Virus record (IMG/VR): IMGVR_UViG_3300025889_000774
Coordinates: 1 to 27,326 of that record
Length of the DNA stretch: 27,326 nt
Reading direction: 5' to 3' (one strand)
Origin: a virus
Shown here: positions 1-27,326 of the stretch, in pieces
How the letters are laid out: each line of letters starts with the position of its first letter
Numbering within the stretch: position 1 is the stretch's first letter
The notes under the pieces: model-generated
What the model was told of the DNA's origin: nothing
Databases searched by the model: none
The model's input: only the letters and a program-made list of their open reading frames with translations
Program-made: the position numbers and the translations under genes

Positions 1-809
1 CCCCTTGGAACACCAGGAATATTGCTGGGCCAGGTAGGGTCAATCAGCTTGGCCGGTTGAGTTTCTTCAATGATGGCTCCCTCCATGGCGTCCTTCACCG
101 TGGGTGTGTAGCCATCAATCGGGGTGAAGGTCACAATCATTTTGCCCTTCCTGGTCACAAGACGGTATTTCAGGGTCTCTACCCATGATAAAGGCACCAA
201 CTCGTCCATCCAAATCAGGTCCAGCTCAGTTCCCTCCAATGTCCCCAGGTCTTGGGTGTAATTCCTGAACCAACACTGACTGTGGTTAATCCCCACAAAA
301 GTTCTGTTGGAAAACCCGTTCTTCTGAGTGAAGGCCACATTAACAACAGACCTGACAGTCCGTTTCTGCTCCTTCCAGGCATGAGGCAAATACTCGAAAA
401 TGTAGGGCTGCTGAACCTGGATAGAGCTGTCATTGGAGCTGTGACAACACCAGACCTTGTAGTCTGGCTTGTTGACCATCATCCGGACAACCCTGGAAGC
501 CACATACCTTGATTTCCCTCCCCGGTTCCCACCAAAGATGTAAATGATGTCCACATTCGGGTCATCCAAGGCAGCATCAACCTCCTTCCAATGAGCAAAG
601 ACCCCTTTTGGATGCCAGGGCTCCCGATGAGGAATGTCTTGGGTGTTGTGGTGGTCGGCTCCATAAGCGAATGCATTCTCCTTCTCAAGCCGTATCAGCT
701 CCTCCCTTTGCTGCCAGTATTCCCCCAGAACACCAGCCTCTGCCATCTTGCGCCCTTCCTCAGCAGAAGGGATGTGCAGGATGGGATGTGCGCTCCATTT
801 CAGGTCCAT
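1..809 (-). CDS. terL: Terminase large subunit, N-terminal part (runs off left edge)
   Basis: ATPase motor that packages phage DNA into the prohead. The frame stays open from an ATG at 809 to base 1, giving 269 residues with no stop, so the nuclease domain lies outside the window. Walker A is GGNRGGKS at residues 93-100. Walker B is LDLIWMDE at 196-203, ending in the catalytic acidic pair. MIVTFTP at about 224-230 fits the coupling motif that follows Walker B in terminases. The start lies one base past the stop of the upstream 100-aa gene (TGA-C-ATG), so translational coupling is likely; the preceding Shine-Dalgarno is weak. The ATP-binding motifs and the adjacent HNH and small-terminase-like genes make the call firm. 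Confidence 0.93.
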   Translation of the reverse strand, partial: MDLKWSAHPILHIPSAEEGRKMAEAGVLGEYWQQREELIRLEKENAFAYGADHHNTQDIPHREPWHPKGVFAHWKEVDAALDDPNVDIIYIFGGNRGGKSRYVASRVVRMMVNKPDYKVWCCHSSNDSSIQVQQPYIFEYLPHAWKEQKRTVRSVVNVAFTQKNGFSNRTFVGINHSQCWFRNYTQDLGTLEGTELDLIWMDELVPLSWVETLKYRLVTRKGKMIVTFTPIDGYTPTVKDAMEGAIIEETQPAKLIDPTWPSNIPGVPR

Positions 810-810
810 G

Positions 811-1113
811 TCACCACTTGGTTGCTGTTCTTGGCAGACCCTTGCAAATCAACCTGCCCGTGCCTTCCTCAACCCATACAGGTATCTCCAGCCCCACATT
901 GAAGAAACTGCTGTCCTTGACATTGACATACCCTTCATCGGTCTGCACAAGCAGCCTGTTCAATGGCCTGCCAGTCACCTTCAGTGTCTTCGGAATCCTT
1001 CCTGCCTTCCATCTCAGGTCAGCCGATTCCAACATATGCCGTTTCCCGGCTTTACGTTTACGGGTTTTCTTCCCGTCAATGACCACCCAACCATTTTTTT
1101 CTTTGTTCTTCAT
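811..1113 (-). CDS. Hypothetical basic protein upstream of terL
   Basis: A 100-aa protein whose N-terminus is strongly basic (several Lys/Arg in the first 25 residues) and whose middle looks beta-rich, with short alternating hydrophobic stretches. I do not recognise the family. Its ATG overlaps the stop of the upstream small membrane protein gene (ATGA), with AAAGGA about 5 bases upstream, and its own stop almost touches the terL start. It is therefore co-translated with the packaging genes. A nucleic-acid-binding role would fit the charge, but that is only inference. Confidence 0.7.
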   Translation of the reverse strand: MKNKEKNGWVVIDGKKTRKRKAGKRHMLESADLRWKAGRIPKTLKVTGRPLNRLLVQTDEGYVNVKDSSFFNVGLEIPVWVEEGTGRLICKGLPRTATKW

Positions 1114-1307
1114 TCTAATCCTTTCCAGTCAGTATCCAGTTCATCACTCCATAGCTCCTCAATTTGCCACTCACGCACCTGTAAGACGATTATCTCCTGC
1201 TCCGCATGGCAAGCATGCCAGCCCTGCCAAGCTACCCACCAGGCCACTGTAACGGCCAGTAAAAGGCATGCCAGGGCCTTGTGCAGCCAATCCAGTTCAA
1301 GGTTCAT
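1110..1307 (-). CDS. Small single-pass membrane protein
   Basis: A 65-aa protein with one hydrophobic segment (about residues 11-28, rich in Leu, Ala, Val and Trp) followed by a polar, acidic C-terminal part that looks helical. I chose the ATG at 1307 because GGAG sits about 8 bases upstream; an upstream in-frame ATG at 1325 would lie deeper inside the HNH gene. The start overlaps the end of the preceding HNH gene and the stop overlaps the next start (ATGA). Small membrane proteins beside phage packaging genes are often holins or spanin subunits. No lipobox is visible and nothing specific assigns it to lysis. Confidence 0.6.
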   Translation of the reverse strand: MNLELDWLHKALACLLLAVTVAWWVAWQGWHACHAEQEIIVLQVREWQIEELWSDELDTDWKGLE

Positions 1308-1836
1308 TGAAAATCTCCTCTGCAAACAGTGTTTTGGGATACTTTGAACCCTTCTTCAGGTTACAAGGAGGGCACGAAATCACGAGGTTCCATTCCGCAT
1401 CAGGGCCTCCAGCTGATATTGGCAGGCGATGGTCCCAGTGCCACTTTCCTCCTGTGCAGTCCTTACCACAGTAGAAACAAACCTGCCTGACCAGTGGATG
1501 AGTCATCCTTGCTCTGAATTCCGAAGTGTCTTCAATCCCGTTACCTTTAAGCCTAGCCCTGCGGCGGTGCTGGTGAGCCTTGCGCTTCTCTGGGTTTGCT
1601 TTTTTCCATTTCTTGTCTAATTCCCTGACCTTTTCATAGTTTGCTTTTATCCATTTCTTGTTCGACTTCCTGCGTGATTCCTTGAGCTTTTCAGGGTTAG
1701 CTTTGCGCCATGCAACGGTTTTGCACAAATTCGAGCAGTAAATCTTGCAGGCAGGGCCCACAACGTCCTTGCCACACGTGGGACATGTCTTCCCTGCCTT
1801 GTCCTTGATGAACTGTAATTCGGTTTGTTCCAACAT
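1297..1836 (-). CDS. HNH endonuclease with short NPEK repeat linker
   Basis: A 179-aa HNH nuclease. The catalytic ββα-metal core is C120-x2-C123, then HWDH at 133-136, N150 and CPPCNLKKG at 155-163, so the zinc-binding CxxC pairs and HNH residues are intact. A second Cys cluster (C18, C21, C34, C38) forms an N-terminal zinc-finger-like module. Between them lies a Lys-rich linker with KANPEK-type units at about 45, 64 and 79. The start at 1836 has AAAGGA upstream. It is a paralogue of the gene immediately upstream, from which it differs mainly in repeat number. HNH proteins beside terminase assist packaging in some phages; a homing or recombination role is also possible. Confidence 0.87.
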   Translation of the reverse strand: MLEQTELQFIKDKAGKTCPTCGKDVVGPACKIYCSNLCKTVAWRKANPEKLKESRRKSNKKWIKANYEKVRELDKKWKKANPEKRKAHQHRRRARLKGNGIEDTSEFRARMTHPLVRQVCFYCGKDCTGGKWHWDHRLPISAGGPDAEWNLVISCPPCNLKKGSKYPKTLFAEEIFNEP

Positions 1837-1846
1837 GGTGTTCCTT

Positions 1847-2653
1847 TCATGGTTCTTTGAAGATTTCCTCTGCAAATAGCGTCTTGGGAACCTTTGCCCC
1901 CTTTTTCAAGTTGCAAGGAGGACACGCAATGACAAGGTTCCACTCGGCTTCTGGTCCTCCGGCTGCTATCGGAATGCGGTGGTCCCAGTGGAAGTTCCCA
2001 GTGCAGTCTGTCCCGCAGTAGAAGCAGACTTGCCGGACCAGTGGATGGGTCATTCGGGCCCGAAACTCGGATGTGTCCTCAATGCCGTTATTTTTGAGCC
2101 TTGCTCGGCGTCGGTGCCGGTATTCCTTGCACTTTTCAGGATTTGCTTTCTGCCACCTCCTGGCTGACTCCTTGAGCTTTTCATGGTTGGCTTTGCGCCA
2201 CTTTTTGGCTGACTCCTTGGCCTTTTCTGGGTTTTCTTTTTGCCACTTCCTGGCTAACTCATTGGCCCTTTCAGGGTTGGCTTCGCGCCATTTCTTGTTG
2301 TTTGCTTTAACCTTTTCAGGGTTGGCTTTCTGCCACTTCTTGACTGATTTCTTGAACTTTTCAGGGTTTGCTTCTACCCATTTCTTGTTGATAGCTTTAA
2401 CCTTCTCTGGGTTTGCTTTCCTCCATTTCTTGTTCGCTTTTTTGAACTTCTCGGGATTTGCCTTGTAACACTTTCTGACTGACTTCCTGGAATGCGCCCT
2501 ATGCTTGTCAGGGTTGTTGCGCTTCCAATTAGTGTCTGAACACTTCTTGGAGCAGCAAACCCTGTTTGGCCTTCCGGTCACACCCTTTCCACACACAGGG
2601 CATGTCCTGCCTTGTTTGTCCTCGATGAATTGTAATTGGGCTTGTTCCAGCAT
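1847..2653 (-). CDS. HNH endonuclease with eight 15-residue NPEK repeats
   Basis: A 268-aa HNH nuclease. It has an N-terminal Cys cluster (C18, C21, C34, C38), eight 15-residue repeats of the pattern x-A-N-P-E-K-x4-x-x-K-W-x from residue 64 to about 183, then an HNH core: C210-x2-C213, HWDH at 222-225, N239 and CPPCNLKKG near 244-252. The ATG at 2653 has GGAGG upstream. The ends of the protein match the downstream HNH paralogue closely, so a tandem duplication followed by repeat expansion or loss is likely. The highly charged repeats probably form a long helix or DNA-binding arm; that is inference. It lies between the candidate small terminase and terL. Confidence 0.87.
   Translation of the reverse strand: MLEQAQLQFIEDKQGRTCPVCGKGVTGRPNRVCCSKKCSDTNWKRNNPDKHRAHSRKSVRKCYKANPEKFKKANKKWRKANPEKVKAINKKWVEANPEKFKKSVKKWQKANPEKVKANNKKWREANPERANELARKWQKENPEKAKESAKKWRKANHEKLKESARRWQKANPEKCKEYRHRRRARLKNNGIEDTSEFRARMTHPLVRQVCFYCGTDCTGNFHWDHRIPIAAGGPEAEWNLVIACPPCNLKKGAKVPKTLFAEEIFKEP
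2132..2464 (-). repeat. In-frame 45-bp tandem repeats encoding NPEK units
   Basis: Eight diverged copies of a 45-bp unit lie inside the larger HNH gene, each coding for 15 residues with a conserved NPEK core and a terminal Lys-Trp. The first spacing before the array is 19 residues in both HNH paralogues, and the later spacings are 15. The smaller paralogue has about three units (1585-1704). Codon differences between copies show that the array is not a recent perfect expansion. Confidence 0.85.
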
Positions 2654-2742
2654 AACATTCCTCCAGCTTGATTTCCACTGCATCCTAACATGCCTGTCAA
2701 CCCCCTTGGTCTGCTCTGGCAAGGCCCTTTAGTTGGCAGCCC

Positions 2743-2756
2743 CATAAGCGCTTATG
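2743..2756. promoter_or_regulatory. 14-bp perfect palindrome in terS-HNH gap
   Basis: CATAAGCGCTTATG is a perfect dyad in the 257-bp non-coding stretch 2654-2910 between the candidate small terminase and the HNH pair. The same stretch holds a GACCC/GGGTC hairpin near 2790-2808 and a minus-strand TTGACA at 2700-2695. That TTGACA has no good -10 at the right spacing, so I do not call a promoter. The dyad could be an operator, a packaging site or an HNH target; nothing in the sequence decides. Confidence 0.4.
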
Positions 2757-2910
2757 CGCAACGACTTAGACATGTCGGCCAAACCTTGACCCCCTCCCCG
2801 GGTCTATATGGCCTGTTTCTGTCTCTTTTTGACCATTTCCCTGCATTCCTTTCGCACAATATGTGTAGGGTTTAAAAGAAACACCCCATCCCAAACATTG
2901 TTAGGCCCGT

Positions 2911-3414
2911 CTAACTTCCCTGCCCTTTCTCCTCAACCACCTCTGCTTCAATGACATCTCCTTGATGGGGTAGCTGGGCAAGCAGCTTCTGGACTGTATC
3001 GTGGGTCATGTCGACCCGTTCATGCCTGATTGTCATGCCTGGTCGGCCTTCCAGCTGGGTCTCTTTGTCGGTCAGGATTCCGATTACCACGCCCAGCTCT
3101 TTCCCTTTAAGTTCCCCTGCTTGTAGGGCTTGTTTGAGGAGGTCCAGAGCCATGTTCCTGGTCTGCCTGAGTTCTTGGACTACATTCTTTTGTGCATCTG
3201 ATTGGATGTCTTCCTTCTTGGAGATACCTTGCAGGGTTTGGAGGGATGTCTGGAAGATGTCGGTGAGGGTTTCAAGGGCTATTCCTGCCTTGATTGCCTT
3301 GACGATGGCCTTGTACCTTTCAGGGTCCTGTTTCTTGAGGAGGGAGCCATCATAGTTCTTCTTGCCTTGGTCGGGCAATCTCTGGTTCCATTGAGTCAGT
3401 GATTTTGCGGGCAT
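2911..3414 (-). CDS. Candidate terminase small subunit
   Basis: A 167-aa protein, a usual length for small terminases. Residues about 30-62 contain a predicted helix-turn-helix-like stretch (AIKAGIALETLTDIF followed by a second helix). Residues about 70-110 are helical and charged, as expected of the oligomerisation core. The C-terminus is acidic (EAEVVEE). The call rests mainly on gene order: it is read just ahead of the HNH pair and terL. Only one ATG fits the frame; no good Shine-Dalgarno precedes it and the leader is strongly structured. It could instead be another DNA-binding protein. I see no diagnostic catalytic motif, as expected for this family. Confidence 0.5.
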   Translation of the reverse strand: MPAKSLTQWNQRLPDQGKKNYDGSLLKKQDPERYKAIVKAIKAGIALETLTDIFQTSLQTLQGISKKEDIQSDAQKNVVQELRQTRNMALDLLKQALQAGELKGKELGVVIGILTDKETQLEGRPGMTIRHERVDMTHDTVQKLLAQLPHQGDVIEAEVVEEKGQGS

Positions 3415-3422
3415 ATGCTGGG

Positions 3423-3488
3423 ATTGGTCATACCAATGGTTGGAAAAGTGGAAGGGAGGAGGCTGGGTCTGATACTGCCAACCTCCTC
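3423..3488 (-). promoter_or_regulatory. Two hairpins in the leader of the small-terminase-like gene
   Basis: ATTGGT-CAT-ACCAAT (3423-3437) is a perfect 6-bp stem ending 8 bases before the ATG at 3414. A larger imperfect stem pairs GAGGAGG plus TGG with CCA plus CCTCCTC (3456-3488, one mismatch). Neither is followed on the minus strand by a clean T tract, so they look more like translational control or attenuator structures than a plain terminator. Confidence 0.35.
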
Positions 3489-3493
3489 ACCCA

Positions 3494-3522
3494 AGTGTAC
3501 TGTTGTTTTGGGGTCATTGCAA
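3494..3522 (-). promoter_or_regulatory. Possible sigma70-like promoter for the small-terminase-like gene
   Basis: On the minus strand, TTGCAA (3522-3517), a 17-bp spacer and TACACT (3499-3494) match the consensus at 4 of 6 bases each. A GCAAT/ATTGC dyad (3519-3533) overlaps the -35. The placement, about 80 bp ahead of the gene start, is plausible, but the match is modest. Confidence 0.3.
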
Positions 3523-3532
3523 TAGTTAATTG

Positions 3533-3739
3533 CTAGTTTGACCGTTCTTGTAGGATTACCTCCCTGAGATGCTCTGCCACCTCTTCTGGGGTGGTGAGGT
3601 TGGGAGGGAATCCATGCTTGAGCCAGCTCCGCAGGGTATTGGTAATGGCATCGAGGGTGATGGCATTATTTGTTGCCTGGAGGTGGATGTCTAGTTCTTC
3701 CTGTTCTTCTGGCAGGGAGAATGTGATGGTGTGGGTCAT
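3533..3739 (-). CDS. Small hypothetical phage protein
   Basis: A 68-aa acidic, mostly helical protein beginning MTHTITFSLPEEQEEL. Openings of this kind, a short beta strand followed by LPEE and a helix, occur in small phage early proteins of unknown function, often with a WL-K-hG motif as seen here at about residues 39-43. No catalytic motif is visible. Its ATG lies three bases after the TAA of the 48-codon frame at 3743-3889, which supports that frame as the natural upstream partner. Confidence 0.65.
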   Translation of the reverse strand: MTHTITFSLPEEQEELDIHLQATNNAITLDAITNTLRSWLKHGFPPNLTTPEEVAEHLREVILQERSN

Positions 3740-3742
3740 GGT

Positions 3743-3889
3743 TTAATCATCGGTTACGGTGTGGGTTTTACCTCCGTGTGCTTCCCAGTGGGCTTGGAAC
3801 TGTTCTAGTCCGTATGCATTGAGGTATTTGAGTGTGTCCCATTCTAGCTGGGCCAAGCCAGCAGTGATGGTGATGCTTGAGTATGTCAT
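3743..3889 (-). CDS. 48-codon frame overlapping the 3768-4121 gene; downstream gene or frameshifted tail
   Basis: A 48-aa frame beginning MTYSSITITAGLAQ and ending KTHTVTDD. It reads like real coding sequence: an amphipathic helix with LEWDTLKYLNAYGLEQFQAHW, then AHGG. Its layout resembles the C-terminal part of the protein at 4118-4444 (a helix followed by AW-EAGG). The other frame at the same place gives an unlikely His/Arg/Pro-rich tail. Either this is a separate overlapping gene, or the 3768-4121 gene has shifted frame around 3890 and this is its true C-terminus. The tight spacing to the next gene (3 bases) supports translation of this frame. Confidence 0.5.
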   Translation of the reverse strand: MTYSSITITAGLAQLEWDTLKYLNAYGLEQFQAHWEAHGGKTHTVTDD

Positions 3890-4121
3890 CCGTGGATGGG
3901 TCTGGTGGGGTCAAGTCCTGTTCATGCGACAGCAATCGCCAGGTATTGGCCAGTGGCTGGAGTTCGTAGGATGCATCTGCCATGTATGGTGTGTCTGGGT
4001 GGGTCCATGTTGTCTGGATGGACTTGCCTTCACGGTCGATGGTCAGAGTCCTGTTCTCGAACCGGTCTGTCAGGTAATCCTGTTCCCCGATGGGTTTGGT
4101 GTAGTTCATATATTTGTTCAT
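3768..4121 (-). CDS. Hypothetical protein, paralogue of 4118-4444, probably frameshifted near its end
   Basis: 117 aa from an ATG at 4121 that overlaps the upstream stop (ATGA). Residues about 32-60 (IQTTWTHPD and WRLL) align with VQATWAHPE and QWLM in the neighbouring 108-aa protein, so the two genes are a diverged tandem duplication. After about residue 76 the sequence becomes HHHHCWLGPARMGH and Arg/Pro-rich, unlike the paralogue, whereas the alternative frame (3743-3889) continues the similarity. A natural or assembly frameshift, or two overlapping genes, would explain this. Function is unknown. Confidence 0.55.
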   Translation of the reverse strand: MNKYMNYTKPIGEQDYLTDRFENRTLTIDREGKSIQTTWTHPDTPYMADASYELQPLANTWRLLSHEQDLTPPDPSTDDILKHHHHCWLGPARMGHTQIPQCIRTRTVPSPLGSTRR

Positions 4122-4444
4122 AGGTCGTATACTGTTCCTCCTGCTTCTGCCCACGCATCCTTGGCTCCCTGCACTCCGTCTTCCTGAAGCTTGGCAAATA
4201 GGCCCATAGCATGCACTGACACGTCCCTGAAGGCATCTTTGGCTATGCGGTAGTCATTGTATACCTCTCCTTCCTTAGAGACCGTCCACGGGCCTCTGAG
4301 GGGCTGGTCCATGAGCCACTGGCCATCTCCCTTGTCTCGGTAGATAGCAATTATCTCCGTGTTGGCTTCTGGATGCGCCCAGGTTGCTTGGACGTATTGG
4401 TCCCCGATTTCGAGGAGTGACTTTGGTGTTGTTTTGTCTTCCAT
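4118..4444 (-). CDS. Hypothetical protein, paralogue of the next gene
   Basis: A 108-aa protein of unknown function. It starts MEDKTTPKSLLEIGD, has a QATWAHPEANTEIIAIYRD segment suggesting beta strands, and ends with a helix and DAWAEAGG. The stop shares an ATGA with the start of the downstream paralogue. Its start lies 94 bases inside the end of the zinc-ribbon gene at 4351-4566, an unusually long overlap. The N-terminal part (VQATW) aligns with the paralogue, so the coding call does not depend on the exact start. Confidence 0.65.
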   Translation of the reverse strand: MEDKTTPKSLLEIGDQYVQATWAHPEANTEIIAIYRDKGDGQWLMDQPLRGPWTVSKEGEVYNDYRIAKDAFRDVSVHAMGLFAKLQEDGVQGAKDAWAEAGGTVYDL

Positions 4445-4566
4445 GCTGTGTCTTTCTGTTTTATTGGTTTGGTTTCAGTGTTATAGCCCCAACCTCCGCA
4501 GTCGGGGCAGTAGTCGGCCTGGTCAGTGTAGCCTCGGCCAAGGCAAGTGTTGCATGTAAATCTCAT
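4351..4566 (-). CDS. Small DnaJ-type zinc-ribbon protein
   Basis: A 71-aa protein with two CxxCxGxG-like knuckles: CNTCLGRGY at residues 5-13 and CPDCGGWGY at 20-28. This is the DnaJ-type zinc centre seen in many small phage proteins that bind nucleic acid or protein. The last 40 residues are basic and low in complexity and overlap the next gene by 94 bases, so the native C-terminus may be shorter than the open frame. No strong Shine-Dalgarno is visible. The role is unknown. Confidence 0.55.
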   Translation of the reverse strand: MRFTCNTCLGRGYTDQADYCPDCGGWGYNTETKPIKQKDTAWKTKQHQSHSSKSGTNTSKQPGRIQKPTRR

Positions 4567-4604
4567 GTGTTCGCATGGTTGGTGGTTGATTGATGCTATC
4601 GCAT

Positions 4605-4958
4605 CTATTTCTCATGCCCGTGTTCCTTCATGTGCGAGATGACGCTGGGGCATTGAGGTGTCTCGATGTCGCCTAGGATGCGACCGTATTTGCCACGGCG
4701 AAACTCCATCGAGTGAAGTAATACATCATCGCCTGGAGCCAGAAGGCTGGACAGGAATTCTTTTGCCTTCAGGCCACGTTCCTTTTCACCTAGGTCTTTG
4801 GTTCTTGTTTCTGGGGCATCGTAATCGAAGAACCGGATGTATTGGTCATGTATCCATGTGTCGAACCCGAGGTCAATGTCTGCGACTACTGTGTCGCCAT
4901 CGACTACCCGTTTCAAAACGGCCTTGTATGTGTAGCTTGGTTTCATAGGTTGTTCCAT
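4605..4958 (-). CDS. Staphylococcal-nuclease-like (SNase/TNase) protein
   Basis: A 117-aa protein with the SNase OB-fold signature: VVDGDTVVADIDLGF (residues 18-32, Asp20 and Asp22), IRFFDYDAPE (41-50, Arg42 and Asp48), GEKE (57-60, Glu58) and GKYGRILGD (89-97, Arg93). These correspond to the calcium ligands and the catalytic Arg/Glu/Arg of micrococcal nuclease, so a calcium-dependent nuclease acting on DNA or RNA is expected. There is no signal peptide, so it should act in the cytoplasm, perhaps in host DNA breakdown. I chose the ATG at 4958 because AAGGAAGG precedes it; an ATG at 4946 makes an ATGA overlap and is the alternative. Confidence 0.85.
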   Translation of the reverse strand: MEQPMKPSYTYKAVLKRVVDGDTVVADIDLGFDTWIHDQYIRFFDYDAPETRTKDLGEKERGLKAKEFLSSLLAPGDDVLLHSMEFRRGKYGRILGDIETPQCPSVISHMKEHGHEK

Positions 4959-5110
4959 GTTCCTTCCTTGATGGCTGCTTTTCGGATGACACTGTATGCA
5001 TTGAGGCATTCCCGACAGTGGTATTGTCTGCCATCCTTGGCTCGCTTGTTGTTGGCAAACTGGGTGACCGGTTTGGTCTGGTCACATCCTCCGCAGTGTT
5101 TTGTTTTCAT
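4943..5110 (-). CDS. Small zinc-ribbon protein (CxxC/CxxC)
   Basis: A 55-aa protein, MKTKHCGGCDQTKPVTQF at the start, with C6-x2-C9 and C33-x2-C36 separated by the KPVTQF-N-KRAKDG pattern common in phage zinc-finger proteins related to the N-termini of HNH nucleases. It has no nuclease domain. Its ATG overlaps the stop of the gene at 5107 (ATGA), and its end overlaps the SNase start by 16 bases. It probably binds zinc and nucleic acid; the function is unknown. Confidence 0.75.
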   Translation of the reverse strand: MKTKHCGGCDQTKPVTQFANNKRAKDGRQYHCRECLNAYSVIRKAAIKEGTWNNL

Positions 5111-5370
5111 TCTTTCCCCTCCTCGATTTCTTTGGCGAGTTCCTGCATGGCATAAAACCCAGCCTCAGCGTTGTTTCTTGAATGCTGGAATCTTATGCAT
5201 GACGCCCGTCTCTCAACCTCCTTCATGAACTGCTCAAGGTTGACGTAGGGTCCGATATGGTGATGGTTGTTTTTTAAGTCGGATGCTCCGCAGTCCTCGT
5301 TGCGGTCAAAGCATGCGACAGCATCAAACGCTAGCCACACCGTCATTGGTGGTTTGTTATCACAGCTCAT
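5107..5370 (-). CDS. Hypothetical protein, paralogue of 5360-5647
   Basis: An 87-aa protein starting MSCDNKPPMTVWLAFD. The KPPMT start and an I/V-GPY motif near the middle recur in the upstream neighbour (KPPMTLYF, VGPYI), so the two are a tandem duplicate pair. The ATG at 5370 has GGAGG 5 bases upstream, better than the in-frame ATG at 5382. The gene overlaps its neighbour by 11 bases. The C-terminal half is an amphipathic helix ending in acidic residues. No known domain is recognised. Confidence 0.7.
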   Translation of the reverse strand: MSCDNKPPMTVWLAFDAVACFDRNEDCGASDLKNNHHHIGPYVNLEQFMKEVERRASCIRFQHSRNNAEAGFYAMQELAKEIEEGKE

Positions 5371-5647
5371 TTTTGCCTCCATTCAGCTCTCGGAAAATGT
5401 CTTTAATAGCTCTGCCGAGTTCCATTGTGTATCTCGCCGGTGACTCATACCCCCTCATTCCTTGTTTGGCTCGTTTAAGAAGTTCCTCTTGGAGCCAGGC
5501 TTTGAAGATGTATGGGCCAACATCCGATTCCCGTTTACGGGTCGCAAATGCCTGCCCGAAACGATTGTCCATGTGACTGCCACCCATATGGACGGTTGAT
5601 ATATTCTCCCGAAAGTAGAGTGTCATTGGTGGTTTGGTATCGTTCAT
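5360..5647 (-). CDS. Hypothetical protein, paralogue of 5107-5370
   Basis: A 95-aa protein starting MNDTKPPMTLYFREN. It shares the KPPMT opening and a VGPY motif followed by a helix with the next gene. The middle is rich in Arg and Gly. Its ATG overlaps the previous stop (ATGA), so it is translationally coupled. Similar small phage proteins beginning with a beta strand after KPPMT are known only as hypotheticals, and I cannot assign a function. Confidence 0.7.
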   Translation of the reverse strand: MNDTKPPMTLYFRENISTVHMGGSHMDNRFGQAFATRKRESDVGPYIFKAWLQEELLKRAKQGMRGYESPARYTMELGRAIKDIFRELNGGKNEL

Positions 5648-5853
5648 AATTCATATCGTCTTTCTGTTCTTTCTCCACACTTTGAACATTCAAGGATGTC
5701 GATGCACGCAGATAGTCCCCATGCTGGTCGAATCATATGCACGCACTTCCATTGGTGTCTGCATGCGACTGGTTCAGCTTTTCCGCATCTCAAACAACGC
5801 TGGTATCCATTGGTTATTTCTGCCCCCCATTTATGCCTGTGAAATAGACTCAT
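5644..5853 (-). CDS. Small double zinc-ribbon protein
   Basis: A 69-aa Cys/His-rich protein: HRHKW, then CLRCGK (about 20-25), a CRHQWKC segment and CSKCGE (about 57-62). The CxxC pairs suggest two treble-clef or ribbon zinc sites. GGAGGAAGC immediately precedes the ATG at 5853, which overlaps the upstream stop (ATGA), and its own stop overlaps the next start the same way. It is part of the chain of coupled small genes. Function is unknown. Confidence 0.75.
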   Translation of the reverse strand: MSLFHRHKWGAEITNGYQRCLRCGKAEPVACRHQWKCVHMIRPAWGLSACIDILECSKCGERTERRYEL

Positions 5854-6065
5854 GCTTCCTCCTTCCACCATGCCCCAACGTAGCCCCGCAGTGCTCGCAG
5901 TGGGCAACCTTTTGTGCGTGGATTGTGCGGTAAAACCCATAGAGTTCCTGACCTGTTCACGATTTGTGCTTTGACCCTTACAGGTGGTATCCCGTAGCTG
6001 AAGCTGATGGTGTCACCTGCATAGACCCATTCGCCCTCGTCATCCGTGTATCGTGGTTTACTCAT
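5850..6065 (-). CDS. Hypothetical small beta-rich protein
   Basis: A 71-aa protein starting MSKPRYTDDEGEWVYAGDTISF. The alternating pattern (DTISFSYGIPPVRVKAQIV, TLWVLP) suggests a small beta barrel, followed by a Trp-rich end. I do not recognise the family. Its ATG shares an ATGA with the end of the Lar-like gene and its stop shares another with the next gene, which supports expression as part of this cluster. Confidence 0.7.
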   Translation of the reverse strand: MSKPRYTDDEGEWVYAGDTISFSYGIPPVRVKAQIVNRSGTLWVLPHNPRTKGCPLRALRGYVGAWWKEEA

Positions 6066-6412
6066 TCTCCAATCTCCTTTCTGAGTTTGTCGGCGTACCC
6101 ATAAATAGCATGGATTGCTTTAGGGAATTCTTCTGACTCGCTTTGTGAGTGCTTAAGCCAGTCCACTAGCCTAATTAGCTCCACCACCTCAGAGCGGCGT
6201 GGGATGGAGTTCCATTTGTGGACGTGCGAGTCTGCAGTGAACAACCACGAACCGCAACATAAGCAAAAGATGCTGCCGTGTCCTTTGTCTATTCTGCCGG
6301 AACCACAAAATGGGCATGGCTTCAGCTTCGTCTGGTAAAACTCCATTGGCAGGTCGCACGATGGCGGTCGGTTGTTTGTCATTTTTACATGTTCTTTTTT
6401 TGAGTTTGTCAT
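6062..6412 (-). CDS. Lar-like zinc-ribbon protein (restriction-alleviation family)
   Basis: A 116-aa protein with LKPCPFCGS (about residues 30-38), then IFCLCCGS and a KWNSIPRR segment. This CPFCG...C-x2-C...WN-R layout is that of the Lar/restriction-alleviation family of phage and prophage proteins. In the Rac prophage, Lar reduces type I restriction. Here only the zinc-ribbon core is recognised, so an anti-restriction role is possible rather than shown. The C-terminal 45 residues are helical and not typical of minimal Lar proteins. The ATG at 6412 has GAGAAG upstream and follows the first tRNA-like element; an ATG at 6382 is also possible. Confidence 0.65.
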   Translation of the reverse strand: MTNSKKEHVKMTNNRPPSCDLPMEFYQTKLKPCPFCGSGRIDKGHGSIFCLCCGSWLFTADSHVHKWNSIPRRSEVVELIRLVDWLKHSQSESEEFPKAIHAIYGYADKLRKEIGE

Positions 6413-6430
6413 AATCTTCTCGTTCTAAAT

Positions 6431-6499
6431 TGGACGGGCAGCCAGTTTAAACTGGAATTCAGGGAGCGACCCTGCGTGCTGTATTTACACCACTGCCCG
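6431..6499 (-). ncRNA. tRNA-like structured intercistronic element 1
   Basis: On the minus strand a 7-bp stem (CGGGCAG 6499-6493 with CTGCCCG 6441-6435) encloses three hairpins: GTGT/GCAC with a U-G pair, CAGGG/CCCTG, and CCAGT-TTAA-ACTGG. TG follows the first stem strand and T-CCA follows the second, as at the ends of a tRNA. It is only 65 nt plus CCA, and it lacks the D-loop GG, a 7-nt anticodon loop and a T-loop TTCRA, so it is not a normal tRNA. It lies between the 59-aa gene's stop and the Lar-like RBS. It is related to element 2 at 6703-6775. Confidence 0.45.
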
Positions 6500-6504
6500 A
6501 AATG

Positions 6505-6684
6505 TTATGCCAAATAAGACTCCCCTCTCTCTTTGTATTCCCCTCCACAATGGCAATCGCCTCCCTCATTAATCCCGGGATAGTCTTCACGTCTGTTCCA
6601 GCATTGGTTGCACTTCCATACTATCCGCAAATCTGCTTCTTGAGCCTCTTGTGAGTATCGGTAATTATCTTCGTAATAATTCAT
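6505..6684 (-). CDS. 59-aa zinc-ribbon protein bracketed by tRNA-like elements
   Basis: A small protein starting MNYYEDNYRYSQEA, with CNQCWNRR (about residues 29-36) and CHCGGEY (about 48-54). The two Cys pairs indicate a zinc ribbon. AGAAAGAAG stands about 5 bases ahead of the ATG at 6684, so translation is well supported. Unlike its neighbours it is not joined by ATGA overlaps: a structured element separates it from the gene on each side, as if it had been inserted as a unit. Function is unknown. Confidence 0.75.
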   Translation of the reverse strand: MNYYEDNYRYSQEAQEADLRIVWKCNQCWNRREDYPGINEGGDCHCGGEYKERGESYLA

Positions 6685-6702
6685 GTTTCTTCTTTCTAAA
6701 TT

Positions 6703-6775
6703 TGGTGGCCAGTCCGGTTTCTCACCGGAACCGCTGAGCCGGGTTCTCCTAGCCTCTGCGCGGCGTTTGCTGGCC
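6703..6775 (-). ncRNA. tRNA-like structured intercistronic element 2
   Basis: On the minus strand GGCCAG (6775-6770) pairs with CTGGCC (6712-6707), followed by A-CCA. Inside are GCC/GGC, AACC/GGTT and CCGGT-GAGAA-ACCGG hairpins, giving a cloverleaf of 73 nt including CCA. The last hairpin corresponds to CCAGT/ACTGG in element 1, with an A-T to G-C pair exchange, and both elements continue into AATTTAGAA before a Shine-Dalgarno. It lacks tRNA loop consensus bases. It fills the space between the 6781 stop and the 59-aa gene. Confidence 0.45.
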
Positions 6776-6780
6776 GTTAA

Positions 6781-7092
6781 TCATTCCACCACCTCCTTGC
6801 AGACTCGGACCTTGCGGCAGGTGTAGCCAGCAGCCAAATACTGACTCCACGGTTCGGGTGGATTGTTGGATGGAATTGACTTTCTGAATAATGTTATTGC
6901 CTCATCCTGTGTCCGCCCAACCATCTCAATCTTGCTGTGACAGGGGTCCCAAATCTGCCATTGTTCGCGCCCCTCATCGTAAGCCTTGGCCTTTTCTCGG
7001 AGGGTGGCGAGTTCTTTAACAACCTCACGAAGTTCATCCCTCAGCTCATGCTCTGACATCATATCAATTTGGTCTGGTTCTGGCCTACTCAT
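6781..7092 (-). CDS. Hypothetical protein sharing a C-terminal domain with the next gene
   Basis: A 103-aa protein. The first 40 residues form an acidic helix (EHELRDELREVVKELATLREKAKAYDEG). The rest repeats the pattern of the upstream neighbour: KAK-x2-DEG-x-E, a D-containing strand, VGRT, and AAGYTC near the end. This marks a shared domain duplicated between adjacent genes. Its ATG overlaps the upstream stop (ATGA). No catalytic residues are evident and the function is unknown. Confidence 0.7.
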   Translation of the reverse strand: MSRPEPDQIDMMSEHELRDELREVVKELATLREKAKAYDEGREQWQIWDPCHSKIEMVGRTQDEAITLFRKSIPSNNPPEPWSQYLAAGYTCRKVRVCKEVVE

Positions 7093-7496
7093 CGCTTTTC
7101 CTCTTTGATTATCGTTGCGAGTTCACAGGTGTAGCCTTCCTCTGCAAGCTCTTGCCAAGTTCTGCCAACAAGTTTGGCGTAGTCCCTAACATCTCCTAGA
7201 TGTCTAACTCGACCAAACTTGTCAAATACCATGAAAGCCTCTTGCCCCTCATCCACCATCTTCGCCTTGGCTTGCAACTTCACCAGCTCCTCTGCGGTCG
7301 GGATTGGGAGCCATTTGCCTTGCAGGTCTTTTATTGGCAACATTCTCATTTCCTTACCAGAATAACACGATAGATGAACAACATCAGGATTCCGGCTGTA
7401 GATGTGAAGCTCAACCGTTACTAATTGAAACTCACCCCCGTCTGACTCGCGCCAGTAATATGGTCCCGGCTTTGCTGGTAGTTGATTAGCCTCCAT
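7089..7496 (-). CDS. Hypothetical protein, LPAKPGPYYW start plus shared C-terminal domain
   Basis: A 135-aa protein. The N-terminal part (QLPAKPGPYYWRESDGGEFQ, then beta strands) resembles a small phage domain that I know only from hypothetical proteins. The C-terminal part (KAKMVDEGQEAF, LVGRT, EEGYTC) is shared with the next gene. AAAGGAGAAG precedes the ATG at 7496, which overlaps the end of the beta-helix gene by 11 bases, so an upstream ATG at 7598 is unlikely. Function is unknown. Confidence 0.7.
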   Translation of the reverse strand: MEANQLPAKPGPYYWRESDGGEFQLVTVELHIYSRNPDVVHLSCYSGKEMRMLPIKDLQGKWLPIPTAEELVKLQAKAKMVDEGQEAFMVFDKFGRVRHLGDVRDYAKLVGRTWQELAEEGYTCELATIIKEEKR

Positions 7497-8724
7497 ACAA
7501 AACTTCTCCTTTCTGGTGGGTTCCCATTGTGCGAGGGGCGGTTGTGTAGGATGTCGGGAAAAGTTCCTTCTCAGCCCCGACAACATGACAGAACTCATGG
7601 TCCTTATACTGGTTCAATGTAGCCCCACAAACGTGTTCCATCCGTAGTGGCACTCGCCCATCATGGGTGTTGGACTTGTGGGCCTGCACCTGCACGTATC
7701 GGTTGTTCCCACCATGCAGGTATGGTCCCTGAAGCCATCCATACAGGTTCAGGCCACGCATGTGGATATTGTTTCCTGAAGCAAAGATTGCTGCTTGGGG
7801 AGTGATGGAATTGGTTGGACCCTCCATCTGAAGGTCGATGAACTTAGGGTCTGCCAGATACACGTTTGCCATGGGTGCCTGTCGGATAATGCTCGTCCTG
7901 ATGGGTGGCCCGTGCTTGATGCCAACTTGGGCACCTTGGTGCTGCTGGATGTTGCAGTCCCGAATCCAAAGCCTGTCTTGGTTGTCTGCCAAATATATGG
8001 GCAGGGTTCCATTGTGTGCAACAATCAGGCAGTTCTCGATGGACTGCTCGAAGGGCCGGACTGTGAACTGTTCGTCCACATATGTTGTCGGCTCCACATA
8101 CAGGCCGATTGGTGCATCCGTCTTGAACCCGTATGGGATGCCTGATGAGTTGGTCCAGTTGTCATGCAGTGTTGGTCCGATGTCGCAATGAAACCTTAGG
8201 GTGCTTCCCCATCTCGTAGGTGACCATAGCCGGAAACGGCCTGGAAGCCTCTTGGTGGACCGGAAATCGTATTCTGGTGCATTGGCAACTATGGTGATGA
8301 CAGGCATGCCCACAGTGCCATACCAGCCCTTTCCGGAGGGACTGTCACCCTGCTTGTTTTGCCAGTATGCCTCTGCGTCCAGGTTATATGGACGCTGGAT
8401 GGCTTGACCCTCCTTGATGATTTTGTCCCAGCTTTCATCAGGGTTTCTCGGGTCCAGCTCGTAGTGATATTTCTGGGAAGGCTGGGAGTCAAGTGCAGTA
8501 GCGGCAAGGTCTACTTGCAGTTTGTCAACAAGGCTCCGGATTTCTTTGGCAAAGTCCTGTTGCTGCACTTTGTTGGCGAAAACTTTGCCTTCTAGCTCTT
8601 CGCACTTTCGACGCAACACATCCGCGACCTGGATGGTTGAGTTGACTTTGGTTTCCAGAGTGTTTATCTCTGGGTTGTTTTTGAGGGTGGAGACCACCTC
8701 TTCCAGTAGTTCGATTAATTGCAT
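7486..8724 (-). CDS. Right-handed beta-helix-like protein with N-terminal coiled coil
   Basis: A 412-aa protein. Residues 1-80 form heptad-patterned helices (LIELLEEVVSTLK, VADVLRRKCEELEGKV), suggesting a trimeric coiled coil. From about 170 to 390 it shows irregular rungs of short hydrophobic strands ending in Asn or Gly (CLIVAHNGTLPIYLADN, LWIRDCNIQQHQG, IHMRGLNLYG), as in parallel beta-helix tailspikes and polysaccharide lyases. No active-site pair can be picked out. A fibre, spike or glycan-binding role is inferred. Its location within DNA-metabolism genes is unusual. The start at 8724 has AAAGGA upstream and overlaps the nuclease gene by 10 bases. Confidence 0.65.
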   Translation of the reverse strand: MQLIELLEEVVSTLKNNPEINTLETKVNSTIQVADVLRRKCEELEGKVFANKVQQQDFAKEIRSLVDKLQVDLAATALDSQPSQKYHYELDPRNPDESWDKIIKEGQAIQRPYNLDAEAYWQNKQGDSPSGKGWYGTVGMPVITIVANAPEYDFRSTKRLPGRFRLWSPTRWGSTLRFHCDIGPTLHDNWTNSSGIPYGFKTDAPIGLYVEPTTYVDEQFTVRPFEQSIENCLIVAHNGTLPIYLADNQDRLWIRDCNIQQHQGAQVGIKHGPPIRTSIIRQAPMANVYLADPKFIDLQMEGPTNSITPQAAIFASGNNIHMRGLNLYGWLQGPYLHGGNNRYVQVQAHKSNTHDGRVPLRMEHVCGATLNQYKDHEFCHVVGAEKELFPTSYTTAPRTMGTHQKGEVLYGG

Positions 8725-9164
8725 TTTATGGTCCTTTCTGGGGCAACTCTCATTGCCCATTTGTTACATTCTTTCTTGAGTTTGGCGTCATCGCACGGGT
8801 CGAAGACATCTGCATATCCACCGCCTGACAGGATGTGCAGGCAGGTGGTGTTTCCTGAGTCGTCATGGCCGACTAGGAACACGGTATGGTATCCGGTGCG
8901 TATCAGTGCCTCAAAGCATCGGAGCTGCCCTGACGGTATCGTGCAGCTCCTTATCTCGGCTTCGTGCTTGTATTCCAGCCTGAGGAACTTCCCGTTCAGC
9001 TCGACCTCACCGTCAATATCGGTTGGGATGATGTTGCCCGGGAAGGCTCCCCGAAGGTGTGTGAACACCTTGGGGAACTTTCCCTGCAGGAACCTGGCAG
9101 GATTGCGGATGCCTATGGCATCGCAGTCTTCAAGGAACCGTGTTATTGCGTTGGAATCAATCAT
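8715..9164 (-). CDS. PD-(D/E)XK nuclease-like protein
   Basis: A 149-aa protein with PTDIDGEVELNGKFLRLEYKHE (residues 47-68): Asp49 or Asp51, then Glu64-Tyr65-Lys66, followed by SGQ (78-80) and a helix. D-(x)n-E-x-K followed by Gln is the PD-(D/E)XK fold seen in small phage resolvase or restriction-like nucleases (VRR/Mrr-like). It would cut DNA using divalent metal. I chose the ATG at 9164, overlapping the kinase gene stop by 8 bases; an ATG at 9239 is possible but lies well inside the kinase gene. The exact substrate is unknown; branched DNA or host DNA are the obvious candidates. Confidence 0.72.
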   Translation of the reverse strand: MIDSNAITRFLEDCDAIGIRNPARFLQGKFPKVFTHLRGAFPGNIIPTDIDGEVELNGKFLRLEYKHEAEIRSCTIPSGQLRCFEALIRTGYHTVFLVGHDDSGNTTCLHILSGGGYADVFDPCDDAKLKKECNKWAMRVAPERTIKCN

Positions 9165-9690
9165 GACAAGCGAAGTTATTACATCTGGACTCGACCCAGT
9201 CAAGAAGTTCTTGAACTTTTTTTTCGTTAACGTAGACATGGTCAGCCGTGATGCTGTCAACATGTATTTCTGATGGATGCATGTCCCCGTGGTTATCTGT
9301 GGATGGCCGAGCAATACGCCACACCTGACCTCCCATGGATTGGATGATTTTAGATTCATACGGGAACCTGACGTCATCGATGACCAAAGCATCACACCCT
9401 AGTGTCTGGTGGTGGTCCCATGCTGCAAGCAGCCTGTCTACCCAGAACTGCTCACCATACAGGTTCTTGGCAGCTTCTCCCACGGCCTGATAGACCGGCC
9501 TGACAATTGCTTTGGTCTCATCAGTGCATGGGCCAAATAGCTTGGCCACCTCGGCCTTGATGGCGTCTGCGAAGCCTACACGGACAGGGGCACGCCCCAG
9601 TTCAGCCAGACGTTCCAGCAAGTGGCTGGCGGCTGTGGATTTCCCTGACCTTTTCTTACCGGCCAAGCCTATAATGATTGGATTCGTCAT
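9157..9690 (-). CDS. Deoxynucleoside monophosphate kinase-like P-loop protein
   Basis: A 177-aa P-loop protein. Walker A is GKKRSGKS (residues 11-18) in the sequence IIGLAGKKRSGKST. A later ALVIDDVRFPYE segment gives the DVR motif, and HPSEI lies near the end. This combination is typical of phage dNMP kinases (T4 gp1-like and small dephospho-CoA-kinase-like kinases), which phosphorylate dNMPs for phage DNA synthesis. The start at 9690 follows the stop of the upstream acidic gene by one base. The assignment to nucleotide kinase is good; substrate specificity cannot be read from the sequence. Confidence 0.82.
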   Translation of the reverse strand: MTNPIIIGLAGKKRSGKSTAASHLLERLAELGRAPVRVGFADAIKAEVAKLFGPCTDETKAIVRPVYQAVGEAAKNLYGEQFWVDRLLAAWDHHQTLGCDALVIDDVRFPYESKIIQSMGGQVWRIARPSTDNHGDMHPSEIHVDSITADHVYVNEKKVQELLDWVESRCNNFACHD

Positions 9691-9691
9691 A

Positions 9692-9874
9692 TCAGTTTTG
9701 TCTGTTGTTGGTGTCTTCGTCATCGTCGTATGGCAGATGGAAATCAAAATCCTCGTCCTCCTCTGCCAGGAATGGCAGTGACATAAGGATTCCTCCGAGT
9801 TCTGTTGGGTCGCATGCTTCCATAACAATCTCTGTGTCTTTACCTTGCGAGTGCATTATTACAATTACAGTCAT
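9692..9874 (-). CDS. Small acidic protein between helicase and kinase
   Basis: A 60-aa protein whose last third is extremely acidic (AEEDEDFDFHLPYDDDEDTNN). The N-terminus (MTVIVIMHSQGK) looks like a beta strand. It starts three bases after the helicase stop and ends one base before the kinase start, so it sits cleanly in the operon. Short acidic phage proteins are often DNA mimics or inhibitors of host DNA-binding proteins, but there is no direct evidence for that here. Confidence 0.6.
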   Translation of the reverse strand: MTVIVIMHSQGKDTEIVMEACDPTELGGILMSLPFLAEEDEDFDFHLPYDDDEDTNNRQN

Positions 9875-9877
9875 AAT

Positions 9878-11182
9878 CTAGAATGTGGGTTCGTTTGTTA
9901 GTTCTTCATTGGATAATGGGCGAAACCGCCCAAAGCTTTTCTCCCAAGACATTGGGACGCTACCGGTCCTGCCATGCCGGTTCTTCTTAATGACCAGCTC
10001 GGTCAGGTCTGTGTCAAGTTCCGGGTTGTCATGAAGGAACATGACTGTGTCACTGTCCTGCTCGATGGAGCCAGACTCACGCAGGTCAGACAACTTGGGC
10101 TTGCCTTCCCTACCTTCGATGGACCGATTCATTTGGGCCAAAACAAGGCCAGGAACACCTGTCTGCATAAAGCACTTCTTGAGTTCCCTTGATATAATCC
10201 CAATTTCGTTGACCCTGCTCTCCATCTGACGGCCCGAGCCGATGAGTTGCAGGTAATCAACCACAACCAACTTGGTGCCGTGTTCCTTGGACAACCTGCG
10301 GACCTGTGAGGCTATATCATGCACGCACAGGCCTGGGTCATCCTCGATGTGCAAAGGGAGCTGGGTCAGCTTTCCTGCCCACATTGCGATATTCTCGGTC
10401 GGGCCCTGCCCTGTTCGCAGGTAGTAGTCCACATCAACGCGTGACAGGTAGCTCAGAGCTTTGGTGTAAATCTGGTTGAAGGGCATTTCAAAGGAGTAAA
10501 AAGCTACATGCTCTCCCCTTAATGCAGTCTCAATGGCTATCTGGACCGCCAGCGAGGTCTTGCCCCTGCCAGGTCGGGCAGCCAGCGTGTTCATGCTGCC
10601 TTCCTTTAATCCGGTCAAAAGTTCGTCCACCTCAAGCATCCCAGTCATCCCTCCACGCTGAGGAACACCGTTGGGCAAAGCACTCTGAAGGAGGTCAACA
10701 AAGGCTTTCTTTGCTTCACGCTGGTCCTTGTCCCTCACAACACCGTCTGTAAGCTCGTAGAAGGCCTCTTCAAGGCGTTTTTGAAGTTCTTGGGTGTCTG
10801 TCACCTGCTGGCAGGCTTCGAGGGCGTGAAAGTGGCTTAGAAACGCTTTACGTCGAACATGGAAACCAGCCAGCTCCTTGGCGAACAACTCCACGTTGGC
10901 AGCAGTCGATGCCCTACCACACAAATCATCGATGTAAAGAGCCTGCCTCTTGGCTTTGGATGTCACCGAGACCTGGTCAACTTGGCCTCCCTGAGTCTCA
11001 ACCTCGTTGCAGGCCTGCCACACCTCGATGTTCCGAGGGTCATAAAACCACTCTGAGGTTACTCCAAGGTCTTTTGCTGCATGGTAGCCTCCGATTAATA
11101 CGGACCCAAGAAGGTCACGTTCCAGGCTTGGATTTTCTGGAACCTTGAAATCCACTTTGAAATGAGTGCTAGAGTCGGACAT
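9878..11182 (-). CDS. dnaB: Replicative DnaB-like helicase
   Basis: A 434-aa hexameric helicase that unwinds the fork 5'-3'. Residues about 17-130 form the helical DnaB N-terminal domain. The RecA-like domain has Walker A AARPGRGKTS (201-210), FYSFEMP (228-234), Walker B VVVDYLQLI (306-314), the LAQMNR motif (348-353), LRESGSIEQDSD (367-378) and an arginine-finger region KKNRHGRTG (399-407). The motifs are complete and the length is typical. AAGGGGGT precedes the ATG at 11182, which overlaps the initiator gene by 14 bases. No separate helicase loader is seen, so the initiator may recruit the helicase directly. Confidence 0.95.
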   Translation of the reverse strand: MSDSSTHFKVDFKVPENPSLERDLLGSVLIGGYHAAKDLGVTSEWFYDPRNIEVWQACNEVETQGGQVDQVSVTSKAKRQALYIDDLCGRASTAANVELFAKELAGFHVRRKAFLSHFHALEACQQVTDTQELQKRLEEAFYELTDGVVRDKDQREAKKAFVDLLQSALPNGVPQRGGMTGMLEVDELLTGLKEGSMNTLAARPGRGKTSLAVQIAIETALRGEHVAFYSFEMPFNQIYTKALSYLSRVDVDYYLRTGQGPTENIAMWAGKLTQLPLHIEDDPGLCVHDIASQVRRLSKEHGTKLVVVDYLQLIGSGRQMESRVNEIGIISRELKKCFMQTGVPGLVLAQMNRSIEGREGKPKLSDLRESGSIEQDSDTVMFLHDNPELDTDLTELVIKKNRHGRTGSVPMSWEKSFGRFRPLSNEELTNEPTF

Positions 11183-11726
11183 GCAAACCCCCTTCCCGTT
11201 CAATCTGGGTTGCTCTTGGCAATTTGCGGTTCATGTTCCTTTTTCCTTCAATCATGGAAGAATAAATCAGAGAGGATATATCCAATCCCTTCCCTTCTGT
11301 ACCAGTACTGGTACAGGTACTGCCCTGTACTGGTAATTGGTTTATTGTATTGATTTGTTCTCTTGGTATATTAGTGCAGTCATCTGACTGTTCCTTGATA
11401 CGGTCATTTGACCGTTCCTTGATACAGTCATTTGACTGTTTCTCAGATTTGAGAATATCCATATGGTTTCCTGTATTGGTTATTTCGAGGCATCGTTTTC
11501 TGTTAATCCATGACTGCTTCAACCACCCTGCCTCGGTCAGTTCTTGGATGGTTCTGCGGTATGTTTTCTCTCCCATCTTGAGCTTAGTCCAGATGGATTT
11601 CTTGGATTCAAAGCATTTGCCACGGCATGCCACATACGTCATAATGGCAAGCTGGTGATGGTTGAACCCAGACTTAATCATCCATGATGGGATGTACGGG
11701 GTGTTTGACCTAGCTTTGGCTATCAT
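11169..11726 (-). CDS. Helix-turn-helix replication initiator candidate (contains iterons)
   Basis: A 185-aa protein. Residues about 1-90 look like a winged helix-turn-helix: NTPYIPSWMIKSGFNHHQLAIMTYVACRG, then KKSIWTKLKMGEKTYRRTIQELTEAGWL. The second half is polar and low in complexity and includes three repeats of about 8 residues (SND-C/R-IKE) encoded by the 24-bp iterons. It ends with a basic tail. The ATG at 11726 overlaps the upstream stop (ATGA). Position directly before the helicase, the HTH and internal iterons resemble lambda O or other initiators that carry their own origin. The role is inferred from this context. Confidence 0.68.
   Translation of the reverse strand: MIAKARSNTPYIPSWMIKSGFNHHQLAIMTYVACRGKCFESKKSIWTKLKMGEKTYRRTIQELTEAGWLKQSWINRKRCLEITNTGNHMDILKSEKQSNDCIKERSNDRIKEQSDDCTNIPREQINTINQLPVQGSTCTSTGTEGKGLDISSLIYSSMIEGKRNMNRKLPRATQIEREGGLHVRL
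11297..11316. repeat. 20-bp perfect palindrome beside iterons
   Basis: CTGTACCAGTACTGGTACAG is a perfect 20-bp dyad within the initiator gene. A partial copy, GTACTGGTA, recurs at 11327-11335, and GGATATATCC (11274-11283), another perfect dyad, lies on the other side. These are candidate initiator or host-factor sites at the origin. Confidence 0.7.
11377..11448. repeat. Three 24-bp iteron-like direct repeats, candidate replication origin
   Basis: Three direct copies with a 24-bp period start at 11377, 11401 and 11425. Each begins with a dyad: CAGTCATCTGACTG, CGGTCATTTGACCG, CAGTCATTTGACTG. In the middle copy both arms change together (A to G in the left arm, T to C in the right), which keeps the symmetry. 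An AT-rich stretch (about 11336-11376) and the 20-bp palindrome follow on the left. Iterons with dyads, an AT-rich stretch, and a position inside the initiator gene next to the helicase are the hallmarks of a lambda-type origin. Confidence 0.65.
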
Positions 11727-12049
11727 CTCTTGAGAACTTTCTTTTTGATTGTCTCCGATAATTCCTTGCCAGCCTTCCCGCACCCTCTCAAGCCAACCAT
11801 CATGCTCTTGGCAATGCCTTGGTCCACCTTGCCTTGGTCAAGCATGGACCGACAATATGCCACATACTCGGGCTGGTCTTCAGGTGTGTAATGCATTCCC
11901 GGAGGGGATGCTGGTGGCAGAGTGATGGGCTCACCCGGAACCCAAACCTTCTGCACTTCAAAGCGGTGCATGACAAGTTTAAGGTATCCGGGCAAGCTGT
12001 CCTTGGCCTTCTGGGACAGGACCATCTTCTTTGGCTCAGAATTTGACAC
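11723..12049 (-). CDS. Hypothetical protein between exonuclease and initiator
   Basis: A 108-aa protein with a basic C-terminus (ETIKKKVLKR), a central Pro-rich stretch (GEPITLPPASPPGMHYTPEDQPEY) and a helix (VAYCRSMLDQGKVDQGIAKSMM). The frame opens with GTG at 12049 (MSNSEPKK), overlapping the exonuclease gene by 14 bases; an ATG at 12025, ten bases after that stop, is an alternative. Its stop overlaps the initiator start (ATGA). No domain is recognised. Position suggests a replication or recombination accessory protein. Confidence 0.65.
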   Translation of the reverse strand: MSNSEPKKMVLSQKAKDSLPGYLKLVMHRFEVQKVWVPGEPITLPPASPPGMHYTPEDQPEYVAYCRSMLDQGKVDQGIAKSMMVGLRGCGKAGKELSETIKKKVLKR

Positions 12050-12893
12050 CGGAATTAAACAGGTTGAGTTCCACGGCGTCCCCAGGTGTGTGACTGGGCC
12101 ATGAATCCAGTTCCTGGCAGGCCAGGAGCCGTTTGTCAGCCTCTTTCAGCTCTGCCAAGGCATAATCCATGTCAGAGGCACTGAAAACGTATGCAGCAGC
12201 CTCATACGGCGGTTCCTTCTCGACCACTGCCCACACCCACCTGTCCACTGAAATGCCCTTCTGGGCTAACATGCGGGTGTAGTTGGCCTGCTGCCAGTGG
12301 TATTTAAGGGCGCGACTAGTTCTGGCAAACTCTCGAGGGTCGGCTCCACCAGCACGGGTTGTCTTGATGTCAACCACCGTCACTGACTTGCTGGTTGCTG
12401 TTCCGGTCATCAGGTCAATTCTGCACTTGGTGTCGTTCTTGCCTATTAGATTCTGGCAAAAGACACTAACCTCAGTGTTGTGGGGCACAGATACCGCTGC
12501 CTTGACATCCTTCAGGCCGATGTAGGCATCATGCATGGACCGGATAACGTCATACTCCTCCGCTTTGATAACAGTGACACCAAGGCTGTCCATTTCAGAC
12601 CACCACAATTTAGACTCCTTGAGTCGCTTGTCCTGGTATTTCAGAGGGCAAACCTTGACAGTAGAGTCCCACTCATCCCGTTCCAGCGCGTATGTGTGGA
12701 ACAGTCGGCCCAACCGCATGGCTGGGCTGTCGATGTATGGCAGTTTTCCTTCAGCTTTGGCTTTGAAATGGTTCGGGGTCTTGGACAGCAACTTGTAGTC
12801 GCTGGTTGATAATGCACCGTCTGCACGGTAAGTCTTTTCCTCCAGGTTGTGGTAGATACCTGGCTCAAATGCTGTTTTGAATGTTTTTTTCAT
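12036..12893 (-). CDS. RecE/Exo VIII-like exonuclease (PD-(D/E)XK)
   Basis: A 285-aa nuclease of the RecE/RecB-like (DUF3799-type) fold. It has the LSTSDYKLL opening (28-36), MRLGRLFHTYAL (59-70, with His66), CRIDLM (157-162, Asp160), VVDIKTTR (173-180, Asp175 and Lys177) and YHWQQANYTRML (198-209, the QxxxY motif). These form the metal site and DNA-binding residues of 5'-3' double-strand exonucleases that start single-strand-annealing recombination. I chose the ATG at 12893; a GTG at 12899 is also possible. Read after the SSB-like gene and a hairpin. No obvious annealing protein is seen nearby. Confidence 0.85.
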   Translation of the reverse strand: MKKTFKTAFEPGIYHNLEEKTYRADGALSTSDYKLLSKTPNHFKAKAEGKLPYIDSPAMRLGRLFHTYALERDEWDSTVKVCPLKYQDKRLKESKLWWSEMDSLGVTVIKAEEYDVIRSMHDAYIGLKDVKAAVSVPHNTEVSVFCQNLIGKNDTKCRIDLMTGTATSKSVTVVDIKTTRAGGADPREFARTSRALKYHWQQANYTRMLAQKGISVDRWVWAVVEKEPPYEAAAYVFSASDMDYALAELKEADKRLLACQELDSWPSHTPGDAVELNLFNSGVKF

Positions 12894-12921
12894 GGTCACG
12901 TAAATTTAGGGTTAAAATATA

Positions 12922-12948
12922 GCCCCGCCAGGTCGTGCCTGACGGGGC
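12922..12948 (-). terminator. Strong hairpin, possible weak terminator or attenuator
   Basis: GCCCCG and CAGG pair with CCTG and CGGGGC around a TCGTG loop, with one C-A mismatch. On the minus strand, TATATTTT follows. It lies in the 69-bp space after the SSB-like gene and before the exonuclease. The T tract is broken, so partial termination to lower exonuclease expression, or mRNA 3' protection, is more likely than full termination. Confidence 0.55.
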
Positions 12949-12962
12949 AAGGGTTTATCAGC

Positions 12963-13592
12963 TTAGAACGGGCACTCGTCGGTTTCCTCTTCAGGTGCCT
13001 GCTCCGGTTCTTCTGGGGCAGACTTTGCCCCAGCGATGGCCTTATACTCGGGGCTCTCCTCAATCTGGCGTTTGACCCATTCAGGCAAGCGGTCCCAGTT
13101 TGTTGGGTGGTTTTCAATCGTGTAAGAATAGGCCTCATTGACTGCGTCTGGGCATTTCAGGCCTTTAGGCAGTGCAGAGATGTTGTCGATTCGGTCGGTC
13201 ACGGTTCCGTCCAATTTCTTTTTGTGCATGACCGTAGCCAAGCATGGGACCCCCAGCACACTTTTCAGGTCGAAGCCTTCCAGTTCTTTGTCGGTGAACT
13301 GGCGACCCCTCCATGCGGCCAAATGCTTGCGGAGAGTAGACTTCTCATGCAGGCTGGCATTGTAGTGCAGGCTTCGGCCAAGAGGCTGCTCGCCATCTTC
13401 TTGGTTAAACACTGCAGTGATTTCAGGGAATTCCCAACTAATTAACACTTTTTTGTTATGTTTGGTTTCACCTTTCCATTCCTGGGTTTGGGTGCCAAGG
13501 TCGATGACCGCAGTGCATCGTGCTACGTGCGGACCCTCTGGGACCATGGTTCGTGTTTTGTCGTTTGATTCTGAACTTACTATTAGTGACAT
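12963..13592 (-). CDS. Phage single-stranded-DNA-binding-like protein with acidic DECPF tip
   Basis: A 209-aa protein. The region VPEGPHVARCTAVIDLGTQTQEWKGE, then KKVLISWEFPE, has the pattern of OB-fold phage SSB-like proteins. The tail (about 185-209) is Glu/Pro-rich and ends DECPF, closely resembling the DDxPF tip through which bacterial SSB recruits partners. It would coat ssDNA during replication and recombination with the exonuclease read next. AGAAAG precedes the ATG at 13592. Function is well supported by fold-like pattern and context, though the family is diverse. Confidence 0.75.
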   Translation of the reverse strand: MSLIVSSESNDKTRTMVPEGPHVARCTAVIDLGTQTQEWKGETKHNKKVLISWEFPEITAVFNQEDGEQPLGRSLHYNASLHEKSTLRKHLAAWRGRQFTDKELEGFDLKSVLGVPCLATVMHKKKLDGTVTDRIDNISALPKGLKCPDAVNEAYSYTIENHPTNWDRLPEWVKRQIEESPEYKAIAGAKSAPEEPEQAPEEETDECPF

Positions 13593-13613
13593 ATTTATGC
13601 TTTCTGTTTGTTG

Positions 13614-13829
13614 TTAGTGTTTCTGTTTTTGTTCTGCGCCGTTATTGGCACGGAAAGTCTGTCCTCTTCGGATAACATAGTTCAAAGGAAGGTTGCCAAG
13701 TGTTTCATTGGTCTGAGTTATGCCAATGTATTGAGGGTCCATCTGTATGGAGCATTCTGGTTCGTCTTTTAACCAGTATTCACAGTCTTGGTATCGACGT
13801 GCGTTGATGTATTGGTCTATTGTTTTCAT
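13614..13829 (-). CDS. Small hypothetical protein
   Basis: A 71-aa polar protein starting MKTIDQYINARRYQDCEYW and ending Lys/Gln-rich. No known domain is visible. It starts five bases after the stop of the upstream 55-aa zinc-ribbon gene, with a purine-rich GAGAAATAAA ahead of the ATG, and ends 22 bases before the SSB-like start. The function is unknown. Confidence 0.6.
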   Translation of the reverse strand: MKTIDQYINARRYQDCEYWLKDEPECSIQMDPQYIGITQTNETLGNLPLNYVIRRGQTFRANNGAEQKQKH

Positions 13830-13834
13830 GGTTT

Positions 13835-14002
13835 TTATTTCTCGATTTCTTCTATTAAAATGTGCCCGTTTCGAATGTCGTCAAGGAGCTCTTCCTTTTC
13901 ACAGGCAATGCAATGCTGGCATGGCATTACTTCAATATAGTCTGGCCAACTCACCGCAGTAACTTGGAGTTCGTTTCCGCAATCTTTGCAATCAATTCTC
14001 AT
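13835..14002 (-). CDS. Small zinc-ribbon protein
   Basis: A 55-aa protein, MRIDCKDCGNEL at the start, with C5-x2-C8 and CQHCIAC (about 30-36). The four Cys can bind one zinc. The C-terminus is acidic and helical (CEKEELLDDI). The ATG at 14002 overlaps the stop of the cell wall hydrolase (ATGA), which supports translation. It is one of at least six small Cys-rich proteins in this phage. Function is unknown. Confidence 0.72.
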   Translation of the reverse strand: MRIDCKDCGNELQVTAVSWPDYIEVMPCQHCIACEKEELLDDIRNGHILIEEIEK

Positions 14003-14415
14003 TTCAGTCTGTAAAATTTATGTTTGCCAACTATAGCAACAGGCTTTCTGCCCTTTGCCCAGTAGGGGGCCTTGATGTAGCTGGCATAGTAGTGGTCAGC
14101 ATATCCAGTCTTTGCCCTGTTCATTCGGTCAATGTTAGCCTCCAAATAAAGCGCATACTTGGCTTGTGGAGTCTTGTAGAGGTGTTCCAAGTCGGACTCA
14201 CTTTTACCGTTCCAACATGAGAACTGCCACTTCTGCAAGCAGACCTGTTCAGGTGTCAGGTTTCGGTTGATGGCTCTCTGGCTAATCACGCAGGAAACTG
14301 CTGCCATTCCATCACGGCCTTCCCCTCTCGATTCTGCGAGAATTGTCAATGCTACCACACCCGCGCTGAGTTGTGAAGGCAGGATGAGGAGCAACATCAA
14401 TAATGCAGGTTTCAT
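13999..14415 (-). CDS. Secreted SleB-like cell wall hydrolase
   Basis: A 138-aa protein. Residues 1-18 (MKPALLMLLLILPSQLSA) are a signal peptide or signal anchor. LTILAESRGEGRDGMAAVSCVI (23-44) carries the catalytic Glu28 of the Hydrolase_2/SleB fold, followed by CLQKWQFSCW and a C-terminal AKGRKPVAIVGKHKFYRL. Enzymes of this family cleave peptidoglycan glycan strands. With Sec export it could act as an endolysin that reaches the periplasm without a classical holin. It is ATGA-coupled to the resolvase-like gene upstream and to a zinc-ribbon gene downstream. Confidence 0.86.
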   Translation of the reverse strand: MKPALLMLLLILPSQLSAGVVALTILAESRGEGRDGMAAVSCVISQRAINRNLTPEQVCLQKWQFSCWNGKSESDLEHLYKTPQAKYALYLEANIDRMNRAKTGYADHYYASYIKAPYWAKGRKPVAIVGKHKFYRLK

Positions 14416-14765
14416 AATTGGATTGCCTCCTCCAATGCTTTAAGGTCACATGTCTGTATGATTTTGAGCAAATCCTTTGCGGTCAATATAGCCACCCATT
14501 CACGGTTGTTGCTCTTCCAAGTGATGACAGGAATCTGGTAATCCTTGCAGTCACCTGCTGCCTGTGAAAGCCAATCACGTATCTGGCACCGCTCGGTGTT
14601 CTTTACTTCCCAGTGTATTGGCAGGTCATGACAGGTCACGTCTGGGGCATCATGGCCTTGTTGGCTCTGGTGGAAGCCTGTTCTCTTGGCAGTGTATCCG
14701 TGTTCTTGCAGAACTTGGACCCATGCTCGCTCCCCTGACGCTCCTTTTCGTTTTGAATTAATCAT
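14412..14765 (-). CDS. Holliday junction resolvase-like nuclease
   Basis: A 117-aa PD-(D/E)XK nuclease. It has KGASGERAW (7-15, Glu12), HDAPDV (38-43, Asp42), HWEVKNTE (51-58, Glu53 and Lys55) and a late strand TWKSNNREWVAIL. This E...PD...ExK layout is that of archaeal Hjc and phage resolvase-like nucleases, which cut branched DNA. It would resolve recombination intermediates before packaging. Its ATG overlaps the stop of the upstream 65-aa gene, and its stop overlaps the hydrolase start (both ATGA). Confidence 0.78.
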   Translation of the reverse strand: MINSKRKGASGERAWVQVLQEHGYTAKRTGFHQSQQGHDAPDVTCHDLPIHWEVKNTERCQIRDWLSQAAGDCKDYQIPVITWKSNNREWVAILTAKDLLKIIQTCDLKALEEAIQL

Positions 14766-14959
14766 GGTCGGCTCATCTTGTAGAGTTTACCCAGTCGGAT
14801 TTGGTCCCGCTGGGAGAGGTTATTTGGGTAGCTCATCCACCCACGTTTAATGCATTTCTCCACCGTCATCAGGAATGCTTCCGTGACAGTTGTTCTTGGA
14901 GGGAACATTCTGCGAATGTCTTCCCATGGCGTTGTTTGTTTGCTTTTTGTCGCTGACAT
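14762..14959 (-). CDS. Small basic protein, first gene of the minus-strand early block
   Basis: A 65-aa basic protein (MSATKSKQTTPWEDIRRMF). Two helices, VTEAFLMTVEKCIKRGW and SQRDQIRLGKLY, resemble a helical nucleic-acid-binding domain, but I do not recognise a family. AGGTG lies about 5 bases upstream of the ATG. The space to the divergent plus-strand cassette is about 120 bp and should hold the minus-strand promoter; TTGCAA and TTGAAA elements are present, without a clear -10. Confidence 0.65.
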   Translation of the reverse strand: MSATKSKQTTPWEDIRRMFPPRTTVTEAFLMTVEKCIKRGWMSYPNNLSQRDQIRLGKLYKMSRP

Positions 14960-15045
14960 GCAACACCTATCCCATGCATTGGTTCAGCTTGCAAGATGTT
15001 TTTTCAACTTTTTTTCTGGGACCATCGGCAGACATCGCAAATGCC

Positions 15046-15074
15046 TTGTATTTATTGGCGATAGTTGGTATATT
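15046..15074 (+). promoter_or_regulatory. Extended -10 sigma70-like promoter of the plus-strand cassette
   Basis: TTGTAT (15046-15051), a 17-bp spacer and TATATT (15069-15074), with TGG directly ahead of the -10 (an extended -10). TATATT matches the consensus at five of six positions. Transcription would begin at about 15081-15082, which coincides with the first plausible ATG of the methyltransferase at 15082. Confidence 0.5.
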
Positions 15075-15081
15075 CCTTCGC

Positions 15082-15729
15082 ATGCTAATGTATCACACGT
15101 TTCCTGACCTCGGCATCCAGGGAGTATACGACCACGAACCGTTGGTTAGCTATTATGCCATTCCTACCTTGAAAGGTCTGTCAGTGCTTGATGCAGGGTG
15201 TGCATCTGGCTATTGGTCTAAATTATTTTACGAGCAAGGCGCAGATGTTACATCGTTAGACATTAACCTTGAAGCATATAAAGAAGTTCAGAAAAAGTGT
15301 AAGATGCGAACCAAGCAGGTTCATGCTTCGGTCTATGATTACAATAACCCGAATGCGTTTGACGTGGTTTTCTGTTCCAGCCTGCTCATGCACTGTGTCT
15401 ATCCTGTCAAACTGTTAGGCCACTTACGAGACCAGCTTAAGCCCGGAGGGCTGCTTATACTGGCAACTGCCTACAACGGTGACCCTGGGAGGTCTGTTCA
15501 CATCGAGGACCACCGTGGACGGAATGCCACTGAGGTCGAAACAAGAATCGAATCTTCCAACGAGAGTCTGTGGTGGTGCGGCAAGCAGGCTCTTAAAAGC
15601 ATGGCTGGCTCAGTAGGGTTTCAGAACCCTGACATTGTTGGCGAATTTGTCTTAACAACAACTGACCATGGACGGTCCATTGGTCATCACTACTCAACTC
15701 CACATATAGTGTTACATGCAAACAAATAA
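15082..15729 (+). CDS. Class I SAM-dependent methyltransferase
   Basis: 215 aa from the ATG at 15082. Motif I is VLDAGCASG (35-43), an acidic Asp ends the next strand (VTSLDIN), and FDVVFCSSLLMHC plus LKPGGLLILAT complete a Rossmann methyltransferase. The opening (FPDLGIQGVYDHEP, before the VLDAG motif) resembles the DUF1698/CmoB-like group. The frame is open further upstream, but that part would run into the minus-strand gene at 14762-14959. No Shine-Dalgarno is visible, so translation may be leaderless. It overlaps the radical SAM gene by 14 bases. The substrate is unknown. Confidence 0.82.
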   Translation: MLMYHTFPDLGIQGVYDHEPLVSYYAIPTLKGLSVLDAGCASGYWSKLFYEQGADVTSLDINLEAYKEVQKKCKMRTKQVHASVYDYNNPNAFDVVFCSSLLMHCVYPVKLLGHLRDQLKPGGLLILATAYNGDPGRSVHIEDHRGRNATEVETRIESSNESLWWCGKQALKSMAGSVGFQNPDIVGEFVLTTTDHGRSIGHHYSTPHIVLHANK

Positions 15730-16648
15730 AGAGGGACTCTACTGCTCAGGAGGCAAGAACTGGATTAGCATTGGAAGCGAAGGTGACGTTTACCCGTGCA
15801 ACAGTCTTGTCTATAACAAGGACCATTTACTCGGCAACATGCTGGACGGCCCAGTCAAGCTGTCAAAGGATTTCATGCGCTGCCCGTGGCAGGGTTGCCA
15901 ACAGATATGCGATAGGCACTGGTCATCAAAAGCAGTATTCAAGGATGGACTGGTCACGGACCAGGAAAACGTCATTAACCCAAGCGTCTTTGAAGGCAAG
16001 AAAAACCCAGCAGCAATGATTTGGGCTGCTTCCTGGGTCTGTAACTACAACTGCCAGTATTGCGGGCTCCCCAAGGACACAAGGAAAACAACTGCTGACC
16101 AATGGGTAGAAGCCTTTAAGCAGTTTCTGGACTTGAATGAGTTTGACGGAGGCTTGTTCAACACCAATGGTGGCGAACCGTTGTTCTATGACGGGATTGA
16201 GAAGGTGTTTGCATTTATGGCTGACAGGGGTTTTGCCATAAGCCTGACGACAAACCTGTCAAGTGATATTTGGAACAAGGTGGTGCATGCTGCACCGCCA
16301 GAGAAGTGGGGGATTATTAATTGCTCCCTGCATGTCACTGAACCCAAGTTCAACTGGGAGATATTTGCGGGCCGCATCCTTGCTCTGAAGGCAATGGGGT
16401 ATCCTGTGTCGGTCAACTATGTGGGGCACCCGTCCCAGGTCATGCTGGCTCCAGAGTATGCGGAGTATTTTACAAAGCGTGGCATTGGGTTCTGCTTAAT
16501 CCCAATGATTGGCCAATATGGGAAGTTCAATTTCCCGACCATTGAGTCATACCCGCCAGCCATGCGTGATGTGCTGAAAGCACACTGCCCTGACAGTCTT
16601 AAGGACACAAACAGGTTCGATGACGGGAAACGGGTTGAAGCCAAGTAA
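15716..16648 (+). CDS. Radical SAM protein with N-terminal Cys cluster
   Basis: A 310-aa radical SAM enzyme. C109-x3-C113-x2-C116 binds the [4Fe-4S] cluster that cleaves SAM, and GGEP (152-155) is the SAM-binding motif. Ahead of it lie C10, GSEGDVYPCN (C28), LLGN and C56-P-W-x2-C61-x3-C65, a pattern like the SPASM auxiliary cluster domain but placed N-terminal. In known SPASM enzymes this domain follows the barrel. Related proteins occur in surface-glycan and peptide-modification clusters. Substrate is unknown. The start overlaps the methyltransferase stop, and TAATG links it to the glycosyltransferase. Confidence 0.85.
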   Translation: MQTNKEGLYCSGGKNWISIGSEGDVYPCNSLVYNKDHLLGNMLDGPVKLSKDFMRCPWQGCQQICDRHWSSKAVFKDGLVTDQENVINPSVFEGKKNPAAMIWAASWVCNYNCQYCGLPKDTRKTTADQWVEAFKQFLDLNEFDGGLFNTNGGEPLFYDGIEKVFAFMADRGFAISLTTNLSSDIWNKVVHAAPPEKWGIINCSLHVTEPKFNWEIFAGRILALKAMGYPVSVNYVGHPSQVMLAPEYAEYFTKRGIGFCLIPMIGQYGKFNFPTIESYPPAMRDVLKAHCPDSLKDTNRFDDGKRVEAK

Positions 16649-17373
16649 TGAGCATACCAAAAACAGCATACTTCGTTTACGGGGAGCACAAAACCAACCC
16701 GATGCCTGACACTGGGTTTGCCAACATGGCAGACTTTGTTCGCCTGAACAATGGCTGGCAAAGCAGGTTCATCACGCTGGATGACTTCAATCCAGAGCAT
16801 GCGGACATCTTTGAGTGGAACAAGCTTGCATGGTCGCAGGTCGCCAGGTATGAGCTGGTGTATCAGCACGGTGGGCTTTACTCGGATGTTGATATTGAGT
16901 TTTACGGACCGCTTCCTGCCATGGACGAATGTGACATGGTCATCGCTTGTGAGACGCATGGCGGGGTCAGCGATGCGTTTTTTGCAGCTACCCCAGGTCA
17001 CTCAATACTCGGTGAGTGCCTTGAAAAGTCCGTCCATTGGTGCCGCAGAAAGATGGGCATGGGTGTCAAGTCCTTCACAACAGAAGACCTGTTCAACGGA
17101 TGCGGGGTGACGTTCTTCACTAAAACAGTCAAGGCTCGCACGGGATTCAATATGTGCTATGAGCAGCAGTTGCACATGGCTCAGCAGGATTTCGGTGGCA
17201 AGTTCCATCCTGAAAAGGGTGTCGGCATTCTGCCATTTGAGGCATTGTGCAGGCACAATCGGGCCAACTGGGTTGGCTGGCACCAGTGTGTCGGGACATG
17301 GAGACCAAGAACTGAAGCAGGTGAAAAAGACATGAGGATGGAAGCATGCCTACCAGCGAATTTGAACACGTAG
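16648..17373 (+). CDS. DXD glycosyltransferase (GT32-like, capsular polysaccharide type)
   Basis: A 241-aa protein with the GT-A DXD signature: SQVARYELVYQHGGLYSDVDIEF, with GG at 75-76 and DVD at 80-82. This R-x-LY-x-GG-YsDvD pattern defines the Gly_transf_sug family, which transfers a sugar from a nucleotide-sugar to a glycan, lipid or protein. There is no transmembrane segment. The start shares a base with the upstream stop (TAATG) and the end overlaps the next gene by 28 bases. It probably acts with the flanking methyltransferases on one glycan, inferred from operon structure. Confidence 0.85.
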   Translation: MSIPKTAYFVYGEHKTNPMPDTGFANMADFVRLNNGWQSRFITLDDFNPEHADIFEWNKLAWSQVARYELVYQHGGLYSDVDIEFYGPLPAMDECDMVIACETHGGVSDAFFAATPGHSILGECLEKSVHWCRRKMGMGVKSFTTEDLFNGCGVTFFTKTVKARTGFNMCYEQQLHMAQQDFGGKFHPEKGVGILPFEALCRHNRANWVGWHQCVGTWRPRTEAGEKDMRMEACLPANLNT

Positions 17374-18005
17374 CCCAGAACTGGGACCACCTAGCCAAGA
17401 CGGAGCCATACTACGCCGTCTTGACCGACGAGGCAAACAGGCAAGGCCCGAGCGAATACTTCTGGCAGTCGGGCGATGTGGTTGCAAGTTTGATTCAACG
17501 GGAAGTTGCCTTGGCTGGTTTGTCGTTGTCCGAGCTGCATGCCTGTGAACTAGGGTCAGGTGTTGGTCGTGTTGCACAAGCCATGTATCGGCTATGCAAA
17601 TCTGTGACCGGCTTTGACGTTAGCCAAACCATGGTGGAGGTTGCTTCAAAGAACTTCCCGTATATACAGTTCAGGCATTTTGATGGCAGACTGGAGCCAT
17701 TGTCATGTGACCTGGTTTATAGTGTAATCGTTTTGCAACACAACCCACCGGAAGTCATTGGTAAGATGTTGAGAACCATGTTCTCGGCTGCACGGCATGC
17801 TGTATGGTTTCAGTTGCCACTGCCAACCGGAGAGCAGGACACCATGCCTGCTATCCCTGCCATCCCGATGTATGGTATGCCAGAGCATGCAGTTCTGGAG
17901 ATAGGCAGGCAGTCAGGCTTCGACTTTGTCGCCATCATCAATGACCATTTTGCCGTGCCAGGGATGGACAGTCGGAGGTATGTTTTTACCAGAAAAAAGA
18001 TTTAA
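17346..18005 (+). CDS. Class I SAM-dependent methyltransferase
   Basis: A 219-aa methyltransferase. Motif I is CELGSGVGR (67-75), followed by VTGFDVSQTMVEVA and CDLVYSVIVLQHNPPEV, a layout typical of Methyltransf_11/25. GGATGGAAGC precedes the ATG at 17346. It is the last gene of the plus-strand cassette and is followed by a strong intrinsic terminator. It differs clearly from the first methyltransferase, so the cassette carries two non-paralogous methyl transfer steps. The substrate is unknown; a sugar hydroxyl or a nucleotide-sugar intermediate is a reasonable inference. Confidence 0.85.
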   Translation: MPTSEFEHVAQNWDHLAKTEPYYAVLTDEANRQGPSEYFWQSGDVVASLIQREVALAGLSLSELHACELGSGVGRVAQAMYRLCKSVTGFDVSQTMVEVASKNFPYIQFRHFDGRLEPLSCDLVYSVIVLQHNPPEVIGKMLRTMFSAARHAVWFQLPLPTGEQDTMPAIPAIPMYGMPEHAVLEIGRQSGFDFVAIINDHFAVPGMDSRRYVFTRKKI

Positions 18006-18158
18006 TTTGTTATTGACCTTGGTGGGATTTGTGGCAAGGTGGGTTCGTTCTGGCCGCCAGCCTTCGCTGTCACGGATTAGACAGAACTATCGACACGAAT
18101 AATGGATTGTCTGAAATTCGGCCTCGGTAGTTTGTAACGACAAACGAATACGACGACA

Positions 18159-18193
18159 CCTCCCCTTGATTGGATACCAAGGGGAGGTTTTTT
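18159..18193 (+). terminator. Rho-independent terminator of the plus-strand cassette
   Basis: CCTCCCCTTG (18159-18168) pairs perfectly with CAAGGGGAGG (18178-18187) around a 9-nt loop, followed by six Ts. The T tract lies on the plus strand, so it stops the cassette before transcription can run into the converging polyvalent gene, whose stop codon overlaps it. The rest of 18006-18158 holds a GTTTGT-AACG-ACAAAC hairpin (18130-18145) and no gene that I can support. Confidence 0.9.
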
Positions 18194-21100
18194 ATTTTGC
18201 TTTACTCTGCAAATACCTCTCGGCCTTCTCCACTGACTGAAACACTGGGCCAACCCTTTTGCCGTTTTTGTCATACATTCTCACACCTGCCCGAGAACTT
18301 GTCTGGACTGCTCTGTGTCCCTGCTCGGTAGTGTAAATAGCACCACCACGTTTGTTCAGGGTTCTGGCTGGGGAGAAGCGTGGCCCAGGCATGTCCTTGG
18401 TTATAACATGCCCTTTCGGTCTGTCCCTAACAGAGTCCACTGAATAAGGCTCCTTGTATTTGACAGGGTCAAGCATGGGGTATCCATATTTACCCTGCTC
18501 TCCGAATGCAAATTCTGAGTCGTCTTTGACTAGGTGTTTTTCAAAGTCTGCATCAAACTCCTGCTTTGTTGCGTAGAACTTAGGTTGACCAACTGTCACT
18601 TCACCTATGACATCACCAGAGCCTTGCCCTGTTGTTCTGACCAACTTGACCCGCTTTCCAACGAGACTGTTGAGGGTCGGCCTCACTCTGGTCTCAATAC
18701 TCTTGAGACCTTCAACAATCATGTCAGCAAAAGGAGAACCTTGTTCATTTCGGACATTGAAGGCAGGCATTGATTCACTAGCCCTACTTGGAGAGAAGCG
18801 GGTTTCGCCTGTCAACTTAAAGTGTTCATCGGTGATAGCTTTTCTGCCCTTGTTTCCGCTCGGTCCTGAGTCAGCAGACACAACCTGAATTGGTGGAAGC
18901 TTAGACGAATTGTTTTTGAAGGCCTGACGAATGTTTTCTTTAAATAAGCGAACCTCGTCTGGCTTGTTGGATACAATGGTGACCTTCTTCACGTTTGACA
19001 GGTCTGGGTTCAATACATATGCCTCTGTCCTATTCCGCTGAATGGCCACTGTCATTGGGACGCCTTCAGGACTGGCATAGCTGGCTGCTTTGCCTTGGCT
19101 TTGCTTGCCCACAAGCTCGCTGGATACCACTTTCGCCAACTCTTTCTTGGCAGCAGATAAACCCCCTTTCTTGTAGGCTTTCTTGACTTCATTCAGCCCA
19201 GAGGAAGGAGTAGAGACCATGAGTTGGTGTGTTCTGGCAGTTGGTATCCCTTTGTTCCCTACCAGTAGGTGCGTGTCCAGCACCTTCTTCCCTGATGGAA
19301 GCGTGGTGTAGGTTTCGTTGTTTGGGTCTCCGAATGTTCGTGCATTCTTGTCACCAACATTTGCTGATGCATGGATGTCTGTTAATCCATTGGCGACACC
19401 ATAGTGATGGTGTGATGTGGCAACAATTGGGGTTTTCTGGTCCCACTCAAAGAACACATTGTAGTTTCCTTGGCTTCCGAACTTTTGCCCCTCCACAACA
19501 CTGGAATACACGCGAGGAGGTGATGCCGCATCGTCTCGCAGTGAAGAGCCAAACGCCTTTGTGTCAGCAAGACGTTCCCCTGTCACGAATGATTGGCCTT
19601 GCTCGGGCGTGACTTGCCTGACCCCGGATTCTGCGCCCCCTACTTGCTGCGCCTTCATCATGGCTAAGTCAATATCGTTCTCAAACGATTCAAAGGCTGA
19701 CGTTAACCAGTTAGGGTTGACACTTGCCCTTGTTTTGACTGATGGTCTTCCGCTCCCAGCGAGCCTGCTCAAGTCAGACTTGCCCATGCCGCTGATAACC
19801 TGCGCTGCACCCTTGACCTTGTTGTGAACATTCTTGAAAGTGTCTGACGCCATTGTTCTGGCCTCGGAAACGGGTATGCCAAGGTTGATTAACCGAGATG
19901 ACAGTGACTCGATAGCGTCCGCTTTAAGCACCTTGATTCGCTCGGGCGTTTTGGCTTCGTAGTGCTGTTGCAGCTCTTTAATTCTGTCAGCCTGCTCTTT
20001 GGTCAACCGTCCTTGAACGGGTTGGTTTTCTGGGTGCTTCTCAACAGGGAGGACTGGTTCAGGGCTAAAGTTAACCTGACCCATCTCGTAGGCTCTCTCG
20101 CTGAACTGTGCCTTCACGTCTTCCAGCTTCCTTGCCTTGACAAACCGGTCCAACCTGAAGCTGCGCCACGGATGGTCTGCTTCCTTGAGGTTGTAAGTGT
20201 CGGGCAGTTCTGGGTTGCCTTTGACATTCCGGACACCCAGCATCTTGTTTAGGTGATTGCGCTTCTCAGCACTGCCCAGGACTTGAGCAGTGGGAACGTC
20301 CCCACCTAATGCATTGACGTAGGTCAAAGCGTCGTTATACATGCCATCAGGGCCGTCAAACAGGTTGTGAAGCCTGCTATCACCGGACCACAGTCTCTGT
20401 ATCTTGGAGCGAAGCAGGGACAGGTCAAGAATGTTGGCAGTGATGGTTCCAACCGGGGACACAGTCAATCCATAAATCAGTGCATCCCTGTTTGAGATGG
20501 GAAGGTTTTTTGCCCGTGTCTTGCCTCGCTTGGTCTTGTATGTTGCAGCACCATAAGTGACGTTGACAGCATCGGACCCAGACTGCCTGATGTCGGCAAT
20601 AAACTGGATGACCTCCTTGACCTTGTCGGACAGGAACGGTGCGTCCAGCAATGCTCTCAGTTGGTCAGGACTGAAGTTTCTGCCTTTGTAGGACCCGTCA
20701 GACTGCCTGAGCATGCCCCCAGCGTCGTTCACACCGGCCAGGGTGTCTTTCAGTTGTTTACCGAGTTCCTTCGTTTCCTTACCAATCCGGTAGTTGGATT
20801 TTATTATCCGCTTGCCCTTATTGTCCAACTCTGCCACGCCAAGTGCTTGCAGTTCGTTGAAGACATTGTCGTCACCAAGGTCGTTCTCACCATAGGCTCG
20901 GATGTAATCGTCTGCTGACAACTCGACCTGCTTGTACGCCTTCCTGCGAGCCTTGACCAAGTCATTCATGGCTCGGTCCAATGCTCGATTGCGCTTCAGG
21001 TGTGACTTGAAGATGGGAGACTTAAACGTGTCATAGATTCGGTCCAGCTTGCCAGCCACGAACCGGTTTACAAACCCACTCAACGCATCCTTGAGGGGTG

Positions 21101-22898
21101 ACCCTTTCAGCAGATAGGAACTGTCTTTGCCCTGGATGAAGCGGGCAAAGTGTTCGGCTCCCAGTTCCTCCATGATGGCAGAGAACTTGTCATCGGTTGT
21201 AACCAACCCTTCACGGCCCTTCAGTGCAATTCCGCTTGCTTCGTATTCCTTGACAAACTGATTGATTTCTGCTGGGGAATACATCTTGCCAAGTTCGGAC
21301 GTGATGTTTGACACAAGTCCATCGAAGCCATCCAGCCGAGCAATTCCATGGAACATCTCATGGAAGAGGGTTGTGGTGTCTCCTTTGTTGCCGTTGATGT
21401 AAAGCACCGGCCTCTCACCCTCTACCACCTGCACCCCTGCTCCAGTTGCTTCGTCTTTGTCTTTCTGGAACCTGGCACGGAAGTCGTCATCAGAAATAAT
21501 CCGGATGTCAGCTTCATCTCCCAGTGCAGTCTGGAACATCTGCCAACCGTCCATGACTTGGACACGGGCCTGCTCGGACTTGACGTTCTGGTCCATGAAG
21601 TCTTTGACTTCTCTGGGCTGCTGTGTATACCACGTCTGGTAGTCGTTGGCTTCTGCTCGGCGTTTGCTGACCCCTGACAGGCCTTCTGCGGCCCTTGAGA
21701 ACCCTCCAGCACCTGCACCAAGCACACCACCTGCACCAAGGCCTTGTGCGGCTCCCTCCATGCCTCCAGCCAAGGCTCCAAGCCCAGCACCGTAGGCAGC
21801 ACCTTGAACTGCTCCTCCTGCTGTTCTGCCTGCATAATCAGCGACAGGGTCCAAGAACTTCAGCCTTCCGGCCATCTTGCCTGCCCTTGTCTGGGGTGAG
21901 CTCATGGCTAGGTGGTGCAATGGGCCAATGCGAGTCGGCATGTTGCCCATCGCGTTTGCGAACCCCTTGAACAACCCAGAAGCCACCTCCAATGTAGGCA
22001 CGGCCATTGCCACACCAGCACCAACACCAGCAGCAGGAGCAAGCCCAACAGAACCTGCCAAGGCTCCAACACCACCAGGTAGAGCATACTTGCCCAAACC
22101 TCCGGTAGTCTCATCAGTCAGCTTGGCAAGTTGCCCGGCCTTCTCTGCGACTTTGGATTCCAAGCTTGACAAGCCTCTGGCTGCTGCACCGGTTGCCCTG
22201 GAAGCCAACTCAGCAGGTTTTGCTGCAACACTACCCAGTGCTTTGTTAATGAATGAGCCAACCTTGGTGGAGCCACCCGACACCAGGACAGTTGGGTCCA
22301 AAAAGTAGGATGCCGCTTCGGCCATCTCTGTGTTAATCGAAGCAGGGTCCGCTGAAATGCCAAACCGTGACAGAATAGTGGAGTCACCCTTTCTGGCCGC
22401 TTCCCTGATGGAGTCCATCTCCTTGATGGCAAGGAATCGGTTATACTGGTCCTTCTTTGCGTCTCCGGTGTCCTGAATGTAGGGCTCAATGTATGTGTTC
22501 AGGTTGTCACCGATACGCATGGCCAGGTTGCCTAAATCGTAAGTCCCTCGGGCAGCACCTTCTGCCAGGGATGCTCCCATTTCCCCAAGCTGACCTTGTG
22601 CGGCCAAGTTCAGGGTAGACCGGACACCGTTCATCAGCTCGCTGGCGACAACCCCTGCCCCTTGTGCTACCAGTCCGGCCAAGTCACCAACGGACAATTC
22701 CGGCTTCAGTTCCTGATAACGCTGGAAGTCTTCAAACGAAACAGCAGACGCTGGTGTGGCAGGGTCTGCTATTCGTGACACGAACTGGTCATCTGTTTCA
22801 GGATAAGCCTTGTTCAGTGTCTCCTGGATGACGTTGTCCGGTGTGTCGTCTGGAAACTGTTCAACTACGTCATATCCGTCTATGTAGTATTCTTTCAT
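18192..22898 (-). CDS. 1568-aa polyvalent internal virion protein: Gly/Ala-rich segments, HExxH peptidase motif, ASCH-like domain
   Basis: A giant multidomain protein. The first 400 residues include Gly/Ala-rich hydrophobic stretches (about 265-315 and 355-400), as in membrane-penetrating ejection proteins. HEMFH at 513-517, with EELGAE (577-582), is a zinc-metallopeptidase motif (HExxH plus distal Glu). The C-terminal part has an ASCH-like domain from about 1378 (SPFADMIVEGLKSIETR at 1388-1404). RFSP or NFSP motifs occur at 741, 943, 1367 and 1507 and bound the segments. This is the architecture of phage polyvalent proteins, packaged and ejected into the cell. Activities are inferred. It is ATGA-coupled to the upstream internal protein. 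Confidence 0.85.
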   Translation of the reverse strand: MKEYYIDGYDVVEQFPDDTPDNVIQETLNKAYPETDDQFVSRIADPATPASAVSFEDFQRYQELKPELSVGDLAGLVAQGAGVVASELMNGVRSTLNLAAQGQLGEMGASLAEGAARGTYDLGNLAMRIGDNLNTYIEPYIQDTGDAKKDQYNRFLAIKEMDSIREAARKGDSTILSRFGISADPASINTEMAEAASYFLDPTVLVSGGSTKVGSFINKALGSVAAKPAELASRATGAAARGLSSLESKVAEKAGQLAKLTDETTGGLGKYALPGGVGALAGSVGLAPAAGVGAGVAMAVPTLEVASGLFKGFANAMGNMPTRIGPLHHLAMSSPQTRAGKMAGRLKFLDPVADYAGRTAGGAVQGAAYGAGLGALAGGMEGAAQGLGAGGVLGAGAGGFSRAAEGLSGVSKRRAEANDYQTWYTQQPREVKDFMDQNVKSEQARVQVMDGWQMFQTALGDEADIRIISDDDFRARFQKDKDEATGAGVQVVEGERPVLYINGNKGDTTTLFHEMFHGIARLDGFDGLVSNITSELGKMYSPAEINQFVKEYEASGIALKGREGLVTTDDKFSAIMEELGAEHFARFIQGKDSSYLLKGSPLKDALSGFVNRFVAGKLDRIYDTFKSPIFKSHLKRNRALDRAMNDLVKARRKAYKQVELSADDYIRAYGENDLGDDNVFNELQALGVAELDNKGKRIIKSNYRIGKETKELGKQLKDTLAGVNDAGGMLRQSDGSYKGRNFSPDQLRALLDAPFLSDKVKEVIQFIADIRQSGSDAVNVTYGAATYKTKRGKTRAKNLPISNRDALIYGLTVSPVGTITANILDLSLLRSKIQRLWSGDSRLHNLFDGPDGMYNDALTYVNALGGDVPTAQVLGSAEKRNHLNKMLGVRNVKGNPELPDTYNLKEADHPWRSFRLDRFVKARKLEDVKAQFSERAYEMGQVNFSPEPVLPVEKHPENQPVQGRLTKEQADRIKELQQHYEAKTPERIKVLKADAIESLSSRLINLGIPVSEARTMASDTFKNVHNKVKGAAQVISGMGKSDLSRLAGSGRPSVKTRASVNPNWLTSAFESFENDIDLAMMKAQQVGGAESGVRQVTPEQGQSFVTGERLADTKAFGSSLRDDAASPPRVYSSVVEGQKFGSQGNYNVFFEWDQKTPIVATSHHHYGVANGLTDIHASANVGDKNARTFGDPNNETYTTLPSGKKVLDTHLLVGNKGIPTARTHQLMVSTPSSGLNEVKKAYKKGGLSAAKKELAKVVSSELVGKQSQGKAASYASPEGVPMTVAIQRNRTEAYVLNPDLSNVKKVTIVSNKPDEVRLFKENIRQAFKNNSSKLPPIQVVSADSGPSGNKGRKAITDEHFKLTGETRFSPSRASESMPAFNVRNEQGSPFADMIVEGLKSIETRVRPTLNSLVGKRVKLVRTTGQGSGDVIGEVTVGQPKFYATKQEFDADFEKHLVKDDSEFAFGEQGKYGYPMLDPVKYKEPYSVDSVRDRPKGHVITKDMPGPRFSPARTLNKRGGAIYTTEQGHRAVQTSSRAGVRMYDKNGKRVGPVFQSVEKAERYLQSKAK

Positions 22899-24214
22899 TG
22901 AGTGACAATGTTGCCGAATTTGTCGCGGGTGGTGACGCGAGGAGCTGCCTTGGCTTGGCCTGGGGCTTCCATGCCCATCGGGACAAGGATGGACTCTACT
23001 GCCTGCTGTCTCAGTTGCTTTTTAAGTTGAACGGTGCCTGGTTTGTCTCCTGGTTGCGGGAAATACTTGGTGAAATCCCTCTCAAACTCATCCTTGCCAA
23101 TAACGGCACCAGACTCACGCCTCAGAACAGCAGTAATCCAGTCACTTGCTGCTGTCTCATACTGTTTGCGTAAGTCGCTCTTCATGACGTTGGGCATTGC
23201 TGACGCAATACCTCCAAACGTCCCAGATGGGTCAAACTCTTTCACAAGGTCTTCCATCATTGATTCAGCATTCTGCATTCGCATAGCAAACCCGAGAGAT
23301 TTCTGCTCACTTTCTGTCAGCTTTGGCTTTGCTTGCAGCTTGGCCTGCTCTAAAGCAAGTTTGGATTGCTCCAGTGTGTCTTTGGTCAGCATTTCATGCA
23401 ACTGCACCGCTGCTCCAGGTGTCTTCTTGAAGGCATTCGACCAGAAGTCTCCCAACCGCTTTGCTACTTCTTCCTGCGTCTCTGGACGGGAAGCAGTCGC
23501 TCCCTCCGCTGCCTTGGCCTGAAGAGCGGATAACTGGTCGCGCAGGCTGGTGACCTCTTCGGGTTCTGGAGGCATCTGCTCTGGGCCAGCAACCGGACCA
23601 GCCGGTTGTCTGCTTTTCACTCCACCAGCCTTAATGGTTTCCATGGTGCTTAATAATGGAGCGGATGTAGCCTTTTGCCCTGATGGCAAAATGGAGCGCA
23701 AACGGGGGGCATTCGTACCAGCCATTGCTTGAGGCATCTCTAAGCCTTGTGTCTTGTCGATGGTCGTTGGTTGGTATCGGTCCATGCGAGGTATGAATGC
23801 GTTGCTCTGAATCGCTTGCCCTAGCTCAGATTCTGCACGCTCGATTTGAGGGCCAAAGTCAACCTGTTCACTCACGCTCTGCGGCTGCTTGGCCTGCTGG
23901 TAGCTGCTCAACACTTCACCAAACTGGGCTTCTTTCTGCTTGGCTAGTAGGGACGGGGCATTCTCGCTGAATGACAGCAGCTCATCAAAGCCCATCGAGT
24001 TGGCCCTGTCCTTGTCAAGCAATCCAAGGTTGACCATGGCTTCCCGCATGCCTTTGCTGGCACCTGCTCGACGTTTGTATTCGGCAATGCCTTGGCCGAT
24101 GGATTTGCCAACGCTGGCACCCATGTTGGCGAGGGTTGCCCCAATGAACTCCCCAGCACGTGGGTCCATTTGGACTATCCCCTGACCTGTGTATGACTGT
24201 TGTGAAAATGGCAT
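22895..24214 (-). CDS. Internal virion-type structural protein
   Basis: A 439-aa protein. The first part is Gly/Ala-rich and partly helical, the middle has a Pro-rich linker (about 200-222), and residues 235-300 are charged coiled coil (LEQSKLALEQAKLQAK). The C-terminal motif AVLRRESGAVIGKDEFERDF, with YFPQPGD after it, is widely shared among proteins of podovirus-like internal cores and tail regions. It starts four bases after the 379-residue-frame gene stop and ends overlapping the giant protein start (ATGA), so the two may form one ejection complex. No enzymatic motif is visible. Confidence 0.75.
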   Translation of the reverse strand: MPFSQQSYTGQGIVQMDPRAGEFIGATLANMGASVGKSIGQGIAEYKRRAGASKGMREAMVNLGLLDKDRANSMGFDELLSFSENAPSLLAKQKEAQFGEVLSSYQQAKQPQSVSEQVDFGPQIERAESELGQAIQSNAFIPRMDRYQPTTIDKTQGLEMPQAMAGTNAPRLRSILPSGQKATSAPLLSTMETIKAGGVKSRQPAGPVAGPEQMPPEPEEVTSLRDQLSALQAKAAEGATASRPETQEEVAKRLGDFWSNAFKKTPGAAVQLHEMLTKDTLEQSKLALEQAKLQAKPKLTESEQKSLGFAMRMQNAESMMEDLVKEFDPSGTFGGIASAMPNVMKSDLRKQYETAASDWITAVLRRESGAVIGKDEFERDFTKYFPQPGDKPGTVQLKKQLRQQAVESILVPMGMEAPGQAKAAPRVTTRDKFGNIVTQ

Positions 24215-24218
24215 AGTA

Positions 24219-25274
24219 TTATTTAAACAAGGTTCGGATACGTGAATCCATCCACTTCCTGATGAAAGGTTTCAACCAGGAGTTCTGGGTCAACCATTCG
24301 GCAAACCTCTCCCCATGCTTGACGTATAGGTCATGGAACCATCGAGGTGAATCTTCAGTCAGCCAATGCCTAAACAGCAACCACATTGGGTTGTCGGCCC
24401 CATACACCTCGCGAGCTACCCAGCATTTGCCCTGAAACATCCCGCCAGCAGCAGACCCAACTCCTTGAGCTATACCGGCCATAGCACCAGACATGGCGTT
24501 GGCAGATGCGATGCTGGCGTTCAGCTTCGCATTGTAGTTGTTTGCATACAACGACCCCGCATAGGCAGACTCAGGATTGAACACACTACCAGGATTGAAT
24601 CCCTGGCCCTGCCCTGCTATGCCAGCCGCTTGACCAACCTGGACACCAGGTCTGCCAAGGATAGCCAAGAATGGGTCTGTGGCGGTAGCTGCATTCATTC
24701 CGACCACGTTCTGGGCGAACTGCTGCCTGCGTCTCTGAAGCTGCTCTGCTTGCAGTCCTTTTATCAAAGCCTCCTGGCCAACGTCAGCCATGCCAAAACC
24801 CATACCTCTTGCTGCCTGACTTCCCCTGATTTGTTGCTCAATCTCACGGGCCAATGCTGGAGGCAGGCCTGCTCCTGCGTCCAGTTCAGACATGGCTTGC
24901 TTGTTCAACCTGTCCAGCAGTGCAGCCTGCTCTGGGTTGGCACTACGGAAGGCTTCGGTAGCTCGCTGACCGAGCTGCTCGACATCAGCAATGTCAGCTT
25001 CCCGTGACACCCTGTTTCCTGCTGCGTCTGCTCTGGACAGACCTGGCATGATGTCCTTTTCGTAAAGCTCAAGCAATCCTGGTTGGCCGTCCTTGCCTGT
25101 CATAACATCCCTCAAGATGTCCAGGTCAAGTTGCGCGTACGCAGCCCTACCATAATCAGGGTTTGCTTCAGCAGCATACAAGTCTGGTGCCAGGTCAATT
25201 TGTGCCTGCAATGATTCCCGTGTCTCCTTGGCGTAATCCCTGTCGGGTGGTGCCTTTGCGCTATACATTCCCAT
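24219..25274 (-). CDS. Structural protein with CWVAREVYG C-terminal domain
   Basis: 351 aa from the ATG at 25274 (25268 is an alternative). The N-terminal half is helical and Gln/Ala-rich. A central Gly/Pro-rich stretch (GRPGVQVGQAAGIAGQGQGF) precedes a C-terminal domain of about 70 residues starting CWVAREVYG, with aromatic-rich helices (NPMWLLFRHWLTED, RWFHDLYVKHG). This tail recalls the short CFI-ATA-YG boxes seen at the C-termini of many phage and bacterial proteins. Position and composition suggest an internal virion or tail-associated protein. GAAAG precedes the start, which overlaps the upstream gene by 14 bases. Confidence 0.72.
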   Translation of the reverse strand: MGMYSAKAPPDRDYAKETRESLQAQIDLAPDLYAAEANPDYGRAAYAQLDLDILRDVMTGKDGQPGLLELYEKDIMPGLSRADAAGNRVSREADIADVEQLGQRATEAFRSANPEQAALLDRLNKQAMSELDAGAGLPPALAREIEQQIRGSQAARGMGFGMADVGQEALIKGLQAEQLQRRRQQFAQNVVGMNAATATDPFLAILGRPGVQVGQAAGIAGQGQGFNPGSVFNPESAYAGSLYANNYNAKLNASIASANAMSGAMAGIAQGVGSAAGGMFQGKCWVAREVYGADNPMWLLFRHWLTEDSPRWFHDLYVKHGERFAEWLTQNSWLKPFIRKWMDSRIRTLFK

Positions 25275-25701
25275 GATAATTGTCTTTCTGGTATTCCCGG
25301 TGGAGTGTTGTAAATTCCCGCAGAGCCTTCCACCCACCGCAAAGGTAGACCACTGCAAACATCACTTCGTGATAATAACTTTTCAGCACATCCGAATGCA
25401 CCCGCTTAACCTGGTCCTCTGACTTCTCCCACTTATTTGCATCCAACCAGGCATTGCATGACATGATAAGCAGAGGCATAAGGAACCCTTGGTGTGCTGT
25501 ATAAAATGGGTTCTTGGACAATGCCAGCATCCATGCCAGTTCTGCTTCAATCAACTGCTCATCAGTCAGTGATTTGTCACCATCAATGATGTCATCAAGC
25601 TGGTGTGACCTCTCAGCAAACAGCTCCACAAATTGCCAAGCTGACTCATTGTTGTGAGTCAGGCGCATGAAGTCGTCCCTTATGGAGCGGTCAAATGTCA
25701 T
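25261..25701 (-). CDS. Hypothetical virion-block protein
   Basis: A 146-aa mostly helical protein starting MTFDRSIRDDFM. A hydrophobic stretch (FLMPLLIMSCNAW) and a VVYLCGGWKAL segment may be buried helices rather than membrane spans. It is ATGA-coupled to the fibre-like gene upstream and overlaps the next structural gene by 14 bases. Small helical proteins in this position are common in podovirus virion modules and have no known function; I do not recognise a family. Confidence 0.65.
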   Translation of the reverse strand: MTFDRSIRDDFMRLTHNNESAWQFVELFAERSHQLDDIIDGDKSLTDEQLIEAELAWMLALSKNPFYTAHQGFLMPLLIMSCNAWLDANKWEKSEDQVKRVHSDVLKSYYHEVMFAVVYLCGGWKALREFTTLHREYQKDNYHGNV

Positions 25702-26603
25702 GCTATTTTCCAAAGAGTGAATGTGGTGTATACCTCTGGTTGACCTAAGTTTGCCGCCTTGCCAAACCCGCCAGTCACGGCTGCTCCAGCGATTTGTCGT
25801 ATCTCAAGTGTGTTGGCACCGCCAGATGCCAGAGTGAACCTTCCCTTCAATGGGAGCCAACCGCTTTCTGCATTGCTTGCTTGCGTAACAGCAGCACCAC
25901 CGTAGACTAGAATACTACTTCCAGTAGTGTCATACAGCCAAGCAGTGGTGTTCGCTGCTGCTGAGTCATAACTGACCAGGCCGTCGATAACATACGTCCC
26001 GTCTTCAAGTGCAAATGATGTCCCGCCAAGCGTGACAATGCCGTCAGGGTCTGTCTTGTTGGTCACTTTGCGTGCGGAGGCAGATGTTGTGGATGCTTCC
26101 GCAGCAGTGTTGGTGGATTCTTGGTGCCAAACTGTTGCCACACTAATGGCACCAGGCTTGGCTTCCCATTGTATGTTTCCTGATGAGTCCGTGCTGATGT
26201 ATTTGTCTGCACCAGACGTGACAATCTGGGAAATGTTGACAGTGCTTACCCCGGCTTGCGCTGCCCATTCTGGGTCTGCCCCAGTTCCGTTTGTTTTCAG
26301 GAAGTTGCCAGCAGTGCCAGGGTTCAAAGTCACCAGGTCACCGTTTGAGTCATAATACAAGACTTGACCGTGTGTGCCGCTTGCCAGCTTGGTCAGGTCT
26401 ATGTTGTGGTCGGCTATCTTGCTGTTGATGTCAATCGTGCTGGCAAGCTTGGCAGTGGTGATGGACCCGTCTGCTATCTCTCCGGACTCGGCTTGCCCGT
26501 CTAGTGTGATAACCGGACTGCCAAGCAGGTTTAGCTTGCTGTATGTGACCTTCTCCGAATCCGAGAAGGAATAACCTGGGGTTACTGAAAAAGAAAGTGC
26601 CAT
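25698..26603 (-). CDS. Fibre-like beta-rich structural protein
   Basis: A 301-aa protein, Ser/Thr/Gly-rich with few charged residues. YSKLNLLGSPVI, IADGSITTAKLA, SKIADHNIDLTKLA and GQVLYYDSNGDLV are the short repeats typical of phage tail or head fibres. The last 130 residues (about 175-301) look like a jelly-roll receptor-binding head (TWLYDTTG, LPLKGRFTLASG, NTLEIRQIAG). It likely forms a trimeric fibre. ATGA-coupled to the next gene; four bases separate it from the upstream gene. Confidence 0.72.
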   Translation of the reverse strand: MALSFSVTPGYSFSDSEKVTYSKLNLLGSPVITLDGQAESGEIADGSITTAKLASTIDINSKIADHNIDLTKLASGTHGQVLYYDSNGDLVTLNPGTAGNFLKTNGTGADPEWAAQAGVSTVNISQIVTSGADKYISTDSSGNIQWEAKPGAISVATVWHQESTNTAAEASTTSASARKVTNKTDPDGIVTLGGTSFALEDGTYVIDGLVSYDSAAANTTAWLYDTTGSSILVYGGAAVTQASNAESGWLPLKGRFTLASGGANTLEIRQIAGAAVTGGFGKAANLGQPEVYTTFTLWKIA

Positions 26604-26607
26604 AGCT

Positions 26608-27180
26608 TTAACTGATTGTCAGGTTACCGCTCACTTGAACATACCATTTTTGGCTCAAGTCAGTGTAGAAAATAGCCATCTGCTTTGTGGGTATAACGAC
26701 CGAGGTTGAGATGCTCGTATCCCCCCAAAAGCTGCTCGTTATGGTGGCATTGCCTGAACTGTTGTTGATAACCACCTTCGACGAGATGACATTGACTGTC
26801 GGCTCCGGTAAAGCATATGAATCTGACACTGAAATCACACTGACGGCGACATCAGCAGTTAGGGTGTTTGCTTCCGTGTCATTAATAGTTTGCCTGACCG
26901 CGGAAGGAGTGCCAATGCCTACCGTGGGGTTGCCTGATATGCCTGTCGCGTTTGAAACCGTGAGGCCATTATCACCTGATATGGACCTCGCATAAGCATT
27001 ACCCAAACTGTCAACCGACACCAAGCCAGACCCTGCCAGTTCATCAATGGCCCGGATGTTGTAGCCTTCGGCATAGTTCAGGTGTTCCATGGCAGTGATA
27101 AGCTCTGCCCGTGTCACCGTTGTGGTGGAAATGGGACCGTTCGTCCCGTCATAAGAAAAGTTTTTTGCGCTGTCTGGCAT
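26608..27180 (-). CDS. Fibre-like beta-rich structural protein
   Basis: 190 aa from the ATG at 27180, with GGAGG about 9 bases upstream. It is rich in Ser, Thr, Asn and Val (SGDNGLTVSNATGISGNPTVGIG, ADVAVSVISVSDSY), as expected of a beta-solenoid or fibre segment, and ends with strands YVQVSGNLTIS. A helix near the start (RAELITAMEHLNYAEGYNIRAIDEL) may attach it to the virion. It is probably a partner of the fibre-like protein read next. The function within the virion is inferred from composition and neighbours. Confidence 0.68.
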   Translation of the reverse strand: MPDSAKNFSYDGTNGPISTTTVTRAELITAMEHLNYAEGYNIRAIDELAGSGLVSVDSLGNAYARSISGDNGLTVSNATGISGNPTVGIGTPSAVRQTINDTEANTLTADVAVSVISVSDSYALPEPTVNVISSKVVINNSSGNATITSSFWGDTSISTSVVIPTKQMAIFYTDLSQKWYVQVSGNLTIS

Positions 27181-27326
27181 TACCAAAGTCCTCCGTGCTG
27201 TCCGTCTCTTCGTTGTCCTGGCACATTGCCAGACGTGATTGTGTGAAGTCTCACCCTGCCATCTGTGACCTCAACCTTGAGCTGGTAGTAGGCTCCACGC
27301 CTGTCTACACGAAGCTTGTGGGTCCA
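27180..27326 (-). CDS. C-terminal end of a virion protein (cut by right edge)
   Basis: 48 residues in an open minus-strand frame from base 27326 to a TAA whose last base is the A of the next ATG (TAATG). It contains RGAYYQLKVEVTDGRVRLHTIT and ends in a Gly/Arg-rich GQRRDGQHGGLW tail. The short beta strands fit a tail or connector protein. Too little is present to name it. Confidence 0.6.
   Translation of the reverse strand, partial: WTHKLRVDRRGAYYQLKVEVTDGRVRLHTITSGNVPGQRRDGQHGGLW

Follow-up and report, generated by a model that had tools for sequence, protein, structure and literature searches.

Why does a run of closely overlapping phage genes open into structured gaps on both sides of one small gene? 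The window considered here, meaning the whole stretch of DNA that was analysed, is a viral record 27,326 bases long. A survey of its gene junctions revealed a minus-strand run of small genes joined by 4-base ATGA overlaps, and this run is broken by gaps of 96 and 92 nt on either side of a 59-aa ORF (6505..6684, minus strand; CxxC...CxC). One folded element, A, fills the first gap and another, B, fills the second, which bears out the observation in an earlier, sequence-only reading that two elements bracket this ORF where the ATGA overlaps stop. At E 0.001, the ORF itself has no family match in Pfam or PHROGs, and a weak match to WSC (E 0.0099) falls under the cut-off. Upstream of A lies a 103-aa ORF (6781..7092, minus strand), whose C-terminus YTCRKVRVCKEV is also carried by otherwise different proteins of relatives. 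The 116-aa ORF downstream of B (6062..6412, minus strand) weakly resembles the restriction alleviation protein Lar (PF14354, E 1.5e-4, 22.3 bits, not reaching the Pfam cut-off of 28.6). Relatives of this ORF are present in contigs L032 and L041; a direct search for them in viral contigs gave no yield, and none of the 22 stretches returned by an alignment search of genome contigs was confirmed.

Several other features of the window bear on its setting. It encodes an exonuclease VIII-like protein (phrog_412); such proteins usually accompany phage annealing recombinases, and the 209-aa ORF adjoining the exonuclease VIII-like gene has no Pfam match. The DnaB-like protein is 33% identical to proteins of Akkermansia phages, among many others, and gives a host lead only. 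Within a replication-initiation-like gene adjoining the DnaB gene, tandem 24-nt repeats, each with a GTCAAATGAC-type inverted repeat, form the top minus-strand fold of the window by z (11340-11480, minus strand; z -8.5) and are possibly an origin of replication. An unusual cargo of four opposite-strand genes (14890-18005, plus strand), comprising two methyltransferases, a radical SAM protein and a glycosyltransferase-like protein, has the replication genes on one side and, on the other, a 1568-aa ORF that belongs to no family and has no relatives in the phages searched.

Both elements lie on the minus strand and both are predicted to fold. The minimum-free-energy fold and an alignment of six distinct copies give element A (6707..6775) as a three-way junction. 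Its closing stem, P1, has 6 bp (6775-6770/6712-6707), the P2 domain consists of CCGC/GCGG plus GGCU..GGCU, and the P3 hairpin, UCCGGU-GAGAA-ACCGGA, stacks directly on P1. Immediately 5' of A stands TTAAC (6776..6780, minus strand), at whose position in L041 and L012 the TTAA provides the stop codon of the upstream gene. For element B (6435..6499), the minimum-free-energy fold and two distinct copies give a four-way, cloverleaf-like structure with the closing stem CGGGCAG/CTGCCCG (6499-6493/6441-6435), two inner hairpins and a last hairpin, CCAGT-TTAA-ACTGG; in the lowest-energy fold, the closing stem has 6 bp and the seventh pair goes to the neighbouring hairpin. After the closing stem, both A and B continue with CCA and then AATTTAGAA, a motif notable here for its position only, since it is not enriched in the window (6 occurrences with up to one mismatch against 4.47 expected). 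Thus, the two elements exist, fold and carry CCA after the closing stem as had been described, but A does not form the cloverleaf that had been ascribed to it.

The stability of these folds was compared with dinucleotide shuffles and with the rest of the genome. With some flank included, A folds at -33.1 kcal/mol (z -3.19; 1 of 200 shuffles as good) and B at -28.9 kcal/mol (z -2.77; 2 of 200). Among 1365 82-nt minus-strand windows of this genome, B ranks 12th and A 54th by z, and A ranks 11th by energy. The folds are therefore strong but not exceptional here, strong folds being common in this genome.

The earlier reading had also taken the last hairpins, CCAGT/ACTGG in B and CCGGT/ACCGG in A, to differ by a compensatory pair change. 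In the loci searched, a model of A built without its tail (model R2, 97.2 bits) misses none of the full copies of A, and it does not detect B in the window or its relatives. When the tail is included, a weak match to B appears (E 0.048), resting on the closing stem, the last hairpin and the shared leader. By these models, A and B are different structural classes, and since the hairpin comparison is then one between different structures, the change does not amount to covariation.

A second suggestion was that the elements are degenerate tRNAs. ARAGORN called no tRNA gene in the window or in nine relative loci, Rfam 15 gave no match at gathering score in the window and six relatives, and lowering the requirement to E up to 10 over 6380-6830 produced no match either, the tRNA model included. 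Neither element has a seven-base T-loop with TTCRA, the last-hairpin loops being GAGAA in A and TTAA in B, and there is no D-loop GG, the D-like loop of B being AAAT. What is present is a tRNA-like stack, of 6+6 bp followed by ACCA in A and of 7+5 bp followed by TCCA in B. With ARAGORN, Rfam and inspection of the T-loop all negative, A and B were rejected as tRNAs. Separately, the other strand of L034 (14237-14416) resembles the 3' half of a tRNA gene with a terminal CCA; this stretch is not among the ARAGORN calls and may be the attachment site of a temperate phage.

Copies were sought in IMG/VR through relatives of the 103-aa ORF and through scans for pieces of A and B. Apart from the window, six contigs turned out to carry A (L012/L033, L013, L014/L031, L015, L016 and L041/L058, the last with a divergent copy), always as one full copy per contig searched, so the check for further copies in related phages turned out positive. 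As L014 and L015 hold an identical copy, there are six distinct copies of A with that of the window. B was found in L014 and L015 besides the window, giving two distinct copies (the window; L014 = L015) that differ once, at an unpaired base. A scan with the 3' end of A returned nine stretches, six of them A; the other three (L038, L039 and L040) lack the 5' part of A and were dismissed as chance matches. Six of eight stretches from a spaced-core scan were likewise A (L042 and L043 were not), and eight of twelve from a leader scan (L049-L056) were one unrelated AT-rich sequence. In genome contigs, the exact 19-base core of A had no match, and A plus B searched by DNA against phages and plasmids gave 2 and 4 records, all at E 6, a chance level.

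The relatives also reveal where the elements are missing. B is present or absent at matching junctions. L014 holds A and B in tandem, joined by AATTT, with an internally deleted A before the gene that precedes the tandem; in L013, A without B stands before the same downstream gene. L041 has a leader without A or B, nearly the same as that in the window, before its relative of the 116-aa ORF. L032 has no A, no B and no 59-aa ORF, and its relative of the 103-aa ORF directly overlaps that of the 116-aa ORF. The bare leader in L041 and the lack of both elements in L032 show that the module is dispensable at a given junction.

Across the alignment of the six distinct copies of A, all 132 of 132 pair cells hold standard pairs, although the consensus structure was derived from the same alignment as this count; the window's own fold has the same helices and one extra pair. 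Variable columns number 3 of 44 among paired positions versus 14 of 28 among unpaired ones (Fisher p = 4e-5); three of these 14 columns come from a single 3-base insertion. All three changes at paired positions keep the pair (C-G to U-G and, in L041, both G-U to G-C and U-G to U-A). Shuffles of the 3' letters also stay fully paired and are thus uninformative on pair keeping. No pair is changed on both sides in these six copies, and of the covariation that a larger alignment might have revealed, three one-sided, pair-keeping changes were seen and no double compensatory change. The alignment shows that the secondary structure of A is conserved.

The neighbours of A change: the genes upstream of it are of four kinds and those downstream of five. 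Every copy of A and B lies on the gene strand, just before a leader, and the last closing stem ends 11-22 nt from the start codon (seven A, B or A-B junctions); a single orientation holds for all element copies. Pairwise BLAST returns blocks of 82-96 nt at 84-98% identity that hold A and little else. Some pairs reach into matching flanks (the block that the window shares with L013 is 306 nt long, that shared with L016 327 nt), and a matching flank can be less alike than A itself (82.6% versus 97.6% for L033 and L013). Judged by these comparisons, A is a discrete block of about 83 nt with fixed orientation and position and varying neighbours.

A third structural class occupies similar places in the same phage set. 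Hairpin H (GGGGCGG-GRWA-CCGCCCC) has 7 bp, no CCA and a similar tail, and the phages of L033, L013/L030 and L057 have it at four distinct places between them. At three of these, a start codon follows 21-38 nt past H; at the fourth, in L033, there is no ATG nearby. Two copies of H stand around one gene in L033 (12520-12565 and 12879-12924, minus strand), and the gene after the second may start at TTG. Genes flanked on both sides thus occur as A-gene-B in the window, truncated A-gene-A-B in L014 and H-gene-H in L033. The small accessory proteins are themselves mosaics, sharing the C-terminal YTCRKVRVCKEV or N-terminal segments and differing in the remainder, and within-gene mosaics lie near elements at L013 5995-6477, L016 42-341, L031 5425-5847, L032 5449-5877 and 6781-7092 of the window. 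As a separate observation, an intergenic stretch 91 nt long, in which several strong hairpins form (-40 kcal/mol) and which has an A/T-rich leader at its end, recurs in three loci (L013 923-1013, minus strand; L030 14567-14657; within L033 15413-15810), in a gap list that was made with a rough gene caller and includes miscalls.

An A-rich leader comes after each element of the window: ACCAAATTTAGAAAGAAGAAAC leads from A to the start codon of the 59-aa ORF (6685..6706, minus strand; anti-SD duplex -1.8 kcal/mol) and TCCAATTTAGAACGAGAAGATT from B to that of the 116-aa ORF (6413..6434, minus strand; -3.0 kcal/mol). Both elements had been said to run into AATTTAGAA and a Shine-Dalgarno sequence. 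The former is indeed there; the latter is not, judging by the duplex energies. Eleven leaders, one of them (L041) without an element, range from -0.1 to -4.1 kcal/mol with a median of -2.9, near the background median of -3.3 and weaker than the median of -5.5 at overlapping junctions (n=53, p 0.016). Genes with gaps have a median of -1.8 (n=47, some element leaders included). Since such genes generally lack a Shine-Dalgarno sequence, the elements do not stand out by its absence. An A-rich motif resembling the leader is also present at other places in these phages (L031, L058). That the fold might hold the leader in single-stranded form was tested and discarded, as the native element beat every shuffled one in only 1 of 10 contexts. 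On the minus strand from 6000 to 7600, searches found no match to a promoter of the sigma-70-like type and none to an intrinsic terminator (a GC-rich hairpin plus a T run).

Could gene exchange by itself account for these blocks? A would then be a recombination boundary only, a shared spacer maintained by frequent exchange, with a fold that has no function in RNA. Several observations point that way: the same block adjoins many genes, L014 has a gene between truncated and full A just as L033 has one between copies of H, the neighbouring small genes are mosaics, and the exonuclease VIII-like protein is encoded in the window. We still regard this reading as unlikely, if worth keeping in view, because the variation avoids paired columns and keeps pairs, for which exchange alone is insufficient, and because three unrelated folds are found in the same kind of place. 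A miniature mobile element, its closing stem serving as terminal inverted repeat and AATTT as target duplication, would be a different source of mobility. B has AATTT on both sides in L014 and is missing before the same gene in L013, and the L041 junction without B resembles an empty site. However, all copies of A and B run in gene direction just before a leader, each contig searched has a single full A, and the left flank of B in the window reads ACATTT rather than AATTT; transposition of this kind is quite improbable.

The tRNA-like geometry suggests another function. As tRNA mimics, the elements would present the 12-bp stack (6+6 in A, 7+5 in B) and the N-CCA end for recognition by RNase P, which would separate the cistrons. 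Both elements, and every copy of A, show this geometry, and RNase P is reported to cut phage RNAs and polycistronic mRNAs (PMC11143913). Yet the last-hairpin loops, of 5 and 4 nt, lack TTCRA, there is no D-loop GG, the ARAGORN and Rfam searches were negative, B closes with only 6 bp in its lowest-energy fold, and hairpin H, which fills the same role, is 7 bp long and lacks CCA. That A and B are such mimics is accordingly doubtful, and equally so is the extended version, in which these minimal mimics would draw host RNase P, a newly captured gene would gain its own mRNA, processed so as to leave the 5' end structured, and the module would travel along with that gene. Least credible is that A, with B, belongs to a small coding gene. 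The frame TASKHRAEARRTRLSGSGKKPDWPPISGSG... is open through five translated copies of A, with an ATG in L013 and L012, and by eye it is open in L041 too, where the 3-nt insertion preserves it. The other copies have no start codon, though, so that most copies lack one; the 14 substituted columns split 5, 5 and 4 over codon positions in a hand count, without third-position excess; and tblastn found no match among phages at E up to 10. The coding reading was rejected on these grounds. A mini-ORF (MINGQQ..RG) starting from the ATGA of the upstream gene was also set aside, because neither L041 and L012 nor the full A of L014 retains its start.

Fixed orientation, a place between stop codon and leader, and kept pairs together point to a function in RNA. 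With no terminator, no promoter match and no specificity for a gene, punctuation of the mRNA, by processing or stabilisation, remains as that function, and the same type of block beside different genes in relatives suggests portable RNA spacers at points where small genes are swapped. Our preferred reading, tentative and with a probability of roughly 0.45, takes A and B for portable structured modules between cistrons, placed at gene-exchange points; they would most likely be mRNA processing or stability elements and double as homology blocks. The setting would be a mosaic accessory operon in a group of uncultured phages, with each module placed between a stop codon and the next gene's leader, which is A-rich and lacks a Shine-Dalgarno sequence. 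Once transcribed, the fold would act as punctuation between cistrons, with cleavage nearby; the 5' end of the downstream cistron would then be structured and protected, and the 3' end of the upstream one structured. An inserted small gene could in this way form its own expression unit, replacing ATGA coupling, and the same block beside many genes could supply homology for their exchange. Phage recombinases accept short, diverged homology, according to PMC3945230.

An RNA-processing or mRNA-stability role, one of the options raised at the outset, thus gains support from the copies beside different genes, the conservation of A and the recurrence of flanked genes, the processing step itself being inferred. 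If the preferred reading is correct, this phage group bounds small accessory genes with ready-made structured RNA modules of several classes, and a gene can enter an overlapping operon and remain expressed. The modules would mark gene-exchange sites and so help to locate recently captured genes, for example anti-restriction candidates. Among the titles and abstract openings of the literature searched, there is no description of such modules.

Known systems offer partial parallels. The promoter-early stem-loop (PeSL) cassettes of T4-type phages are structured intergenic repeats around variable small genes, thought to aid cassette exchange. Copies of the elements likewise surround variable small genes in the window, L014 and L033, but A and B have no adjoining promoter match, form multibranched folds and are followed by an A-rich leader. 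The earlier suggestion of a T4-like stem-loop boundary is therefore supported by the copies beside different genes and the genes flanked on two sides, whereas the lack of a sigma-70-like promoter from 6000 to 7600 on the minus strand means that these are not promoter-stem-loops in the T4 sense. In phage T7, RNase III processing sites lie between early genes. These too are structured intercistronic RNAs on the operon strand, close before the next gene; unlike a usual RNase III site, the stems here are short (2-7 bp per helix). Boundary sequences are a concept from lambdoid phages. A short conserved sequence where genes are exchanged, offering homology for general recombination, is common to both cases, whereas the block described here has conserved secondary structure, and such blocks fall into no fewer than three structural classes. 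PMC3029335 mentions boundary sequences that are short and conserved. Among tRNA-like substrates of RNase P, PMC11143913 lists phage M3 RNA, C4 RNA and T4 gene 32 mRNA. With tRNA and tRNA-like substrates, A and B share the 12-bp stacked helix and the N-CCA end; they differ from them in having no T-loop or D-loop signature and, for A, in being a three-way junction.

Follow-up and report, generated by a model that had tools for sequence, protein, structure and literature searches.

A small phage operon that encodes two methyltransferases, a radical SAM enzyme and a glycosyltransferase raises the question of what these enzymes modify, and whether they belong together. The window, meaning the whole stretch of DNA analysed here, is a linear IMG/VR viral contig of 27,326 bases, which at 27 kb is probably incomplete and which core-gene trees place on its own deep branch. 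The operon in it had previously been described, in a sequence-only reading, as a self-contained cassette for one coordinated modification pathway.

Organisation of the operon and its borders

The operon, together with the genes bordering the site it occupies (the slot), consists of the following features.

14412 to 14765, minus strand: left flank of the slot, a conserved PDDEXK endonuclease gene (PF24608)
15046 to 15074, plus strand: candidate promoter, with -35 TTGTAT (15046), 17 nt, and extended -10 TGGTATATT (15066-15074)
15082 to 15729, plus strand: MT1, a class I SAM-dependent methyltransferase of 215 aa
15716 to 16648, plus strand: rSAM, a radical SAM enzyme of 310 aa
16648 to 17373, plus strand: GT, a PF04488/Och1-like GT-A glycosyltransferase of 241 aa
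17346 to 18005, plus strand: MT2, a second class I methyltransferase of 219 aa, unrelated to MT1
18158 to 18195, plus strand: intrinsic terminator, with an 11-bp perfect stem and a 9-nt loop (18158-18188), then a T run
18192 to 22898, minus strand: right flank of the slot, a giant protein of 1568 aa with a conserved C-terminus

The four-gene set is a real, well-built accessory operon. All four genes are confirmed in the sequence, with the overlaps first reported for them: 14 bases between MT1 and rSAM (15716-15729), one base between rSAM and GT (TAATG at 16646-16650) and 28 bases between GT and MT2 (17346-17373). They are also, as had been claimed, the sole plus-strand genes in the window, the remaining credible genes all lying on the minus strand, and both GC and AT skew flip sign across ~15,000-18,000, the same stretch as the operon. 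The start of MT1 at ATG 15082 is backed by relatives beginning MFYYHTF. Its frame is already open from a TTG at 14890, upstream of this ATG, and the over-extended TTG start is the source of the single high hydropathy value obtained for MT1. Rfam and tRNA searches across the window were empty.

The placement after the virion genes and before the early genes agrees with what was found, as the operon is bordered by the gene of a giant late protein on one side and by the early region on the other. The giant protein's conserved C-terminal motif is present in 20 ORFs, and its homologue in one related phage (L002) carries an ART-PolyVal domain (PF18760), which suggests that it is a polyvalent-type protein. 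The PDDEXK gene on the other side shares 63-71% identity with its counterparts in sister phages.

The operon was thought to have its own extended -10 promoter. The motif is present, but the -35 matches the consensus at 3/6 positions, the plus strand of the window has TGGTATATT at three places (candidate promoter included), and the implied transcription start at ~15081, a single base upstream of the MT1 ATG, would give a nearly leaderless mRNA. A promoter scan of the window did not call the candidate, and an operon promoter at 15046-15074 is plausible on weak evidence. The perfect terminator described at the other end is borne out by its 11-bp stem, its fold of -20.2 kcal/mol (z -4.73) and the count of further such sites, which is 0 in the window and 0 in Markov shuffles; a standard terminator scan misses this hairpin because its 9-nt loop exceeds 8 nt. 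The terminator abuts the stop codon of the giant gene, and in related loci (L010-L013 and L032) it is kept at the end of that gene despite differing cargo, which suggests that it probably belongs to the slot and not to this cassette alone. With a terminator that appears to be slot-owned and a weak promoter, the cassette is less self-contained than first proposed.

The four enzymes

The initial domain calls, two unrelated methyltransferases, a radical SAM enzyme and a DXD glycosyltransferase, hold in Pfam profiles. Both methyltransferases have the Rossmann profile above cut-off and the glycine-rich motif I of class I SAM methyltransferases: MT1 scores 60.8 bits with PF13489 and 55.6 bits with PF08241 and has an intact motif I (DAGCASG), and MT2 scores 41.6 bits with PF13649 and has an intact ELGSGVG.

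GT belongs to PF04488 (Gly_transf_sug; 25.7 bits, cut-off 23), and its DXD motif, DVD at 80-82 (D80, D82), is invariant in five relatives. It shares with PF04488/Och1-like GT-A enzymes the DXD motif, a predicted GT-A fold and the above-cut-off Pfam score, and is set apart from them as a phage subfamily of its own, marked by the conserved motif NW(V/I)GWHQCxGTWRP at the C-terminus. Neither cultured-phage records nor, by sequence, the PDB gave a match to GT. A Foldseek search with its AlphaFold model (pLDDT 72) returned SetA, YeGT, PaToxG and Och1 at E values of 4e-8 to 3e-6, with SetA, YeGT and PaToxG, which are effector-type protein glycosyltransferases sharing 12-14% identity with GT, ranked above Och1. 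The best structural matches thus include protein-modifying glycosyltransferases, and a protein target fits too.

The third enzyme, rSAM, is a member of the radical SAM superfamily, with a CX3CX2C motif at 109-116 (C109-C113-C116) and a core that matches PF04055 at residues 109-239 (31.3 bits, cut-off 29.5). In SPASM radical SAM enzymes the core usually comes first and the SPASM domain is C-terminal. In rSAM, residues 10-65 form a SPASM-like module with five cysteines that lies ahead of the core at ~95-280. Its match to SPASM (PF13186) at residues 10-44 scores 20.6 bits, just below the cut-off of 21.5, and with this score and its N-terminal position rSAM falls outside the classical SPASM-domain enzymes. 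The SPASM-type cysteine pattern C-x12-G-x4-C is nevertheless present and invariant among relatives, and Cys 10, 28, 56, 61, 65, 109, 113, 116 and 203 are invariant across seven of them. In a profile built from these seven relatives, residues 7-68 match the C-terminal SPASM domain of PDB 5wgg and residues 80-279 match the core of PDB 5v1q, so that the usual domain order is reversed. The predicted model of rSAM (pLDDT 78) shows weak likeness to HydE, anSME, PqqE and EpeE, and in a viral library it also resembles other phage radical SAM proteins.

The closest named family is alike by its name, 'twitch domain-containing radical SAM protein' (NF033640, N_Twi_rSAM), which denotes an auxiliary-cluster domain and a radical SAM core. 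However, rSAM scores 12.9 bits with this profile and a relative from L026 scores 22.2 bits, where the cut-off is 170, and only the middle of the profile is matched, so that rSAM represents a separate, shorter family. From its sequence, rSAM appears to found a new SPASM-first radical SAM family, of which searches of genomes and cultured phages turned up no member.

Relatives and modular make-up

Searches of 50,697 cultured-phage records (nucleotide and tblastn) with the four proteins, the region and a sister GT gave no match, and the comparison therefore rests on metagenomic viral contigs. Among ~85,000 species genomes, low-sensitivity peptide-pattern scans found no real relative of rSAM and MT1. 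The scans did pick out a generic methyltransferase of a Lacinutrix MAG (26%), which was discounted; a profile search over 296 genomes from the phylum of this MAG, run without a positive control, was empty.

In IMG/VR, relatives of rSAM occur in two settings. Those in the slot of sister phages (L002, L005, L006) share 59-63% identity with it, and those in T4-like or unrelated contigs (L007, L008, L009) share 45-48%. The value for L002 is 63% where the DnaB proteins of the two phages share 39%, which suggests horizontal movement. In the T4-like L007 and L008, rSAM homologues are preceded by MT1 homologues (43-45% identity to MT1), the two genes overlapping in the former and being separated by a 122-aa ORF in the latter. 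Each pair comes straight after a gene of the GT1 family, and DNA polymerase B and an AAA clamp-loader-type ATPase are encoded in the same region. A 1919-aa fibre-like ORF precedes the GT/rSAM genes of L009. Homologues of GT (42-49% identity) were found in L003, L017, L018, L019 and L028, and in L017 and L019 the gene directly 3' of the GT homologue is an MT2 homologue (37-38% identity).

The full four-gene set was not found beyond the window, in IMG/VR scans that depend on short peptide patterns. The strict four-gene claim had been made to depend on the set co-occurring elsewhere and fails by that test. Of the single coordinated pathway, the fixed four-gene system does not stand, and a coordinated function is still supported by MT1 with rSAM and GT with MT2, which recur as pairs. 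To judge from these contexts, the cassette looks like two two-gene modules joined together.

A cassette-exchange slot in related phages

The PDDEXK gene at the border served to gather 56 related loci. The slots that could be resolved mostly hold 2-5 genes between the giant gene's conserved C-terminus and the early region. Across ~15 non-redundant sister loci the cargo always includes at least one glycosyltransferase-like gene, which may be of PF03407, GT2, a GT-B-like family or a GNT-I-like family, or a homologue of GT. Further cargo consists of methyltransferases, a hexapeptide acyltransferase and radical SAM enzymes. The view of this position as a usual one for phage accessory genes is thereby upheld, with sister phages placing varied sugar-handling cargo in the same slot.

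Three pairs of loci (L019/L020, L002/L026 and L012/L013) have flanking DNA that is 92-96% identical, shared parts of the giant gene included, and cargo between the fixed borders that is non-homologous. The slot is therefore a cassette-exchange site, and it holds extra genes between core modules that are exchanged among relatives, as a moron locus does. An integrase family (c14), tyrosine-recombinase-like by inspection and matching no Pfam family, lies beside the slot in L002, L005, L006, L025-L027 and L034-L040. The 3' end of a tmRNA is found at the slot start in 13 loci (Rfam tmRNA E 5e-7 to 5e-5, under the gathering score), and is an apparent attP. Neither the integrase nor the tmRNA 3' end was found in the window or in the L003/L010-L024 group, and a search of the window for an att remnant was likewise empty.

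What the operon may modify

We favour, at slightly better than an even chance, the reading that the operon modifies a host surface glycan, changing a receptor or bringing about superinfection exclusion. Here we infer the shared pathway, the chemistry of each step, the surface-glycan target and the exclusion. Four soluble cytoplasmic enzymes, encoded in one operon, would build and decorate a glycan: GT would attach a sugar to an acceptor molecule, MT1 and MT2 would cap or decorate sugars by O-methylation, and rSAM would carry out a C-H reaction on a sugar (epimerisation, oxidation or deoxygenation), presumably by the radical chemistry of its superfamily. The product would alter a host surface glycan, such as an O-unit, LPS core or capsule, and the altered glycan would change the receptor and exclude rival phages during infection or lysogeny.

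The most likely target is a host surface glycan, since a changed receptor and exclusion would explain the turnover of cargo, and since the pelagimyophage case has been read likewise (PMC7029224). The constant company of glycosyltransferases, the methyl and acyl decoration, the swapping of cargo and the integrase and att in relatives all speak for cargo of the lysogenic-conversion type that modifies glycans. By analogy, cargo that is non-homologous between near-identical phages is the pattern expected of serotype-type conversion genes.

By hydropathy, none of the slot cargo resembled a membrane flippase, polymerase or ligase. Without membrane proteins the slot enzymes would act on cytoplasmic intermediates, and this composition also keeps virion glycosylation a serious rival. 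Here the enzymes would glycosylate and methylate the capsid, a tail fibre or the giant protein, altering adsorption or protecting the particle. Soluble, apparently cytoplasmic proteins and no flippase would suit such a role, as would the adjoining late genes, the position of the L009 genes behind a fibre-like ORF and the predicted fold of GT, which is similar to that of protein glycosyltransferases. There is a precedent in mycobacteriophages, where the capsid is the proposed target of glycosyltransferases that the phage encodes (PMC11256854). However, with cargo replaced wholesale between flanks that are 92-96% identical, any matching change in a virion acceptor would need to lie elsewhere, and the L007 and L008 copies of the module have replication genes, not late genes, as neighbours. 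We regard virion glycosylation as possible, though rather unlikely.

The ranking of SetA, YeGT and PaToxG ahead of Och1 could also mean host takeover, with GT and its partner enzymes acting on host proteins in the infected cell. The identity of GT to these effectors is only 12-14%, however, the glycan-acting Och1 was found by the same search, and the constant presence of several other glycosyltransferase families would be unexpected for protein modification, so that this reading is improbable. Still less probable is a RiPP-like small-molecule or peptide pathway, in which the radical SAM/SPASM enzyme and methyltransferases would modify a peptide precursor. SPASM-type cysteines and weak profile matches of rSAM and the methyltransferases to peptide maturases point that way, but the family scores of rSAM are ~18-39 bits, far under curated cut-offs, its relatives lie among glycosyltransferases, and a RiPP transporter or peptidase was not recognised. 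The RiPP reading was rejected, as the gaps hold no convincing precursor ORF. Hypermodification of DNA or nucleotides against restriction, an established role of phage glycosyltransferases in the case of DNA glycosylation (PMC7029224), is the least probable and was rejected, because the window yielded no recognisable base-activating enzyme, kinase or thymidylate-synthase homologue and because cargo that differs fully in near-identical phages is unlike a genome-wide base modification.

Modification of a host surface glycan thus remains the preferred reading. A bolder version of it, which we offer tentatively and consider doubtful, is that rSAM belongs to a phage-borne permuted (SPASM-first) sugar-editing family that travels between unrelated phages paired with its own methyltransferase, the two genes forming a glycan-editing module that gives surface chemistries absent from host glycan loci.

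Comparison with known systems

If the preferred reading is true, a small slot lets near-identical phages switch entire glycan-modification programmes, which would be a natural experiment on phage competition through host surface chemistry, and the rSAM family would bring C-H chemistry on glycans into the phage toolkit. The three pairs with near-identical flanks offer clean comparisons for the sugar change made by each cassette.

Pelagimyophages carry cassettes of glycosyltransferases and radical SAM genes in a host-recognition hypervariable region, interpreted as modifying the host O-chain (PMC7029224). The slot described here is likewise variable, glycosyltransferase-rich and home to radical SAM genes. 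Pelagimyophages, however, are large and T4-like with tail-fibre genes in the region, whereas the phages here appear to be ~40 kb, with a slot of only 2-5 genes, fixed borders, and sister lineages that have an integrase and a tmRNA-end att site.

The phage O-antigen conversion loci, including P22 gtrABC, the D3 O-acetylase and those of the Sf phages (reviewed in PMC11436027), are also accessory glycan-modification genes that vary among close relatives, and att and int adjoin the slot in lineages related to ours. The gtrABC route depends on the membrane proteins GtrA and GtrB (PMC11436027); the slot cargo had no match to either family and no repeated hydrophobic spans, and so is not of the gtrABC type. 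Methyl and radical chemistry here take the place of glucosylation or acetylation. The strategy itself is already known from serotype conversion and the pelagimyophage cassettes; what is new is the combination of enzymes, the swap slot and the SPASM-first radical SAM family.

Cargo slot and integration site

In sister phages that share the cargo slot, a tmRNA (ssrA) 3' end, scoring below the Rfam gathering threshold, is located where an integrase gene (tyrosine-recombinase-like by inspection) adjoining the slot begins:

L002:6994-7028, ssrA 3' end, integrase start
L005:5811-5845, likewise
L006:5686-5836, likewise
L038:6343-6377, likewise

L025-L027 and L034-L037 are arranged in the same way, and the ssrA 3' end is the apparent attP, indicating integration at ssrA. 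The same slot can hold a second, longer radical SAM family (395-397 aa), just 27-28% identical to the window enzyme and adjoined by PF03407-type glycosyltransferases:

L026:3286-4479
L038:1979-3172
L040:2232-3419

Two T4-like contigs carry a glycosyltransferase (GT1)-methyltransferase (MT1)-radical SAM module amid replication genes, followed in L008 by a long series of further glycosyltransferase-like and methyltransferase-like genes:

L007:5756-8963
L008:5479-8948

Other genes and relatives

Two neighbouring, mutually related window genes both have lysine-rich repeats:

1297-1875, smaller, C-terminus HNH-like by sequence similarity
1847-2722, larger, HNH endonuclease domain (PF01844)

The lineage has almost no cultured relatives: a sister phage's terminase matches Phage C75C1 alone (28%).

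The giant late protein has recurring motifs of the FSPxR type and a conserved C-terminus:

18192-22898, window, without Pfam match
L002:10096-16908, homologue, with ART-PolyVal domain

Judging by this domain, the giant protein has the appearance of an injected polyvalent protein (cf. PMC5512222).
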